64,000 nt of DNA from Candidatus Brevefilum sp. (lineage in GTDB: Bacteria; Chloroflexota; Anaerolineae; Anaerolineales; Anaerolineaceae). The position numbers and the translations under genes are program-made. Below the pieces are notes generated by a model. That model made no database searches and had not been told where the DNA came from. It worked only from the letters and a program-made list of their open reading frames with translations. The DNA lies in NCBI GenBank assembly GCA_019428905.1, contig JAHYJN010000001.1:62001-126000 (forward strand), read 5' to 3'. This document shows positions 1 to 64,000 of this stretch, one piece after another. The number at the start of each line of letters is the position of its first letter. The stretch's first letter is position 1.

Positions 1-495
1 ACAGCCATTCACCCGGAGAGTTATTCGATTGCACAATGCATTCTTGACCAGGTCCACCAAAAGGGAATAGGCGATGCCTTGGGCAATCCAGCAGCCATCG
101 AGAATTTTAGCGTTAATACGGATTTGGCAGCCTTGGCCAAATCTCTTCATACGGGTTTACCGACGCTCGAAGATATCCTCGATGAAATTGCCAGGCCTGG
201 AAGAGATCCACGGCAGGATATCCCAAAGCCCATTCTCCGTAAAGACATCCTCAGCATGGATGATCTTACCCAGGGGATGGCATTAAAGGGTACAATTCGG
301 AATGTCGTTGACTTTGGTGCCTTTGTCGATATTGGCGTCAAGGTTGATGGACTTCTCCACCGATCAAAAATCAAGAGTGGCACATCACTCAGGGTGGGAG
401 ACATCATAGATGTCTTGGTGTTATCAATTGATCATGAGCGTGAACGGATCGCACTTGAAATGAAAGAGACTGTACATGACCGCATTGAGCAATGA
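1..495 (+). CDS. tex: Tex-family transcription accessory protein, C-terminal part
   Basis: This is the 3' end of a gene that begins before the window; the frame is open from base 1. The visible part starts with AIHPESYSIA, typical of the helix-hairpin-helix region of Tex/YhgF proteins. It ends with an S1 RNA-binding domain of about 70 residues (GTIRNVVDFGAFVDIGVKVD, then a DGLLHRS motif). Tex proteins bind nucleic acid and are linked to transcription and stress tolerance. The reading frame overlaps the next gene by 20 bases, so the two are probably co-transcribed. The N-terminal Tex and YqgF-like domains lie outside the window. The assignment rests on the S1 domain plus the preceding HhH sequence and is fairly secure. 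Confidence 0.85.
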   Translation, partial: TAIHPESYSIAQCILDQVHQKGIGDALGNPAAIENFSVNTDLAALAKSLHTGLPTLEDILDEIARPGRDPRQDIPKPILRKDILSMDDLTQGMALKGTIRNVVDFGAFVDIGVKVDGLLHRSKIKSGTSLRVGDIIDVLVLSIDHERERIALEMKETVHDRIEQ

Positions 496-2245
496 GGGGA
501 TTGCAGAATTTAGTTTCCAAAGCAAATATCAAACCAATCATAATAAACCTGGTATTTGGATACTTTCACATACCATCAGACAATGGCCCTGGATCTTATT
601 AGCTATGTTTGGGGCGATCAGTAATGCTGCCCTGGCCAGCGTGGTTCCCATATATATCGGCAGGGCATTCAACGAAATCTTAACCCCTGCACCATCGATG
701 GCGATTATTGGCAGGTTTGCCCTCATCCTTGGTCTATCACAAATTTTGCGCGGTTTTTTACAATTCAGCCGGAATTTTGGTTTTGAAATAATTGCACAGA
801 ACATCGAACGGTTCGTCCGCCAGGAATTGTTTGTTAACTTGCTCGGAAAAAGCATGACCTTTCACAACCTGCAATCCGTGGGTGACCTGATGGCACGGGC
901 GACAAATGACGTGCGTGAAGTTAATTACATGTTCAGCCCTGGCTTCAACCTTGTCATTGGATCGCTCAATTTCCTGGTCGTCCCTTTGGTTGTCGGCCCG
1001 ACTTATCACCCTGACCTGATTGCAGCACCAGCAGCTTTTATTATTTTATACGTCATCGCCCTTTGGCATTACCTCACCATACTTAATCCCATCACGAGGG
1101 AAGTCCGCCAAACCTTTGGCGAAATGAACAGCAGGCTGTCTGAAGCCATCGATGGGGTTGAGATCGTAAAAAGCTCTGCACAAGAAGATGCTGAAATCGA
1201 TCTCTTCAGTGAAAATGCGATCAGCTATCGAGATGCATCCATCGAACAGGGTGATATTGAAAGCCGGTTCCTCCCTTTGCTCTTATTAGGAATCACGATG
1301 GGATTAGGCCTGGCCCATGCCCTAATTTTGATGCAGCAAGGTTTGATCGATATTGGGGATGTGATCGGTTATTTTGGCATCCTGTCGTTATTAGGCTTTC
1401 CGACATTTGTTTCACTGTTCGCTTACTCTCAAATTTCACTTGGGATTGCCGGTGCAAGGCGGATTCTTGAGTTGCTCAATACGGAAAACAATTTAGATCA
1501 AAATCTCGAAGGTTATTCACAACCCATTAAAGGTGAAATTTCATTTGACAATGTCACATTCGGTTATCTCCAAAATGAACCCGTCCTGAACGACATCACG
1601 ATAAATATTCAACCCGGTCAGACGGTTGCCATTGTCGGTCAGACAGGTTCTGGTAAGACATCGCTTGCCAAATTGATCAACAGGACCTTCGACGTTCAGA
1701 GGGGTACGGTTTCAGTCGACGGGGTTGATGTGCGTGATTGGTACCTCGAATCTCTACGCAGCCAAATCTCCATTATCGAACAGGATGTGTTCCTGTTTTC
1801 AAAGTCAATTGCTGAGAATATTGCCTTTGGTAAACAGGATGCCACCCAGGAAGAAATCACCGAAGCGGCAAAAGAAGCCCAAGCGCACGATTTTATCATG
1901 ACCTTCGAAAAGGGCTACGACACCATCATCGGTGAAAGGGGGACCACCCTTTCTGGTGGTCAAAGACAGCGGCTGGCTCTGGCGCGAGCCTTCTTAACCT
2001 CTCCGAGAATCCTTATTTTGGATGATTCCACCAGCGCGATTGATTCCGAAACCGAAGACCGCATTCAACAAGCCATCTTCCGGGCAGCTCGAGGCCGAAC
2101 AACGCTGATTATCACGCACCGCTTATCACAAATTAGATGGGCGGATTTGATTGTTGTTCTACGCCAGGGCAAGGTGGCAGCCATTGGCTCCCATGATGAA
2201 TTAATGGAAAAATCCAAATCTTATCAGAAAATATTTAGCGAGTAA
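476..2245 (+). CDS. ABC exporter half-transporter, subunit 1 (degenerate Walker B)
   Basis: This 589-residue protein has the usual exporter layout: an N-terminal six-helix membrane domain (about residues 35-325) followed by a nucleotide-binding domain. Walker A reads GQTGSGKTS and the signature is the canonical LSGGQRQR. Walker B reads ILILDDSTS, so the catalytic glutamate position is aspartate (D517). It is followed after 2 bases by a second half-transporter of the same type, so the pair probably forms a heterodimeric exporter like TM287/288 or BmrCD. The start at 476 lies inside the tex 3' end. The substrate (drug, lipid or peptide) cannot be read from the sequence. Confidence 0.88.
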   Translation: MTALSNEGIAEFSFQSKYQTNHNKPGIWILSHTIRQWPWILLAMFGAISNAALASVVPIYIGRAFNEILTPAPSMAIIGRFALILGLSQILRGFLQFSRNFGFEIIAQNIERFVRQELFVNLLGKSMTFHNLQSVGDLMARATNDVREVNYMFSPGFNLVIGSLNFLVVPLVVGPTYHPDLIAAPAAFIILYVIALWHYLTILNPITREVRQTFGEMNSRLSEAIDGVEIVKSSAQEDAEIDLFSENAISYRDASIEQGDIESRFLPLLLLGITMGLGLAHALILMQQGLIDIGDVIGYFGILSLLGFPTFVSLFAYSQISLGIAGARRILELLNTENNLDQNLEGYSQPIKGEISFDNVTFGYLQNEPVLNDITINIQPGQTVAIVGQTGSGKTSLAKLINRTFDVQRGTVSVDGVDVRDWYLESLRSQISIIEQDVFLFSKSIAENIAFGKQDATQEEITEAAKEAQAHDFIMTFEKGYDTIIGERGTTLSGGQRQRLALARAFLTSPRILILDDSTSAIDSETEDRIQQAIFRAARGRTTLIITHRLSQIRWADLIVVLRQGKVAAIGSHDELMEKSKSYQKIFSE

Positions 2246-2247
2246 TT

Positions 2248-4080
2248 ATGGGCTTCTTTTCAGGCTTAGCAGCAGAAAAATATGACCGGAAGTATTCCGA
2301 CAGGAAATTACTGGAACGGATTATTGCGTACTTCAAGCAACAATCTGGGCGACTGATAATTATTGCTGTCACAATTGTTATCCGGGCGCTGATCGAAGCC
2401 TTTTCGCCAGTGATCGTCGCCCGAGGGTTAGATCAAGTGACTGAGCAACTGATCACCAACCGCTTTGTCATCATTCTCTCAGGAATTATCCTGGTCCTGG
2501 GTATTTTGAGCTGGTTTACCAACATGTTACGCCGGCGATACTCAGCCAGGACGATTGCAGAATTGATCAGGCAATTATCAACAGATGCATTCAAAGCTTC
2601 TGTCCAACAGGATCTATCATTTCACGATAACTTTGATTCGGGAAAGATCGTTTCCAGGATCACCTCTGACACGCGCGAATTCGGTCAACTGGTTACTTTG
2701 ACGACCGATGTACTGATGCAGCTGATCTCTTCAATTACGTTGATGATCATCTTGTTCCAAACTGAATGGCGTTTAGCTATCGCTGTGCTTTTGTTGGTGC
2801 CATTGTTATTCTTTTTGGTGATCCGTTATCGCCATATTGCGCGAAAAATCACCCGTGAGGGCATGCGCGCCATGGCGAATGTCAACTCCACGATCAAAGA
2901 AACGGTCAGCGGAATTGCCATTGCAAAGAACTTTCGGCAGGAAGAAGCCATCTTTGATGAATTTGATGAAGCCAACCGGACATCCTTCGAGGTAAACGTC
3001 AAACGCGGCTTTATCCTGTCTGTGGTCTTCCCCGTCTTGCGAACAGTGGGCGGTATCGCCACTGCGCTGATGGTTTATTTTGGTGCGCTCACTGTCATTG
3101 GCGGCCTGGTCACAGCAGGCGCGTGGTATTTGTTCCTGTCCACCCTCGACCAATTCCTGTTCCCGGTGATGAGTTTGTCATCTTTTTGGACCCAGGTTCA
3201 AACAGGGTTATCTGCTGCAGAACGGATCTTTGCTTTGATCGATGCGGAACACTCTGTTAAACAAATCGACTCGCTCAAGGCACACGACCTCGAAGGCCGC
3301 ATCGAAATGAAACATTTGAATTTTAGTTATACACCAGATGAACCGGTGTTAACGGATTTTTCACTGCACATCAAACCCGGTGAAACCATGGCGCTCGTTG
3401 GACATACAGGGGCAGGAAAAACATCCATCGGACGTTTGATCGCCCGGTTTTATGAATTCCAGGAAGGTGAGATCCTGATCGACGGGATGGATATCAGAAA
3501 ATATGACCTGGTTTCACTGCGCAGGCAAATGGGGATCGTTTCACAGGTACCCTTCCTATTTTCAGGTACCATCGAAGAGAACATCCGCTACGGTTGCCCA
3601 GTGTGTGACCGCGATGAGATCATCAACATCGGGATGAAAATTGGAGATGGAGAGTGGCTTGAAACCCTTCCCAATGGCCTGGATACACAGGTTGGCGAGC
3701 GCGGGTCCCAGCTTTCGATGGGTCAACGTCAGTTGGTGGCTTTAATGCGCGTTCTCATCCAAAGACCTTCCATTTTTATCCTGGATGAGGCCACAGCCAG
3801 CATCGATCCATTTACTGAGCACCAAATTGAAACGGCACTAGACCTGATCCTTTCTGAAACAACCAGTATCCTCATCGCACATCGCCTATCCACCGTGCGT
3901 TCAGCAGACCGGATTCTTGTGATGCGCATGGGAGAGATCATTGAAGAGGGGAGTCATGATGAATTGCTGTCCTTTGGGAAACATTACGCTGAACTTTACA
4001 ATACCTATTTCAGACATCAATCGCTGGAATATGTTGAACAAGCTAGAAAATTTAAACAGGCACAAACTGCGAATATTTAA
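2248..4080 (+). CDS. ABC exporter half-transporter, subunit 2 (degenerate signature)
   Basis: This 610-residue protein is the partner of the preceding half-transporter. The membrane domain covers about residues 35-330 and the ATPase domain the rest. Walker A reads GHTGAGKTS and Walker B reads IFILDEATAS with the catalytic glutamate present (E514), but the signature is LSMGQRQL instead of LSGGQ. In a head-to-tail dimer its weak signature would face the weak Walker B of subunit 1, giving one degenerate and one active ATP site, as known for heterodimeric exporters. A terminator follows directly, ending the operon. The substrate is unknown. Confidence 0.88.
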   Translation: MGFFSGLAAEKYDRKYSDRKLLERIIAYFKQQSGRLIIIAVTIVIRALIEAFSPVIVARGLDQVTEQLITNRFVIILSGIILVLGILSWFTNMLRRRYSARTIAELIRQLSTDAFKASVQQDLSFHDNFDSGKIVSRITSDTREFGQLVTLTTDVLMQLISSITLMIILFQTEWRLAIAVLLLVPLLFFLVIRYRHIARKITREGMRAMANVNSTIKETVSGIAIAKNFRQEEAIFDEFDEANRTSFEVNVKRGFILSVVFPVLRTVGGIATALMVYFGALTVIGGLVTAGAWYLFLSTLDQFLFPVMSLSSFWTQVQTGLSAAERIFALIDAEHSVKQIDSLKAHDLEGRIEMKHLNFSYTPDEPVLTDFSLHIKPGETMALVGHTGAGKTSIGRLIARFYEFQEGEILIDGMDIRKYDLVSLRRQMGIVSQVPFLFSGTIEENIRYGCPVCDRDEIINIGMKIGDGEWLETLPNGLDTQVGERGSQLSMGQRQLVALMRVLIQRPSIFILDEATASIDPFTEHQIETALDLILSETTSILIAHRLSTVRSADRILVMRMGEIIEEGSHDELLSFGKHYAELYNTYFRHQSLEYVEQARKFKQAQTANI

Positions 4081-4087
4081 TATTTAG

Positions 4088-4120
4088 AAGCCCTGTGGCA
4101 TTTTTGGTACAGGGCTTTTT
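4088..4120 (+). terminator. Rho-independent terminator after ABC exporter operon
   Basis: AAGCCCTGT (4088-4096) pairs with ACAGGGCTT (4109-4117) around a 12-nt loop, and the 3' arm runs into a T tract. It lies 8 bases after the stop codon of the second ABC gene. Confidence 0.85.
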
Positions 4121-4467
4121 ATAATTAGCTCAGATTCTTCTACCCAGTCAGGCATGGTTTTATTAATAATAACCAAGATAGGATTGGTCACACCAAAACG
4201 TTGATTTGGGGTTTGAAAGTGATGCTGCAAGTGATGGTTCCCATGGTTCAAAAATCATAGGCGTTCCTGGCGTGGTGTTTTGGTGTTTTTTCGCAGATTG
4301 CCTACATTTCATATGAAGAGAAAATTTAATATTTAGTAACCGATTAATAACCAAGGCTTCAACAGCCCGGAAGATAACCAGGATTTCATTCATCCCCCTG
4401 AGCGTGATAAATTTCTGCATATTGCTATTCTTTTGACACTTCAAGCCAACTATCGTTCTCGCCTTCC
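4121..4467. other. Intergenic stretch without recognisable gene
   Basis: I see no gene here that can be defended. A 93-codon open frame exists on the minus strand (4163-4444), but it has no ribosome binding site and no recognisable motif. The stretch could be decayed sequence. The promoter and riboswitch of the gcv operon begin right after it. Confidence 0.4.
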
Positions 4468-4496
4468 TTGACTTAATGAATGGGTGCTTTTAGAAT
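4468..4496 (+). promoter_or_regulatory. Sigma-70-type promoter of the gcv operon
   Basis: TTGACT (4468-4473) and TAGAAT (4491-4496) are separated by 17 bases. The predicted transcript would start about 4503, just ahead of the glycine riboswitch. Confidence 0.7.
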
Positions 4497-4517
4497 CAAT
4501 GTGCGAAAAGTTAGATG

Positions 4518-4661
4518 TTAATGGGAAGAGACCGCACGCATGATTGCGGCACCGAAGGGGCAAGGTCTGAACGACTGAAACTCTCAGGTAAAGAAGACCC
4601 ATTAAATAGACGTCCCTGGAAGAGTGACGGGCATAAACGACGCACGCTTGCCAGACAGGGA
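4518..4661 (+). promoter_or_regulatory. Glycine riboswitch (one full aptamer plus a degenerate second hairpin)
   Basis: The aptamer is closed by TTAATGGG (4518-4525) pairing with CCCATTAA (4598-4605). Inside it are the hallmark glycine-aptamer blocks: GAAGAGACC, ACCGAAGGGGCAA (4551-4563) and CTCTCAGGTAAAG (4581-4593). A second hairpin follows, closed by TCCCTG (4613-4618) and CAGGGA (4656-4661). It begins like an aptamer (GGAAGAGTGA) but lacks the CGAAGGGGCAA and CTCAGG blocks, so it looks like a remnant or 'ghost' aptamer rather than a second ligand-binding unit. Downstream is gcvH, the expected target: glycine should switch on the cleavage operon. Confidence 0.9.
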
Positions 4662-4709
4662 ACCCCAAAGAATGCTGAGAATAAATCAACTAAATAGGAG
4701 TCAAAAAAA

Positions 4710-5102
4710 ATGGAAACACCCAAAGCATTAAAGTACACCAAAACTGATGAGTGGATCAAGGTGGATGGTGACGAAGCGACGGTTGGCATCAGCGACTATG
4801 CACAGGACCAATTGTCGGATATCGTGTATGTTGAGCTGCTCGTTGATGAAGATGACACTGTAACAAAAGGTGATGGCATCGCCACCATCGAATCGGTTAA
4901 AGCAGCCGCAGATGTCAACGCTCCCGTTTCAGGAACCATCTTGGCAATCAATGAGGATCTTGAAGACGCGCCAGAGAAATTAAACAGCGATCCATACCAA
5001 TCCGGCTGGTTGATCAAAATGAAACTGGATGATCCTTCAGAATTGGATGACCTGATGTCCGCAGAGGACTACGAAGCCTATAACGAAGAACGCGAGGCCT
5101 AA
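4710..5102 (+). CDS. gcvH: Glycine cleavage system H protein
   Basis: This 130-residue lipoyl carrier shuttles the aminomethyl group between the P and T proteins of the glycine cleavage system. The lipoylated lysine sits in the characteristic IESVKAAADVNAPVSG motif. The N-terminal part LKYTKTDEWI matches the family, which is usually 125-130 residues long. A TAGGAG ribosome site lies 9 bases before the ATG. It is the first gene of a gcvH-gcvPA-gcvPB operon under the glycine riboswitch. gcvT and the lipoamide dehydrogenase gene are not in the window. Confidence 0.95.
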   Translation: METPKALKYTKTDEWIKVDGDEATVGISDYAQDQLSDIVYVELLVDEDDTVTKGDGIATIESVKAAADVNAPVSGTILAINEDLEDAPEKLNSDPYQSGWLIKMKLDDPSELDDLMSAEDYEAYNEEREA

Positions 5103-6451
5103 TGTATACACCTCACACCCCCCAAGAAATTGAGGAGATGCTGAGCTTTATTGGGGTTAAATCCATCGAAGCATTGTTTGAAAAAGTTCCAGCCAAACAT
5201 CGTTTCCCGCAACTTGATCTACCTGCGGGCTTAACCGAGATGGAGGTCGCTGCAGAATTAAACGAAATCGCATCCGCCAATGCCTCAACGGATGATTTTA
5301 TTTCTTTCTTAGGCGCAGGCGCTTACAATCACTACATTCCTGCAGCGGTTGACATGATCCTCCAACGTGGTGAATTCTATACTGCGTATACCCCTTATCA
5401 GCCAGAAGTCTCCCAAGGCACATTGCAGTCCATCTTTGAGTTCCAATCACTGATGACCGAACTGACCGGGATGGATGTCAGCAATGCCTCACATTACGAT
5501 GGAGCTACAGCAGCCGCTGAAGCTGCCAATCTTGCCTACCATACCTTCCGTGGGAAAAGGAAAAAAATCCTCGTATCAAGATCGGTAAATCCCCAATATC
5601 GCGAGACGATCCGCACCTACATGAACGGAATGGAAAATGTGTCTGTTTTAGGTGATGAAATCGAAAACAGCGAGACCTTCGAATCCTTCATGGATTTGAT
5701 CGACAAGGATACGGCAGTCGTTGTCGTACAATATCCAGACTTCTTTGGCCGTATCATTGACTATACGAAGTTGGTCGAAAAAGCTCACGAGGCTGGCGCT
5801 TTGGTGACCTATGTCTTCAACCCCACCGCACTGGGACTCCTCAAACCTCCTGGGGCGTTCGATGCGGATATCGCAGTGGCAGATGGACAGCCTTTGGGCA
5901 TCCCGCTCTCCTATGGCGGCCCTTATTTAGGCATCTTCACCGTTAAGGATAAATATGTGCGCAAACTAGCCGGCAGGCTGGTTGGTGAGACTGTGGATGA
6001 AGAAGGAACACGTGCCTATGTCCTCACCCTCACTGCCCGTGAACAACACATTCGCCGAGAAAAATCCACTTCAAACATCTGCACCAACCAGGGCTTGATG
6101 GCCCTTGCAGCCACCGTTTACCTCTCCCTGCTGGGAAAATCCGGGTTTAAACAAGTAGCAAACCTGTGCTACCAGAAAGCACACTATGCAGCTGAGCAAA
6201 TTTCTAAACTTCCGGGGTTCGAACTGGCTTTCCCCGACACCCCCTTCTTCCATGAATTTGTGATCAAGACACCCAAGCCTGTTAATGAGATCAATCTCCA
6301 CCTCGAACATCACTGGATCCTGGGCGGTTATGATCTGAGCCAGGACTACCCAGAGATGGAAAACCACATGTTAATTGCAGTCACAGAAAAAATTTCCCGA
6401 GAAGATATCGACGATTTTGTAGCAGCCCTCGAGGAGGTGACCCATGACTGA
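5102..6451 (+). CDS. gcvPA: Glycine dehydrogenase (decarboxylating) subunit 1
   Basis: This 449-residue protein is the alpha half of the split P protein, the PLP-dependent glycine decarboxylase. The N-terminus (YTPHTPQEIEEMLSFIGV) and the block TAYTPYQPEVSQGTLQSIFE are family hallmarks. The start ATG overlaps the gcvH stop by one base (TAATG), and its end overlaps gcvPB by 8 bases, so translation is coupled. The PLP lysine is on the partner subunit. The split alpha/beta form is common in Gram-positive-type bacteria and Chloroflexota. Confidence 0.95.
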   Translation: MYTPHTPQEIEEMLSFIGVKSIEALFEKVPAKHRFPQLDLPAGLTEMEVAAELNEIASANASTDDFISFLGAGAYNHYIPAAVDMILQRGEFYTAYTPYQPEVSQGTLQSIFEFQSLMTELTGMDVSNASHYDGATAAAEAANLAYHTFRGKRKKILVSRSVNPQYRETIRTYMNGMENVSVLGDEIENSETFESFMDLIDKDTAVVVVQYPDFFGRIIDYTKLVEKAHEAGALVTYVFNPTALGLLKPPGAFDADIAVADGQPLGIPLSYGGPYLGIFTVKDKYVRKLAGRLVGETVDEEGTRAYVLTLTAREQHIRREKSTSNICTNQGLMALAATVYLSLLGKSGFKQVANLCYQKAHYAAEQISKLPGFELAFPDTPFFHEFVIKTPKPVNEINLHLEHHWILGGYDLSQDYPEMENHMLIAVTEKISREDIDDFVAALEEVTHD

Positions 6452-7904
6452 ACAAACCATCTATGAACTTTCACAACCAGGTCGCAAGGGGTTTGCATTC
6501 CCTGAGCCCGACGTGCCCTCTACACCTCTACCACAGGAATTTGAACGCGAGTCTGTTCGTCTGCCTGAACTATCTGAACTGGATGTGATCCGTCACTTCA
6601 CGAACCTATCGCATTTGAACCATTCTGTGGATGGTGGTTTTTACCCATTGGGTTCGTGCACAATGAAGTACAACCCCAAGATCAACGAAGCTGTCGCACG
6701 GCTGCCCGGCCTGGCAAATACCCATCCTTTACAACCTATCGTCAGTGTGCAGGGTAATCTATACCTGATGTATCAATTACAAGAATGGCTGCAGGAGATT
6801 AGTGGATTCGATAAGGTCTGCCTGACCCCTGCTGCTGGCGCTCAGGGCGAATTGGTCGGCGCGTTGATCATCAAAAAGTACCACCAGGACAACAATGACC
6901 CAAAACGGGTCAAAATCCTGATCCCAGATTCTGCCCATGGCACCAACCCTGCCACCTCGTCGATGAGCGGCTTTGATGTAGTCCCATTACCCTCTGATGC
7001 GCGCGGGAATGTAGATTTAGAAGCCTTAAAAACCCATTGCGATGATACCTTGGCTGGCCTGATGTTAACCAACCCAAATACCCTGGGCTTGTTTGACGAA
7101 CATGTCGAACAAGTCGTCCAGTTGGTTCATTCTGCTGGTGGACTGGTTTACGGCGACGGGGCGAATTTAAATGCCCTTTTAGGCATTATCCGGCCTGGTG
7201 ATGTCGGTTTCGATATCATGCATTTTAACTTGCATAAAACCTTCTCAACGCCTCACGGCGGTGGTGGTCCAGGATCAGGCCCGGTTGGCGTAACACAAGC
7301 GCTTGCAGACTATCTCCCCGGACCAATTGTGACCATCATCGAGGATGGCGACGAAGAAAACCCGCCGTTTTATGGATTTTACACACCAGAGAAAACCATC
7401 GGGCGGATGAAAGCCTTCTACGGTCATTTTGGTATGCTTGTGCGTGCTTACACTTATATTGCCATGCATGGGCCAGAAGGTTTGAGGGATATTGGCGAAA
7501 AAGCTGTCCTAAATGCCAACTACCTGATGAAAAAGGTCAGTGAAGATTACTATTTGCCATATGACCGCACCTGTATGCATGAATTTGTGGTCGAAGGCGC
7601 CTGGAAGGATATTCCTGGCGTCCACGCCCTGGATATTGCCAAACGGCTGATGGATTACGGCTTCCATCCCCCTACCAACTACTTCCCGCTGGTCGTCCAT
7701 GAAGCGTTGATGATCGAACCCACAGAAACCGAATCCAAGCAAACCCTGGATGCATTTGCAGCAGCGATGAAAGCGATTGCCAAAGAGGCGCGTGAGGATC
7801 CGGAAATGCTTAATAAGGCACCGTACACCACACCTCTTCGCCGCTGCGATGAGGTGAAAGCTGCGCGAGATCTTGTTTTTTGCTGTTGGGTGCCAGAAGA
7901 GTAA
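6444..7904 (+). CDS. gcvPB: Glycine dehydrogenase (decarboxylating) subunit 2
   Basis: This 486-residue beta half of the P protein carries the PLP-binding lysine in HFNLHKTFSTPHGGGGPG. With gcvPA it decarboxylates glycine and passes the aminomethyl group to the lipoyl arm of GcvH. The block SCTMKYNPKINE near residue 75 is typical. The GAGGAGGTGA ribosome site lies inside the end of gcvPA. A strong bidirectional terminator follows, so the operon here has three genes. Confidence 0.95.
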   Translation: MTEQTIYELSQPGRKGFAFPEPDVPSTPLPQEFERESVRLPELSELDVIRHFTNLSHLNHSVDGGFYPLGSCTMKYNPKINEAVARLPGLANTHPLQPIVSVQGNLYLMYQLQEWLQEISGFDKVCLTPAAGAQGELVGALIIKKYHQDNNDPKRVKILIPDSAHGTNPATSSMSGFDVVPLPSDARGNVDLEALKTHCDDTLAGLMLTNPNTLGLFDEHVEQVVQLVHSAGGLVYGDGANLNALLGIIRPGDVGFDIMHFNLHKTFSTPHGGGGPGSGPVGVTQALADYLPGPIVTIIEDGDEENPPFYGFYTPEKTIGRMKAFYGHFGMLVRAYTYIAMHGPEGLRDIGEKAVLNANYLMKKVSEDYYLPYDRTCMHEFVVEGAWKDIPGVHALDIAKRLMDYGFHPPTNYFPLVVHEALMIEPTETESKQTLDAFAAAMKAIAKEAREDPEMLNKAPYTTPLRRCDEVKAARDLVFCCWVPEE

Positions 7905-7924
7905 ACGAGCAGTTTTAAAATTTT

Positions 7925-7956
7925 GGCGTTAGGAGGATGACCTCCTAACGCCTTTA
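7925..7956. terminator. Bidirectional terminator between gcvPB and xth
   Basis: GGCGTTAGGAGG (7925-7936) pairs perfectly with CCTCCTAACGCC (7941-7952) around a 4-base loop. T-rich sequence follows on the plus strand and AAAATTTT-type sequence on the other side. It separates two convergent genes. Confidence 0.85.
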
Positions 7957-7960
7957 TTGT

Positions 7961-8740
7961 TTAATCAGCCAAAACCAGGCTAACCGGGCAGTGATCTGAA
8001 CCCATAACCTCACCATGGATGATAACATCCTCTACGCGATTCATTAGCGCGTCTGAAACCAGGAAATAATCCAAGCGCCAGCCGACATTGCGAGCGCGAG
8101 AATTAAATCGATAGGTCCACCAGGTATAAACTTCCTCCTCAGGATACAATTCTCTGAAGGCATCTTTGAACCCATGCTCCAAATAACGATCAATCCATTG
8201 ACGCTCTTCTGGCAAAAAGCCTGTATTTTTTTCATTTTCCTTCGGGTTTGCTAAATCGATTTCATTGTGGGCGGTATTGAAATCCCCGGTGATGATGATG
8301 TTCTTACCCTGTGCATGCAATTCATCACAGATTTCCAATAATGCCTGATAAAAATCTAGTTTAAATGGCACCCGTTCATTTTTCTGACCACCATTTGGAA
8401 AATATATGTTGTAGAGGTAGAAATCCGGGTATTGACAGCGGATCACCCGGCCTTCTGTGTCAAATTCGTCAATCCCAATGCCTTTTTCAAAGCTGGTAGG
8501 GGCACTTTTAAAGAAAGAGGCTGTCCCGCTGTATCCTTTTCGCTCAGCAGGGTTCCATACGCCTTGATATCCATCGAGTGAGGCCTCGTCGTCACTGATC
8601 TGGTCCAGATTGACTTTGATCTCCTGCAGGCACAGCACATCGGGGTCGACGTCCGGAACCCACGCCAGCGCATTTTTTCTTAGAATCGCACGGTAGCCGT
8701 TGACATTCCATGTTGTAATTCTCAAAGTTCCACCTTCCAT
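7961..8740 (-). CDS. xth: Exodeoxyribonuclease III
   Basis: This protein of up to 259 residues belongs to the ExoIII/AP endonuclease family, which cuts at abasic sites and removes 3' blocking groups during base excision repair. Visible motifs are ITTWNVNGYRA at the N-terminus, LCLQEIK (metal-binding glutamate), GDFNTAHNEIDL (active-site D and N), and the C-terminal YFLVSD and GSDHCPV with the catalytic Asp-His pair. The longest frame starts with ATG at 8740. A TTG at 8725, five codons later, has AAGGTGG just upstream and would give MRITTWNVNG, the usual family start, so 8725 may be the true start. Confidence 0.92.
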   Translation of the reverse strand: MEGGTLRITTWNVNGYRAILRKNALAWVPDVDPDVLCLQEIKVNLDQISDDEASLDGYQGVWNPAERKGYSGTASFFKSAPTSFEKGIGIDEFDTEGRVIRCQYPDFYLYNIYFPNGGQKNERVPFKLDFYQALLEICDELHAQGKNIIITGDFNTAHNEIDLANPKENEKNTGFLPEERQWIDRYLEHGFKDAFRELYPEEEVYTWWTYRFNSRARNVGWRLDYFLVSDALMNRVEDVIIHGEVMGSDHCPVSLVLAD

Positions 8741-8977
8741 TTTTGTGGGTTATTCATCAAAAAAATTATACCAGCAGGGCCCAATGGCAACACAAGCAGA
8801 ACAACCGAAAACCAACAAACCACTTTAAATTTAAAAATAAAAGGCAAAATCAAAGAAATCCGATGAAAGAGTAAATGAATTAGTGATTTCCATTCCTGGG
8901 ATGCCTATGGTAAACTTCTAAGTTGAATCTGTCAGAAATGTAGACAGCAATACCCGCCAACTCAAAGATTCTTGCTT

Positions 8978-10411
8978 ATGCACAAACATTTATTGGTTAA
9001 ACAACCACACACACTTTTCACAATTAAGCAGTTTTTCGCACTATTGATGATGTCTGTCATGATCGGATTAAACGCTAATCTCGCGATGGCGATGGATGCT
9101 CCCCAGACAGCGGGACCCACATACATCGTTCAAAGTGGAGACACCCTCAATGAAATCGCGATCCGTTTTGGTTTGTCTACCGATGAGATCCTCTCAGCTA
9201 ATGCCATTACGGACCCGAATTCATTATTCGTTGGACAAGCAATCATCATCCCCGGATACGAGGGGATCACGGGTATCCTAACCTCTGAGATACTGCCCCT
9301 GAGCACATCATTGACCACGCTCACACGTCAATACCGCCTCAGCCAATCTGACTTGGTCATCCTGAACCGGCTGACCAGCCCTTCAGAGATGATTGCAGGT
9401 ATAGCAATCATCGTTCCCATTAACGAGTCCCAGAATCAACTGGTCCACATTCCATCGCTCAGGCCTGGCGAATCGACTCTCGAGGCAGCCATTCACACCG
9501 GAATCTCACCCTGGATGTTGGTTGAACAAAACCAAAGCAAAACAACCTGGCAATTGCTGGCTGGCGATCCATTATTTGCCAGTATCGATCCGGAATGGTG
9601 GGGAAATGGTTCACCTGAAATCGTTGACATCGGGATAAACCAGTTGCCAATTATCCAGGGAGAAACCCTGTTGATAAATGTCACATCTCCTGAACCTCTG
9701 GAACTCCGTGGTAGTTTTCTTGGTCAACCCCTGAACTTCTTTACAGACAACGGTGAAACCTACATCAGTTTGCTTGGCATCCATGCCTTGGCTGAGCCAG
9801 GCGTTTACCCCTTACTAATCCACGCTGAAAGCGAAGGTGGCGTCAGGTTGAGTTTTGAACAGCTTGTGCTACTTTCACCGGGGTTTTACGCGAACGAGTG
9901 GGTGACGATTGAAGACGAAACCTATTTGGATGCAGACAAAATTGCTGAAGAAGACGCCTATCTTAGACCCTTATTGGATCAGGTCACAGCGCAACGTTAT
10001 TGGGAGAGCCGTTTTCAATTTCCTGTGGACGAACCATGTTTCAACAGCCCATTTGGGTTACGACGCGACTATAACAGTGGATTATTGTTCTATTATCATA
10101 CTGGACTCGATTTTCGGGTGTGCGCCCAAAATTTAAACATTTATGCACCAGCAGCAGGTGTGGTTGTGGTTGCGGAGGAGTTGTTCACCAAAGGTAATGC
10201 CGTATATATCGATCACGGCTGGGGCGTGATCTCTGGTTATGCCCACTTAAGCGAAATTTTGGTCGAGGTTGGTGACTTTGTTCAGCCAGGTGACCTGATT
10301 GGCATCATAGGCGACACAGGTCGCTCAGCTGGGCCGCACCTGCACTTTGAGATTAACATATCTGGAACGCCGGTTAACCCGCAAACATGGCTTAACCAAA
10401 CGTTCCCATGA
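8978..10411 (+). CDS. Secreted LysM and M23-family metallopeptidase
   Basis: The ATG at 8978 gives about 477 residues; a TTG two codons upstream (8972) is possible. A signal peptide with a hydrophobic core (FFALLMMSVMIGLNANLAMA) is followed by a clear LysM domain (YIVQSGDTLNEIAIRFGLS, ending FVGQAIIIPG), a second weaker LysM-like repeat and a middle beta-rich region. The C-terminal domain is an M23 (LytM-type) peptidase: HTGLDF supplies the first His/Asp ligands and HLHFEI the last, with DHGWGVISGYAHLS between. It probably cuts cell-wall peptide bridges outside the cell. The 231-bp gap upstream has no obvious second gene. Confidence 0.88.
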   Translation: MHKHLLVKQPHTLFTIKQFFALLMMSVMIGLNANLAMAMDAPQTAGPTYIVQSGDTLNEIAIRFGLSTDEILSANAITDPNSLFVGQAIIIPGYEGITGILTSEILPLSTSLTTLTRQYRLSQSDLVILNRLTSPSEMIAGIAIIVPINESQNQLVHIPSLRPGESTLEAAIHTGISPWMLVEQNQSKTTWQLLAGDPLFASIDPEWWGNGSPEIVDIGINQLPIIQGETLLINVTSPEPLELRGSFLGQPLNFFTDNGETYISLLGIHALAEPGVYPLLIHAESEGGVRLSFEQLVLLSPGFYANEWVTIEDETYLDADKIAEEDAYLRPLLDQVTAQRYWESRFQFPVDEPCFNSPFGLRRDYNSGLLFYYHTGLDFRVCAQNLNIYAPAAGVVVVAEELFTKGNAVYIDHGWGVISGYAHLSEILVEVGDFVQPGDLIGIIGDTGRSAGPHLHFEINISGTPVNPQTWLNQTFP

Positions 10412-10413
10412 TC

Positions 10414-10447
10414 CTTAAAACAAAACAAGCACGTTATCTGTGCTTGT
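10414..10447 (-). terminator. Terminator of tRNA-Leu transcript
   Basis: Read on the minus strand, ACAAGCAC (10447-10440) pairs with GTGCTTGT (10432-10425), followed by a T-rich run (TTTGTTTTAAGG). It lies just downstream of the minus-strand tRNA and converges on the end of the peptidase gene. Confidence 0.65.
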
Positions 10448-10468
10448 CGTTCAATGCTTGTCGTTCAA
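10441..10468. repeat. 14-bp tandem duplication beside tRNA-Leu
   Basis: TGCTTGTCGTTCAA occurs twice, back to back (10441-10454 and 10455-10468), directly after the 3' end of the tRNA gene. The first copy overlaps the 3' arm of the terminator hairpin. It looks like a small local duplication. No integrase is nearby. Confidence 0.7.
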
Positions 10469-10551
10469 TGCGCTGGGAGGGAGTCGAACCCTCACGCCTA
10501 TGCGGCACGTGGCCCTCAACCACGCCTGTCTGCCAGTTCCAGCACCAGCGC
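10469..10551 (-). tRNA. tRNA-Leu (anticodon GAG)
   Basis: The 83-nt gene folds as a class II tRNA. The 7-bp acceptor stem is GCGCTGG with CCAGCGC, the anticodon arm is CGTGG-TTGAGGG-CCACG giving anticodon GAG (leucine CUC/CUU), and the T arm is GAGGG-TTCGACT-CCCTC. The long variable arm is typical of leucine tRNAs. The CCA end is not encoded. A good minus-strand promoter and a terminator flank it. Confidence 0.93.
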
Positions 10552-10563
10552 TTGAGCAGAATA

Positions 10564-10591
10564 ATTATAACCTTGTTGATTCAGTTGTCAA
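10564..10591 (-). promoter_or_regulatory. Sigma-70-type promoter of tRNA-Leu
   Basis: On the minus strand TTGACA (10591-10586) and TATAAT (10569-10564), both perfect consensus, are separated by 16 bases. The tRNA 5' end lies 13 bases beyond the -10 box. Confidence 0.82.
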
Positions 10592-10624
10592 GCTGAAAAC
10601 CTCAGCGGAGAGAAGGAGTTAAGA

Positions 10625-11629
10625 ATGACAATCGTATTAGACGCCATGGGAAGTGATGATCGCCCTGATCCCGAAGTCCAGGCAGCTGTCACCGCCTCAA
10701 ATGCGTACGACGTAGATATTATCCTTGTGGGTGATGAGCAGGTTCTATCACAAAAATTAGCTGCCATCCCGGGTGACCAATCCCGGGTATCCGTTGCACA
10801 TGCGCCGGAAGCGCTGGATATGACCGATCATATCCTCGAAGCCCGCAGCAAAAAACAAAACACAATGCGGGTTGGCATGGAACTGGTCAAAGCAGGTGAC
10901 GGAGATGCATTCGTGACTGCTGGCAACACGGGGATGGCCATGTATTACGCCAAAAAGGTCTTTGGGGACATCAAAGGGGTGATCCGTCCCTCGCTGTGCG
11001 CCGTTTTCCCCGTCAGAAACGGCCACGCTGTTGTGCTGGATATCGGCGCCAACGCAGAATGCCGGCCAGACTTCTTGGTGCAATTCGCGATCATGGGCCA
11101 AATTTATGCTCAAACCATGCTCGGCATTGAACAACCCCGGATTGGCTTGCTTTCGAACGGTGAAGAAGAGGGCAAAGGCAACGATCTTGTCAGGCAAACC
11201 TATCCCCTGCTGGAACAAGCAGACTTGAATTTCATCGGCAATGTTGAGGGTAAAGAGCTCTTCAACGGCCAGGTGGACGTTGTTGTCACCGATGGTTTCA
11301 CCGGGAATGTCATGCTCAAGTCAACCGAAGCTGTCGCCAAACTGATCGTTGATATTCTTAAAGAAGAATTGATGGGCTCATTCCGCACAAAGATGGGCGC
11401 TTTACTGGCAAAACCCGCCTTTGGCAAGATCAAACAAATGCTTGACCCAGCAGAGATTGGCGCAGCCCCTTTGATGGGTATCGATGGGTTGGTCTTTGTC
11501 GGTCATGGACGATCAGATGCTCGGGCAATGGTCAGCGCGGTACGCGGCGCCAAACAAGCTGTTGATAACCAGTTATTACCTGAATTGCGAAAAGCAATCA
11601 CCTCAAGTTTACAGAAGGAAGAAAAATAA
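10625..11629 (+). CDS. plsX: Phosphate acyltransferase PlsX
   Basis: This 334-residue protein converts acyl-ACP to acyl-phosphate, the acyl donor for PlsY in phosphatidic acid synthesis. The N-terminal VLDAMGSDDRPDPEV, the glycine-rich TAGNTGMAMYYA, LLSNGEEEGKGN and VVTDGFTGNVMLK blocks are all PlsX signatures, and the length is normal for the family. GAAGGAGTTAAG gives a strong ribosome site. The next gene starts 5 bases after the stop and is probably co-transcribed. Confidence 0.95.
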   Translation: MTIVLDAMGSDDRPDPEVQAAVTASNAYDVDIILVGDEQVLSQKLAAIPGDQSRVSVAHAPEALDMTDHILEARSKKQNTMRVGMELVKAGDGDAFVTAGNTGMAMYYAKKVFGDIKGVIRPSLCAVFPVRNGHAVVLDIGANAECRPDFLVQFAIMGQIYAQTMLGIEQPRIGLLSNGEEEGKGNDLVRQTYPLLEQADLNFIGNVEGKELFNGQVDVVVTDGFTGNVMLKSTEAVAKLIVDILKEELMGSFRTKMGALLAKPAFGKIKQMLDPAEIGAAPLMGIDGLVFVGHGRSDARAMVSAVRGAKQAVDNQLLPELRKAITSSLQKEEK

Positions 11630-11634
11630 TCACA

Positions 11635-12339
11635 ATGAATAAAGTCATCAATGAAAAACTGATCAAACGCAACAAGACAATTGGCAATGTCACCTCAATT
11701 GGGGGGATTGCTATCCTGGCAGCCGGCTTGATTCTCAACATCAACCCAGACCCCACCAGGACGATGATCTCTTTTGGGGCATTAATTGTTGGTTTTATTG
11801 TCGCCCAGATCAGCACCCACTACGTCACCCGCTTCGGACGCAGTCCCCGCTTCGATGAGGTCGTTGCTGATAACCTCAATAAACTCAACAACGAATACAC
11901 CTTCTATGCCTACACTGGACCCATTCCAATGCTGCTGGTCGGACCAGCCGGCTTATGGATCCCCGTCCCGGTCTTAGCAGGGGGAGAAATTACCTACGAC
12001 AAAAAATGGCGTCAGAAGGGCGGTTCCTTATTGTTAAAATTCTTTGGCCAGGAAAACCTTGGTCGGCCCGAAATGGAAGTGGCCTCAAATGAAAAACTGC
12101 TGCATAACCTTCTAAATGACCATCTAGAGGAAGGCGAAATGCCACCGGTCAACAGCATCCTCGTATCCTTGCATCCCAAAGCCATCATTGGGGATGTTGA
12201 AAATGCACCAACCCCGATCGTCGAGGTGAGTGCTTTACGGCGTTACATCAGGAAGGTTGACCGCAAAACGGATCAGGAGATCCCCAAGGCAACCCTTGAT
12301 AAGATCATTACACTCCTGGTCGGCAATAAGGTTGATTGA
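11635..12339 (+). CDS. Membrane protein with a NERD-like domain
   Basis: This 234-residue protein has two hydrophobic helices near the N-terminus (about residues 20-38 and 44-62). They are followed by a soluble part whose YTGPIPMLLVGPAGLWIPV stretch resembles the core strand of nuclease-related (NERD) domains. The usual catalytic E-x-K is not obvious, so nuclease activity is doubtful. It lies 5 bases after plsX and may share its transcript. The function is unknown; the NERD resemblance is my reading of one motif. Confidence 0.55.
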   Translation: MNKVINEKLIKRNKTIGNVTSIGGIAILAAGLILNINPDPTRTMISFGALIVGFIVAQISTHYVTRFGRSPRFDEVVADNLNKLNNEYTFYAYTGPIPMLLVGPAGLWIPVPVLAGGEITYDKKWRQKGGSLLLKFFGQENLGRPEMEVASNEKLLHNLLNDHLEEGEMPPVNSILVSLHPKAIIGDVENAPTPIVEVSALRRYIRKVDRKTDQEIPKATLDKIITLLVGNKVD

Positions 12340-13068
12340 TTATTTGGTGTAAGTTGTGTAATCTTTGAGCGCTTGGATCTCATCCGGTCGCAAATAGCGG
12401 AAATGACCGGGTTGGAGTTTGCCCAGTTCGATCGGTCCAATTCTAACCCGGCGAATCGCCTGCACTGGCAATCCGATACGGACGCCCGTGCGCCGAATTT
12501 GACGATTTTTTCCCTCCCGCAATACAACAGTCAACCACGCCCCTTTTTTAGTATATGATTTGACTTCGACCGTGGCAGGTAGGGTGCGATAGCCATCCTC
12601 CAGCACAACCCCTCGCCGCCAAATCTTCAACTGTTCTTCATCTGGACGCCTTGAAACGCGCACTTCATACTCTTTATCGTGCTCATACCTGGGATGGGTT
12701 AAGCGATTAGCCAATTCCCCATCGTTAGTCAACAAAACCAATCCCTCACTTTCAAAGTCCAACCGTCCAACCGGGTACAAATGTCGTTCATCTTTGACAA
12801 GGTCGAAGATGGTTGGGCGCGGGTCATCCGGTACATTCAAAGAGAGCATGTTACGCGGTTTGTTGAGGGCTATATAGACCTTTTTTTCAGCTTTACGCAG
12901 CGGCATCGAATCCAGTCGAATGTCATCAACCGCAGGGTCTGCTTTTGCTCCCAGGGTGATCTTTTTTCCATTGACGGTTACCCGGCCTTCTTCAATGAAC
13001 TTTTCACAACTTCGTCGAGACCCAAATCCCGCCCGAGATAATATCTTTTGTACCCGATCCTCTGCCAT
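12340..13068 (-). CDS. rluB: Ribosomal large-subunit pseudouridine synthase, RluB/RsuA family
   Basis: This 242-residue protein has an N-terminal S4 RNA-binding domain (LSRAGFGSRRSCEKFIEEGR, then VTVNGK) and an RsuA-type pseudouridine synthase domain with the catalytic aspartate in VGRLDFESEGLVLLTNDG. Family members isomerise uridines of 16S or 23S rRNA, and the close match to RluB suggests the 23S helix-89 region. It overlaps scpB by one base, the common scpB-rluB gene pair. It converges on the plus-strand NERD-like gene with no gap. Confidence 0.9.
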   Translation of the reverse strand: MAEDRVQKILSRAGFGSRRSCEKFIEEGRVTVNGKKITLGAKADPAVDDIRLDSMPLRKAEKKVYIALNKPRNMLSLNVPDDPRPTIFDLVKDERHLYPVGRLDFESEGLVLLTNDGELANRLTHPRYEHDKEYEVRVSRRPDEEQLKIWRRGVVLEDGYRTLPATVEVKSYTKKGAWLTVVLREGKNRQIRRTGVRIGLPVQAIRRVRIGPIELGKLQPGHFRYLRPDEIQALKDYTTYTK

Positions 13069-13643
13069 TATGTTTTCAAAACCTCCCGGCTTCCGTTTTC
13101 AATCTGGTTTTCTTCAAGCGCGTCAAAATCAATAAAAGGTAGCATCTCCAGTGACTCGAGTCCAAAAAATTGTAAGAATTCTGGTGATGTACCATAATAG
13201 ATCGGCCGCCCTGGTGTATCGGCTCGACCAAGTTCCTCGATTAACCCTTTTGACAGCAACGTTCGCATGACAGCGTCGCTGTTTACACCCCGGATAACAT
13301 CGATCTCTGGGCGGGTCACCGGTTGTTTGTAAGCAATGATCGCTAACGTCTCCAGGGCGGCTTGAGATAAGGTGCTGGTTGAATCGAGCTCAAGAAATGA
13401 CTCGATGGTTTTGCTGATCTCCGGTGCAGTTGTCATCTGTACCCTGGATTTGATCCGCATCAGGCGCAAGCCATGGCCAGCGGATTTGTAGTGATTATCC
13501 AAGGCTGACAATTGTAATTCAACCTCCGATTCGGTTGTGTCCAACGCTTTAGCCAGCTGATTGACACTGACAAGTCCTGATGACACAAATAATAAGGCTT
13601 CAATTTTCGCTAAGATGTCGTTAAGTTGGTTGTTATCTTCCAT
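13068..13643 (-). CDS. scpB: Segregation and condensation protein B
   Basis: This 191-residue winged-helix protein is a kleisin-interacting subunit of the SMC-ScpAB condensin, which compacts and segregates chromosomes. Typical blocks are ALLFVSSGLVSVNQLAKAL, LSQAALETLAIIAYKQPVTR and IDVIRGVNSDAVMRTLL. scpA, normally the upstream neighbour, is not seen within the window. A TATAAT (minus strand, 13698-13693) about 50 bases upstream may be its -10 box, but no good -35 is present. Confidence 0.92.
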   Translation of the reverse strand: MEDNNQLNDILAKIEALLFVSSGLVSVNQLAKALDTTESEVELQLSALDNHYKSAGHGLRLMRIKSRVQMTTAPEISKTIESFLELDSTSTLSQAALETLAIIAYKQPVTRPEIDVIRGVNSDAVMRTLLSKGLIEELGRADTPGRPIYYGTSPEFLQFFGLESLEMLPFIDFDALEENQIENGSREVLKT

Positions 13644-13748
13644 TGTCCTGAGTGGCTTCTGATGATTTATTATCTGATTTTAGAGCAGATAGATTATACT
13701 CGATTAATTTAAGCCCGATTAATGGCTAAGCTGGTAGAATTGGCTGGT

Positions 13749-13780
13749 AGGATAAACCAACAGGATAAACCAACAGGATA
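13749..13780. repeat. 13-bp tandem repeat upstream of the epimerase gene
   Basis: AGGATAAACCAAC occurs at 13749-13761 and 13762-13774, and a partial third copy (AGGATA) follows. It lies in the 5' region of the sugar epimerase gene and could be an operator or slippage product. Confidence 0.5.
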
Positions 13781-13812
13781 TCCAAAAGACATAAGCTAAC
13801 AGGAGCAGCAGC

Positions 13813-14769
13813 ATGCACATTTTATTGACCGGGGCCGCTGGGTTCTTAGGTTCACATCTGACCAATCGGCTAATCGCTGAAGGCCATGATGTGATCGGTT
13901 TGGACAACTTCATCACAGGAAACAAAGACAACCTGGCACATCTGGCTGGTAATCCGCATTTCAGCTTCATCCGCCACGACGTCTCCAATTTTATATTTGT
14001 CCCTGGAGAAATTGATTACGTCCTTCATTTCGCTTCACCTGCCAGCCCAAACCCGGCTTCACCCCTTGGCTATCCAAACCTACCCATTCAGACGCTCAAA
14101 GCCGGCGCCTTAGGAACACATAACTCTTTGGGTGTTGCCCGTGCTTATGGGGCAAAATTTCTGCTGGCATCGACCAGTGAGATCTATGGTGACCCCCTCG
14201 AACATCCTCAAAAGGAAACCTATCGAGGCAATGTAGATCCAACCGGGACACGGTCAGTGTACGATGAGGCAAAACGATTTGCCGAGGCTTTGACCATGGC
14301 TTATCACCGCTTCCACCACATCGATACCCACATTGTTCGCATCTTTAATACTTATGGCCCTCGCATGCGTTTGGATGATGGACGGGTGGTACCCAATTTC
14401 TTACAACAAGCCTTGCGGGGGGAGCCGCTCACCATCTACGGTGATGGCATGCAAACACGCAGCTTTTGTTACGTGGACGACCTGATCGAAGGGATTTACC
14501 GGTTAATGTTGAGCGACTACCATGAGCCGGTCAATATAGGCAATCCCAACGAAATCAGCATCTGTGAATTTGCAGACCTGGTCAACGAACTGACTGGCAA
14601 CCAGGCAGGAACGATCATCAAAATGGCGAAGCGATTGGGGAACGACCCCCAGAGGCGACAGCCAGATATCACCCGCGCAAAAACCATTCTCAATTGGGAG
14701 CCGAAGGTCAATTTCCGTGAAGGGTTATTAGCGACCCTCCCGTATTTTAAGCAAAAAATGGCACTATGA
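13813..14769 (+). CDS. NAD-dependent nucleotide-sugar epimerase/decarboxylase (UDP-xylose synthase-like)
   Basis: This 318-residue short-chain dehydrogenase of the extended type has the NAD-binding motif [11 protein letters not shown] at the N-terminus, the catalytic YxxxK in [11 protein letters not shown], and TFGPR-like [18 protein letters not shown]. These blocks match UDP-glucuronate decarboxylase (Uxs) best, although dTDP-glucose dehydratases and UDP-glucose epimerases are close relatives. It probably supplies sugar nucleotides for cell-surface glycans. AACAGGAG precedes the start. The end overlaps a GtrA-family gene by 4 bases. Confidence 0.82.
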
Positions 14770-15242
14770 GTTTTATCGCAGATAAACAAGAACGAATCCG
14801 GTTCTTGAAGTTTTCATTTGTTGGCGTGACCGGGACCATTGTCGATTTTGGGGTGATGAACCTGATGAGCCTGGTGTTTCACCTGCCCTTGCTGTGGGCA
14901 CAGGCGATCTCATTCACGATTGCCGTGGTTAACAACTTCTTGTGGAACCGCTTCTGGACTTATCCCGATTCCAGGTCAAAAAGAGCACCCCGTCAACTGA
15001 TACAATTCGTAGCGATCAACCTGGCTGGGATTCTCGTCAGAACCCCCCTTATTACCTGGTTGAATAATCTCATTCTAAAATCACTTAACAATGCTGCCAT
15101 TCGTTTGCCTGTAGAAAATTTTGTTATTAGCCAAAACTTAGCACTTGCTGTCAGCATTTCAATCATCTTGTTCTGGAACTTTTTCGCCAACAGGTACTGG
15201 ACCTATGGCGATGTGCCTGTTGGTAATGCGAACACTGATTAA
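14766..15242 (+). CDS. GtrA-family membrane protein
   Basis: This 158-residue protein has four hydrophobic helices and the family features [33 protein letters not shown] and [14 protein letters not shown]. GtrA-like proteins are thought to move lipid-linked sugars across the membrane or to help surface glycosylation. The ATGA overlap with the upstream epimerase gene suggests a shared role in surface polysaccharide synthesis. Confidence 0.88.
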
Positions 15243-15289
15243 ACTTAAACAATTAACACGTTAAAAATTTTTAGGAAGTAGAGAGAATC

Positions 15290-16279
15290 ATGCCTTTCAG
15301 CCATCAAGAACGTTTAGAAATCACCCTCAGTGGTGAAAAACCTGATCGACCTCCGATTGCCCTGTGGCACCACTTCCCCGTTGACGATCAAAACGCTATT
15401 ACCCTCGCAGAAGCGACGATCGCTTTTCAAAAGCAATTCGACTTTGACCTCGTCAAAGTGAGTCCGCCTTCATCGTTTTGCTTGAAGGATTGGGGCGCGA
15501 CGGACGAATGGCGCGGTCACCCCGAGGGGACGCGCACCTACACCCACAGGGTAATAACGCACCCAGAAGATTGGGTCAACCTGCCCGTACTTGATCCACA
15601 TAAAGGTTTCCTTGGTCAGCAGCTGCGGTGCTTAGCCCTTTTACAAGCAGCATTCTCAGGACAGACCCCGGTCCTCCAGACGATTTTTAATCCCCTCTCG
15701 CAGGCTAAGAACCTGGTTGGTCCCACACGGTTATTAGAACACCTGCGAGTATTTCCCGATGCAGTTCATCATGGTTTACAAACCATTCTGGAAACGACGT
15801 TACGTTTCATCACTGCCGCCAAAGAATATGGTATTGCTGGGATTTTTTATGCCATTCAGCATGCTTCATATCTCGAAATGACCGAAAATGAGTACACAGC
15901 TTTTGGTGTTGCTTATGACCTACCCATCTTAGGATCTGTTGCTGACTTGTGGGTGAACATGGCGCATATTCATGGTGAAAGTATTATGTTTGACTTAATT
16001 GCCAAATACCCGGTACAAATCCTGAATTGGCACGACAGGGAAACTTCACCTACATTAGAAATGGGATTGGAGAAATTTCCTGGCGCGGTCTGCGGTGGGA
16101 TCAGCCGAATAGAGAGCATGGTGCTGGGTACGCCAAACACCATTCATAATGACGTAAGACAAGCCATAGGAATGACCGGCGGTAAACGAATGATCTTGGG
16201 GACAGGATGCGTATTACCGCTTACAACCCCTTTTGGTAACATTATGGCTGCGCGAAAAGCTGTGGAGAGAGAGCGTTAG
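15290..16279 (+). CDS. Uroporphyrinogen decarboxylase (URO-D) superfamily protein
   Basis: This 329-residue protein belongs to the URO-D/methyltransferase MtaA-CmuA superfamily, as shown by RLEITLSGEKPDRPPIALW at the start and TGCVLPLTTPFGNIMAAR near the end. True HemE has a conserved PVWxMRQAGR motif near its N-terminus, which is absent here, so haem synthesis is unlikely. A corrinoid- or thiol-linked methyltransferase role is possible but not shown. It is followed without a gap by rsmD. The 48-base gap to gtrA contains a weak AGGAAG ribosome site. Confidence 0.78.
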   Translation: MPFSHQERLEITLSGEKPDRPPIALWHHFPVDDQNAITLAEATIAFQKQFDFDLVKVSPPSSFCLKDWGATDEWRGHPEGTRTYTHRVITHPEDWVNLPVLDPHKGFLGQQLRCLALLQAAFSGQTPVLQTIFNPLSQAKNLVGPTRLLEHLRVFPDAVHHGLQTILETTLRFITAAKEYGIAGIFYAIQHASYLEMTENEYTAFGVAYDLPILGSVADLWVNMAHIHGESIMFDLIAKYPVQILNWHDRETSPTLEMGLEKFPGAVCGGISRIESMVLGTPNTIHNDVRQAIGMTGGKRMILGTGCVLPLTTPFGNIMAARKAVERER

Positions 16280-16849
16280 ATGCGAGTCATCTCAGGAAGT
16301 GCCAAAGGGATAAAATTAGCCAGTGTGCCGGGTAAATCAACACGTCCAATCACAGACCAGGTTAAAGAAGCACTTTTCAACATTATCGGACCTGATGTTG
16401 CTGGTAAGTTCTTTTTAGATCTCTTTGGCGGAACCGGGGCAGTGGGCATTGAAGCCCTTTCTCGAGGAGCCGAACATGTTGTCTTTTTAGATACCAACTA
16501 CCAAGCATATAAAGTCATACAAAAGAACCTGGAAAGCACGAACCTTTCAGACTTTGCAACGGTTCTTAAAAAAGATGCTTTCGTTTTTTTGAGAGAAAAA
16601 CCAACCCAAATATTTGAGTTTATCTATATCGCTCCCCCTCAATACAAATCGATTTGGGAAAAAGCTATGCAATTACTGGATGAAAATCCGGGATGGTCAG
16701 CAGCTGGAGAAGTGGTGATCGTTCAGATTCATCCTAAAGAGTTTGTTGAAGATAAAACCTATGCGAATTTTAGGATATTTGACCGACGCTCATACGGGGA
16801 TACACTATTGGTGTTCTATGAGCATATCTCACCTGAAACTGATTCGTAG
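16280..16849 (+). CDS. rsmD: 16S rRNA (guanine(966)-N(2))-methyltransferase
   Basis: This 189-residue SAM-dependent methyltransferase starts with the RsmD signature MRVISGSAKGIKLASVPG, followed by TRPITDQVKEALFNII and the SAM-binding block FLDLFGGTGAVGIEALSRGA. The catalytic motif is APPQY in place of the more usual DPPY, a variant seen in related phyla. It modifies G966 of 16S rRNA. The 3' end overlaps the convergent Nudix gene by 21 bases. Confidence 0.9.
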   Translation: MRVISGSAKGIKLASVPGKSTRPITDQVKEALFNIIGPDVAGKFFLDLFGGTGAVGIEALSRGAEHVVFLDTNYQAYKVIQKNLESTNLSDFATVLKKDAFVFLREKPTQIFEFIYIAPPQYKSIWEKAMQLLDENPGWSAAGEVVIVQIHPKEFVEDKTYANFRIFDRRSYGDTLLVFYEHISPETDS

Positions 16850-17359
16850 ATTTCCCGCACCATCATAAGTATATTTGGCAATGATCATCGGCGATGATGG
16901 TCCGTGCACCGCGATTTTTGGAAGTAACACCGGCAAATCTTCAACCAAATCCAGAGAATCCAAGTCTTCCAAATTAACCCAGGATAACATTCCCTCATCT
17001 GATGGTGTTAAGGATGTGCCATGATATGCTCCTTTGAAAACGAAAATCGCCACCCCCACCTGAGGCGCCACATCCACCATAATTTGCCCACACAAATCCA
17101 TTGAAAGATCTAAAATCCCAGTTTCTTCAAATAATTCCCTGTGTGCTGCCTCAAGGATATCCTCACCTGCTTCAATATGACCGCCAATACCGTTATAAAG
17201 TCCTGCCCACAGCCGTTTTTGTGCCGACCCCTTGAGCAATAACACCCGGTTATGGTGGTCAAATAGGAAAATCAATACACGTGGCACAACCTGGTATCGC
17301 ACATGATCCATGCCCTGGTCTGATTTAGGTGTCATCCGACCTCCATCAAAAAAGCCCAT
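16829..17359 (-). CDS. Nudix hydrolase
   Basis: The longest frame gives 176 residues; a start at the internal M of DQGMDHVRYQVVPR is also possible. The Nudix box is intact: GGHIEAGEDILEAAHRELFE followed by ETGI, with all the metal-binding glutamates. The domain fits an (8-oxo)dGTP or NDP-sugar hydrolase, but the substrate cannot be read. It is convergent with rsmD. Confidence 0.88.
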   Translation of the reverse strand: MGFFDGGRMTPKSDQGMDHVRYQVVPRVLIFLFDHHNRVLLLKGSAQKRLWAGLYNGIGGHIEAGEDILEAAHRELFEETGILDLSMDLCGQIMVDVAPQVGVAIFVFKGAYHGTSLTPSDEGMLSWVNLEDLDSLDLVEDLPVLLPKIAVHGPSSPMIIAKYTYDGAGNLRISFR

Positions 17360-17395
17360 GATGTCGATCCTATCATGGGCTTCATATGAGCGAAA

Positions 17396-18565
17396 TTAGG
17401 TTAAAAACATGGGTACACCCAAAAAGTCTTTGACTTTTGGCTTGTAATTTTCTTTGTCGTAATAAGCTTCAACATCAACTTGTTTTTTCCCGGTCAATAC
17501 GATTTCAATCGGGATTGTGGTATAGCGACCGCCCTGGAGGGCTACCATCTTGCCATAATCGTCTCGTTGAACCAGCTGCATGGCTAGGTTGCCAAAGGAC
17601 ATGGCCACCATCCTATCCAGAGAATCCGGCGCACCTGATCGCATGACATAGGAAAATTTTTGGTACATAATGTGTTGATCCGTCATCTTCTTGATGTTTT
17701 CGGAAATAATTTCGCCAATACCACCTAATTTACGATGGCCGTAAGCATCCGCAGGACCGTATTCGATGACTTCACCACCGATCATCCTGGCACCTTCAGA
17801 AACGGTCACAATGGCGTAGTTAGATGGGTTTTTTCGCTTATCTTCAAGTAAAAATTGGGCCAATTTCTCCATCTCAAAAGGTACCTCAGAGATAATCGCA
17901 CGGTCCACATAAGCCAGATAGGCGCTGATTAAACTGGTCTCACCTGAGTTCCTTCCAAACAGCTCAAACACACCAATCCGTTCATGCGAGCCAACTGATG
18001 TGCGCAATTGGGTGATTAGATCGACAGATCGTGTGACGGCGGTCGAAAAACCAATACAGTAATCGGTGCCAAATACATCATTATCCATTGTTTTAGGTAT
18101 CGCCACCACAGGAAATCCCTCACGGCTCAAACGAACACTGTAGCTGAGGGTATCATCACCACCAATGGTGACCATCGCATCGATACCAAGATGATCTAAC
18201 ACCTGCAAGACATGGTCGGTGTAATCCATCGTCCCCTTTTCGTCGATCACGGTTCCAGAACCAGATTTTGCCAAGAATTCAGGAACGTCATGCGCCCTTA
18301 CTTTCTGAGGGTTTGTCCTTGATGTATGCAAAAATGTCCCGCCTGTTCGATCAATTAAGCGGACATCGTTGCGGTTAAGCTTCATTAAGTACTTATCATG
18401 CGTTGATGGGTCGTCAATGTCATACCACAGTAAACCACCCCAACCACGGCGAAAACCTAACACTTCGTAACCAGCGTCCAAGGCATTTAATACCACTTCC
18501 TTCATCGCAGGGTTCAAACCAGGAACATCACCCCCGCCTGTAAGCACACCAATTCTTTTCTTCAT
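17396..18565 (-). CDS. pfp: Phosphofructokinase, predicted PPi-dependent
   Basis: This 389-residue protein is a PFK-A-type enzyme that phosphorylates fructose 6-phosphate in glycolysis. Phosphate-site blocks are [26 protein letters not shown] and PKTMDND, with the catalytic aspartates in the last. Two residues decide the donor. The position equal to E. coli Gly104 is Asp (D138) and that equal to Gly124 is Lys (K158), the pair known to favour pyrophosphate and exclude ATP. A reversible PPi enzyme is therefore the best reading. A GAAGGAGAAG ribosome site precedes ATG, and a TATACT -10-like box lies at 18673-18668 on the minus strand. Confidence 0.85.
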
Positions 18566-18710
18566 ATATACTTCTCCTTCAAATTAACCGAATAATGACA
18601 CAGCCAATCATAAGTTATAAAATCAAATTTGAGCGTAAATCTTGTGATTTAGGCGCAAATCTTTCCAAGTATAGCACAAAATTTTCTGATCTAAAATCGA
18701 AGTCCACTGA

Positions 18711-19952
18711 TTAATACGTGTCATAAGGCAACCTGGGAATTCTCAAAGCCCACCATCGAATCCAAACCATTCCCATTAATACAAGCAATGGATATCCAAA
18801 AGTGAGCCATGGTTTATATGTGGGCTGAGTGAAGTCAAATGCTGTTTCAACCAAAAACCAGGAACCTCCCCCAATCAAAATCAACACGAACCAAGATAAC
18901 AAATTTCCTACCAGCCCCCATCTTTCTGCCCAGGAACGAAAAACCATAAACAATGCCGGTATTAATAAAAGCAACAAAAAGATTCTAGGTTGAACGTGTA
19001 AAAGATAGGCCAAAATAAAAACAACGAACGTTTTATATAAAAATGCTCGCCCGGATTGACCCAGGATTGTAATTGTGAGCATGATGCTGTAAACAATCAT
19101 GGCACCATGTAAGAATATTGATAACGGTGACGCAATTCCAGGCAACAGCCCAGCCAGGTTCATCAAAGGTGTACTCACCCAACCCCAACCCTGGTAGGTA
19201 TCTAACATAACTGCTGCCCATTCGGTAAACCATGAAGGCATTACCAACCATGATATCACCAGTAAAAAGATAACCCCTGAAAAATAACCGCTCACTAAAG
19301 ACCAGCGCCTCATAGATATCCCCCAGATTAATAATACGATCAGGATCAGTCCAGAAGTTGGAAAAACACTGAAGGTTAACGATAACAACAATCCAGCAGT
19401 CGTGTCCTGTCCGTTTATCACCAGGTAAACACCAGCCAGAATTAATACAATAATGATTGGCGCTAATTGCCCCGTCAAAATCGCACTTGCGCCAGGCAGC
19501 CAAAATACCATCAGTAAAATGGCACCAAACTGCTCAAATGGTGAACCTTTCCAGCCTGAAAGTTGAATCGAGAAAAAACCGATCATTCCAACACAGATAG
19601 CTAAAATCGTCATCCAAATCACACGCGCTGTAGCGTAGGACATCAGGCTGAAAGGAAGGTAAAATACCAATGACAATAGCGGCTCACGAAAAACCGGTGT
19701 GTCTGGCAAACTGGCAAGAAATGGCGTCTCATCTATCACTGACGCAGATTGTTGAATAATCAACGGCGCATATGGGCTTTCTCCATCTAGCAACCACGAA
19801 CGACCTGCTGCCCATGGCAGGACAAAATCATCCGTGAAAGGAACGTGGGACATCACAAATGCGGACAGCAATCCAACCCCAATGATTGACAGAAAAATAA
19901 TGATCACGACCAAGTATTGAGAAGCGGCTGTTCTTCGATATCTTTTCATCAT
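18711..19952 (-). CDS. Multi-pass membrane protein, probable GT87-type glycosyltransferase
   Basis: This 413-residue protein has about ten hydrophobic helices. A short extracytoplasmic segment after the first helix contains FTDDFVLPWAAGRSWL and then LDGESPYAP. An acidic pair followed by GxSPY is typical of GT-C mannosyltransferases (GT87/DUF2029). Such enzymes move sugars from polyprenyl-phosphate donors onto surface glycans. Assignment is by this motif and topology only, and no partner gene lies nearby. Confidence 0.6.
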   Translation of the reverse strand: MMKRYRRTAASQYLVVIIIFLSIIGVGLLSAFVMSHVPFTDDFVLPWAAGRSWLLDGESPYAPLIIQQSASVIDETPFLASLPDTPVFREPLLSLVFYLPFSLMSYATARVIWMTILAICVGMIGFFSIQLSGWKGSPFEQFGAILLMVFWLPGASAILTGQLAPIIIVLILAGVYLVINGQDTTAGLLLSLTFSVFPTSGLILIVLLIWGISMRRWSLVSGYFSGVIFLLVISWLVMPSWFTEWAAVMLDTYQGWGWVSTPLMNLAGLLPGIASPLSIFLHGAMIVYSIMLTITILGQSGRAFLYKTFVVFILAYLLHVQPRIFLLLLLIPALFMVFRSWAERWGLVGNLLSWFVLILIGGGSWFLVETAFDFTQPTYKPWLTFGYPLLVLMGMVWIRWWALRIPRLPYDTY

Positions 19953-20271
19953 AATTGAAATCCGATGGGATTTTACCCGTCAAAAGAAATCTGGTCAATT
20001 TACTAAATCCCAATGTAGCAAACTAAAACTAAAAATATGATAGAAGGAGAGATAAAGAGAGTATGAAAACTCTTGCATGTAAACCAACGAAAACCTGGTC
20101 CATACCATCCTTTAAACCAATTCGCGTTAGTTGTTGATTTTTTTAAGAAAAAATAGTATTCTCAAGATCATAAATGACAAAGACCTTATCCAGATTACGT
20201 AATAACGACATACATTTACTTTCGATCGGGTTTTACCTTTTGAGCTTGACCCTTTCGAATAGAGGGAGTCT
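19953..20271. other. Divergent intergenic region with candidate rpoD promoter
   Basis: The region separates the GT87-like gene (minus) and the primary sigma factor (plus). TTGTTG (20131-20136) and TAGTAT (20154-20159), 17 bases apart, are a plausible promoter for the sigma gene. A 24-codon open frame (20063-20137) with GAAGGAGAG upstream is also present; it could be a leader peptide but is unproven. An SD-like AGAGGGAG lies just before the sigma-factor ATG. Confidence 0.45.
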
Positions 20272-21504
20272 ATGACTACAGATACAGTAACAAATGGAAA
20301 GTCGATGAGTGTGAAAAGTTTATCTCCAATATCACAATTAATCCAAATTGGCAGAAAGAAATCCTTTGTCACCATAAACGACATCCTTGAGTTTTTCCCC
20401 GATGCAGAGCAAGATGTTGAACAATTGGAAGAAGCTTTTGCAGCCTTAAGCAGCGTCGGTATTCCCTACATTGAGGATGCAGATTTGCTGAGAGATCCGA
20501 CTGATGAGGAGATCAAGCGAGCAAAAGAAGAACAAGAACTGGAAGAAAAGGAAGAAGAGGAAGAAGAAAAGGCCGCTGACGACCTGGCAAATATCGATAC
20601 AGACGATACCATCGGATTGTATCTAAAGGAAGTCAGCCGTGTACCATTATTGACCGCTCAAGAAGAAGTGGAGCTTGCCCAACGAATTGAGAGCGGTCGT
20701 ATGGCCCGCGAAGAATTAGCCCGCGGCAATATTTCAGCCCGGCGGCGAATCGAATTGCGCCACTTGATTGAAGACGGCTGGGCTGCCAGGGAACATTTGA
20801 TCACAGCCAACTCACGCTTGGTGATCAGTGTTGCCAAGAAATACATGGGGCGCGGCGTACCTTTTCTGGATTTGATCCAGGAAGGGAATATCGGACTGAT
20901 CCGCGCGACCAAGAAATTTGAATACCGCCGGGGTCACAAATTCAGCACCTATGCTACCTGGTGGATCAGGCAGGCGGTCACCCGGGCGATAGCAGACCAG
21001 GGTCGTACGATCCGGGTACCGGTGCACATGGGTGACCAGATCAATAAACTCCTGCGCATCCAACACCAATTAACCCAACGATTGGGTCGTGAGCCGACTG
21101 TTGAAGAATTGGCAGAAACGCTTGAGGTGCCACCCAAGAAGGTTGAAAACATGATCCAGGTTGCCAGGCGACCTTTATCTCTGGAGACACCGACAGATGA
21201 CGAAGAAGACTCCATGCTCGGGGATTTCATCGAGGACGATGAAGCCCCACCGCCAGACGATACGGCTACCTATAACCTGCTGAAAGAACATCTCGTGTCT
21301 GTCCTTGATTCACTCCCTCCCAGGGAAGTGCGGATATTGCAGCTGCGTTACGGTCTATTAGACGGTCAATCATATACCCTGGAAGAGGTGGGACGTAAGA
21401 TGGGCGTCACTCGCGAACGAGTCCGACAAATCGAAGCCCAAGCGCTGAGTCGCCTGCGTCACCCCTCGGTCAAGCGCCGATTGAGAGATTACCTGGGTGA
21501 ATAA
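20272..21504 (+). CDS. sigA: Primary RNA polymerase sigma factor (sigma-70, RpoD/SigA)
   Basis: This 410-residue primary sigma factor has an N-terminal region 1.1, a strongly acidic stretch (residues about 80-105), region 1.2 ([20 protein letters not shown]), region 2 with the -10-recognising [17 protein letters not shown], region 3, and region 4 with [20 protein letters not shown]. All conserved blocks are intact. It directs transcription from the TTGACA/TATAAT promoters seen in this window. A terminator follows. Confidence 0.95.
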
Positions 21505-21519
21505 ATCTTTTCGAGCGAC

Positions 21520-21548
21520 AAAACCGTCCCAATCAGGGGCGGTTTTTT
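21520..21548 (+). terminator. Terminator after sigA
   Basis: AAAACCGTCCC (21520-21530) pairs with GGGGCGGTTTT (21536-21546) with one G-T pair. The 3' arm continues into a T run. Confidence 0.85.
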
Positions 21549-21625
21549 CTTGACCAAGTGGCGATTCAAGCGTATGATAGGTAGTAGAAAAGCTGTGACC
21601 AATTCAATCTCTAGGGTTAGGATGC

Positions 21626-22861
21626 ATGATGGACAATTATGATGAAAACAAAAACAATCCGAATGAGAAACCAGAAGGTGAGCCTGAGGAAATTCCATAC
21701 TGGTTACAAGGTTTTGATGATGATTTCCAAGAGAAAACCACACCCATCGAGTCAGACTCCAACGATGATGGTATGTGGATCAATGAATCAGATAATGCAC
21801 CCACTGATGAGGACGTAATACCCGATCTCGAAGACCCTGATGAATCATCCTACCCTCAAACTGATATCATGGATGAGTTGGAGGCAGATGATTCAGACGA
21901 GAGTGAGCATGAGATAGAAATTGAAGAGATATCCGAAGAAGCATCTACGATCGCGAATAATTCGACCGATGCATGGAACGATCGAGAAATCACCGATGAG
22001 ATCGAAATTGATACTTCTCCTGGCGAAGCAGAAGCCGAACTGATTGAACCTGATCTTGATGAGCCCCCCTCCCCTGAAGGATTTGTTGACATTTCTGACC
22101 TTGATTTACCAGAGCCACCACAGCTTGAAAATGATGTCGTCTTTGATGTGGAAGCGAAAGAAGGCGAACTCCCCGAATGGTTGCAAGAGATGATTTCTGA
22201 ACCAGAAGAAATAGAAATCAAAGATACTGAAATGACTCAAGGTTCAGAAGAAGAAGAAGATGATGATGATGGAGAAGAAGAAAAAGAAGAAGAAGAAGAA
22301 ATTAAAGAACGTATAGATGCGTTAGATGTCAACTGGGAAAAAGAACATCTTCCAGACGAAATCACAGAAGAAGATCACGAGCGCGATGAGGACATCTTTG
22401 AAATGGATAGCACCGAAGTCCACGAGGATCTCGATGCGGTTATGACAATTTCAGACGAAGATACAACGCCGGTTTCTACATTAAAAACTGAGGAAATTTT
22501 GCCAGAGGATGAAGAACCGGAACCGATTGAAATCGAAGGTGATGAACAGGAAATTGAAGTTCGTGAGATAAGTGAAGTGGATGATCCGCTTGATGAGCTA
22601 AAATCCTATCTTGACCAGGGAGAAATCCACCAGGCGTTGAAAATCATCAACGATCTCGATGAAGAAACCACGGATATTAAAGAAATTACCCCGCTGCTTC
22701 GAGAAGCGGCAGAAATCCACGCCCAAGAGAACAGCGAAGTATGGGAAGCCATCGGGGATTTAGCGCTGGAACACGATAAACCCCAGGACGCACTTGAAGC
22801 CTATACGAAAGCAATAAAATTACTGATTGAAAGCAGCGAGGTCAATCATGAAATTAATTAA
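21626..22861 (+). CDS. Highly acidic protein with C-terminal TPR-like helices
   Basis: I do not recognise a named family for this 411-residue protein. Most of its length (about residues 1-320) is rich in Asp and Glu, low in complexity and probably disordered, with a near pure E/D run around residues 205-225. It contains two short YWLQGF / EWLQEM motifs. The last 90 residues look like helical repeats (DQGEIHQALKIINDL; KPQDALEAYTKAIKLL), suggesting a TPR-like interaction module. It overlaps the next gene by 14 bases. It may be an assembly or binding platform, but that is speculation. Confidence 0.7.
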   Translation: MMDNYDENKNNPNEKPEGEPEEIPYWLQGFDDDFQEKTTPIESDSNDDGMWINESDNAPTDEDVIPDLEDPDESSYPQTDIMDELEADDSDESEHEIEIEEISEEASTIANNSTDAWNDREITDEIEIDTSPGEAEAELIEPDLDEPPSPEGFVDISDLDLPEPPQLENDVVFDVEAKEGELPEWLQEMISEPEEIEIKDTEMTQGSEEEEDDDDGEEEKEEEEEIKERIDALDVNWEKEHLPDEITEEDHERDEDIFEMDSTEVHEDLDAVMTISDEDTTPVSTLKTEEILPEDEEPEPIEIEGDEQEIEVREISEVDDPLDELKSYLDQGEIHQALKIINDLDEETTDIKEITPLLREAAEIHAQENSEVWEAIGDLALEHDKPQDALEAYTKAIKLLIESSEVNHEIN

Positions 22862-23129
22862 CGTTTACTCGGCTGCTGGTCTTCTTGAGGCGGACATGCT
22901 CAAAGCTTTCCTTGAATCCCAGGGAATCGATGTGTATCTCAGCCAGGAAAGCGTTGGACGGACGCTTGGGTTGTCTGCGGGCACACTGGGCAGAGTCGAT
23001 GTGATGGTACCTGAACCCCAAGCTGATGAAGCAATGATGCTATTAACCGAAATGGATGATGGTGAGTTTTCCAATTATGAGTACCCTGAGGACATGGACG
23101 GATCAGATTTGGCTGAATCAGATATTTGA
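22848..23129 (+). CDS. DUF2007-like putative signal-transducing protein
   Basis: The ATG at 22848, inside the end of the acidic-protein gene, gives 93 residues starting MKLINVYSAAGLLEADMLKA. The fold hallmark of the family is a short ferredoxin-like domain with FLESQGIDVYLSQES and VDVMVPEPQADEA, all present. Members are often described as prokaryotic signal-transducing proteins, but no function is established. The C-terminal 20 residues are acidic. It is probably translated together with the acidic protein. Confidence 0.72.
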   Translation: MKLINVYSAAGLLEADMLKAFLESQGIDVYLSQESVGRTLGLSAGTLGRVDVMVPEPQADEAMMLLTEMDDGEFSNYEYPEDMDGSDLAESDI

Positions 23130-23135
23130 TTCAGC

Positions 23136-23164
23136 TTGACGTTCAAAATGGTTGCCGGTATAAT
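23136..23164 (+). promoter_or_regulatory. Sigma-70-type promoter of rpmF
   Basis: TTGACG (23136-23141) and TATAAT (23159-23164) are spaced by exactly 17 bases. The rpmF start codon is 45 bases beyond the -10 box. Confidence 0.85.
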
Positions 23165-23208
23165 CTTCAGGCTGTGTTGGAATTATCAGAATAATTAAGG
23201 AGTGAAAG

Positions 23209-23397
23209 ATGACCCCTCTACCAAAGCGAAGAGTTTCTTCAGGTCGACGAGACCGACGACGTGCACATGATGCTCTGAAAGCACGCAATACGGTGGTTTG
23301 CCCAAACTGCGGCGAAACACGCCTGCCGCATCGAGTTTGCGCCAATTGTGGGCATTATCAAGGACGCGAAATTCTTGATGTATCTGAACGCGAATAA
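23209..23397 (+). CDS. rpmF: 50S ribosomal protein L32
   Basis: This 62-residue ribosomal protein has the L32 start (MTPLPKRRVSSGRRDRRRAH) and an intact zinc ribbon, CPNCGETRLPHRVCANCG, so it is the C+ (zinc-binding) form. It has its own strong promoter and an AAGGAGTG ribosome site, and it ends in a bidirectional terminator. Confidence 0.96.
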   Translation: MTPLPKRRVSSGRRDRRRAHDALKARNTVVCPNCGETRLPHRVCANCGHYQGREILDVSERE

Positions 23398-23426
23398 TTT
23401 TTATTAACAATAACCAACGAACAAAG

Positions 23427-23456
23427 AAGCTGGGTGGCCTAACCACCCAGCTTTTA
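23427..23456. terminator. Bidirectional terminator between rpmF and hflX
   Basis: AAGCTGGGTGG (23427-23437) pairs perfectly with CCACCCAGCTT (23443-23453). T and A runs on either side fit termination in both directions. Confidence 0.85.
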
Positions 23457-23458
23457 TA

Positions 23459-24835
23459 TTACAAAATCTGTTCTTCATCATCTTCTATACCATCATCTGC
23501 ACCATCGACTTCTGGCAATGAGACAAAGTATGGCTCAAATTGGTAGACCAACCTGCGTGGAATTAGGCCTAACATCCGTGTACCATGTTCATTGTTCGTC
23601 ACTTGATGAACCTGGCCTTTTTCGTGAAACAACGAAAGTAAATGCCCCTGATCGTAAGGAATTTGCACGTCTAATTCAATAAAGGTTTCAAACAAAACTT
23701 CTTCAAGACCGGCTAACAATTCAACCAATCCCTCACCTGTCAGGGCAGAAATTGGGTATGTATTGGGGAACTCATCCAACACACCGATCGCAGTTTGTGG
23801 GTCTAACAACCTATCGATCTTATTAAACGCTGTAATTATCGGAATATCACCAGCACCGATATCCACCAATGTTTCCTGGACAGACTTAGCCTGGGCGCTG
23901 GCGTTGATGTGTGTAATATCGACAACGTGCAGTAATACATCCGCTTCTGAAATTTCTTCGAGGGTTGCCCTGAAAGCAGCCACAAGCTCAGTTGGCAGCT
24001 TTTGGATAAAACCAACCGTATCGGTAAACAAAACAGGATGACCGCCTGGCAATTCTACTCGGCGTGTCGTTGGATCTAATGTAGCAAACAGCTGATCAGC
24101 GACATAAACATCCGCATCGGACAACCGATTGAGCAGTGTTGATTTACCAGCATTGGTGTAACCTACCAATGATATCACCGGGATGCGTGTTTTCTTTCTT
24201 CGCTCACGATACCGAGAACGGTGTGCTCGCACCTTTTCTAGCTCGCTCTTCAAGAACTCGATTCTGTTCGATATCATCCGGCGGTCGACCTCTAATTGCG
24301 TTTCACCGGGACCCCGCAAACCGACACCCCCCACCCCACCTGCGCGACCGCCACCACCACCTGCCTGTCGGGCAAGATGTGTCCAGGCTCGCGTCAATCT
24401 GGGTAAGCGATATTCATATTGTGCCAGCTCGACCTGCAAGCTGCCTTCACTCGTATGGGCATGCTGGGCGAAGATGTCAAGTATCAGGGCTGTGCGATCA
24501 ATCACCTGGTAATTTTCACCAAGCTCTTTTTCTAATTCGCGTTGGTGTCTGGGAGATAGTTCATTATCAAAGATCACCAGGTCGGCATCAAACTCCTGGG
24601 CAAGCATCTTTACTTCTTCAACTTTTCCAGAACCAATGAATGTTTTAGAGTTAGGCCTGTTTAAATTTTGTGTAACATGTCCAACAACATCAACGCCTGC
24701 AGTTTCGGCCAACAGTTCCAGCTCTTGTAGAGAATCCTCAAGCGGGAGCAATTCTTCTTGGTTGTGGACACTGACAGCCACTAAGAGCGCTTTTTGCCTG
24801 GGTGCTTCAGTTTTAATAAGTTTCGTTTTTGCCAT
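23459..24835 (-). CDS. hflX: GTPase HflX
   Basis: This 458-residue protein is a ribosome-associated GTPase that can split stalled 70S ribosomes under stress. The N-terminal HflX domain has TFIGSGKVEEVK and VIFDNELSPRHQRELE, followed by the glycine-rich QAGGGGGRAGGVG linker. The G domain has G1 GYTNAGKST, G3 DTVGFIQKLP and G4 NKID. A C-terminal acidic tail is present. It starts 8 bases after the aminotransferase stop on the same strand, so the two are probably co-transcribed. Confidence 0.93.
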   Translation of the reverse strand: MAKTKLIKTEAPRQKALLVAVSVHNQEELLPLEDSLQELELLAETAGVDVVGHVTQNLNRPNSKTFIGSGKVEEVKMLAQEFDADLVIFDNELSPRHQRELEKELGENYQVIDRTALILDIFAQHAHTSEGSLQVELAQYEYRLPRLTRAWTHLARQAGGGGGRAGGVGGVGLRGPGETQLEVDRRMISNRIEFLKSELEKVRAHRSRYRERRKKTRIPVISLVGYTNAGKSTLLNRLSDADVYVADQLFATLDPTTRRVELPGGHPVLFTDTVGFIQKLPTELVAAFRATLEEISEADVLLHVVDITHINASAQAKSVQETLVDIGAGDIPIITAFNKIDRLLDPQTAIGVLDEFPNTYPISALTGEGLVELLAGLEEVLFETFIELDVQIPYDQGHLLSLFHEKGQVHQVTNNEHGTRMLGLIPRRLVYQFEPYFVSLPEVDGADDGIEDDEEQIL

Positions 24836-24842
24836 GGATCGG

Positions 24843-26021
24843 TTAAACTTTCTCCTTCATCCATTTATTCATGCGTCGCATGGCTTCAATTAACCTTACC
24901 TCGGGGGTGACCAGCGAAATTCGCACATAACCCGCACCTGAGTTGCCATAAACAACTCCGGGTGTAATACTGACCCCGGTTTGTCGTAGTAAAGCATCAC
25001 AAAACGCGATGCCATCATTCCACCCCGCAGGTAAACCCGCCCAGACATAAAGGGATGCCTTGGGCATCTCAATGGAAAAGCCAAGCTGCTTCATCGTTTT
25101 CACGACGATATCCCTGCGACTCTGGTAGACCAAATTCCTGTTTTGAATCCATGATTGGTCACCCAAGAGCGCTGTCTTCGCAGCTTCCATGATGGGCGTA
25201 AAATGCGAGGAGTCGAGCTGGCTTTTGTATAAACGCAGCAACCGGATTATTTCTGTATTCCCCGCTGCTACCCCCACTCGCCAGCCTGCCATGTTGTAGG
25301 TCTTTGAGAGAGAATTGAACTCAACTGCGACCTCCTTAGCGCCAGCAACCTGCAAGATGCTCGGGGCAACATATCGATCAAAGCAAACGTCTACATAGGG
25401 TGCGTCGTGGGCAACTACAATCTCAAACTTCCTTGCAAAGTCAATCACTTCTTCAAAAAACGAAAGCGGTGCCACTGCCCCAGTTGGGTTATTGGGATAA
25501 TTCAGCCACATCAACTTCGCTTGCCTTGCCACATCTTCAGGAATCTGATCGAGGTCAGGTAAAAAGCTGTTTTCAGCCAATAGCGGCATGGGGTAGGTCT
25601 CCCCATGACTGATAACTGCGCCGGCTCGGTACACCGGATAACACGGATCAGGCAGTAAGACAAGGTCATCGGCGTTAATCAATACCTGGCTGAGGTTGAA
25701 AATCCCCTCTTTTGATCCAATTAATCCCAGCACTTCTCTATCAGGATCAAGTTCAACATTAAAACGGTTTTGATAATATTGGGCGAATGCAGACCGGAGC
25801 TCAAAAGTGCCGCCGGGTTTGCCATAACCGTGCATATCAGGTCGGCGAGCGTTTTCAATCAGCGATTCAATGATAAATTCCTCTGGCGGGAGGTCTGGCG
25901 ACCCCATATCCAAGCGGACAATATCCATACCTGATTGTGTCAATAGAGCAATGGTTTTCTCAAGGTCCGCAAAAAAGTAGGGCTTTACTTGTGAAATTCG
26001 TTGTGCTGGTTTGATTTCCAT
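24843..26021 (-). CDS. Class I/II PLP-dependent aminotransferase
   Basis: This 392-residue fold-type I aminotransferase has the PLP lysine in SLSKTYNMAGWRVG, substrate-loop residues YPNNPTG and the pocket GYGKPGGTFELR. The overall pattern (LDMGSPDLPPEEFI near the N-terminus) resembles LL-diaminopimelate aminotransferase and the related alanine/aspartate aminotransferases of anaerobes. The exact substrate is uncertain. It lies directly upstream of hflX. A TATAAT lies about 45 bases before the ATG on the minus strand. Confidence 0.85.
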   Translation of the reverse strand: MEIKPAQRISQVKPYFFADLEKTIALLTQSGMDIVRLDMGSPDLPPEEFIIESLIENARRPDMHGYGKPGGTFELRSAFAQYYQNRFNVELDPDREVLGLIGSKEGIFNLSQVLINADDLVLLPDPCYPVYRAGAVISHGETYPMPLLAENSFLPDLDQIPEDVARQAKLMWLNYPNNPTGAVAPLSFFEEVIDFARKFEIVVAHDAPYVDVCFDRYVAPSILQVAGAKEVAVEFNSLSKTYNMAGWRVGVAAGNTEIIRLLRLYKSQLDSSHFTPIMEAAKTALLGDQSWIQNRNLVYQSRRDIVVKTMKQLGFSIEMPKASLYVWAGLPAGWNDGIAFCDALLRQTGVSITPGVVYGNSGAGYVRISLVTPEVRLIEAMRRMNKWMKEKV

Positions 26022-26119
26022 CTAGGCTCTTTACCTCTTCTGGTTTTGGTGAGTGTACCCATATTATAAATCATCTCACCATCAGGCATACTGGATAAAT
26101 GCCCCCATAAACACGATAA

Positions 26120-27496
26120 TCATCCTGTAACTGGAAATAATCTGTCGTCACCCGTTGATCTCGAATTTTTGAAACTCTCAAGATCTGTTAAGGCTCGTTC
26201 GCAATAGAGTTCGAAACGTTCCCTTTTTGAACGACGTTTATCATCGCCAGGTTTGGGTAGCAGGCCAAAGATCGCTTTCATCGGCTGAAAATCCTTGAGG
26301 TCTGCATGGGTGATGTAGTTAATTAATGCGCCTGTCATTGTGGTAACAGGCAAAACAACCGGAGTCTTTTCTGTAATGTAACAAGCAGCATTGATCCCAG
26401 CGATCAAGCCCGAGGCAATATTCCCAGCGTAACCCTCAATACCTGCCAGTTGGCCAGCGACAAACAAACCGGGGCGCTGATTGAAGGCTAGGCTTTCGTT
26501 CAGCAGCTTCGGTGCCGCAATAAAAGCATTCCGATGCATTTGCCCGTATCGTTCAAAACTCGCGTTTTCCAATCCCGGAATCATTCTAAAGACACGTGCT
26601 TGCTCTGAGAAAGTCAGATTGGTTTGAAAACCGACCAGGTTATACAGATCACCGGCCAGGTTATCCTGGCGCAGTTGTACGACTGCGTAAGGCCGCCGAC
26701 CTGTTCTGGGGTCAAACAACCCAACAGGACGTAAAGGGCCAAAAGCTAACGCCTTTTCGCCCTGCTCCGCAATCACTTCAACCGGTTGACAGCCCTGGAA
26801 ATAAGCTTCCTTTCCAGCATCCACACCAGTTACGATCTCGTTTTCAAACTTGCGCAGGGGGATGCGGTGAGCCGTGATTAATGCTTCGCGAAAGGCATCA
26901 TAACCGTTTTTATCAAAAGGACAATTGATGTAATCGCCCTCATCCCCTTGGCCAATTTGATAACGGTTGCCACGAAAAGCGATGTTCAAATCAACCGATT
27001 CAAAATCCACAATCGGTGCAATGGCATCGTAAAAAAACAGGTGATCTTCACCGGTAAAGGTTTGCAATGCATGAGACAAAGAAGGTGAGGTTAAAGGGCC
27101 CGTTGCCAGTACCGCCGGGCTGTTTGGTATCGCCTGGACTTCTTCACGATAAATGGTTATATTGGGATGTGTTGCAAGCTGTTGCTCCACACAGTTTGAA
27201 AATCGCTCACGATCGACAGCCAGTGCACCACCTGCTGGTAAGGAACTTGCATCTGCACATGCAATGAGCAGTGAACCTAACTGCCGCAATTCTGCCTTCA
27301 ACAAGCCAGAAGCCCGGTTAGGTAAATTCGAACCAAGGGAATTAGAACACACCAATTCAGCTAAGTTCCCGGTTCGATGTGCTCCGGTTGTTTGATTGGG
27401 TCGCATCTCAAATAGTTCGACTTCGATGCCGCGTTCCGCTGCCTGCCAGGCGGCTTCACAACCAGCCAAGCCGCCGCCAATCACCGATAATTTCAT
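26120..27496 (-). CDS. trmFO: Methylenetetrahydrofolate-tRNA-(uracil-5-)-methyltransferase
   Basis: This folate/FAD-dependent enzyme makes ribothymidine at U54 of tRNAs. The N-terminal FAD motif is LSVIGGGLAGCEAAWQ; VCSNSLGSNLPNRASGLLK and GQLAGIEGYAGNIASGL are TrmFO signatures. The ATG at 27496 follows GAGGTG at a good distance and gives 458 residues; an in-frame GTG two codons upstream is less likely. It is divergent from rpoN, with only about 135 bases between the starts. Confidence 0.93.
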   Translation of the reverse strand: MKLSVIGGGLAGCEAAWQAAERGIEVELFEMRPNQTTGAHRTGNLAELVCSNSLGSNLPNRASGLLKAELRQLGSLLIACADASSLPAGGALAVDRERFSNCVEQQLATHPNITIYREEVQAIPNSPAVLATGPLTSPSLSHALQTFTGEDHLFFYDAIAPIVDFESVDLNIAFRGNRYQIGQGDEGDYINCPFDKNGYDAFREALITAHRIPLRKFENEIVTGVDAGKEAYFQGCQPVEVIAEQGEKALAFGPLRPVGLFDPRTGRRPYAVVQLRQDNLAGDLYNLVGFQTNLTFSEQARVFRMIPGLENASFERYGQMHRNAFIAAPKLLNESLAFNQRPGLFVAGQLAGIEGYAGNIASGLIAGINAACYITEKTPVVLPVTTMTGALINYITHADLKDFQPMKAIFGLLPKPGDDKRRSKRERFELYCERALTDLESFKNSRSTGDDRLFPVTG

Positions 27497-27573
27497 ATAC
27501 ACCTCGTGATTTAGATCACAAGGATTCTACCACCCCTCTTATCGAAAGATGGTAAATCTTTCGATTCTTATTG

Positions 27574-27589
27574 TGGCACATATCTTGCA
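27574..27589 (+). promoter_or_regulatory. Sigma-54 (-24/-12) promoter of rpoN
   Basis: TGGCAC (27574-27579), 5 bases, then TTGCA (27585-27589) matches the sigma-54 consensus exactly, with GG and GC separated by 10 bases. The rpoN ATG is 44 bases downstream, so sigma-54 probably drives its own gene. Confidence 0.85.
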
Positions 27590-27632
27590 ACATTTAGCAT
27601 TACCATTTATAATCAGGTCAGGAGAACGGATC

Positions 27633-29066
27633 ATGAAGCTCACCCCAACCCAAGGTCATTACCAAACACAAAGCCCGATGACGTCGGCGCATATTGCCCA
27701 AACCATGACCTTGCTCTACATGACAGCGACCGAATTGCTTCAAACCATCGATGTAGAACTTTCTAAAAACCCAGCGTTGGAGTTGATCAATGAGCGCAGG
27801 TGTCCAATGTGCGGTCGGAAGCTCCCTCCTCAAGGACCCTGTTCTATTTGCAGCCAACCAAAAACGCTGGATCCTGGTGAAACCATCATTTTTATCTCTC
27901 CTAGGGATGATTTTTTCACCTATCAAGGCAGTTCGTCATCATCACTGGAAGATTATCCTGAGGACCCGTTTGCATCCATCCAATTAGATTTACCAACTTA
28001 TGTCCTACAGCAAGTCGCGCCAGACCTTGAAGTCAATGAGCGAGAAATTGCAGCCATGATCCTGACCAACCTGAACGAAGATGGATTCCTGACCATTGAA
28101 ATTCGTGAGATCTGCCGATTTCTGCATACCCTCCCCAGTAAAGTTGAGGTCGTACTCAAGAAAATCCAACGATGTGATCCTTTAGGGGTTTCAGCTCGCT
28201 CCGTTAAGGAAGCTTTACTCGCCCAGGTAGAATTTCTTTCAGAGACGACGGGTATACCTGAGTTTGTCAGACGGGCAATCAAAGATGAGTTTGAGCTTCT
28301 CTCAAGACACCAGTACTCGGAATTAGCAAAAAGGTTGGGCACAACAGTCCAGAAGGTCAAACTGGTCTCGCACTTCATCAGTGAAAACCTTAATCCATTT
28401 CCAGCCAGGGCAAATTGGGGCACCATTCGTAACCCAAATGACAGCACACCAAATGTCTTTCACCAGCCAGATATTTTGATCAATTACTTGAACAACAAAC
28501 CTGGTAACCCATTGGTGATCGAGATTATTACCCCTTCACGCGGCACGCTGAGGATCAATCCCCTGTTTAAACACGCGGTTAAAGATCAAATCGGAGAAAA
28601 ACAGGAGGAATGGAAAAAAGATATCGAAAAAGCATCTTTGTTAATCAAATGCATCCAACAACGCAACAATACCATGCGACAGCTGATGGAAAAACTGGTC
28701 GCGACACAAAAATCATTTATAATTCATGGCGACACCTATTTAGAGCCCCTCACCCGAGCACAAGTTGCTGAGGAGCTGGGTGTGCATGAATCAACAATTT
28801 CTCGGGCTGTAGCCAATAAAACCGTGCAACTGCCAAATCGGAAAATTATCCCAATGGCTATGTTTTTTGACCGGAGCTTATCCGCCAGAGCCATCCTCCG
28901 GAATATCATTGCCAATGAAAATTATGCATTAAACGATACTGAAATCCAAGAGGAATTAGAAAACCTGGGGATTTCCGTCGCTCGCCGGACAGTTGCGAAA
29001 TATCGAGCAATGGAAGGCATTTTACCTGCACACCTGAGACGAATTGAGAAATTTGCCACCACCTGA
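27633..29066 (+). CDS. rpoN: RNA polymerase sigma-54 factor with zinc-ribbon-like insert
   Basis: The ATG at 27633, preceded by TCAGGAGAAC, gives 477 residues. Region I is present (LTPTQGHYQTQSPMTSAHIA; ELLQTIDVELSKNPALEL), followed by a core-binding region, and the C-terminal part has the helix-turn-helix (VAEELGVHESTISRAVANK) and the RpoN box (ARRTVAKYR). Unusually, directly after region I there is a four-cysteine insert, CPMC (57-60) and CSIC (70-73), separated by GRKLPPQGP, which looks like a zinc ribbon and is absent from enterobacterial RpoN. A longer start at 27549 would overlap the promoter leader and is rejected. It is the first gene of an rpoN-kinase-regulator operon. Confidence 0.93.
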   Translation: MKLTPTQGHYQTQSPMTSAHIAQTMTLLYMTATELLQTIDVELSKNPALELINERRCPMCGRKLPPQGPCSICSQPKTLDPGETIIFISPRDDFFTYQGSSSSSLEDYPEDPFASIQLDLPTYVLQQVAPDLEVNEREIAAMILTNLNEDGFLTIEIREICRFLHTLPSKVEVVLKKIQRCDPLGVSARSVKEALLAQVEFLSETTGIPEFVRRAIKDEFELLSRHQYSELAKRLGTTVQKVKLVSHFISENLNPFPARANWGTIRNPNDSTPNVFHQPDILINYLNNKPGNPLVIEIITPSRGTLRINPLFKHAVKDQIGEKQEEWKKDIEKASLLIKCIQQRNNTMRQLMEKLVATQKSFIIHGDTYLEPLTRAQVAEELGVHESTISRAVANKTVQLPNRKIIPMAMFFDRSLSARAILRNIIANENYALNDTEIQEELENLGISVARRTVAKYRAMEGILPAHLRRIEKFATT

Positions 29067-31026
29067 GAAAAATGTGACCCAAAATTTACCGGATAATTTC
29101 AATCATTTTGCTTTCACCCCAGCGGATGGAATCCAAACGATTCTGACGTTGTTTAATTTAATTCCAGATCCGACAGTTATTTATCAACGTGATAAGGACA
29201 GCATTCTCGCAGCCAATAACGCCTTTTTCCTTCTCACCAATCTTGGTGAAAATGACTTTCTCAATCAATCTGTTAAAACCATATTACCTAACATCACCGA
29301 CACCGACCCGATTAGCGGACATGATAAAAAGGCCCTATTACGACATAAAAAGCAGCCCCTGATCCCGGTCACTGTTCGTATTTTCCCGCTGAACCCCTTA
29401 TCAGAGACGCTGATCCTCCTGCTAAAGCCAGAGGAAAGCAAACTGGTCAGTAAACCCCTGGCAGCTGAACAAGAAGCCTCACTGGCGAGGTTGACCACGC
29501 TCATGCAAACAAGGACAGGTGAAAATATCGATGTGGTCATAAAGCAAGTTCTAGAAAGAACAGAAGAGATTCTGGGTACCGAATGGGTCTGCCTTTACAA
29601 AGCTACCGGATCGACCCCGCCATTGGTTCATCACATCTCAAATCATGAAGAACTGACCGCAGAACTACCCTCACATTTATCCAATGAAGATCTTATTTAC
29701 CACCAGGAACCTGAGGTGTGGACACCCGACTATCCAACATTGAGCCATCTCCATCGGCAGGCTGTACTAGCTGAATTTCAACATTTAGTCATCGTGCCAC
29801 TTGAGTTAAACAAGGCCAAATTTGGACTCTTGGTTGCTGGTTCTAAAACAAGCGCTCCCCATGCACATACGCTAGCACTTGCAAAATTGATCGCTGTTTA
29901 TACGGCAGGCATACTGGAAGATCACAATAGCCAGCTAAATCTTCGCAAACTAACGCAAAAGATCAGGCAGGTGGTGAAGATTCAGAACGAAATCATCACC
30001 AATCTTGAAGAAGGTGTGATCATCCTTGCGCCAGATCTAACTATTGCTGAAATCAACCCGGCAGCAGAAACGATTCTCGGCTATGCCACAGTTGAAGCCC
30101 TCAGGCAACCCATCGATTCGATCCTGATCGGATCAGAATCCCTAGGTGCTGCATTTAAATCTGCCCAACAGGGGATCCCCACCCTGACCGGGGGCGATTT
30201 GACCCTGCATCATCGGTCAGGCAGGTCTTTCTCAGCCCAGGTGATGGTGTCTCCGGTGATGAATAATGGGCAACTCTTTTCGATCATCATATTGATAAGA
30301 GATTTAAGTCAACAAGAACAAAGCCAAGCAGTAAACAAACAGCTGGAACAACGCGCCATCCTCGGTGAGGTGACCGCGATTTTCGCTCATGAGGTGCGCA
30401 ACCCGCTCAACGCCATCATGCTTTCGCTGCAAGTGATGGAAGATAACCTTGACAAAGACGACCCGAACCATAAATGGATTGACAACATGCGTGATGAGTG
30501 CAATAAGCTGATGTACTTGATGGAAAGCGTGTTGTCTTTTGCCAAACCCCTGGAATATAAAATGGCCGGAGTCGATTTAGACTTCTTGCTTTCCCGCATT
30601 CTGGAAAGATGGCATCCCAGGCTAATGCGTCTGAATATTTCACCCTATTACGAGTCAGAAGTTGAAAACCCGGTCATTGAAGGTGATCTGCGAGCGCTTG
30701 AACAGGTGTTCACCAATCTGATCAGCAATTCTGTTAATGCAATGAGTGAAAAAGGCGGTTCCCTTGGGATCAAGATCACAGAGACCGATGATGAACGGGA
30801 TCGGAATTTTCTCCAGGTTTCCCTAACCGACACAGGTCATGGCATTCCAGATGAAATCAAAGCCCACATGTTCAAACCCTTCGTGACTGGGTCAAAGCGT
30901 GGAACCGGCCTGGGTTTGGCCATCACTCAACGCATCATCAACGCCCACAAAGGTAAAATTGAAGTGGACAGTTACCCGGGTGGAACAATTTTTCGAATCT
31001 TCCTGCACAAAAAGAAAGGGCTCTAA
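29044..31026 (+). CDS. Soluble PAS-GAF-PAS sensor histidine kinase
   Basis: This protein of up to 660 residues has no membrane segment. An N-terminal PAS-like domain (DPTVIYQRDKDSILAANNAF), a GAF-like domain (about 160-295) and a second PAS domain (ILAPDLTIAEINPAAETILG) precede the kinase core. The H box is FAHEVRNPLNAI (His449), with N box NLISNSVNAM, G1 DTGHGIPDE and G2 KRGTGLGLAITQRI. It probably senses a cytoplasmic signal and phosphorylates the regulator 4 bases downstream. The start is uncertain: TTG 29044 overlaps the rpoN end, and GTG 29074 is an alternative. Confidence 0.9.
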   Translation: MRNLPPPEKNVTQNLPDNFNHFAFTPADGIQTILTLFNLIPDPTVIYQRDKDSILAANNAFFLLTNLGENDFLNQSVKTILPNITDTDPISGHDKKALLRHKKQPLIPVTVRIFPLNPLSETLILLLKPEESKLVSKPLAAEQEASLARLTTLMQTRTGENIDVVIKQVLERTEEILGTEWVCLYKATGSTPPLVHHISNHEELTAELPSHLSNEDLIYHQEPEVWTPDYPTLSHLHRQAVLAEFQHLVIVPLELNKAKFGLLVAGSKTSAPHAHTLALAKLIAVYTAGILEDHNSQLNLRKLTQKIRQVVKIQNEIITNLEEGVIILAPDLTIAEINPAAETILGYATVEALRQPIDSILIGSESLGAAFKSAQQGIPTLTGGDLTLHHRSGRSFSAQVMVSPVMNNGQLFSIIILIRDLSQQEQSQAVNKQLEQRAILGEVTAIFAHEVRNPLNAIMLSLQVMEDNLDKDDPNHKWIDNMRDECNKLMYLMESVLSFAKPLEYKMAGVDLDFLLSRILERWHPRLMRLNISPYYESEVENPVIEGDLRALEQVFTNLISNSVNAMSEKGGSLGIKITETDDERDRNFLQVSLTDTGHGIPDEIKAHMFKPFVTGSKRGTGLGLAITQRIINAHKGKIEVDSYPGGTIFRIFLHKKKGL

Positions 31027-31030
31027 AATA

Positions 31031-32212
31031 ATGAGCGCTACGATCCTAGTTGTCGATGATGTCGATACCGCACGTGAAGCAATCGCAGATAGTTTGCGAA
31101 AAGACGGCAAAGAAGTCCTGGAAGCGGGCACCCTCAAAGAGGCGCGTACATTCTTGGAAATGAATAAAGCCGATATCTGCGTTTTAGATATCTTATTACC
31201 GGATGGAAATGGACTGTCCTTATTGGATGAAGTGATCCACATGGCAACCCAACCGAAATTCATAATTATTACAGCCCACGGGCAAATTGATTACGCGGTT
31301 GAAGCCATGAAAAAAGGGGCATTGGATTTCATCACCAAACCGATCGATATGAAAACGCTAAAATCCTCCATCGCCCGGGCAGAGGATCTGGTCGCCATGC
31401 GCCGTGAGCTGGATCACTTACGCCACTCTCAGGCAGCAACCGCCAAATTTGTGGTCGGTAATCATCCCAGGATGCAAGCCTTGATTGACCTTGCACAACG
31501 TGCGGCAGAAGCATCGGTTTCTGTGCTCATCACCGGAGAATCGGGTACCGGTAAAGAAATTATGGCAAATTTCATCCATCAAGTGGGCTTTCGCAGCCAA
31601 AAACCCTTCATCGCTATCAATTGCGCAGCCATTGCCAACACCCTGCTTGAATCAGAATTGTTTGGACATGAGGCGAATGCGTTCACAGGGGCATCCAATA
31701 AACGAAAAAATGGGTTAATGGAAGTTGCAGATGGCGGCATCCTCTTTTTAGATGAAATCTCCTCCATGCCGCTGGATATGCAGGCCAAGCTATTGCGAGC
31801 AATTGAAGAACATGCTTTTCGCCGGGTTGGCGGCACAACCTTGATCCGGATTGATGTGCAGATCATTGCCGCATCGAACCAGGATCTGAAAGAGATGATC
31901 AAAAAAGGCGAATTTCGTGAAGACCTGTATTACCGTCTTAAAGTTGTCGATTTAGACATTCCCCCCTTGCGTAAAAGACGTGACGATATTCCCGAACTGG
32001 TAGGATTGTTATTACGCCAAAGCAATATGAGCATTGGCAGCAATATCCAGGATGTGACGCCGCGTGCAATGGAAGCCCTGATGCAATACGATTGGCCAGG
32101 CAATATCAGGGAACTGCGTAACGCCCTGGAACGTGCCATCATTTTCTGCGATGACCCCGCCATAGACATCCACCACCTACCAGTAGAGATCAAAGATCAG
32201 CTTTCAGCCTGA
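31031..32212 (+). CDS. NtrC-family sigma-54 activator lacking a DNA-binding domain
   Basis: This 393-residue response regulator has a receiver domain with phospho-acceptor D53 (VLDILLPDGNG) and conserved T and K (IITAHG; FITKPID). Its AAA+ domain has Walker A GESGTGKE, Walker B GGILFLDEISS and the arginine-finger region REDLYYRLKVVDLDIPPLR. The sigma-54 contact loop reads NAFTGA rather than GAFTGA. The protein stops soon after the AAA+ lid (NIRELRNALERAIIF), without the Fis-type helix-turn-helix usual for NtrC. It is the cognate partner of the upstream kinase and probably activates the -24/-12 promoters at 27574 and 32236. Confidence 0.9.
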   Translation: MSATILVVDDVDTAREAIADSLRKDGKEVLEAGTLKEARTFLEMNKADICVLDILLPDGNGLSLLDEVIHMATQPKFIIITAHGQIDYAVEAMKKGALDFITKPIDMKTLKSSIARAEDLVAMRRELDHLRHSQAATAKFVVGNHPRMQALIDLAQRAAEASVSVLITGESGTGKEIMANFIHQVGFRSQKPFIAINCAAIANTLLESELFGHEANAFTGASNKRKNGLMEVADGGILFLDEISSMPLDMQAKLLRAIEEHAFRRVGGTTLIRIDVQIIAASNQDLKEMIKKGEFREDLYYRLKVVDLDIPPLRKRRDDIPELVGLLLRQSNMSIGSNIQDVTPRAMEALMQYDWPGNIRELRNALERAIIFCDDPAIDIHHLPVEIKDQLSA

Positions 32213-32235
32213 TCTTTGCCCCCAGATTATTAATT

Positions 32236-32251
32236 TGGCATAGAACTTGCT
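32236..32251 (+). promoter_or_regulatory. Sigma-54 (-24/-12) promoter of the TPR/protease operon
   Basis: TGGCAT (32236-32241), 5 bases, then TTGCT (32247-32251) fits the -24/-12 consensus with GG and GC 10 bases apart. The next start codon is 38 bases downstream, after an AGGAGGTG ribosome site. Confidence 0.8.
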
Positions 32252-32288
32252 ACAACACCTCCAGAGATTCTTATCAGGAGGTGTTTTT

Positions 32289-32618
32289 ATGTTTACATCC
32301 GCTTTTGATTTTCAAATGACCATGGCAACGGTCACATTCTTTTTGGGTTTGGTTGTCTTGGCTATCAGCATCTTCATCCTTGTCCGCCAGGCGATCGGCC
32401 GTGATATTAATACCATTGCCAAACAAACAGCCATTCTTGCAGAAAAAGGGATCACAGAGAATATTGCCGGCTTGGTGGGAAATGCCTCCGCCTTGATCAA
32501 TGCTTTACATGATCTCTCAAAAACCAATACTGGCATTGGCGTGTTCCTGGTTTTCCTCGGCATCGCACTTCTCACCACAGCGTATTTCATTTCGAGGAAT
32601 CTTGGCCTTACATATTAG
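32289..32618 (+). CDS. Small two-helix membrane protein of the sigma-54 island
   Basis: The ATG at 32289, 5 bases after a near-perfect AGGAGGTG, gives 109 residues. There is one hydrophobic helix near each end (about residues 11-33, TVTFFLGLVVLAISIFILV, and 84-104, GVFLVFLGIALLTTAYFI). A roughly 50-residue amphipathic middle part (DINTIAKQTAILAEKGITEN) could form a helical hairpin. I recognise no family. Being the first gene after the sigma-54 promoter, it may anchor or signal to the TPR proteins downstream, or act as a membrane effector. This is inference from position only. Confidence 0.75.
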   Translation: MFTSAFDFQMTMATVTFFLGLVVLAISIFILVRQAIGRDINTIAKQTAILAEKGITENIAGLVGNASALINALHDLSKTNTGIGVFLVFLGIALLTTAYFISRNLGLTY

Positions 32619-32654
32619 TCTAAATCCACCCCCACTTACGGATTGGAATTGAAC

Positions 32655-35600
32655 ATGTCCCTTGAGACGCTGCTCGATTTAATCAGAAAAAACTATTCAT
32701 CAGCACAAGGCCAGACCCTGGTCCGCAGTTTTCAACAAGATCCATTGGTGTGGCAATTCATCCAGGATGCTGAGGTTAGCAGACCCTATTTTGAATCAGT
32801 ATCAGATGATATTGGCGCATTTCACCCCGGGCAGATGGCCTCCTGGCTGGTCGAACAATCCACGGGACTTTCACTTCCTGATGTCAAGCAAAACAACTTG
32901 CCAAACCAGGTGAAAACTCGCGCTGCCCAAGCTTTCCAAACAACTTTTAACACCGGCCTACCTCCGGCTGATCTCTTAACCGCTGGTTTACTGGCCTTGA
33001 CCCTGCATGAACGCCGCGTGATCAAGAAAGGCTGGCAAGGGCTATCGGATGAAATATTTATTCACCGAAATCAAAACGCTCTCCAACTGAACTATCGCAT
33101 CTGGCGAACCCCATTTGCCTGCTTATTCCATTTATGTGATGATTTTGATGCCTTGAATGCAGAATTCCTGGGATCTAAATCAATGCTGATTGTGAAGACC
33201 TATCTGCCAATCTTCATCCACACCCTTTTAGCCAATCCTATCGACCCCACACAGGTATTGGAGCAAATGTTCTCTGCTTTTAAGCACCTGACCATTGATC
33301 TGCAATTAGAAAGTCTCCAATGGCTGAGGGAATTCCGCCAGGATAAATTACAAGTGAGGTTGGCGAACCAGTTGATTCAGACCAAGGCCAACAGGGACTT
33401 CTTCGCCCGGGTTTTCTCAGATATTGAGGCTTATGAAGCGGTCAATCAAGAAGTTGATCCTTTAGAAAAGCAAGTACGTTACGGACTTACTGAAGACCTC
33501 AATCGGTTGGCAGCCTTTTACTTTTTCAATGGCAACAACCAAAAAGCGCTCGATACCTACCAGAAATCAAGCGATTTACTTGAATTTTTAAAAGCACAGA
33601 CTCGTTTTCAATCCCTGGCAGGCGATCCCCATCATGTCACTTCATCAAATTGGTTAGATATTATAAATTTACTGCCCCACTCCAAATTAGCTCGCCTGTA
33701 TTGCGCGCGTTCATTAATCCAAGAAAAACAGTATGAGGAAGCACAAAAGCATCTTGGAGAATTACCAGAATCAGCCGAAAAACACTTCCTTCAAAACCAA
33801 ATTAATCCCATTGATCCAACAACCCTGGAGAACCTGGTTAAAGCACAAGCACCTTCCCAGAAGGCTAGAAGTGAAAAAACGCAAGGTGGTCCAAGTTATT
33901 TCGTCCATCAGGCAAAATTAATTTCGGAAGGCGATCTTTTCGAAATCATTCGGAACTACGATGATCAACGAGTAAGCCTGCAGTGGATTGAAAAATACTT
34001 GCAAACAAACATCAACGATCGCCAAGCCATGGTCTTAGCCCGAGATCTATACGAAAGAGCAGGACGGATCAAACGAGCCATCGAGCTCACCGCCTGTTTG
34101 GAGCGTCTGGAACCTGAAAACATTTCTCATAAACGGGATCTCGCCCGCCTGTTTACGCGAGCAGAATGGTGGCAAGAAGCTTTCAGCTTCCTGCAAAATC
34201 TGGCCAAATCAGAGTCAACTCCCGAAGTTGAGGATTTAGAGCGTTTTGCAGAAGCCGCATTAAGGACAGAACATGTGGACATGGCCATGTCTATTTGCCA
34301 TAACCTCATCAAACGTGACCCGCTTAATAAAAAAGCCCTCATTTTGCTGGGTGAAATTTACATGCAAAAAGGTGATGTCCTTAAAGCTATTCAGCACATG
34401 GAAGCCGTCGTCGAGATGATCCCTGGTGAGCCAGATGGCTGGCTGACACTCGCCTGGCTTTGGCAGGAGAACGACCAAACCGATCGCAGCCTAGAGACGC
34501 TAAAGAAAGGGGTTGAAACAGCGCCAGACCAACCAAAATTATTACGTGCACTGGGTAAAGCCCATTTATTGGCAGGCGCATTTTCAGAGGCGTTGAAGCC
34601 CTTGTTGAAAGCATATAAGGCTGAACCTGATCACCTCGAAGGGAAACTAGATTTAGCTCGAACCCATTTTCAGCTTGGACATCCTCAAAAAGCCTATGAT
34701 CTCCTTGAATCACTGATTGATAACTACCAGGAATATCCCGACGCAGCCAGGCTTTTAGGGCATGTTCTGATCTCGCTTGACAAAAAAGAGATCGCAGAAC
34801 CCGTGATGCTTTTCGCTGCTGCCCATTTTCCTGCAGATCTCAACACCATTTTATCTGCCGCACGATTGGTGCTTGACCGGGTTGAATCATCGCCGGAGGA
34901 TGATAACCGAGCGCAGCTTGACCAGATCGAAAACATTCTTCACCAAACCGCTGCGGAGCATCCACAACACAGCCAGATCAAACTGCACCTAGCAGACCTT
35001 GACCGACTAAGCGGCCATCACCAAAAAGCGTTCGATACTTACACGCAGCTTTCAAAAAGCAGTGAGAGCGAAAAACAGGTGGCAGATTGGCGTCTCAATT
35101 ACGGTTTGGGCCAGGCAGCTTTCAGGTTGGGCAATCAGGAAGTTGGATTGGCAGCTTTGCAAACTGCTTTAAGCGCACAGCCTTCCAACCTGATCGTCCG
35201 CCATGCCCTGGCTGATGCCTTCCAAGCCTCTGATTTACCCGGAAAAGCAGACGCAATGGCGATGTCGGCCTTGAAAATCGCACCCCACGATTTGAACAAC
35301 ATCTTGTGGTACGCAAAGTATAAAACAAAAACCAATCAACCCACTGAAGCTGTCCGTGCCTTGAAAGAAGCCTTGCAAATCAACCCAGACCAGATTGAAC
35401 TCGAATTATGGTTGGCCAAATCCTTGATCTCTGCTGGTTCGATGGAAGAAGCCCATCAAACCATCTCAGGGTTTATTTCATCATCCGAACCCAGTGCGGA
35501 CCTTCTTCACCAAGCAGCTTACGTCTGCGTCCATCTGAATGACCTTGTCCTATCCGCACAAGCTTTAGAAAAATCCCTTGAGAAAACAACCAGCTTCAAC

Positions 35601-38081
35601 CCGACGCGATTGATGGACTTGGCAGTGATCTATACCTTAAGCGAAGACCATAAAAAAGCACTGGATCTCTTTGAGGTTGACCAGGCTTACCTCATCAAAC
35701 ATCCAGAAATTGGTATGTTGAAATCAGACCTGCTGTGCAATCTGGGTCATTATGACCTGGCGCGACAAACGCTGCAGACCATCGAACATGAGGTCGAAGC
35801 GGCTGAAAATGGCGAAATAAAAGCCGATGAAAAACACATCTCACCATTGCTATATACCCAGGACTTTTCGCCGAAGGGTTTCCAATTGCGATTTGCGCTC
35901 GTAGAACGGGCTCTCGGTGCTTTTGGAGAAGCCCAAAAGCACTTCACCCGTGCCCAAAAGATGGACCAAAACGACATCAAGCTGAGGAATTTACAGATTG
36001 AAACAGCTATGATGAACCTCGAATTCATTCCTGCATTAGCCTTCGTTGAAGAAGTCCAATCATCAGGCTTGTTGAGCGGACAAAAAACGCAAGATGCACT
36101 GGATTTGGTCTGTACACAGGTTGAAATACTGCTTTACCTGGATGAAAAAGCCAGCGCACAAAAGCAGCTATCACAATTATCCACAGCCGATACCACTTAC
36201 CCGCGATACCTGGCGATCTCCAGTCGCATTGCAGCTCAAGAAGGTGAGATCGATCTTGCTGAAGAACGCCTGCAGCAGGCCATTCAAGCATATCAGCAAA
36301 CATTTAGCGACCAGCAAGCTCACTCCTTACCAACCTTATTCAGGAAGCTGATCAACCTGAACAGCATTTCAGAAGCCAGCTTAGCCCTAGCTGACCACGG
36401 TTCAGCGATACAAGCCTGGAAAGAAATCATCAAAATCCTGGATACACAACCCTTATTCAGCTGGCGGTTATTATCCGCCTTGGTGACAACGGCAGAATTT
36501 CAGAGGGTTTCAGAGAAATTATCCATTACCGCTCACAGCCCTGGTAAAGCTTACTTATCAGAAGATCATCACCAAATGGCTGAGCAATTACTGCATGACC
36601 TTCAAAACCAACTCCCACAAGATCAAATTGTGTGTACCCAAGCCCGCATCATCTCGGCATTCACCGGCAAATGGCCGCTGCATTTGAATATTGACGCGTG
36701 CTTGCAAGGGGCTGAAGAAGCGGCTGCCGTCTTAATGGGGGGCGTGGACCAAGGTTTCGTCGAAGATATCTTGGAAGCCTACCCGGATGATATCCGTGTA
36801 CTGCAAGCTTACGGCCTGCATGCACTGGCCCACAACAATCGAGAAATCGCAGTGCCTTTTGTGGAAAAAGCTCTCACTTTGGAGACTGCTAACCCAATCA
36901 ACCACGCCTTATTGGCACATCTCAACCTGCATCAACCCGAACAAGCGGTAAAGTCCATCGAAACGGCTTTGCGGTTTTGGCCTGAGGAATCCGAATGGCA
37001 TGCCATGGCGGCCGACCTTTATGCCAAGCTTGGAAAAGGTGAAACAGCCGAAGAGCATATTAAATTTGCCCTGCAAAAGCAGCCAGAAAATGCTGCTTAC
37101 TGGCAAATCAGTGCCATGCTCAATGCGGAAGCCAACCATCTTGAACAGGCCAAACTCGATCTTGAGAAAAGCACGGCCTATCAACCCGATGATCCGAAAG
37201 CCTGGACTAAAATGGCCGAGATCAATCGTCGCATGGGTGACGTACCGCAAGCTCTTAACAACATCCGCCAGGCCAGTCTTTTGGATCCCGATGATCAAGA
37301 CCTCGTCAACCTTGAAATGCAGCTGTTATTTGACCAAAAGAATTTTGATGATCTCGAGTTACGCGCAAAGGATACGCTCTTAAAAGATCAGGGCAATGAA
37401 ACAGCCACTATCTTCCTAGCAAAAGCGATGGCTAACCAGGGAAAGTTTGACCAAGCCCTGAACGTTCTGAAAAAAGCATCTGATCAACAACCAGCCAACG
37501 TACAGCTAGCTTTAGAACGGATCAAAATCAAGAAGGACCAGGTTGGGATCGAACCAGTATTACCCGAGCTGGTTTCCCTGGCTGAAGGCGAACCCAATCA
37601 TCCAGAAGTGCTGACCACATTGACCGATTGGCTGATTCAATCTAACCGCCTGGAAGAAGCCGAAGAAGTTGCGCAAACGATCTTAAGAATTATGCCAGAG
37701 GAAGCCCAAGTGTATGTGATGCTCGGACGTTTGCAACGGATGAAAGGCAAGCTAGACCAGGCCATCGCTCATTTGTCCGAAGCCATCACACTTGAGCCGA
37801 CCTTCGTCGATGCCTACATTGAGTTAGGTAAGACTCACCAGGAACGTCGTGACCTTGAACGGGCAATCGACACCTTCCAAAAAGGTTCACAGGCAAATCA
37901 ATCAGACCCAAGACCCTATTATTATGCAGGTCTGGCGCTTAAAGATCGCAAAGATTATTCGGGCGCTGAAATGATGCTCAAACAAGCAAAGAAGTATGCA
38001 CCAGACGATGTAAATATTATCCGCCAGCTGGGTGCGGTGACAGCTCTAAATTTAATCAATAATTTACGAGAGGCAAACTAA
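32655..38081 (+). CDS. Giant tetratricopeptide-repeat protein
   Basis: This protein of about 1808 residues starts at ATG 32655; a TTG four codons earlier is weaker. The first 300 residues form a non-repeat helical domain. From about residue 430 onward it is built almost wholly of TPR units (for example LGEIYMQKGDVLKAIQHMEA, YIELGKTHQERRDLERAID). There is no signal peptide, membrane helix or catalytic motif. Such solenoids act as scaffolds or sensors for protein partners. It is followed after 2 bases by a TPR-protease gene, so the two products probably work together. Its target is unknown. Confidence 0.88.
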   Translation: MSLETLLDLIRKNYSSAQGQTLVRSFQQDPLVWQFIQDAEVSRPYFESVSDDIGAFHPGQMASWLVEQSTGLSLPDVKQNNLPNQVKTRAAQAFQTTFNTGLPPADLLTAGLLALTLHERRVIKKGWQGLSDEIFIHRNQNALQLNYRIWRTPFACLFHLCDDFDALNAEFLGSKSMLIVKTYLPIFIHTLLANPIDPTQVLEQMFSAFKHLTIDLQLESLQWLREFRQDKLQVRLANQLIQTKANRDFFARVFSDIEAYEAVNQEVDPLEKQVRYGLTEDLNRLAAFYFFNGNNQKALDTYQKSSDLLEFLKAQTRFQSLAGDPHHVTSSNWLDIINLLPHSKLARLYCARSLIQEKQYEEAQKHLGELPESAEKHFLQNQINPIDPTTLENLVKAQAPSQKARSEKTQGGPSYFVHQAKLISEGDLFEIIRNYDDQRVSLQWIEKYLQTNINDRQAMVLARDLYERAGRIKRAIELTACLERLEPENISHKRDLARLFTRAEWWQEAFSFLQNLAKSESTPEVEDLERFAEAALRTEHVDMAMSICHNLIKRDPLNKKALILLGEIYMQKGDVLKAIQHMEAVVEMIPGEPDGWLTLAWLWQENDQTDRSLETLKKGVETAPDQPKLLRALGKAHLLAGAFSEALKPLLKAYKAEPDHLEGKLDLARTHFQLGHPQKAYDLLESLIDNYQEYPDAARLLGHVLISLDKKEIAEPVMLFAAAHFPADLNTILSAARLVLDRVESSPEDDNRAQLDQIENILHQTAAEHPQHSQIKLHLADLDRLSGHHQKAFDTYTQLSKSSESEKQVADWRLNYGLGQAAFRLGNQEVGLAALQTALSAQPSNLIVRHALADAFQASDLPGKADAMAMSALKIAPHDLNNILWYAKYKTKTNQPTEAVRALKEALQINPDQIELELWLAKSLISAGSMEEAHQTISGFISSSEPSADLLHQAAYVCVHLNDLVLSAQALEKSLEKTTSFNPTRLMDLAVIYTLSEDHKKALDLFEVDQAYLIKHPEIGMLKSDLLCNLGHYDLARQTLQTIEHEVEAAENGEIKADEKHISPLLYTQDFSPKGFQLRFALVERALGAFGEAQKHFTRAQKMDQNDIKLRNLQIETAMMNLEFIPALAFVEEVQSSGLLSGQKTQDALDLVCTQVEILLYLDEKASAQKQLSQLSTADTTYPRYLAISSRIAAQEGEIDLAEERLQQAIQAYQQTFSDQQAHSLPTLFRKLINLNSISEASLALADHGSAIQAWKEIIKILDTQPLFSWRLLSALVTTAEFQRVSEKLSITAHSPGKAYLSEDHHQMAEQLLHDLQNQLPQDQIVCTQARIISAFTGKWPLHLNIDACLQGAEEAAAVLMGGVDQGFVEDILEAYPDDIRVLQAYGLHALAHNNREIAVPFVEKALTLETANPINHALLAHLNLHQPEQAVKSIETALRFWPEESEWHAMAADLYAKLGKGETAEEHIKFALQKQPENAAYWQISAMLNAEANHLEQAKLDLEKSTAYQPDDPKAWTKMAEINRRMGDVPQALNNIRQASLLDPDDQDLVNLEMQLLFDQKNFDDLELRAKDTLLKDQGNETATIFLAKAMANQGKFDQALNVLKKASDQQPANVQLALERIKIKKDQVGIEPVLPELVSLAEGEPNHPEVLTTLTDWLIQSNRLEEAEEVAQTILRIMPEEAQVYVMLGRLQRMKGKLDQAIAHLSEAITLEPTFVDAYIELGKTHQERRDLERAIDTFQKGSQANQSDPRPYYYAGLALKDRKDYSGAEMMLKQAKKYAPDDVNIIRQLGAVTALNLINNLREAN

Positions 38082-38083
38082 CG

Positions 38084-40753
38084 ATGTCCCAATTTAATCA
38101 ACCCTTAAATGCTTTACATGCCTTAGATCGCTATCGTTTCCTGATGATACTGAATGCAGCCAACATATGCGAAGAGTATCAATTCGCCAAACAAGCATCT
38201 ATGCTGTGGTTGGTCAATTATCCTGGCGATTTATACGTCAAATATCACCAGGCAATGGCCTATGCGCATCTCGATCAAAAACAGCAGGCAATTTCAATCC
38301 TTGCTGAATTGGTTGATTTGGATCCGACTTTTGTGGAAGCCAACCATGCATTAAGCCAGCTCTCAGAACGCAGCGATGAAAAACATCTATCTGCCAGCGT
38401 CACCCGGTACCTTGAAGGTAAAAGGTTACCGGACAATGACTCTGAGCAATGGCTGACGGCACTTTGGGAAGCTCGGTCTGCGTTTAGCCGGGGAGATCTG
38501 GAGCAATCCATCTCATACCTGCATCAGACCTTGATCCACAATCCTGGGACGGCCATTCCGGCCATACTCCATCTTCAAGCGGTTTATAAGATGGACAACC
38601 AGGAGATGCTCAACAACCTGAGTGAAATTTACCACCAGCAGTGGCCAAAATGCCTCCAAATTAATGTCATCAGGGCTTTGGTTGAAATTGAACTTGGGCA
38701 AGAAGCCGTTGCCGTAGAGCGACTGCATTGGGTTGCCGCCCATGACAGCGCCGGCCAGGTGATCCAGCAGTTGATGGGGACAGGTCACCGCTTCAAAGAT
38801 CTCTGGCCAGATCGCTTCGAAATTCATTTTGATCTGCCAATTCCTGCCTCCATCACAGCATACCTGGGTTGGAATCAGCTTAAAACTGGCCAGGTGACAG
38901 CGCCAACCTTTACACGCAGTCATACAGAAAAACCAGCAGAAAGCGTAACTGCATCTGATGCGACGCAAAAAATCCGTGTTGCGCTGTCCACCCCACCGCT
39001 TCCAAAAACGATTGAAGAAACCCCACCTAAAGTGGAAGTGGAAATTACGGAGCCAGAACCACAAGAAGATAAGTGGGCTTCTCAAGAAGATTTCGATGAG
39101 ATCCAACAAGTTTTTAACAAAATTGCCAAACGGATCAAAAAACCTGAACTCGAACGCACAGACAATCGTTTCCCTGTATACGTAGTAATGTCTGCTAAGC
39201 AACAACTTGAAAAGGTGTACGGTCCTAACACTGCGGCAATCATCGATGAAAACTTAACCAAGCTGGTCAATTTGATTCAAAACTTGCCGGATTGGGGTGC
39301 CACCTTATTCTACCCCGATGATCCCCAGCAGCTCTCGCCAATGGGAATAAAACCCGTCTTTGGGACGGACCCCTATCAAATCAAATTAGCCCTCGCCGAC
39401 CTTGACCAGGCCTTGGCTAAGAATGGTGAAATGATCGGCGCTTTGCTGATCGTGGGCGGGCCTGAGATCGTCCCCTTCCATCACTTACCAAACCCAACCT
39501 TTGATAATGATCTGGATGTCCCTTCAGACAACCCCTATGCCTGCATCGATGAAAATTATTTCATCTCTCAATGGCCTGTCGGCCGGCTGCCTGGCGAATC
39601 CGGATCGGATTCTGGCTTACTCCTTGAACAGATCAGGGGATTGATCGGACAGTATGAACAACGTTCAAAATACAGTAAACCTCTGATGATAAATGTTGCA
39701 TCTCTGATTCACTGGGTTACACAATTCTTCGCCAACTTTGGAAACAACCTGACCCAAAAGACAAATTTCGGGTATTCAGCTGAAATCTGGCAACGTGCCT
39801 CAACACAAGTGTATAAAACCGTAGGAAAAGTGAAGGATTTGCACTTGTCACCACCGATCAACGCCAACAGCTTGAGCATTAACCACAATCAGGGCTTGCG
39901 TGCCGGGTATTTCAACTTGCATGGCATCAAAGATGGCCCCCACTGGTACGGCCAGAAGGATTTCAGTTCTGAATCCAACGGTCCAGATTACCCGATCGCA
40001 TTAAGCCCGACGATGTTTGATGAGGAACATCCCGCACCAAAACTGGTGTTGAGTGAAGCCTGTTATGGCGCTTATGTTTATGATAAACGTTATGACGAAG
40101 CAATTTCACTGAAATGTCTTGACGCTGGAACGACTACTTTCATTGGATCTACCTGTATTGCTTACGGATCGATCACGCCCCCATTGATCGCGGCAGATTA
40201 CTTGGCTGAAAAATTCTGGCAAAAGGTCCTCGAGGGCTTACCCGCAGGTTATGCATTAATGGATGCGAAACTCAGCCTGGCTGAGGAGATGACCAAAATC
40301 CAGGGCTTCCTCGATGGTGAAGACCAAAAAACCCTGCTTTCTTTCGTCCTGTATGGCGATCCGCTTGCACTGCATGATGGTTTGGGTTCCATGCCCAAGC
40401 CGCTCTTCCGCTTCAAGAGCTATCCAAGTGTCAAAGCGATTAGTGACTCTGACATGATTCTGGCCTCTGATGCCTCGGATTTACCGAAACAAGTCAATAA
40501 ACAGGTTAAGAAGGTCGTGGAAAAATACTTGCCTGGATTAGAAAATGCCCAGATGCAATTCAAGAAATCAGCTGGCTCCATGGCATCCAGCAAGGATCTT
40601 GAGAATGGATCTTCCCCTGCAAACGAGCCAGAACGGTATGTTGTGACTTTGCGTAAATCTTACGATCAGAATCCAGATTTCGTTCATCATCATTTTGCCC
40701 GCATGACATTTGACAAAAAAGGAAAATTAGTGAAATTCACAACCTCTCGGTAG
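38084..40753 (+). CDS. TPR protein fused to a C25 (gingipain)/caspase-like protease domain
   Basis: This 889-residue protein has TPR-like helices at residues 1-230, a Pro/Glu-rich linker (about 285-340), and a C-terminal domain from about 365 resembling peptidase family C25. Supporting blocks are ALLIVGGPEIVPFHHLPN, ISQWPVGRLPGESG, the catalytic-type histidine in FNLHGIKDG (H613) and the catalytic-type cysteine in LVLSEACYGAYV (C660), with strands before each as in the caspase fold. There is no signal peptide, unlike secreted gingipains, so it should act in the cytoplasm. It is co-transcribed with the giant TPR protein and controlled by sigma-54. Protease activity is predicted, not shown. Confidence 0.85.
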   Translation: MSQFNQPLNALHALDRYRFLMILNAANICEEYQFAKQASMLWLVNYPGDLYVKYHQAMAYAHLDQKQQAISILAELVDLDPTFVEANHALSQLSERSDEKHLSASVTRYLEGKRLPDNDSEQWLTALWEARSAFSRGDLEQSISYLHQTLIHNPGTAIPAILHLQAVYKMDNQEMLNNLSEIYHQQWPKCLQINVIRALVEIELGQEAVAVERLHWVAAHDSAGQVIQQLMGTGHRFKDLWPDRFEIHFDLPIPASITAYLGWNQLKTGQVTAPTFTRSHTEKPAESVTASDATQKIRVALSTPPLPKTIEETPPKVEVEITEPEPQEDKWASQEDFDEIQQVFNKIAKRIKKPELERTDNRFPVYVVMSAKQQLEKVYGPNTAAIIDENLTKLVNLIQNLPDWGATLFYPDDPQQLSPMGIKPVFGTDPYQIKLALADLDQALAKNGEMIGALLIVGGPEIVPFHHLPNPTFDNDLDVPSDNPYACIDENYFISQWPVGRLPGESGSDSGLLLEQIRGLIGQYEQRSKYSKPLMINVASLIHWVTQFFANFGNNLTQKTNFGYSAEIWQRASTQVYKTVGKVKDLHLSPPINANSLSINHNQGLRAGYFNLHGIKDGPHWYGQKDFSSESNGPDYPIALSPTMFDEEHPAPKLVLSEACYGAYVYDKRYDEAISLKCLDAGTTTFIGSTCIAYGSITPPLIAADYLAEKFWQKVLEGLPAGYALMDAKLSLAEEMTKIQGFLDGEDQKTLLSFVLYGDPLALHDGLGSMPKPLFRFKSYPSVKAISDSDMILASDASDLPKQVNKQVKKVVEKYLPGLENAQMQFKKSAGSMASSKDLENGSSPANEPERYVVTLRKSYDQNPDFVHHHFARMTFDKKGKLVKFTTSR

Positions 40754-40812
40754 TTCAATTGTGGTTTCTCAATAACCCTCCTGAGTACTTCTCTAAAACC
40801 ACAATTTGAGAT

Positions 40813-40846
40813 AAGATGCCCCACCCCCTCTGGGGCATCTTGCTTT
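40813..40846 (+). terminator. Terminator of the TPR/protease operon
   Basis: AAGATGCCCCA (40813-40823) pairs with TGGGGCATCTT (40831-40841), followed by GCTTT. It closes the sigma-54 island. Confidence 0.8.
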
Positions 40847-40923
40847 AATTCGCCCAACGGTAACATTTACAAGAATTGACATATAAAATGGGTGATTTTT
40901 GGCACTAATCCCCAATTAACCCT

Positions 40924-40933
40924 GTGATAAAAT
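40924..40933 (+). promoter_or_regulatory. Candidate extended -10 promoter before the Moco-type riboswitch
   Basis: TGTGATAAAAT (TGnTAAAAT at 40925-40933) fits an extended -10 element. No convincing -35 lies 17 bases upstream, although TTGACA occurs at 40877. The transcript would start about 20 bases before the riboswitch. Confidence 0.4.
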
Positions 40934-40959
40934 TGGATTACATCAAGCAACATCTTCGA

Positions 40960-41115
40960 GTTTCCCCATCTACAGCCTAGCCAGGGTGAGGAAACCGATA
41001 GGGTAAGGTTGGAAACGTCCTTGCCTCCCGTATTTGGAAAGGAGATGTGCTGAAACACAACGGGCATTAAACCAATGCCGTCTGTGTTTTTAGCGCTCCT
41101 TTCCACAAAGGAGCT
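40960..41115 (+). promoter_or_regulatory. Moco-type riboswitch with terminator/SD-sequestering platform
   Basis: The leader contains blocks like those of the molybdenum-cofactor RNA motif: AGCCAGGGTGAGGAAACC (40979-40996 region), then GCCTCCCG (41023-41030), GGAGATG and GTGCTGAAACAC (41047-41058). After it, AACACA (41054-41059) can instead pair with TGTGTT (41083-41088) around a GGCAT/ATGCC stem, giving a terminator followed by T5. A second hairpin, GCTCCTTT (41095-41102) with AAAGGAGC (41107-41114), buries the ribosome site of the next gene. I matched the motif from memory without a covariance model. The downstream molybdopterin-binding-like proteins support it. Confidence 0.68.
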
Positions 41116-41123
41116 GTTTTATT

Positions 41124-42500
41124 TTGAACACAGAACCATCATCAACCAAGGCTTTTTATTTCTCAACCCGTGATCTATTGATCATGGCTGTCCTGGCTGC
41201 CTTGGGTGGGGTTACCAGCACTTATGTCAACACCATTGGGGATGCTACCCAGGCTGCTTTAGGATTTCCGGGAGCTACGCAATGGGCGGCAGGACTTCAC
41301 ACGATCTGGATTGTCTTGGCGATGGGGATCTTACGGAAAACCGGTTCAGGAACCGTGATGGGCATCCTCAAAGGCGCAGTTGAGTTGATGAGTGGAAATT
41401 CCCACGGCGTCATCATTCTTTTAATCAACTTGGTCGCTGGTCTGCTGGCCGATTTTGGATTCTTTATTTTTCGAGATAAACGCTCCATTGCACCCTATTT
41501 GGTTGCAGGCGCGTTATCGGCGGGTTCAAATGTGATCATCTTTCAGCTGTTTGCGACGCTGCCAGCCAATATCCTGGCCATGACCGCCATCTTAATTCTT
41601 ACACTTGTGGCAGCGATTTCTGGTTTGATCTTTTCGGGATTCGCACCTTATTATTTGGTCAATGCACTGGTCAAAGCGAATGTGGTCAAACTTTCTGAAA
41701 AACCAACCCAATCCCGGAAAGTCGGTTGGGCTATTCTATCAGCCGTTTTGGTCTTAGCAGTTTTGCTGACATTATTTCTGCGAACTTCCCTCAGAGGAAC
41801 CCCAACCATCACCATTTCTGGTGACGTTGCAAATTCATTCGAATTTCCCAGTCCAAATTATTCGCCTGATCTGGTTACACGCGAAATGGATTACCGTGGT
41901 CTGCCTACAAAGTACACCGGGTACCCTTTGTGGGATATAGTGAATCACGCTCAACCTGTGCCAGCAGCTGATACATTGCTGATCGAAGCTGCGGATGGTT
42001 ATTCATTTTTAATCAGCTTTGAAGAACTTAAAACCAATCCAAACATTTTGCTCGTCCAACAAGGCCAAGGAAAAAATGCGGCTTTTGACATCGTTGGGCC
42101 AGGAAGCAGTAAAGCATGGGTCCGAAACATTGTTGAATTGACTGTATCGATATCTCAGGGCTTGACCATCCAAACAATGGATGGTGAATTCTTGAACTTT
42201 GACCCGGATGACTGGCTGCTTGAGATGGACAGCACCCAGGTGATGCTGCCATCTGGCAGTCAAAAACTGCAGGGTGTGCCCCTCTGGAAAATCGTTGAGC
42301 CGATCATTGGAGATCGAGAAGAAACGCTGATCCATCTGGAAACAGATGTGGAAACTCGCCTTTACCAATGGAATGAAATTAAGAATGATGACCAATTACG
42401 GGTATTTACAATCATCGAAGAATCAGGGTTGAGTTTTGCTTTGGGAACGATGGCAGGTGAGCTCTATCTCTACCCGCTGGTCGCTATTGAGGTCAAATAA
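41124..42500 (+). CDS. ECF-transporter S component fused to molybdopterin-binding-like domains
   Basis: This 458-residue protein starts at TTG 41124 with AAAGGAG 10 bases upstream. Residues 1-195 are an integral membrane domain resembling YkoE/ThiW-type ECF S components (LMAVLAALGG; ELMSGNSHGVIILL; LLADFGFFIF). A further helix (about 197-218) leads to two extracytoplasmic repeats that look like the molybdopterin-binding fold of sulfite oxidases (KYTGYPLWDIVNHA with LIEAADGYSFLISFEEL; LQGVPLWKIVEPII). The Mo-ligating cysteine region is absent, so binding rather than catalysis is likely. It is the first gene after a Moco-type riboswitch and precedes its own EcfA and EcfT. Confidence 0.8.
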   Translation: MNTEPSSTKAFYFSTRDLLIMAVLAALGGVTSTYVNTIGDATQAALGFPGATQWAAGLHTIWIVLAMGILRKTGSGTVMGILKGAVELMSGNSHGVIILLINLVAGLLADFGFFIFRDKRSIAPYLVAGALSAGSNVIIFQLFATLPANILAMTAILILTLVAAISGLIFSGFAPYYLVNALVKANVVKLSEKPTQSRKVGWAILSAVLVLAVLLTLFLRTSLRGTPTITISGDVANSFEFPSPNYSPDLVTREMDYRGLPTKYTGYPLWDIVNHAQPVPAADTLLIEAADGYSFLISFEELKTNPNILLVQQGQGKNAAFDIVGPGSSKAWVRNIVELTVSISQGLTIQTMDGEFLNFDPDDWLLEMDSTQVMLPSGSQKLQGVPLWKIVEPIIGDREETLIHLETDVETRLYQWNEIKNDDQLRVFTIIEESGLSFALGTMAGELYLYPLVAIEVK

Positions 42501-42503
42501 CAC

Positions 42504-44003
42504 ATGGCGTGGGTTGAGGTCAAGGACTTTTCCTATACCTATCCCGGCGAGGAAACACCCACTTTGAGGGATATCAACCTGACCATTGAGCAGGGTGAGT
42601 TTGTGGTTATTGCTGGGCCTTCAGGGGGTGGAAAATCAACCCTGGGTAAAGCCCTGGCTGGTTTCCTGTTCCAGGACGAACATCCCGAGTTTTCAGGCAA
42701 GATTGTGGTCAATCACACGGATATGACACAGGTGCCGCTGTATTTGTCGAGTGAACGGGTTGCCTACGTCCAACAAAACCCGGAAGACCAGTTTTGTACC
42801 CTCTCGGTGCTAGATGAAATTGCCTTCGCCCTGGAAAACGCCTGTCTCGATCCCGATGAAATCGACTGGCGCATTGATCAAGCCCTAGGGATTGTCAAAG
42901 GCCTCAACCTAAGGGATCGGCAATTAGCCACACTTTCTGGGGGTGAGAAACAAAAAGTGGCGATTGCTTCCATGCTGGCGCTTTCGCCAGATGTGTTGAT
43001 CCTAGATGAGCCGACTTCAAACCTCGATCCAAATGCCACCCAGCACGTCTTTGAGACGCTTTACACGATCAGGGAGATAACCGGGCTGACAGTGATCATC
43101 ATTGAGCATAAATTATCCCAATTAATGACACTGAATCCCAAAATTTTCTGGTTATCTGACGGTTCACTCACAGCTAATAACTTCGGGCAAGAAATTCATC
43201 CTGAGCCTGTGGTGGGATTCAAGGCCAAACCCCGCCCCAAGATAAAGACCCCTAAGCATGATCAACCCCTAGTAGAAGTCTCAAATCTATCCGTCCGGAT
43301 CAATGGGAAGGAAATCCTTCACGACATCAGCCTGGAGGTATACCCGGGAGAATTTGTCGCCATCATGGGACCCAATGGCAGCGGAAAATCCACCCTGCTG
43401 CAGACCATCATGGGGTTTCACACACCCGAACATGGAAGGTTAATTGGCTTTGAGAAAGACCTGACCCAGGCAAAAACAAGCGAGCTGGTAAATGATATTG
43501 GCTATATCTTTCAAAATCCTGATCACCAGCTGTTCACCCAATCCGTCTGGCAAGAAGCCACCCTGACCCTGCAAAACCTGGAGCTGATGACGGACGAAAA
43601 TATCTCAAACGCAAAGCAGCTGTTAGAAGGTAGTGGTTTAGCAGAACGGATAAACACTCACCCCCAGCGCTTAAGTTACGGTGAAAAACGCCGGCTCAAC
43701 CTGGCCGCTGTGATCCTGCACAACCCCAGGCTCCTGTTGTTAGACGAGATACTAATCGGACAGGATATGCTCAACGCGCACAAATGGATGAAAATATTGA
43801 AATCCTATACAGCTGATGGGCATACCGTCTTGCTGGTTAATCATCATGCCGCGCTAACCCAGACCTATTGTGACCGGATCGTCTTTCTCGATGCAGGGGA
43901 AAAAATGCTCGACGCACCTGTTTCTACAGCGTTCACTGAACTTGGAATTTTAGGTTTCCAGGCTTTTCTTCCCCAGCTCCAGGAGGATTACCAGCATGCG
44001 TAA
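42504..44003 (+). CDS. ECF transporter ATPase, fused A-A' domains
   Basis: This 499-residue protein contains two ABC ATPase domains in tandem. The first has Walker A GPSGGGKST, signature LSGGEKQKVA and Walker B VLILDEPTSNLD; the second has GPNGSGKST, LSYGEKRRLN and LLLLDEILIGQD. A Q-loop with FQNPDHQLF is typical of ECF/cobalt-type ATPases. It powers the S component encoded 3 bases upstream together with EcfT, whose gene overlaps its end by 8 bases. Confidence 0.9.
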   Translation: MAWVEVKDFSYTYPGEETPTLRDINLTIEQGEFVVIAGPSGGGKSTLGKALAGFLFQDEHPEFSGKIVVNHTDMTQVPLYLSSERVAYVQQNPEDQFCTLSVLDEIAFALENACLDPDEIDWRIDQALGIVKGLNLRDRQLATLSGGEKQKVAIASMLALSPDVLILDEPTSNLDPNATQHVFETLYTIREITGLTVIIIEHKLSQLMTLNPKIFWLSDGSLTANNFGQEIHPEPVVGFKAKPRPKIKTPKHDQPLVEVSNLSVRINGKEILHDISLEVYPGEFVAIMGPNGSGKSTLLQTIMGFHTPEHGRLIGFEKDLTQAKTSELVNDIGYIFQNPDHQLFTQSVWQEATLTLQNLELMTDENISNAKQLLEGSGLAERINTHPQRLSYGEKRRLNLAAVILHNPRLLLLDEILIGQDMLNAHKWMKILKSYTADGHTVLLVNHHAALTQTYCDRIVFLDAGEKMLDAPVSTAFTELGILGFQAFLPQLQEDYQHA

Positions 44004-44772
44004 GCTTTCCTTCCAACCGGGGAGCAGTATCGCGCATCAACTTTATCCCCTAACCAAATTTACATGGTTATTGGTTGCCACGGTCTTGTTATTTGTCATC
44101 CAGGATGGCCGGTTGCTGATGACGACAGCTGGGTTGAGTGCACTGGTCTTATTTTCTATCAACCGCAATCTATGGGGCATGCGTGGATTCAGACTTGTCC
44201 TCTTGACCGGGTTGACATTGTTTATCCTGTACCTGATCTTTGATAAATCCGGACAGGTTTTGTTCGACCCGGGCTACCACATTCTGGCCGTCACCTCCGG
44301 CGGCCTGATGATGGGACTGCGATTTAGCGGACGATTTCTTTCAATTGTACTTCTGAGCTATATTTTCATCCTGACAACCGATCCCAGCGATTTGGCGTAC
44401 GCCTTGATGAAAGTCGGTTTGCCTTATCGTTATGGGTTCATGCTGGTAACCGCTTTACGGTTAGCGCCCGTGATGGAGGAAGAAGGCCAAACTATTTATC
44501 GGGCTCAATTGGTGCGCGGCATTCGCTATGACCGTGGAAACCTGCGCAAACTAGTGTTGATCATCCAGCAATTCATGACCCCACTACTGATCAGCGCGCT
44601 TCGCCGGGCTGACAAGTTGGTGTTTAGCATGGAAGGGCGTGGATTTGGAAAACAGCCGTTACGAACCTTTCGCAGGCGTCCATCGCCAACTTATCTGGAC
44701 CTCATCACAACGATTGGCTTAATCCTCTACTTTACAGGGTTGATCTTTTTGAATCACAGGAGCTTTTCATGA
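43996..44772 (+). CDS. ECF transporter T component
   Basis: This 258-residue membrane protein has the EcfT (CbiQ-like) layout: several N-terminal helices and two coupling motifs with Ala-Arg-Gly-type sequences, here YRAQLVRGIRYD and FSMEGRGFGKQPLR. It links the ATPase to the S component. It overlaps the ATPase gene by 8 bases and the next gene by 4 bases (ATGA). Confidence 0.88.
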   Translation: MRKLSFQPGSSIAHQLYPLTKFTWLLVATVLLFVIQDGRLLMTTAGLSALVLFSINRNLWGMRGFRLVLLTGLTLFILYLIFDKSGQVLFDPGYHILAVTSGGLMMGLRFSGRFLSIVLLSYIFILTTDPSDLAYALMKVGLPYRYGFMLVTALRLAPVMEEEGQTIYRAQLVRGIRYDRGNLRKLVLIIQQFMTPLLISALRRADKLVFSMEGRGFGKQPLRTFRRRPSPTYLDLITTIGLILYFTGLIFLNHRSFS

Positions 44773-45689
44773 AAGACCTAATTCGTAAGCCACTTTTCAT
44801 ATTTTTGATCGTTTTCATTTTGATTTTATGCGGCGTTTTGATCGCTTTAGTGGTAGCCACCAAGCCAATGCCCGTTGCACTGATCCAGGAATATGGCATC
44901 GGTCGGCTGTGGGAAGAAGGCAAAATGATGAACGAGTGCGCAGAATGCCACAAAGCCGTTGATTTTCATGATTGCGCCACTTGCCATGATGATCATGGCG
45001 CAGTTGAGCTGGCTGGCCTTAAGTTTTATGAGGTGGTCGAGTTGACCGGCGATGTCCCTGAACACAGATTTGTGCGGGTAAATGAGGTTCTTCCCAATCA
45101 AACGAGTGTGGGGACGCATATTCTGCTTTTTGATTTCCTCTCCCAACAAGGCGTGGACGATTTTGAATCGGTTACCTTCATTACCAATGATGGCGGTTTG
45201 ACAACGATCGAAGCCCAATACTTAGATGAGACAGCCATGCTGGTGCCCTATGTTGATGGCGTCCGGTTTGTGACAGAATCCGTCCATGTCTCAACCTGGC
45301 TCAAAGGGATCAAACAAATCATCGTCGTTGGCATAGAAAAACCGCTCACCATCGACGGTGAAGGGACATCGATAGGACGCCTGCTGCTGGGTGATACGGT
45401 CCGCCTGACGGTTGAGGGTTCTGATACCATGCTAACGGATGAGGATGGAAGAACTGGGATGGCATTTGTCGGAAATTGGGTTGAGGGCGCCCGTTTGCTG
45501 CCCTTGTTAAAAACGTCCACTCCTGCAACCCTTATTATTACAGACCGAAGCGGAAGCCAGGTCGAACTTGCGGGAGAGGAGATCGAGCATGCGATCTTAG
45601 CCGTAGTTCGAAAAGAAGTCACCCTCGTTTTACCCGACCGCGGCCGCAGTGCTTGGCCAACCGACGTTATTCAAATCGAATCGAAATAG
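44769..45689 (+). CDS. Membrane-anchored CxxCH protein of the Moco-type ECF operon
   Basis: This 306-residue protein has one N-terminal transmembrane helix (about residues 10-30) followed by two haem-c-like sites, CAECH and CATCH, 12 residues apart. The rest (about 90-306) is beta-rich and contains ITNDGGLTTIEAQYLDE and ISIGRLLLGD-like repeats, which resemble the molybdopterin-binding-like domains of neighbouring genes. It is translationally coupled to EcfT. A small c-type cytochrome beside an importer is odd: it might keep the thiolate groups of a captured cofactor reduced, but that is speculation. The CxxCH pairs might also bind metal. Confidence 0.65.
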   Translation: MKDLIRKPLFIFLIVFILILCGVLIALVVATKPMPVALIQEYGIGRLWEEGKMMNECAECHKAVDFHDCATCHDDHGAVELAGLKFYEVVELTGDVPEHRFVRVNEVLPNQTSVGTHILLFDFLSQQGVDDFESVTFITNDGGLTTIEAQYLDETAMLVPYVDGVRFVTESVHVSTWLKGIKQIIVVGIEKPLTIDGEGTSIGRLLLGDTVRLTVEGSDTMLTDEDGRTGMAFVGNWVEGARLLPLLKTSTPATLIITDRSGSQVELAGEEIEHAILAVVRKEVTLVLPDRGRSAWPTDVIQIESK

Positions 45690-45699
45690 TTAATTCAAG

Positions 45700-46830
45700 A
45701 TGAAAAAATCCCTTTCCTTCATAACTGTCGCTGTTTTCTGTCTCCTGATGACCGCATGTCAATCTGGCTGGCAGATTGACCTCCACGAAAATGGCACACC
45801 CATTGGATTAATTGATCATGACCTGGTTAACTTTTATATCGAAAAGGTGAGTGACGGGGCTGAAAACATTCAACTTGCGCACCTCCTTTTTCATCAAGGC
45901 TTCACATTAATTGATGAAATTCAGCTAATCATGGACGGTAAAATTCACCAAGCATTTGATTGGGAGAATATTGCAGAGAAGTCTCAGATTAACAACAAAG
46001 GCGAAGTAATCATTAATGGCGTGGCATATTCCCCGGTCACACTCAACATCAGCCCTTCTCCGCTTGCTGCAGAAATTAATTTAAGTATCATGGACCTGGC
46101 GCCCACCATGGCCAAGGTTTTGGGACTGCCCGAATTACCCGATGCCTACGGCCAACCGCAATCAGAAATCAGAGCGCAACATGGTGTTTTGATCCTGTTG
46201 GATGGATTGCAATACCAGAAACTGATCACATTGATCAACCAAGGTGCGCTGCCATTTTTTGGTGAAATCAATACCATTCACAAGGGACTGACCGTTTATC
46301 CATCCATCACCACTGCATCAACAGGTGCATTGCTGACAGGCGCCCCACCTTATGTCAATGGTGTAGTTGGATATGGCTACCGTTCTACCGAATCAAAAAC
46401 GCTGTTTGATTTGGCCGTCGAAATGGGACGTTCAGTTACAGCGGTTGAAGGTTACAGCCTGGCTTTTGGGCTGCAAAATGCAGAAGTGATCTTAAGCGGT
46501 GACCGGGACGGCGACGGTTTCACCGATGATAATGTGCTGCGCAACAGCCTCAGGGTGATCGGTGAGGAGATGCCGGACCTGCTCTTCATCCATTTTCACG
46601 ATGTGGATGACATGGGGCACAGCTACGGACCTGACTCACCCGAGTATGAAGCTGCCATCATCCGTGTGGATGGCTATCTCGCTCAAATCTACCACGCATT
46701 ACCAGAAAACACCTTTATCACGATCTTTGCAGACCATGGTATGCAAAATGACTCATTATCAAGCGGCGGAAACCATGGGCAATTAACAAAATCCGCTATG
46801 ATCATCCCCATTATTTTTATGGAGAAATAG
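45700..46830 (+). CDS. Lipoprotein phosphodiesterase/nucleotide pyrophosphatase family
   Basis: This 376-residue protein has a lipoprotein signal (LLMTAC, Cys20). From residue 160 it shows the type I phosphodiesterase / nucleotide pyrophosphatase (alkaline phosphatase superfamily) core: GVLILLDGLQYQKL, TVYPSITTASTGALLTGAPP with the nucleophilic Thr, FHDVDDMGHSYGP and FADHGMQND for metal binding. Family enzymes cut phosphodiester or pyrophosphate bonds outside the cytoplasm. Within this operon it could remove the nucleotide from a molybdopterin dinucleotide before import; this is inference. It lies 10 bases after the CxxCH gene. Confidence 0.8.
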   Translation: MKKSLSFITVAVFCLLMTACQSGWQIDLHENGTPIGLIDHDLVNFYIEKVSDGAENIQLAHLLFHQGFTLIDEIQLIMDGKIHQAFDWENIAEKSQINNKGEVIINGVAYSPVTLNISPSPLAAEINLSIMDLAPTMAKVLGLPELPDAYGQPQSEIRAQHGVLILLDGLQYQKLITLINQGALPFFGEINTIHKGLTVYPSITTASTGALLTGAPPYVNGVVGYGYRSTESKTLFDLAVEMGRSVTAVEGYSLAFGLQNAEVILSGDRDGDGFTDDNVLRNSLRVIGEEMPDLLFIHFHDVDDMGHSYGPDSPEYEAAIIRVDGYLAQIYHALPENTFITIFADHGMQNDSLSSGGNHGQLTKSAMIIPIIFMEK

Positions 46831-46838
46831 GAGAAAAT

Positions 46839-47333
46839 ATGAAGAAAGTGAATAAATCAGGATTTACGATCGTTTGTTTTGCCATGTTGATCGTCCTATC
46901 TTCAGCGCTGACAGCCTGCAGCAGCGCGCCAAATGTCGAATGGGAACTCTCAATTACTGGGGCTGTCAGCAACCCAACCGTTTTCACTTACCGTGAGCTT
47001 GTGGATCTACCCCAGGTTGAGTTGAATGAAGTTTTGATGGAAAAGTCACGTGGAGAAGATGAAATTCGCTCGTTCAGCGGCGTTGACCTTGCTTTGTTAT
47101 TAGAACAAGCAGGTGTTCAGGATAACTTCTCTTCAATTACGGCAAAAGCTGCGGACGGCTACGCCATTGAAATTACACCGGATGAAATGGTGGGCGGGAT
47201 TATCGCGCTCAAAGATCATGAAGATTGGATCGCCAAATCAGACCCTAAAGCCGGACCCATTCGACTTGTCTTTCCAGCCACACCAGCTAATCGCTGGGTC
47301 TTTCAAGTCAATGAAATTGTTGTTAACCCTTAA
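46839..47333 (+). CDS. Molybdopterin-binding-like lipoprotein 1
   Basis: This 164-residue lipoprotein (lipobox SALTAC, Cys27) has a single domain of the oxidoreductase molybdopterin-binding type: ITGAVSNPTVFTYRELVDLP, FSGVDLALLLEQAGV, AADGYAIEITPDE and IRLVFPATPANRWVFQVNEI follow the order seen in sulfite oxidase/YedY. The cysteine that ligates molybdenum in those enzymes is missing, so a binding rather than catalytic role fits. It is probably a cell-surface ligand-capturing protein of the ECF module. GAGAAAAT lies just before the start. Confidence 0.75.
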   Translation: MKKVNKSGFTIVCFAMLIVLSSALTACSSAPNVEWELSITGAVSNPTVFTYRELVDLPQVELNEVLMEKSRGEDEIRSFSGVDLALLLEQAGVQDNFSSITAKAADGYAIEITPDEMVGGIIALKDHEDWIAKSDPKAGPIRLVFPATPANRWVFQVNEIVVNP

Positions 47334-47358
47334 CCACTATCAATAAGAAAAGAGGAAA

Positions 47359-47778
47359 ATGATGAAAATACGCCGATTGTTGATCCCCCTGTTTCTACTG
47401 ATGATCTTGATCTCAGCATGTGCACCAGAACAGGCAGCTGTTGAGGAAGCTGTCCTGACTGTGGGTGACAGAGGTTTTTCACTGAGCGAGCTAGAAGCCT
47501 TAGGCACCATCTCCGTTGACTACACGAATAAAGACGGCGAAACAACCACCTACTCAGGTGCCCCACTGGCCTCTTTATTAGAGACTGCCGGAATGACGGG
47601 ATCTGGAACTATAGTTTTTACTGCTGCCGATGGTTTTCAGGCTGATATGGCCTTAGAAGAAGCCCTGGGTTGCGCTGATTGCATCGTCGCCATTGACAAT
47701 GGCTCTTTACGGATGGTTATGCCTGAAATGTCAGGGAAACTGCAAGTTAAAGATGTGATCGAAATTAGTTTAGAGTAA
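47359..47778 (+). CDS. Molybdopterin-binding-like lipoprotein 2
   Basis: This 139-residue lipoprotein (lipobox LISAC, Cys21) is a shorter relative of the preceding gene product: LTVGDRGFSLSELEALGTIS, YSGAPLASLLETAGMTG and FTAADGFQADMALEEALG keep the same fold order. A CADC pair near residue 110 is its own feature. An AGAGGAAA ribosome site precedes two adjacent ATGs (47359, 47362). It ends the riboswitch-controlled cluster; a 14-bp inverted repeat follows. Confidence 0.72.
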   Translation: MMKIRRLLIPLFLLMILISACAPEQAAVEEAVLTVGDRGFSLSELEALGTISVDYTNKDGETTTYSGAPLASLLETAGMTGSGTIVFTAADGFQADMALEEALGCADCIVAIDNGSLRMVMPEMSGKLQVKDVIEISLE

Positions 47779-47793
47779 ACGAAACATCTAGCC

Positions 47794-47832
47794 ATCAGAT
47801 CAGGCTGTCAAAAATTGTCAGCCTGATCTGAT
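47794..47832. repeat. 14-bp perfect inverted repeat
   Basis: ATCAGATCAGGCTG (47794-47807) is matched by CAGCCTGATCTGAT (47819-47832) with an 11-base loop. No T run follows on either strand, and the next ATG is only 11 bases away, so it may act on translation or as an mRNA-protecting hairpin as much as a terminator. Confidence 0.75.
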
Positions 47833-47843
47833 CCCATCTAAAA

Positions 47844-49292
47844 ATGCCAATTTTCACACCCTCTAGACGCTGGCAGCCACCCTTTTTTCCTTTTAAAAAA
47901 CGCCGCCTTTCACAACGGGTTGAAGAATCCTTTGAGCGGTCGTTGAAAGGTGTCCTTTGGGGATGCCGCATGTGCGGGAACTGCCTACTCCAGGAGACAG
48001 CGTTTATTTGCCCGATGGCCTGTCCCAAGGGGCTCCGCAACGGTCCTTGCGGCGGATCAACGCCAGATCACTGCTGTGTCGATGAGTCGCGACCATGTAT
48101 TTGGTTCGCGATCTTCACGCGCGCCGATAAAATGGGTCGGTTAGGGAAATTGCTGGAAATTCTCCCGCCTCTCGATTGGGACAAGGCCGGCACCTCGGCA
48201 TTAAGAGATGTCTACGAAGAATTCCTTGCTGATGGCATAGGGAAGACCTTTTCGACATTCGTCCAATCCTCGAACGAAGTGCGCAAACAGCAATGGGACG
48301 GTTTCTTTAGCGAAATCCGACAACCTGACTGGTGGGCGGGAGACTCACAACCTCACCCCCCTTCTGCCCACAAACCCGTCTCCAAGCTTGAACGCATTCT
48401 CTCTTCCGGTGAATTTGCCCTGACCTGCGAGGTTGTCCCCCCTATCTCTGGGGATTTTTTTGCCTTTGATTCAAATATACAGAAATTGGTAGAGGTTGTT
48501 GATGCTGTCAATGTCACCGATGGCGCGTGTGCGCTGCCCCGCACCTCATCTTTTGTATGCAGCCTGCGAGTGACTGAACATGGCATTGAGCCGATACTAC
48601 AAATGGCAGCACGCGATCGCACACGCATCAGCTTCCAGGCAGATCTTTTAGGGGCATCATCTTCAGGCATCCGAAATCTGTTGCTCATAACCGGCGATCA
48701 TCCTAACAAAGGCGCTCAACCCTTCAGCAAAATGGACATCTGGGATTTTGACAGCATACAGGCCCTGTGGATCGCCAGAAAACTGCGGGATGAGGGATTG
48801 ATGCTGGATGGCCGGCAGGTCGAGAATCAACCAAGCTATTTTCTCGGCGCTGCTGCTGCGCCTTTTGCATCGCAGCCAAAATACCAGGCGATCCGGGCTG
48901 AGAAAAAGGTCAATGCTGGGGCACAATTCCTCCAAACGAACTTGGTTTTTGACATACCAAGGTTTCGGGATTACCTGGAAGCGCTGGACCAACGAAACCT
49001 ACTAAATCGAGTTCACCTGCTTGCAGGTATTGCACCCATCAGGAGTCTAAAAATGTTGGATTACTTGCAGCAGCTGCCCGGTGTGCAAATTCCAGAAACA
49101 ATTATCCAACGGCTGCATAACACCAAGGATATCCACCAGGAATCGCACCAAGTTAATTTGGAATTAATCGAAAAAGTGCGATCCTTGCCAGGTGTGCAGG
49201 GAATTCACTTTATGGCCAACAGTAATTTTGGTAACCTCAGACGTTTGATCACTGAAAGCGGCCTCAGACAACCACACCCTTCGAAATCATAA
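47844..49292 (+). CDS. Fused MetV-type / methylenetetrahydrofolate reductase MetF
   Basis: This 482-residue protein joins two units. Residues 1-135 form the cysteine-rich MTHFR C-terminal-type (MetV) domain: GCRMCGNCLLQ, FICPMACPKGLRNGPCGG. Residues about 175-475 form the MetF barrel: ALTCEVVPPISG, VNVTDGACALPR, NLLLITGDHPN, FLQTNLVFDI. Together they reduce methylene- to methyl-tetrahydrofolate in the methyl branch of C1 metabolism, with MetV feeding electrons via FeS or flavin. Here the MetV part comes first in one chain, whereas in acetogens MetV and MetF are separate. It stands between two cofactor-import clusters; methyl-THF is used by B12 enzymes. Confidence 0.87.
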   Translation: MPIFTPSRRWQPPFFPFKKRRLSQRVEESFERSLKGVLWGCRMCGNCLLQETAFICPMACPKGLRNGPCGGSTPDHCCVDESRPCIWFAIFTRADKMGRLGKLLEILPPLDWDKAGTSALRDVYEEFLADGIGKTFSTFVQSSNEVRKQQWDGFFSEIRQPDWWAGDSQPHPPSAHKPVSKLERILSSGEFALTCEVVPPISGDFFAFDSNIQKLVEVVDAVNVTDGACALPRTSSFVCSLRVTEHGIEPILQMAARDRTRISFQADLLGASSSGIRNLLLITGDHPNKGAQPFSKMDIWDFDSIQALWIARKLRDEGLMLDGRQVENQPSYFLGAAAAPFASQPKYQAIRAEKKVNAGAQFLQTNLVFDIPRFRDYLEALDQRNLLNRVHLLAGIAPIRSLKMLDYLQQLPGVQIPETIIQRLHNTKDIHQESHQVNLELIEKVRSLPGVQGIHFMANSNFGNLRRLITESGLRQPHPSKS

Positions 49293-49375
49293 GTTGGGCT
49301 TGGGTCTGACGTGTGTTGCAAACTTTAGGCACGGCACAACACTGCTTTACACTAGCACCTCTCTTGATTTGGGTG

Positions 49376-49440
49376 TTCACTTTTAAGCCGTAAACGGTTC
49401 ACTTTTTAAGTTTAAACGGTTCAATTTTCAACTTTAGATG
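49376..49440. repeat. 22-bp imperfect tandem repeats upstream of the cobalamin riboswitch promoter
   Basis: Two 22-bp copies lie back to back (49376-49397 and 49398-49419), both starting TTCACTTTT and ending AAACGG, and a degraded third copy (TTCAATTTTCAAC) follows. They lie 20-85 bases upstream of the -35 box, a position suited to a regulator-binding array. Confidence 0.65.
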
Positions 49441-49459
49441 ACAATCCCCAAAATAGTCA

Positions 49460-49488
49460 TTGACACATCACCTCGCACCCATTAGAAT
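49460..49488 (+). promoter_or_regulatory. Sigma-70-type promoter of the cobalamin importer operon
   Basis: TTGACA (49460-49465) and TAGAAT (49483-49488) are separated by exactly 17 bases. The transcript would begin around 49495, just before the riboswitch. Confidence 0.82.
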
Positions 49489-49509
49489 AAAGATCACAAC
49501 CAAATGCCA

Positions 49510-49719
49510 TAAAGGGTGCACCTCTTGCCCGGATGCAAGGTGCACAAGGGGGGAAGCTGGTGAAAGTCCAGCGCTGTCCCGCAACGGTAACACCTACGGT
49601 GAAGCCCGATAACCCGCCCTTTATGACCCAAATCACTTCGTGGAAAGGCATGTTGGGTACCGGCAATCATCAACCCTTTGCCGGCCTGATCCTGCCGCCC
49701 TGTTGGGCGGTTTCGGCTT
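49510..49719 (+). promoter_or_regulatory. Cobalamin riboswitch
   Basis: The B12-box core is plain: GGGAAGCTGGTGAAAGTCCA followed by GCGCTGTCCCGCAACGGTAA (49552-49590) and AAGCCCGATAACCCGCC (49602-49618). TAAAGGG (49510-49516) pairs with CCCTTTA (49617-49623) to close the domain. Downstream hairpins (CCGGCAA/TTGCCGG 49660-49684; CCGCCC/GGGCGG 49695-49710) form the switching region before a terminator. Cobalamin binding should lower expression of the following import operon. Confidence 0.93.
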
Positions 49720-49749
49720 AACGACCTTTTCACGCCTTAGGTCGTTTTT
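49720..49749 (+). terminator. Riboswitch-controlled terminator
   Basis: AACGACCT (49720-49727) pairs with AGGTCGTT (49739-49746), running into TTTGTTTG. It lies 9 bases before the AGGAG ribosome site of the next gene, the classic place for a riboswitch off-switch. Confidence 0.8.
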
Positions 49750-49770
49750 GTTTGTCGAGGAGCTGCAAGC

Positions 49771-52206
49771 ATGAAATCTATCAAAAAGTTGGTCCTGTTT
49801 TCCCCGCTGATCATCACATTGTTCTTATCCCCCCTGTTTATATCCATCTCAGGTGTTGAAAGGGTTTTTGCTGAGACCCCAACCTCTGAAATCGATGCTG
49901 CAATCTTCAACGCGATTGACTACTTACAAACTGAGCAAAACGATGACGGTGGTTTGCGCTGGGTGGATGAGACTTCCAGCGTTCCGACCACGATCCGCGT
50001 TGTTCTGGCCCTGACTGCTGCAGGTTTACCCCAGGAAAGGTTGACCAGCCAACAGAGCAAGCACCCCATGGATTTCCTTTCTGAAAAAGGACCCGCATGG
50101 ATCTACCAGCAAGAAACCGACCAACCTGCACTCAATCTAGCCCGGGCAGGACAATTATTAACAGCTGTTTCTGCCGCCAACCATGACCCCTATACCTTTG
50201 GGGAAGAAGCCATTAATTTAGTCCACCTGGTGAAGAGCCACTATGATCCCAATACCGGTATTTTCGGGGATGCATCACCGCAAAATGTAACCGACCAGGT
50301 CTGGGCGCTGTTGGGCTTGGCGGCCGCCTATGCTCCAATCCCACCTGAGGCTGTGAACTGGCTTGCGGCAGCGCAATTACCCGATGGCAGTTGGGACGAT
50401 GGTTTTGGCAGTTACCTGGATACAACACCTTTGGGCCTGATGGCGATGATCGCGTCAGATTATCGAACAACCGACGACTCTTCCATAACGCTGGCAATGG
50501 ATTTTCTTAAAACCCAGCAGCAGCCAAATGGCGGCTGGCAGACACAGTGGGACACCTCCACCAATGCTAATACGACCGGCATCATCCTGCAAGGAATCAT
50601 CGCTGCAGGCCAAAATCCCTCTGACCCAGAATGGACAGATGAAGATGCAGCGCCTTATGAAGCATTGCTTAATTTGCAGCGGGAAGATGGTGCCATTGGG
50701 GGTGACTTCACCAATGCGTATTCCACAGCTGATGCCATCCTGGGACTGGCAGGTCAACCGCTGTATGACCTGGGGCACCTGCGTAAAATCGGTCGGGCTT
50801 TCGAGTTTATCTTCGCTGCTCAAGAGCCTGACGGCGGTTGGGGATCTGCTGGTCAAACGATCGATGTGATCCTGGCTGTTAATGCAGTTGGATGGAATCC
50901 AAATAGCATCGTCTCGGGTGGTGCTTCACCAGTGGCCTACCTCACAGAAAATATTGGGCTTTATCTTGAAACTGGACCGGACGCGATCGGCAAAGCCATC
51001 TTGGGCGTGGTCGCTGCTGGGCAGAACCCCGCCAATTTCAACGGCACCGATCTGGTCACCGTCCTCCTCGACACTTTTGACTCCCAGGTTGGGGCATTTG
51101 GGAGTCCTGAGAACACCTGGCACCAGGCATTGGCCGTCTTGGGCTTATCAGCGGCAAACGCGTCGATCCCTGAAGGCGCACTCCAAACATTACTGGACCT
51201 ACAACAACCTGATGGCGGCTGGGAATACGCGCCAGGGTTCGGAACCTGGCCGGATAACACGGCCTTAGCGCTGCAGGCATTGCTTGCGGCAGGCCTCTCA
51301 GCAGATGATGATGCGGTTCAAGCAGGGATTGAATATATGCAAACCCACCAATTAGAAGATGGCGGATGGGGTGACTCAAGCACAACAGCGTATGTCATCA
51401 TGGCCCTGAACGCATTGGAAATTGCCCCCTCACTCTGGCAGACCAATTCAGGGGAAACACCGCTCCACAACCTGTTTACGTACCAAAAACCCTCCGGGGT
51501 ATTCATCTTCTCGCAGGACTTCCCCGATGAAAGCCTGATGTCAACCACAACGGCAGTCCTGGCAGCTACAGGCGGTAGTTATGTGGTTCAACCGATAGAG
51601 GCTCAAGGGTTTCATAGTGCTGGGTTGGTGATTCTAACGGACCAGGGAGGAATCACCACAGCTTGTGTACCCTTTGATGGCGAATCCATCTCCGGGTTGG
51701 CCTTACTAGATGCCTCTGGCATCCCCTACCAAGTGAGTGATGGCTTTATGAATAGCATTTTAGAGGTAACCAATCCCCAGAATGGAACCATGTATTGGTC
51801 CTACTGGCATTGGGATGGCCGTGAATGGGTCTTTAACAATACCGGCGCCGGTGACTCCCGCGTTTTTCCGGGGAGCATTGAAGCCTGGTATTTCACCAGC
51901 TGGGAGATGTTTCCTTCAATGCCCCCAGAATTTGTGCCCAACTTAAGCGCAATTTGCGGCCGCCCAACCCCAAAGAATTATGCCATCCAGCCGAATCTCC
52001 ACTTTTATGACCTCAATCCTTACCCAGAGAACAGGGCAAATGTTACAACTTGGGAAAATGGGATAATTCAAGAAGAAAGTCTCTCGACTCCCCTTGCCGA
52101 AAATGACCCACAAGCGGAACCACCGCTATTGCCGATCATCATCATTGGCGTTGCCGGGTTGGGCGTGCTGGTTGTTATTATATGGATCTTGACCAGGAAA
52201 AAATGA
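49771..52206 (+). CDS. Membrane-anchored intrinsic-factor/transcobalamin-like protein
   Basis: This 811-residue protein has a signal peptide (LVLFSPLIITLFLSPLFIS) and a C-terminal anchor helix followed by TRKK. Residues about 40-590 are alpha/alpha-toroid repeats of the prenyltransferase/terpenoid-cyclase type with recurring (P/E)DGGW motifs (PDGGWGS, PDGGWEY, EDGGWGD). After them, residues about 610-700 form a beta domain with MYWSYWHWDGREWVF and AGDSRVFPGSIEAWYF, like DUF4430. A toroid plus beta domain is the architecture of mammalian intrinsic factor and transcobalamin. Directly behind a cobalamin riboswitch and before an ECF importer, it is a strong candidate for an external B12 receptor. 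It is not a cyclase: no DXDD motif was seen. Confidence 0.78.
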   Translation: MKSIKKLVLFSPLIITLFLSPLFISISGVERVFAETPTSEIDAAIFNAIDYLQTEQNDDGGLRWVDETSSVPTTIRVVLALTAAGLPQERLTSQQSKHPMDFLSEKGPAWIYQQETDQPALNLARAGQLLTAVSAANHDPYTFGEEAINLVHLVKSHYDPNTGIFGDASPQNVTDQVWALLGLAAAYAPIPPEAVNWLAAAQLPDGSWDDGFGSYLDTTPLGLMAMIASDYRTTDDSSITLAMDFLKTQQQPNGGWQTQWDTSTNANTTGIILQGIIAAGQNPSDPEWTDEDAAPYEALLNLQREDGAIGGDFTNAYSTADAILGLAGQPLYDLGHLRKIGRAFEFIFAAQEPDGGWGSAGQTIDVILAVNAVGWNPNSIVSGGASPVAYLTENIGLYLETGPDAIGKAILGVVAAGQNPANFNGTDLVTVLLDTFDSQVGAFGSPENTWHQALAVLGLSAANASIPEGALQTLLDLQQPDGGWEYAPGFGTWPDNTALALQALLAAGLSADDDAVQAGIEYMQTHQLEDGGWGDSSTTAYVIMALNALEIAPSLWQTNSGETPLHNLFTYQKPSGVFIFSQDFPDESLMSTTTAVLAATGGSYVVQPIEAQGFHSAGLVILTDQGGITTACVPFDGESISGLALLDASGIPYQVSDGFMNSILEVTNPQNGTMYWSYWHWDGREWVFNNTGAGDSRVFPGSIEAWYFTSWEMFPSMPPEFVPNLSAICGRPTPKNYAIQPNLHFYDLNPYPENRANVTTWENGIIQEESLSTPLAENDPQAEPPLLPIIIIGVAGLGVLVVIIWILTRKK

Positions 52207-53015
52207 TTCGTTATCGTCTGCTCGGACTGCTGACAGATGCATTTGTCTTCGCTCTGGGCTTCTTCAGCCTGATTTCACCTTTCATTTTGCCCCAGGCCAT
52301 GAGCCTGAGCTCGCAAACAGCAGCCTTCCCGATCATGGTCAGCCTGATCATCATGTTGTGCCTGCTAATCATGGTTTTTGAAGCCCAATCATCACTGTTG
52401 GACAGCAAAATGATCGCCTTCCTGGCCGTACTAACTGCAATTAATGCCGGCCTGCGGTTCCTTGAAAACGCCATCCCAGGACCAGGTGGTTTCAGCCCAA
52501 CTTTCTTTTTGATCATCCTTGCAGGTTATTTCTTTGGCAGCCGCATTGGTTTTTTAATAGGCGCTATGACCTTGTTTGTCTCCGGATTGATCACCGGCGG
52601 CATTGGCCCCTGGCTGCCCGGGCAGATGATCACAGCTGGCTGGGTAGGACAAAGTGCGGTGTTGGTCAGCCTTCTGGTCAAGCAGTTAGAATGGAAAGAC
52701 AAACCGGGTGAGATCATCCTGCTGGCTGTCTTTGGTGCCTTGTGGGGGTTGTTCTATGGTTTGATTATGAACCTTTGGTTCTGGCCTTTCTTAGGAGTTG
52801 GCATCGGGCAGACATTCACCCAAACAGCGACCGCCCTGGAAAATTTTCAGCGCTATCTGGTTTATTACCTAACAACCTCTCTCATATGGGATACCACGCG
52901 GACCATCGGGAATGTATTGATGATTACCTTCATGGCTAAACCCGTCTTGAAAATCTTCGGACGGTTTCAACAGCGATTTTCCTTCTTTACACAGGAAGAC
53001 AGGGTTCAACCATGA
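52203..53015 (+). CDS. ECF-transporter S component, predicted cobalamin-specific
   Basis: The ATG at 52203 overlaps the previous stop by 4 bases and follows CCAGGAAA, giving 270 residues; a start at 52182 is also open. Six hydrophobic segments and the GYFFGSRIGFLIGAMTLFVS and GPWLPGQMITAGWVGQSA stretches are typical of CbrT-like ECF S components. Its place after a cobalamin riboswitch and the transcobalamin-like gene points to vitamin B12 or cobinamide as substrate. Confidence 0.83.
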   Translation: MIRYRLLGLLTDAFVFALGFFSLISPFILPQAMSLSSQTAAFPIMVSLIIMLCLLIMVFEAQSSLLDSKMIAFLAVLTAINAGLRFLENAIPGPGGFSPTFFLIILAGYFFGSRIGFLIGAMTLFVSGLITGGIGPWLPGQMITAGWVGQSAVLVSLLVKQLEWKDKPGEIILLAVFGALWGLFYGLIMNLWFWPFLGVGIGQTFTQTATALENFQRYLVYYLTTSLIWDTTRTIGNVLMITFMAKPVLKIFGRFQQRFSFFTQEDRVQP

Positions 53016-54025
53016 ATGCTATCGTGTGGATTCTATGGTTGACTGCAACCATGACCTTCACCCTCACCACCCGTAACCCACTATACATCATGATCGTACT
53101 TGGTGGCTTATTCGGCTTGGGTAACAGGTTAGCAAAAGAAAGAAACATGACCCCCTGGGTTTTGCCAAACCTGAGATTTTTATTGACAATGATCTTGTTG
53201 TCCACACTGATCAATGGCCTCTTTTCGCACGTTGGCAACACTGCATTATTCAGCATTCCCCAATCTTGGCCCCTGATCGGTGGTGATATCACCTTGGAGA
53301 GCCTAATTTACGGCGTCATTAATGGCCTGGTGATCGGCACACTCTACATCTTGTTCAATACCATTAACCTAGCCTTATCCACCAAACAAATCACCCGCCT
53401 GATCCCACACGCCTTTCACCCAATCGCAGTGGTGATCACGATCGCATTAACCTTCTTCCCGTCCATTCAACAACGTGCCCGTGAAATCAAAGAAGCCCAA
53501 ATGATCCGCGGCAACCCCATGAAAAAAATTTCCGATTGGATCCCGATCATGATTCCCCTGTTAGTATCCAGCCTGGAAAACGCAATCCTGCTGGCTGAAT
53601 CCATGACTGCCCGGGGGTTCCACAAACAGACGGAGCTTCAGTCACCGCGTGCCCTGGTCAGTTTGATCCTGGCAGCCTTTATGATCTTTTCGGGTTGGAT
53701 CCTTCAAATGTATCGCTTTCCCAGCCTGTTTTTCATTTCGCTTTATATTTTAGGAACCAGCCTGGTCACCATCACATTGCTCACTATCGGGAAACAAGCC
53801 AATGTCACGCGCTACCATCAAGAAACTTGGACAAAAACCAGTATGTTTTCAGCGGCTCTGATCGGGATTTACATAGCTGGTTTTGCCTTCCTAGCGCTGA
53901 TAGGCCGCTTGTCCACTTTGGGATTTTCGCCCTATCCTCGATTACATTTACCCGCCATACAGACCCTAGGCCTTATCTTCAGCCTGATTCCTTTATTGCC
54001 CATCTTGGTTTTGCATCATGATTAA
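53012..54025 (+). CDS. ECF transporter T component
   Basis: This 337-residue membrane protein has the EcfT/CbiQ features, including the coupling motifs QRAREIKEAQMIRGNP and LAESMTARGFHKQT. It is longer than the EcfT of the first cluster, owing to extra C-terminal helices. It overlaps the S-component gene by 4 bases and the ATPase gene by 8 bases, so the three are translated together. Confidence 0.87.
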   Translation: MNAIVWILWLTATMTFTLTTRNPLYIMIVLGGLFGLGNRLAKERNMTPWVLPNLRFLLTMILLSTLINGLFSHVGNTALFSIPQSWPLIGGDITLESLIYGVINGLVIGTLYILFNTINLALSTKQITRLIPHAFHPIAVVITIALTFFPSIQQRAREIKEAQMIRGNPMKKISDWIPIMIPLLVSSLENAILLAESMTARGFHKQTELQSPRALVSLILAAFMIFSGWILQMYRFPSLFFISLYILGTSLVTITLLTIGKQANVTRYHQETWTKTSMFSAALIGIYIAGFAFLALIGRLSTLGFSPYPRLHLPAIQTLGLIFSLIPLLPILVLHHD

Positions 54026-55616
54026 CTTCAACGCCTTATCATTCCAATACCCACAATCCTCGCATAAAGTCCTGGATAATGTCTCATTCGAAATCCCGCC
54101 CGGTACATTGACCCTGGTAACCGGCGCTTCGGGCAGTGGAAAATCAACGTTGTTGAGATGCATCAACGGGTTAGTGCCGCACTTTTCAGGTGGGACGATA
54201 ACCGGTCAGATCCGTGTGTTTGGCTTCGACCCGATCCGTGAAGGGGTCGAGGTCCTGGCGAAAATCGTGGGTTTCGTGTTCCAGGAACCTGAAGCTCAAT
54301 TTGTATTCGATGTCGTCGAAGATGAAATTGCATTTTCACTCGAAAACTTGGGGGTGAGCAGGGCGGAAATGGACCGGCGCATTGCTGAAGTGCTGCGGCA
54401 GTTACAGCTGCAGAAGCTTCGATACAAGCAGATCAATCAAATCTCAGGCGGTGAACAGCAAAAAGTTGCCATCGCTGGTGCATTGGTCACGCATCCCAAA
54501 GTGCTGATTTTGGATGAACCAACCTCACAGCTTGATCCCACAGCAGCTGATGAGGTGTTAAGAATGATCTTAGACCTGAAATCCCAACTAAACTTGACGG
54601 TCTTGATCGCTGAACACCGCTTGGAACGGTTGCTGCCGTATGTCGACAGGATGCTCAACCTGACCCCAGAGCAAACTGTTACATTCGGTTTACCAGCTGA
54701 AGTCTTATCCACGATGGAGCAAGTTCCCCCCATCATCGAAATTGCTCGAAAGCTAGGGCTGTCCCCCCTGCCGTTGGCACCAGAAACATTCCCGAATGAC
54801 TCTTTAGATTACATACCCTTAGTAAGCAGGCAGGCTCAGCCAACCCCGATCGACAAACCCGAAACCCTGCTGTCCGTCCAGCAGCTCTCAACCAACCTAG
54901 GGGACAAACAAATTCTAGAGAAAATCAATTTAGATATCCACAAAGGTGAAGTCCTGGTGTTGATGGGGCCAAATGGCGCTGGGAAAACGACCTTTTTACG
55001 ATCAATTCTACAGATGATCCCGTCCTCTGGAACGATCATCTATGGTAAAGTTCATCTGGAAAACATGAGCTTTCCGCAGATTATCCAGCACATCGCTTAC
55101 CTCCCCCAAAACCCGAATGACCTGTTGTTTGCTGAATCCATCATCGATGAACTTAAAATAACCCTGGAAAACCACAACCGAGATATTAATCAAGTAAATT
55201 TTCGTAAGTTCCTTGATCTTTTTGGGTTAGGGGATCAGGGAGATCGCTACCCGCGTGATCTATCGGTTGGTGAACGGCAGCGGACCGCATTGGCAGCCAT
55301 CACCGTCCACGACCCGGAAATCATTTTCCTGGATGAGCCCACGCGTGGCTTGGACTACCAGGCAAAGAAGGCTTTATCCCATCTGTTCCACCAGTGGCGC
55401 CAGGGGGGAAAATCCATCGTACTTGTCACCCATGATGTTGAATTTGCAGCTCATTTAGCAGATCGGGTCGCCATCCTTGAAGACGGAAAACTGGTCTTCA
55501 CCGGTAAACCTGTCACCGCTTTCACAACTTTTCCTCCCTACCAAACTCAAACTGCAAAGCTATTTCCTGGCAGAGGGTGGATCATACCCGAGGATGTTGT
55601 TTCCAACACGGCTTAA
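54018..55616 (+). CDS. ECF transporter ATPase, fused A-A' domains
   Basis: This 532-residue double ATPase has a first domain with Walker A GASGSGKST, signature ISGGEQQKVA and Walker B VLILDEPTSQLD. The second domain has GPNGAGKTT, LSVGERQRTA and IIFLDEPTRGLD. The ECF-type Q-loop FQEPEAQFVFDVVEDE is present. It powers the predicted B12 importer. It is a clear relative of the ATPase at 42504, so each importer here owns a dedicated energising unit. Confidence 0.9.
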   Translation: MINFNALSFQYPQSSHKVLDNVSFEIPPGTLTLVTGASGSGKSTLLRCINGLVPHFSGGTITGQIRVFGFDPIREGVEVLAKIVGFVFQEPEAQFVFDVVEDEIAFSLENLGVSRAEMDRRIAEVLRQLQLQKLRYKQINQISGGEQQKVAIAGALVTHPKVLILDEPTSQLDPTAADEVLRMILDLKSQLNLTVLIAEHRLERLLPYVDRMLNLTPEQTVTFGLPAEVLSTMEQVPPIIEIARKLGLSPLPLAPETFPNDSLDYIPLVSRQAQPTPIDKPETLLSVQQLSTNLGDKQILEKINLDIHKGEVLVLMGPNGAGKTTFLRSILQMIPSSGTIIYGKVHLENMSFPQIIQHIAYLPQNPNDLLFAESIIDELKITLENHNRDINQVNFRKFLDLFGLGDQGDRYPRDLSVGERQRTALAAITVHDPEIIFLDEPTRGLDYQAKKALSHLFHQWRQGGKSIVLVTHDVEFAAHLADRVAILEDGKLVFTGKPVTAFTTFPPYQTQTAKLFPGRGWIIPEDVVSNTA

Positions 55617-55787
55617 AAAACATGATCATCCGGGGCTGTGGTAAAATATTTCCTGTTCAACCATCCAAAACTGGACGATTGCTTTATTGATAATACTCAC
55701 AATGAATAATTACATCTTTCACTATGGAGGAAATGCATCCGTGAGTATAAATAAAGTGCGTCAATGTAATGAAATGACCGTGTGGAT

Positions 55788-55801
55788 TTGATTTTAATCA
55801 A
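55788..55801. promoter_or_regulatory. FNR-type palindromic operator
   Basis: TTGATTTTAATCAA matches the FNR-box consensus TTGAT-N4-ATCAA exactly. It is centred about 92 bases before the ATG of the tungsten oxidoreductase, first gene of an anaerobic operon. The regulator itself is not in the window. Confidence 0.6.
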
Positions 55802-55885
55802 CACAAAATTGGTAAAAAGCAAGATGTCATTGGTACATGCTTTCTTCTTATCAAACCATTAGGCCCAAAACAGGAGAGAACTCAT

Positions 55886-57772
55886 ATGTACGGATACAGT
55901 GGAAAGATATTACATATCGACTTGAATGAACGTAAGCATTGGGTCGAAGAAAAGCCGGAGGAATGGTACAAAATCTATATCGGCGGTGTTTCGATGGCCA
56001 CCCGGCTGTGTTGGGAAAATATCGAAGTGGGTTGTGATGCCTACGACCCCGGTAACCCGATTTGTTTTGCCAATGGAATCTTCGCCGGCACACCGGTGCC
56101 CGTTGGTGGCAAATACGGTCTGGCCTCAAAATCACCGCTGACAGGTGTCATCGGAGACAGCCTCTCTGGCAGCTGGTTCACGATCGCCCTTAAACGCGCC
56201 CAATGGGATGGCGTCGTTATCCATGGCGCAAGCGAGAATTGGATTCACATTCTCATCGACGATGACCGTGTGGAATACCTACCCGCAGATAAGCTGCTTG
56301 GTTTAGGAACCCATGAAACCGAAGAAAAGATTCGGGAAATCTTCGGCGATGATCAGGTTCGGTCAGCGACCATCGGACCAGCCGGTGAAAACATGGTCCG
56401 TTACGCCAATGTGACCAATGATGGCCGCCAGGCGGGACGCACCGGACATGGTTCTGTATGGGCAAGCAAAAAAATCAAAGCTGTCTCGGTGCGCGGTACC
56501 CACGGTGTTACAGTAGCGGACCCTGATTCACTGCTAAAAATGTCCTTTGATATAACCGAAGCTGCGCAGGGACCTCACACGGTAAAATACCGCGTTTATG
56601 GCACCTCAACCAACGTCCTGAACGCCAACAAACATGGCTTTTTGCCGACCAACAATTTCCGAGAAGGCACATTCGATTTTGCAGAATTGGTCAGCGGCGA
56701 ATATCTCGATGAACACCACAAAGTTAAAGTGATCGCTTGTGCTCAATGCCCGATTGCCTGCGAACAAATGTCCATGGTCAAAACAGGGCCTTATGCAGGG
56801 TCCATGACAGGGATCGAATACGAATGCCTGCAGGCAGTTTCATCGAACTGCGGCATTGGAGATATGACAGCGGCAATTCGCATGGTAGATATTTCAGACC
56901 GCAGCGGGATGGATACAATGAGTATGGGGGTTTCGATCTCATTTGCAATGGAATGTTTCGAAACTGGCGTGCTTAAGAAAGAAGATTTCAAATGCAAAAA
57001 GTATCCTGAAGGTTTTGAACCCTACTTCGGCAACGGCGAGGCAGGGGTCACCTTAGCTGAGATGATTCGCGACAAAGAAGGCATTGGTGCAATCTTAGCA
57101 GAAGGGACACGGATCGCAGCCAAGCTCATTGATGAGGAGCACAACTCAGAAACCTGGAAGTTCGCCATGAACATCAAGGGCCTGGAATGTCCTGGCTACG
57201 ATGCCAGGTCCTTAAAGACCTTTGCCATGGGGTTGGCAGTCGGCACCCGCGGCGGATGCCATAACCGCTCAGCAGCCTACGACCCAGACATCCAGGGTGA
57301 AACAAACCGATTCACGGTTGATGAAACCCGCGGTGTCGTCGCTGCACGGTCAGAAGAATATGCTGCTGTTTATGACACCCTCCCCATGTGTAAATTCATC
57401 CGTCGCTGCTTTACCGGAAAAGCCGATCGGGCTGGTGCCTGGCCGTCCATCGCCAATTTAATCAATGCTACCACCGGTTGGAACTTCGATTACGATGAAG
57501 TTGACCTGATCGGTGTCAGAGCCCATACCATTAAGAAAGCCTTCAACATCCGTGAGGGATGGAAACCCGAAGATGATGATATCCCTTATCGCTGGAAACA
57601 TGACCCGATGACCAAGGGACCAGGTGCTGGTCATGTGGTCACCGATGAAGAATTAGCTTACATGAAAGGGCTGTATTACAAAGCCAAAGGCTGGACTGAA
57701 GATGGTTACATCCCCAAACAATTGCTGATTGACCTCGGTATGGATGATGTCGCTGAAGAAATCGGTGTATAA
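55886..57772 (+). CDS. aor: Tungsten-containing aldehyde:ferredoxin oxidoreductase family protein
   Basis: This 628-residue protein has the AOR N-terminal domain (MYGYSGKILHIDLNERK; YIGGVSMATRLCWEN) and binds the pterin cofactor through ATIGPAGENMVRYANVTNDG and GRTGHGSVWASKKIKA. A [4Fe-4S] site is given by CAQCPIAC (CxxCxxxC) with a fourth Cys in TLPMCKF. Family enzymes oxidise aldehydes to acids with ferredoxin, or run in reverse. Co-operonic ferredoxin, HdrA and hydrogenase genes suggest it exchanges electrons with a bifurcating complex. The aldehyde, or possibly an aryl-CoA as in BamB, cannot be told from the sequence. An AGGAGAG ribosome site is present. Confidence 0.9.
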   Translation: MYGYSGKILHIDLNERKHWVEEKPEEWYKIYIGGVSMATRLCWENIEVGCDAYDPGNPICFANGIFAGTPVPVGGKYGLASKSPLTGVIGDSLSGSWFTIALKRAQWDGVVIHGASENWIHILIDDDRVEYLPADKLLGLGTHETEEKIREIFGDDQVRSATIGPAGENMVRYANVTNDGRQAGRTGHGSVWASKKIKAVSVRGTHGVTVADPDSLLKMSFDITEAAQGPHTVKYRVYGTSTNVLNANKHGFLPTNNFREGTFDFAELVSGEYLDEHHKVKVIACAQCPIACEQMSMVKTGPYAGSMTGIEYECLQAVSSNCGIGDMTAAIRMVDISDRSGMDTMSMGVSISFAMECFETGVLKKEDFKCKKYPEGFEPYFGNGEAGVTLAEMIRDKEGIGAILAEGTRIAAKLIDEEHNSETWKFAMNIKGLECPGYDARSLKTFAMGLAVGTRGGCHNRSAAYDPDIQGETNRFTVDETRGVVAARSEEYAAVYDTLPMCKFIRRCFTGKADRAGAWPSIANLINATTGWNFDYDEVDLIGVRAHTIKKAFNIREGWKPEDDDIPYRWKHDPMTKGPGAGHVVTDEELAYMKGLYYKAKGWTEDGYIPKQLLIDLGMDDVAEEIGV

Positions 57773-57785
57773 GGAGAAATAAATA

Positions 57786-58298
57786 ATGGTTGCTTCCACT
57801 TCAAAGTTTAAATATGTCGTATGTGATCCTGAGCTATGTATTGGCTGCCAATTGTGCGAATACATTTGTTCCTACACCAAGACGGGTGAATTCAACTCCT
57901 ATCGCAGCCGCATCCGCACCGTGCGGGTCGACGAGGTATTGATCACCGCTGTCGCCTGCCGGACCTGTGAAAATGCCCCCTGTGTGATTGCCTGTACCCG
58001 TGACGCGCTTTCACAAGACCAGGAAACGGGCATCATCCGCATCGACCCAACAAAATGCGACGGTTGTGCCTGGTGCATCGAAGCCTGTGACTTTGGCGCC
58101 ATTTCGATTAATCACCTCACAAAGCTAGCTGAATTTTGTAACCAATGTGAAGATGTCGAAGAAGGCCCCCAATGCGTCAAGATTTGTCCCAAAGATGCAC
58201 TGGAATATACGACACCGGATCAACGTGCACAACGCACCCGCCATAAACTGATCAAAACCAGCCTTGAATTCCCGCAAAAAGCAAAGGATCCTCGATGA
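57786..58298 (+). CDS. Four-cluster [4Fe-4S] ferredoxin-type electron-transfer subunit
   Basis: This 170-residue protein has four cysteine groups: CIGCQLCEYIC, CRTCENAPCVIAC, CDGCAWCIEAC and CNQCEDVEEGPQCVKIC, a CooF/HycB-like polyferredoxin. It probably carries electrons between the tungsten enzyme and HdrA, like BamC beside BamB. It starts 14 bases after the AOR stop and overlaps HdrA by 4 bases (ATGA). Confidence 0.9.
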   Translation: MVASTSKFKYVVCDPELCIGCQLCEYICSYTKTGEFNSYRSRIRTVRVDEVLITAVACRTCENAPCVIACTRDALSQDQETGIIRIDPTKCDGCAWCIEACDFGAISINHLTKLAEFCNQCEDVEEGPQCVKICPKDALEYTTPDQRAQRTRHKLIKTSLEFPQKAKDPR

Positions 58299-60823
58299 GC
58301 GATCTGCCTAACGAAACAAACAACAACGAAGAAGAATTACGGATTGGCGTCTACATCTGCCATTGCGGCAGCAATATCGCCGGTGTGATTGACCCTGAAG
58401 AGGTTGTGAAATTTGCTGAAGGGCTGCCAGATGTTGTCCGTGCCACCGATACCCTATATGCCTGCGCTGACTCAGGCCAACGCCTGATTAAAGAGGATAT
58501 CGAAAAATTTAAACTGAACCGGGTGGTCGTCTCCGCCTGCTCAGTCCGCATGCACGAACCAACCTTTCGCGGGGCTGTTGCTGAAGCAGGGTTAAATCCC
58601 TTCTTGATGGAAATGGCGAATATTCGCGAGCAATGCACCTGGGCCCACGGTCACGACCGTGAAGGCGCCTTGCAGAAATCGATGGACCTGACCGCTGCGG
58701 CAGTCGCTAAAACCCGCTTCCTGACCACGTTGGACATGATTGATGTCCCAGTAACCAAAAAGGCTTTGGTCATTGGCGGTGGGGTAGCAGGTATCACGGC
58801 TTCATTAGACTTAGCCGAACAAGGCATTGAAACAATCCTGGTTGAAAAGGAACCGACGATTGGGGGGGTGATGTCACAGCTCAACAAGACCTTCCCTACC
58901 ATGGACTGTAGCATATGAATACTCGCACCCAAAATGGTTGACGCGGCGCGTCAACCGAAAATTGATGTGCGAACTTACACCGAAGTTGAATCAGTTGAAG
59001 GCTTCGTCGGAAATTTCAAGGTCACCCTGCGAGAAAAAGCCAAGCATGTCCTGGCTGACCGCTGTAATGGCTGTGGCGATTGTGCCCGCGTCTGCCCGAT
59101 TGAGGTTCCTAATTATTACGAAATGAACCTGGCACCCCGTAAAGCCGTTTATATTCCAATGAGCCAATCGGTGCCCCTGGTTTACACTGTTGATCTTGAT
59201 GCTTGCATCCATTGTTATAAATGCGTTGAAGCCTGCGGTCCCCTGAAAGCGATCGATTTTAGCCAGGAGGATAAATACGTTCAAGAAGATATCGGCGCGA
59301 TCGTCGTCGCCACCGGTTTTGGGCACTTCGACCCGAGCGTGATGGAAGAATACGGCTATGGCCGCTTTCCGAATGTGATCACCTCCATGGAAATGGAACG
59401 CCTGAACAACTCTGCGGGTCTAACTGCTGGCAATCTCATCCGTCCCAGCGACCGCAAAAACCCACAGAAATTAGCGTTTATTAATTGCGTTGGATCACGT
59501 GATAAACGCTATAACCCTGGGTGTTCAAATTTCTGCTGCATGTACTCGATCAAAAACGCCGTTTTGCTCAAACAAATGTACCCAAATGTGGATATCACCA
59601 TTTACTATATGGATATTCGAACGCCTTCTAAAGGATACGAAGAGTTCTACGACCGGGCCAGGGAAATGGGCATTCACTTCGTCCAAGGACGCCCAAGCTT
59701 AATCACAGAGGATGAAGAAACCCACAACTTGTTTGTCCATTCAGAGGATATCAGCCTCGGGCGAGTGATCGAAAAAGAATATGACATGGTCATGCTCAAC
59801 CAGGCAGCTGTTCCGCAACCGGATCAAAATCACATGAGTTCGGTGTTGAATGTTGTTCAAAGCCCGGGTGGATGGTTCATGGAATACCACCCCAAACTGC
59901 GCCCAATCGACAGTCCAACCGATGGCATTTTCTTTGCCGGTGCCTGCCAGGGGCCGAAAGACATCCCTGCCAGTGTCGCTGCCGGTTCAGCCGCCGCCTC
60001 TCGCGCCAGCCGCATCCTGCACTCGGAAAAATGGGAGATTGAACCGATCGTTGCCGTTGTTTGGCCCGATCGTTGTTCTGCCACAACCAAAGGTCGTGCC
60101 TGCGGCTTGTGCGTCAAAGCCTGCCCCTATGGCGCGGTTGTGATTGATGGGGATAAAGCCGCCGAGATCATCACCGCTAAATGCCACGGCTGCGGCGGAT
60201 GCGTTGCTGAATGCCCTGAGGATGCCATCACACAAATGCACTACACGGACGCGCAAATTCTCTCTCAAATCCGTGCATTATTAGCTGATAAACCTGAGGA
60301 AAAGATCCTCGCCTTCCGCTGCCAATGGTGTTCTTACGGCGGCGCGGACCTGGCGGGCACCAGCCACTTTGAATACACCGCAAATGAGCGTGGATTACGC
60401 GTCATGTGCTCAGCTCGCATGGACTCGGATTTCATCTACGAAGCCTATCGGCTGGGTGCCGGTGCCGTATTGTACTCCGGCTGCCACCCTCAGGACTGCC
60501 ACTATATTACCGGACAGAAGGTCGGGGCCAAACGCGCTGACCGCTTGAAGAAGATGTTTGAGCGCATGAATATGACCGATGGACGCTTCAGGGTGGAGTG
60601 GATCAGTGCAGCCGAAGGTGATAAATATGCTCGTGTTCTGAATGAGATGCAAATGACTCTGGATAATATGTCTCCTGAAGAGCTGCGTGATGAAATTGAG
60701 CGCCTCAAACCTGACATGGAAAAACGCTTGAAGCGCTTCCCGGGTGTTCCGGGTGTGTCAGAAGCGATGGACTATTCCGACACCCTCGTTGATGCGATCC
60801 TCAAAGCGAAGGAGACCTCATGA
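58295..60823 (+). CDS. hdrA: HdrA-MvhD fusion, predicted selenoprotein (UGA at codon 208)
   Basis: Read through one TGA, this frame gives 842 residues. The N-terminal domain (GVYICHCGSNIAGVID) is followed by an FAD-binding motif (VIGGGVAGITASLDLAE), [27 protein letters not shown], inserted ferredoxin motifs (CNGCGDCARVCP, CIHCYKCVEAC), CVGSRDKRYNPGCSNFCC, a C-terminal ferredoxin pair (CGLCVKACP, CHGCGGCVAECP) and an MvhD-like [2Fe-2S] domain (FRCQWCSYGG, SGCHPQDCHY). HdrA is the FAD electron-bifurcating subunit of heterodisulfide reductase. The TGA (58916-58918) stands where a conserved Cys/Sec occurs in HdrA, both halves share one frame, and a SECIS-like hairpin follows. A simple null mutation is less likely. 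Confidence 0.88.
58916..58956 (+). promoter_or_regulatory. Selenocysteine UGA codon and SECIS-like hairpin
   Basis: The in-frame TGA is at 58916-58918. GGTTGACGC (58936-58944) pairs perfectly with GCGTCAACC (58948-58956), leaving a GGC apical loop. The stem base is 17 bases after the TGA, near the spacing of bacterial SECIS elements read by SelB. All bases are also coding. Confidence 0.8.
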
Positions 60824-61776
60824 GCCATCCTGCTGCTGTTCGAACCTTTGCAGATGAAGTCAAAGCCATCCCGGGTGGTGAACACCTGGAGCTGTGCTAT
60901 TCCTGCGGCACGTGTGTTAGTAAATGCATGATCCAACAAAAAGTTGAGCCGGATTATAACCCCCGCCGCCTGCTGCGCATGGTGATGATGGACATGAAAG
61001 AGGAAGCCTTCGAAAGCCCAACCACCTGGATGTGCTCAGAATGCGACCTGTGCTACCAGGCCTGCCCGCAAGAAATCCATATTTCACAAGTGATCGCTGC
61101 TGTCAAACAATTGGCCGTAGATGCCGGGTACACCTCGCCTTTGACGCCTGTCCAGGTAGACGAAGCGCTATGTTCCGGCTGTGGGATCTGTTCGATGGTC
61201 TGCCCATATCAAGCGCCTTCGCTATTTGAAAAAGTAGTCGATGGTGAAATAGATCGGTTTGCCCAGGTTGACTCGAACAAATGCATGGGCTGCGGCACCT
61301 GTGTGGGCGCCTGCCCGCTCGGCGCAATTTCGCGCGAAGGCGTCAGCAACTCAGAAATTCAGTCCCAAATCCCCTCCCCAGATCAGACCATCCCGGATAT
61401 TATCACCTTCGTCTGCGATTGGTCGCTGCGGGAAGGTGCTGATGTTGAATTATTAGAAAGTTACCCCGCCGACCAGGTAAATGTGGTTCACATCCCCTGT
61501 ACGGGACGGATCGATCCGCAGCACGCGTTGATGGCCCTCGATTCCGGCGTGAAGGGCGTCTTGGTCTGCGGCTGCAAACCCGGTGAATGCCATTTCAAAC
61601 GCGGTAACCATGTGGCGAAATGCAAACTGGGCTTGTTGGATACCATGTTCAAACAAATCCAATCGCCCCACAAAGAAATCCGCTTTGTTCAAATTGGCAC
61701 GCAGGAGCGAGGTCGCATCCGCCACGAAATTGACGAAATATTAACCGCAGTTAGCCCTGCAAAGGAGGCGAAATAA
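60820..61776 (+). CDS. HdrC-ferredoxin-MvhD fusion protein
   Basis: This 318-residue protein begins with an HdrC-like pair of [4Fe-4S] motifs (CYSCGTCVSKC, CSECDLCYQAC), then two ferredoxin motifs (CSGCGICSMVCP, CMGCGTCVGACP), and ends with an MvhD-like [2Fe-2S] domain (FVCDWSLREG, PCTGRID, CGCKPGECHF). It would wire the hydrogenase to HdrA. It overlaps hdrA by 4 bases and abuts the small-subunit gene. With the MvhD domain on HdrA, the operon encodes two MvhD-like modules. Confidence 0.88.
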   Translation: MSHPAAVRTFADEVKAIPGGEHLELCYSCGTCVSKCMIQQKVEPDYNPRRLLRMVMMDMKEEAFESPTTWMCSECDLCYQACPQEIHISQVIAAVKQLAVDAGYTSPLTPVQVDEALCSGCGICSMVCPYQAPSLFEKVVDGEIDRFAQVDSNKCMGCGTCVGACPLGAISREGVSNSEIQSQIPSPDQTIPDIITFVCDWSLREGADVELLESYPADQVNVVHIPCTGRIDPQHALMALDSGVKGVLVCGCKPGECHFKRGNHVAKCKLGLLDTMFKQIQSPHKEIRFVQIGTQERGRIRHEIDEILTAVSPAKEAK

Positions 61777-62750
61777 TGGCCGCAGAAGCAAAACCGAAAC
61801 TCGCCTTTTACTGGGCTGGCAGCTGCGGAGGGTGTGAAATCACCATCACGGAGCTGGGCATGCGCCTGGTCGATGTCTCCGAACTGGCTGACATCGTCTT
61901 CTGGCCAGCGGCAATGGACTTCAAGTACGACGATGTCCGGGGTTTGGCTGACCAGGAAATTGACCTGTGTTTCTTCAATGGCGCGATTCGCAATGCTGAA
62001 AACGAAGAGTTTGCCCACCTGCTGCGCCGGAAATCAAAAATCATGGTCGCCTTTGGCTCCTGTTCCCACCTGGGCGGCATCCCGGGGCTGGCCAATATGT
62101 ACGACATCGAAGCCTTATGCGAGCGGGTGTTTGACACCTCACCCTCCCTGGATAACAGTCGTGGCATCCGGCCGCAAACGATCACCAAAGTGCCTGAAGG
62201 TGAGATCAAACTCCCCCCCCTGCATCAATCCGTCAAACATTTGGCGGAGATCACGGACGTTGATTACTTCATGCCCGGCTGCCCGCCAGTGGTTGACCAG
62301 GTTTGGAAGGTGTTCCAGGCTGCCCTCAACGGGGAGCTGCCCCCGAAGGGCTCGGTGATCGGTGCTGATGAGAAAAGTGTGTGCGATGTATGCCCCCGTG
62401 AAAAGGGTGAACCTGGTTTCAGGATCTCTGAATTCAAACGTCCGCACGAAGTTGACCTTGACCCAGATAAGTGTTTCCTAACCCAGGGCGTCATTTGCTG
62501 CGGACCCGTGACCCGGGCTGGATGCGGCACACCCTGCTTGAATGGGAATATGCCCTGTCGCGGCTGTTATGGTCCCGCCGAAGGTATTATCGACCAAGGG
62601 GCAAAACTTGCCAGCTTTATCGGTGGGCTGATCGACACAGATGACCCAGAGAAATTGCAATCTATCTTAGATTCGATTGTTGACCCAGCGGGCACCTTCT
62701 ACCGCTTCGGGTTAGCCCATTCGATTATAAGCAAGATGAAATATGAGTAA
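61776..62750 (+). CDS. mvhG: F420-non-reducing-type [NiFe] hydrogenase small subunit (MvhG-like)
   Basis: This 324-residue small subunit has the proximal-cluster motif WAGSCGGCEITITELG, then FGSCSHLGGIPG and MPGCPPVVDQVW, and a C-terminal cysteine-rich part (CCGPVTRAGCGTPC, CRGCYGPAEG) for further clusters. It lacks a Tat signal, so it is cytoplasmic, as in group 3c Mvh hydrogenases. Its start overlaps the upstream stop by one base. The large subunit starts 10 bases after its stop. Confidence 0.92.
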   Translation: MAAEAKPKLAFYWAGSCGGCEITITELGMRLVDVSELADIVFWPAAMDFKYDDVRGLADQEIDLCFFNGAIRNAENEEFAHLLRRKSKIMVAFGSCSHLGGIPGLANMYDIEALCERVFDTSPSLDNSRGIRPQTITKVPEGEIKLPPLHQSVKHLAEITDVDYFMPGCPPVVDQVWKVFQAALNGELPPKGSVIGADEKSVCDVCPREKGEPGFRISEFKRPHEVDLDPDKCFLTQGVICCGPVTRAGCGTPCLNGNMPCRGCYGPAEGIIDQGAKLASFIGGLIDTDDPEKLQSILDSIVDPAGTFYRFGLAHSIISKMKYE

Positions 62751-62760
62751 GGAAACCTTA

Positions 62761-64000
62761 ATGAATCAAAAGATCAGTATCGATCCCATCACACGCTTGG
62801 AAGGACATGGCCGGATCGATTTATTCCTGGATGAGGACGGTGGTTTGTCAAACGCCTATCTGATCGTCCCGGAATTGCGCGGCTTTGAAAAATTTTGCGA
62901 GGGGCGCCCGGTAGAGGAGATGCCTCGCATCACCCAGCGTATCTGCGGCGTGTGCCCGATCGCCCATCATATGGCTGCCGCTAAAGCAGGTGATGCCGTC
63001 TATCATGTTGAAATCCCACCCACAGCCAAGAAATTGCGCGAGCTGATGTATTCTGCCTTTTTCGTCGCTGACCATGCCACCCACTTCTACATTTTAGGCG
63101 GTCCAGACTTCGTTGTGGGACCTGACGCGCCCAAAGCGGACCGCAACATCCTCGGTGTTGTGCGCAAGGTGGGCAAGGAATTTGGCGCGAAAGTCATGCA
63201 GCTGCTCAAAGACAACCACGAGATCACAGCCATGATCGGCGGCCGCTATATTCACTCCGTCAGCGCCATCGTGGGGGGCGTCAGCAAACCGATCACCGAA
63301 GCAGACCGCCTGGCGATCCTTGAACGGTCACTACGCTCGGTGGAATTCGCTAAAGAGTCCCTGGCTTTATTTGATGATATCGTCTTGGGAAATCCCGCCT
63401 ATGTAGAGATGATCACCAGCGATGCTTATGCACATCAAACCTATTACATGGGCCTGGTGGATGAGAACAACCATGTCAATTTTTACGATGGCAAAGTGCG
63501 GGTTGTCTCACCCAAAGGCAAAGAATTGGTCAAATACGGACCCGATGAATACCTGGATGTGATCGCAGAACACATCGAACCCTGGACCTACCTCAAATTC
63601 CCCTATCTCAAACAGATCGGCTGGAAAGGGTTCGTGGACGGTGAGGACAGCGGCGTCTATCGCGCCTCTCCGCTTTCCCGCTTGAACGCAGCCGATGGTA
63701 TGGCGACACCAGAAGCACAGAAAATGTATGAGCGGTTCTTTGACACCCTGGGTGGCAAACCGGTCCACTCAACACTCGCCACCCATTGGGCACGGCTGAT
63801 TGAAATTTTATATGCAGCAGAGCGCGCCGTAGAACTGGCATCCGATGAAACCATCACGGATCCCCATGTTCATACCATCCCCACCGAAACCCCAACCGAG
63901 GGCATTGCCATTGTTGAAGCCCCACGCGGCACCCTCACCCATCATTACAAAACGGATGCGCGCGGGCTGATCCAGGCGGTCAACCTGATCGTTGGCACGA
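62761..64000 (+). CDS. mvhA: [NiFe] hydrogenase large subunit (MvhA-like), truncated by window end
   Basis: The ATG at 62761 opens a frame that runs to the last base (413 residues seen). [15 protein letters not shown] and the first nickel-binding motif [11 protein letters not shown] are intact, and [19 protein letters not shown] is typical of MvhA/group 3 large subunits. The second nickel motif (DPCxxC) would lie beyond the window. With MvhG it should split or evolve H2 in the cytoplasm and pass electrons to the HdrC/MvhD fusion. Confidence 0.93.

Follow-up and report, generated by a model that had tools for sequence, protein, structure and literature searches.

Selenocysteine (Sec) in HdrA has been described before. 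Sixteen bacterial Sec-HdrA were counted, and hdrA-frhD-frhG-frhA operons discussed, in the available parts of one paper (PMC1794560), and the corresponding parts of a 2026 review list HdrA as a CxxU selenoprotein family (PMC13188914). Sec-HdrA and BamE are named together with a SECIS in the accessible text of another study, where BamE is a predicted selenoprotein of Desulfococcus multivorans (PMC5109826). For the Chloroflexota, the portions at hand of two papers report Sec in formate dehydrogenases (PMC5736913, PMC4959059), and we found no description of the present case, a Sec-HdrA in this phylum, in the open-access literature as far as its available text goes. An earlier note on this DNA had considered Sec in a bacterial HdrA worth checking; its presence here is supported, while the available parts of the sources make clear that bacterial Sec-HdrA have long been known (PMC1794560, PMC2702500, PMC5109826).

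The window (the whole 64-kb stretch of DNA that was analysed) belongs to a draft genome of 3.04 Mb in 149 contigs, 92% complete, whose closest named matches are Anaerolineaceae (Chloroflexota). Three features are at the centre of the analysis:

58295 to 60823, forward strand: hdrA-mvhD fusion gene with one TGA read through (842 aa plus stop; NF040770 and FlpD matches)
58916 to 58918, forward strand: predicted selenocysteine codon, TGA at codon 208 (conserved Cys site; aligned to Cys in 5odc)
58936 to 58956, forward strand: SECIS-type hairpin of 9 bp with a GGC loop, 17 nt past the TGA (fold, invariant synonymous codons, core identity)

The open reading frames 58295-58918 (207 aa) and 58934-60823 share one frame, which has no break in the window other than the TGA that parts them. 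The earlier note took them for a single, normal HdrA in which the TGA replaces a conserved Cys. The single frame is borne out by the readthrough translation of 842 aa and by its match to the solved methanogen HdrA 5odc (residues 13-665, 800 bits). The replaced Cys is equally clear: U208 falls within a conserved Cys motif of the FAD-binding part, here C205-S-I-U208 with Sec at the second Cys of CxxC, and codon 208 aligns to Cys in the same motif of 5odc and in homologues, so that the gene shows one mark of a bacterial selenoprotein, a TGA in frame where homologues have Cys. The word "normal" has to be qualified, since the similarity to HdrA is full-length but an MvhD (FlpD) domain is fused at residues 671-792, making the protein longer than a plain HdrA; the two together define an HdrA-MvhD fusion. 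The profile of HdrA2 (NF040770) covers positions 1-775 of 777 with 1027.9 bits, under its curated cut-off of 1100, and the strict HdrA2 label was dropped for this reason. An AlphaFold model built with 15 sequences has a mean pLDDT of 68 and falls below 50 at residues 188-212, which include the Sec loop, and is therefore unreliable for the Sec environment.

A way to judge the meaning of this TGA is to follow codon 208 through other genomes. A search of relatives (61 genomes, 30 loci taken) gave 15 TGA, 14 TGC or TGT and one locus outside the pattern (L036). The 15 with TGA, the own copy and 14 others, are close homologues with at least 76% identity that cover the site; a further close fragment (G014:C55) starts after it. 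Among the best 80 of 154 loci kept from a search of named genomes there were 52 TGA and 29 TGC or TGT (L073 and L087 have two motifs each), with L082 masked by N. Within the same 80, TGA was found in 50 of the 51 Chloroflexota, the remaining one being the masked L082, i.e., in 50 of 50 that could be scored, and the two TGA from elsewhere were those of an actinomycete (L081) and of a Bathyarchaeon (L087; one copy of two), for which a search for an archaeal SECIS with Rfam gave chance matches only. A class-wide search (298 genomes, at most three candidates scored per genome) returned 33 matches with E = 0. Of these, 27 contain a TGA, in every case at the site, and the other six, all from family f64 and with 56-58% identity, contain none, the site being TGC in the three that were read. 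The tally pattern would have revealed a stop, Cys, Ser or Gly codon of any kind at the site, yet in the loci that fitted it (all but L036, L082, L223 and L224) TGA, TGC and TGT were the sole codons seen. A pseudogene or a sequencing error would make the TGA a damaged TGC or TGT, from which it is one base away, but independent genomes carry the same TGA (14 other close-family genomes, 24 of 27 further class-wide loci, and the isolates Pelolinea submarina, L084, and Ornatilinea apprima, L070) and refute this explanation, whose probability we consider negligible; nor is there a second break of the frame in the window. A quick maximum-likelihood analysis of 117 HdrA rows, drawn without the Sec-HdrA of Deltaproteobacteria and Clostridia and without the second paralogue group described below, placed the 70 Sec rows from Anaerolineae together (SH-aLRT 94). 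The three Cys rows of f64 are their sister, L081 falls outside this group, and at least three changes of the Sec character are required by the tree.

A bacterial SECIS is a hairpin that lies directly downstream of the TGA, inside the coding region and within a usual range of spacing. The perfect 9-bp hairpin with a 3-base loop that had been claimed for this gene was indeed found at 58936-58956 (GGTTGACGC-GGC-GCGTCAACC), with 17 bases between it and the TGA. Perfect hairpins of at least 9 bp with loops of 3-8 bases number 15 in the 64 kb (overlapping starts counted apart), hence a chance of about 0.006 that one starts 15-38 nt after a given TGA; considered alone, such statistics are suggestive only. 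The folding energy of the stretch is -15.0 kcal/mol (z = -2.4; 4 of 200 shuffles equally good), by itself only moderate support; it is the comparative evidence that settles the hairpin. A search of 58700-59200 with Rfam (E up to 10) gave no match to whichever SECIS families Rfam includes, the sole match at the site being a chance snoRNA.

The comparative evidence comes from a codon alignment of 65 Sec loci (without L087, L081 and the duplicate L153), reduced to 52 after dropping copies identical around the site. Out of 492 scored codons (degenerate, amino acid at least 90% conserved in the 52 orthologues) only five showed no synonymous change in 52 of 52, and these five, GTT GAC GCG GCG CGT, are the hairpin codons; those immediately upstream of the hairpin (ILAPK) do vary. 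Near-identical species pairs are still present in the 52-locus set, with an effect that is equal on all codons. Among 90 loci (61 distinct 51-mers), 86 share the same 18-nt core of the hairpin. In three of the others the loop alone is altered (GTC in L169 and L172, with Ala changed to Ser; GGG in L081), and the fourth, L176, differs by a base of the lower stem. Being nearly invariant, the orthologue hairpin offers no covariation. The Cys orthologues of f64 (L186, L187 and L189, all with TGC) are devoid of the core. Where residue 220 is His instead of the Gln of the window copy, the stem has 6 bp with a mismatch beneath. Stem length was also tried as a discriminator of Sec and Cys rows and rejected, since the ranges overlap (the longest stem is 6 in 36 of 77 Sec rows and 10-11 in 3 of 45 Cys rows). 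Selection maintains this hairpin, directly after the TGA and in the coding region, as folding and codon constraint both indicate.

These data also bear on the idea that translation ends at the TGA and restarts at the ATG at 58934, in frame and 15 bases after the TGA, giving a split HdrA that might be switched by selenium. Genes for hdrA in pieces do occur in other bacteria, according to the available parts of two papers (PMC2702500, PMC1794560). The cut would nevertheless fall inside the FAD-binding part and lose one residue of the CxxC, a Cys in homologues; past the TGA, the hairpin codons show no synonymous change; and of all the stops that the tally pattern allowed the site shows TGA alone, next to TGC and TGT. 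We regard a split protein as very unlikely and retain the readthrough of the TGA as Sec.

A second group of genes adds the covariation that the orthologues cannot provide. We took 20 stretches around the site from the more distant class-wide matches, among those listed, each with one TGA inside. The site was TGA in 17 and TGC in one (L225, genome G085), and L223 and L224 were outside the pattern; as the case of G085 demonstrates, a TGA inside the match need not be the site. The 17 make up another HdrA-MvhD group, whose hairpin reads GGATGTC-GGTC-GACATCC or GGATGCC-GGTC-GGCATCC. The one pair that varies, which among 16 distinct rows is U-A (9), C-G (6) or U-G (1), links a Val/Ala codon (Ser in L221) with a synonymous base of an Arg codon. 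In this paralogue hairpin 99.1% of cells are paired, against at most 56% in slid controls, and its covariation score was attained by 1 of 500 shuffles. Covariation is confined to one of the seven pairs, and by two of the five measures the group does not surpass the shuffles, which reached the observed value in 440 of 500 cases for pairs changed on both sides and in 493 of 500 for further pair types, because one pair alone varies. One other pair is broken in L221.

The genome also contains what is required for decoding. A tRNA-Sec (67.8 bits, anticodon TCA by ARAGORN), selA (549.9 bits), selB (354.1 bits) and two selD genes over the cut-off (398.3 and 344.1 bits) are all present, the second selD with one in-frame TGA. 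The 50 nt that follow this selD TGA fold at -17.9 kcal/mol (no shuffle control). Since the tRNA-Sec family also matches tRNA-Ser (one own-genome match over the cut-off is a tRNA-Ser, and 5 of 14 controls exceed it too), the call was based on the high score together with the TCA anticodon. In the 15 genomes with a TGA-HdrA from the search of relatives, own included, tRNA-Sec of at least 63 bits, selA and selD were found in 15 of 15 and selB in 14 of 15, the one without selB over the cut-off (G003) being 75% complete. Genes for selA exceed the cut-off in 47 of the 61 genomes of that search, including some without a TGA-HdrA; the co-occurrence is thus necessary and not specific, as expected if other selenoproteins, e.g., SelD, use the machinery. 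Two of the four checks that the earlier note had proposed, the homologues at codon 208 (TGA or TGC/TGT) and the sel genes of the genome, came out as a selenoprotein would have them. The TGA, the hairpin with the selection on it and the machinery genes are in place by computation, and insertion of Sec in the cell is, judging from sequence, very likely.

The identity of the residue is not readable from the readthrough frame alone, and one could think of the TGA as an ordinary amino acid read without selenium, through a changed code or near-cognate suppression. A changed code is at odds with the terminator of the same gene, which is also a TGA (codon 843), and with the fact that in the 64-kb window no TGA on either strand other than 58916-58918 is flanked on each side by 150 or more open codons. 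The full Sec gene set and the conserved hairpin speak against selenium-free decoding, and we find this explanation extremely improbable. Sec is the reading kept in what follows.

The genes around hdrA-mvhD are as follows:

55886 to 57772, forward strand: tungsten aldehyde:ferredoxin oxidoreductase family protein (AOR large subunit; AFOR_C 347.6 and AFOR_N 220.3 bits)
57786 to 58298, forward strand: 4Fe-4S protein like the AOR small subunit (9mqx_E 91.7, 8c0z_C 72.9 and 6x6u_B 58.9 bits)
60820 to 61776, forward strand: HdrC-like protein with a fused MvhD domain (TIGR03290 70.1 bits, cut-off 160; FlpD 88.1 bits)
61776 to 62750, forward strand: VhuG/MvhG-like hydrogenase small subunit (NF045875 204.1 bits, cut-off 450; Oxidored_q6 71 bits)
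62743 to 64000, on to 64227 past the window, forward strand: VhuA/MvhA-like NiFe hydrogenase large subunit (NF041785 368.6 bits for the in-window part alone, cut-off 800)

Strict HdrC, VhuA and VhuG labels were dropped, the profile scores being under the curated cut-offs, and we call the hydrogenase Vhu-like. The full reading frame of its large subunit (locus L153) has 494 aa and ends in a C-terminal DPCLGC with Cys, not Sec; within the cluster Sec was seen in HdrA alone. A polyferredoxin gene lies downstream, past the window. The best PDB match of the AOR is 1aor (333.8 bits), far ahead of BamB (4z3w, 158.5 bits), and membership in the class II benzoyl-CoA reductases was rejected on these grounds. 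The gene had been described as an HdrA beside a tungsten AOR; the AOR is upstream as stated, and the HdrA is not an isolated one but part of an AOR-HdrA-hydrogenase cluster. There is no HdrB among the scanned neighbours of the window gene that could point to the high-potential acceptor.

The upstream side of this arrangement is largely constant. Among the loci L037-L088, 47 of 52 have the AOR and its Fe-S partner just upstream, as do 14 of 15 loci of the close family, the window's among them. Of the five in L037-L088 without the pair, L037, L061 and L073 are at contig ends, L087 belongs to the Bathyarchaeon, and in L085 the 6 kb covered contain none. Among the class loci the pair is found in 23 of 27 (none within 1.5 kb in L166 and L170; contig ends in L168 and L188). 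On the downstream side, 14 of the 52 loci L037-L088 have a VhuG-like gene. Loci L038, L070 and L084 have there an HdrC-like protein, a separate MvhD, two Fe-S proteins and an FAD/NAD-binding-type protein; in L038, the one of the three in which families were scanned, the downstream proteins include AsrA/ShyB- and AsrB/HydG-like ones. This module we take to be similar to FlxABCD-HdrABC; in the window, by comparison, the NiFe hydrogenase holds that place and an AOR stands upstream. The actinomycete L081 has an HdrC-like reading frame (by eye) and HdrB (TIGR03288 307.6 bits, cut-off 345.15; CCG domains).

We consider it highly probable that the gene encodes a Sec-containing HdrA-MvhD fusion and, jointly with this, that its HdrA serves as an electron hub. 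The in-frame hairpin, 17 nt past UGA 208, would recruit the cell's own SelB and tRNA-Sec, and these would read the codon as Sec. HdrA-MvhD would then act as the flavin electron hub within a cytoplasmic complex encoded by the adjoining genes, with the tungsten AOR, the ferredoxin-like small subunit, the HdrC-MvhD protein, the Vhu/Mvh-like NiFe hydrogenase and the polyferredoxin as further members, in which aldehyde oxidation (or acid reduction) would most likely be coupled to H2 and ferredoxin by flavin-based bifurcation or confurcation. To the formation of such a complex, to bifurcation and to its direction we give even or slightly better chances. In methanogens MvhD relays electrons from the hydrogenase to the flavin of HdrA, where they are bifurcated, as the available parts of one source describe (PMC6019823), and by analogy with this MvhD/HdrA pair the loci may be seen as a conserved AOR-HdrA core with an exchangeable redox partner. 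More tentatively, Anaerolineae might possess a modular aldehyde-linked bifurcating machine with a core of tungsten AOR, Fe-S subunit and Sec-HdrA-MvhD, to which lineages add a NiFe hydrogenase, a Flx/Asr-like NAD(P)H module or HdrCB, with Sec at CxxU in most of the sampled lineages and Cys in one (f64); we would not put this proposal at even odds. No description of a machine of this kind was found in the available text of the open-access literature.

Gene callers usually stop at a TGA, so that this HdrA is likely to be annotated as two fragments, a problem noted also for methanogen HdrA in the accessible portion of one paper (PMC12054007), and it is the central electron carrier of a common anaerobic group that the split annotation would affect. 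The locus is, besides, a clean case of a SECIS-type hairpin in a coding region, with frozen synonymous sites; the Cys sister lineage provides a natural control. An AOR-HdrA core whose neighbours are swapped is a testable idea on how these fermenters handle aldehyde electrons, and this modular core is the part that most deserves the attention of specialists.

Compared with the known systems, the nearest are the bacterial Sec-HdrA of Syntrophobacter, Syntrophus, Moorella, Carboxydothermus and others, which in the parts of the source at hand are likewise from anaerobes and in some cases near hydrogenase-type genes (PMC1794560). The HdrA hosts named there are Deltaproteobacteria and Clostridia, whereas here Sec is a common trait of one Anaerolineae HdrA-MvhD lineage, mostly beside an AOR. 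In Desulfobacterium autotrophicum, Sec-HdrA1 with MvhA2DG is alike in that a Sec HdrA is clustered with a cytoplasmic Mvh-type hydrogenase, but there HdrA and MvhD are encoded by genes of their own, and hydrogenase and MvhD proteins are reported to contain Sec as well, as far as the available text goes (PMC2702500). Methanogen HdrABC-MvhAGD (5odc and relatives) shares with our cluster relatives of HdrA, MvhD, MvhG and MvhA and the polyferredoxin; here HdrB is absent from the scanned neighbours, an AOR is added, and the Sec site is Cys in 5odc. The class II benzoyl-CoA reductase BamBCDEFGHI also combines a tungsten AOR-family enzyme with HdrA-like subunits, according to the accessible part of its description (PMC13328260), while the AOR here is far closer to aldehyde oxidoreductases than to BamB and a hydrogenase is attached. 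Bacterial Sec-HdrA has been known since 2006, and the present gene is a well-supported further case and not a new kind; what is less described is the AOR-HdrA(Sec) core in most of the Anaerolineae loci read, with its exchangeable neighbours.

A second group of Anaerolineae Sec-HdrA-MvhD genes (L207-L222 and L226) carries its own hairpin, one pair of which covaries, and it co-occurs with the first group, the lineage of the window gene, in four genomes (G068, G120, G135 and G147). Outside this class, the window's gene order of AOR, Fe-S protein and Sec-HdrA is found in an actinomycete locus (L081, Actinomycetes MAG CSMAG_2450), followed there by HdrC-like and HdrB-like genes. Its hairpin core is nearly identical to that of the window, with a GGG loop, and the genome contains a tRNA-Sec (78.1 bits, anticodon TCA). 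In the public contig of a Chloroflexota locus (L082:2680-2750), two Ns stand in place of the TGA-bearing stretch, as if the sequence had been masked or left unresolved, and the hairpin core downstream of them is intact.

The window's own genome (G000) has a second selD, which may represent SelD fused to another domain since it lies within a longer frame. Similar long selD frames are present in G009-G012, G019 and G030.

G000:C24:10641-11567, second selD, within a 751-aa frame without TGA

A compact archaeal Sec gene island was identified in Candidatus Bathyarchaeota archaeon DYS_1 (JAOZHZ010000020.1).

L087:3146-13542, the island
3779-3781, in-frame TGA, CSI-U, HdrA-MvhD
5189-5191, in-frame TGA, CNW-U site of the MvhD part, HdrA-MvhD
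9684-9768, tRNA-Sec

Both TGAs belong to a single HdrA-MvhD gene, which has a Cys version in tandem. The island also encodes SepSecS, scoring 478.7 bits, together with an ORF of 732 aa that on visual inspection resembles a fusion of PSTK and SelB. Among Bathyarchaeota at large, a search taking in 24 of the 28 Bathyarchaeota loci found SepSecS above the cut-off in one of the 24 genomes searched. Bathyarchaeota do not appear in the passage of a 2026 review that enumerates Sec-using archaea (PMC13188914); passages of PMC9499178 already mention Sec in this group.
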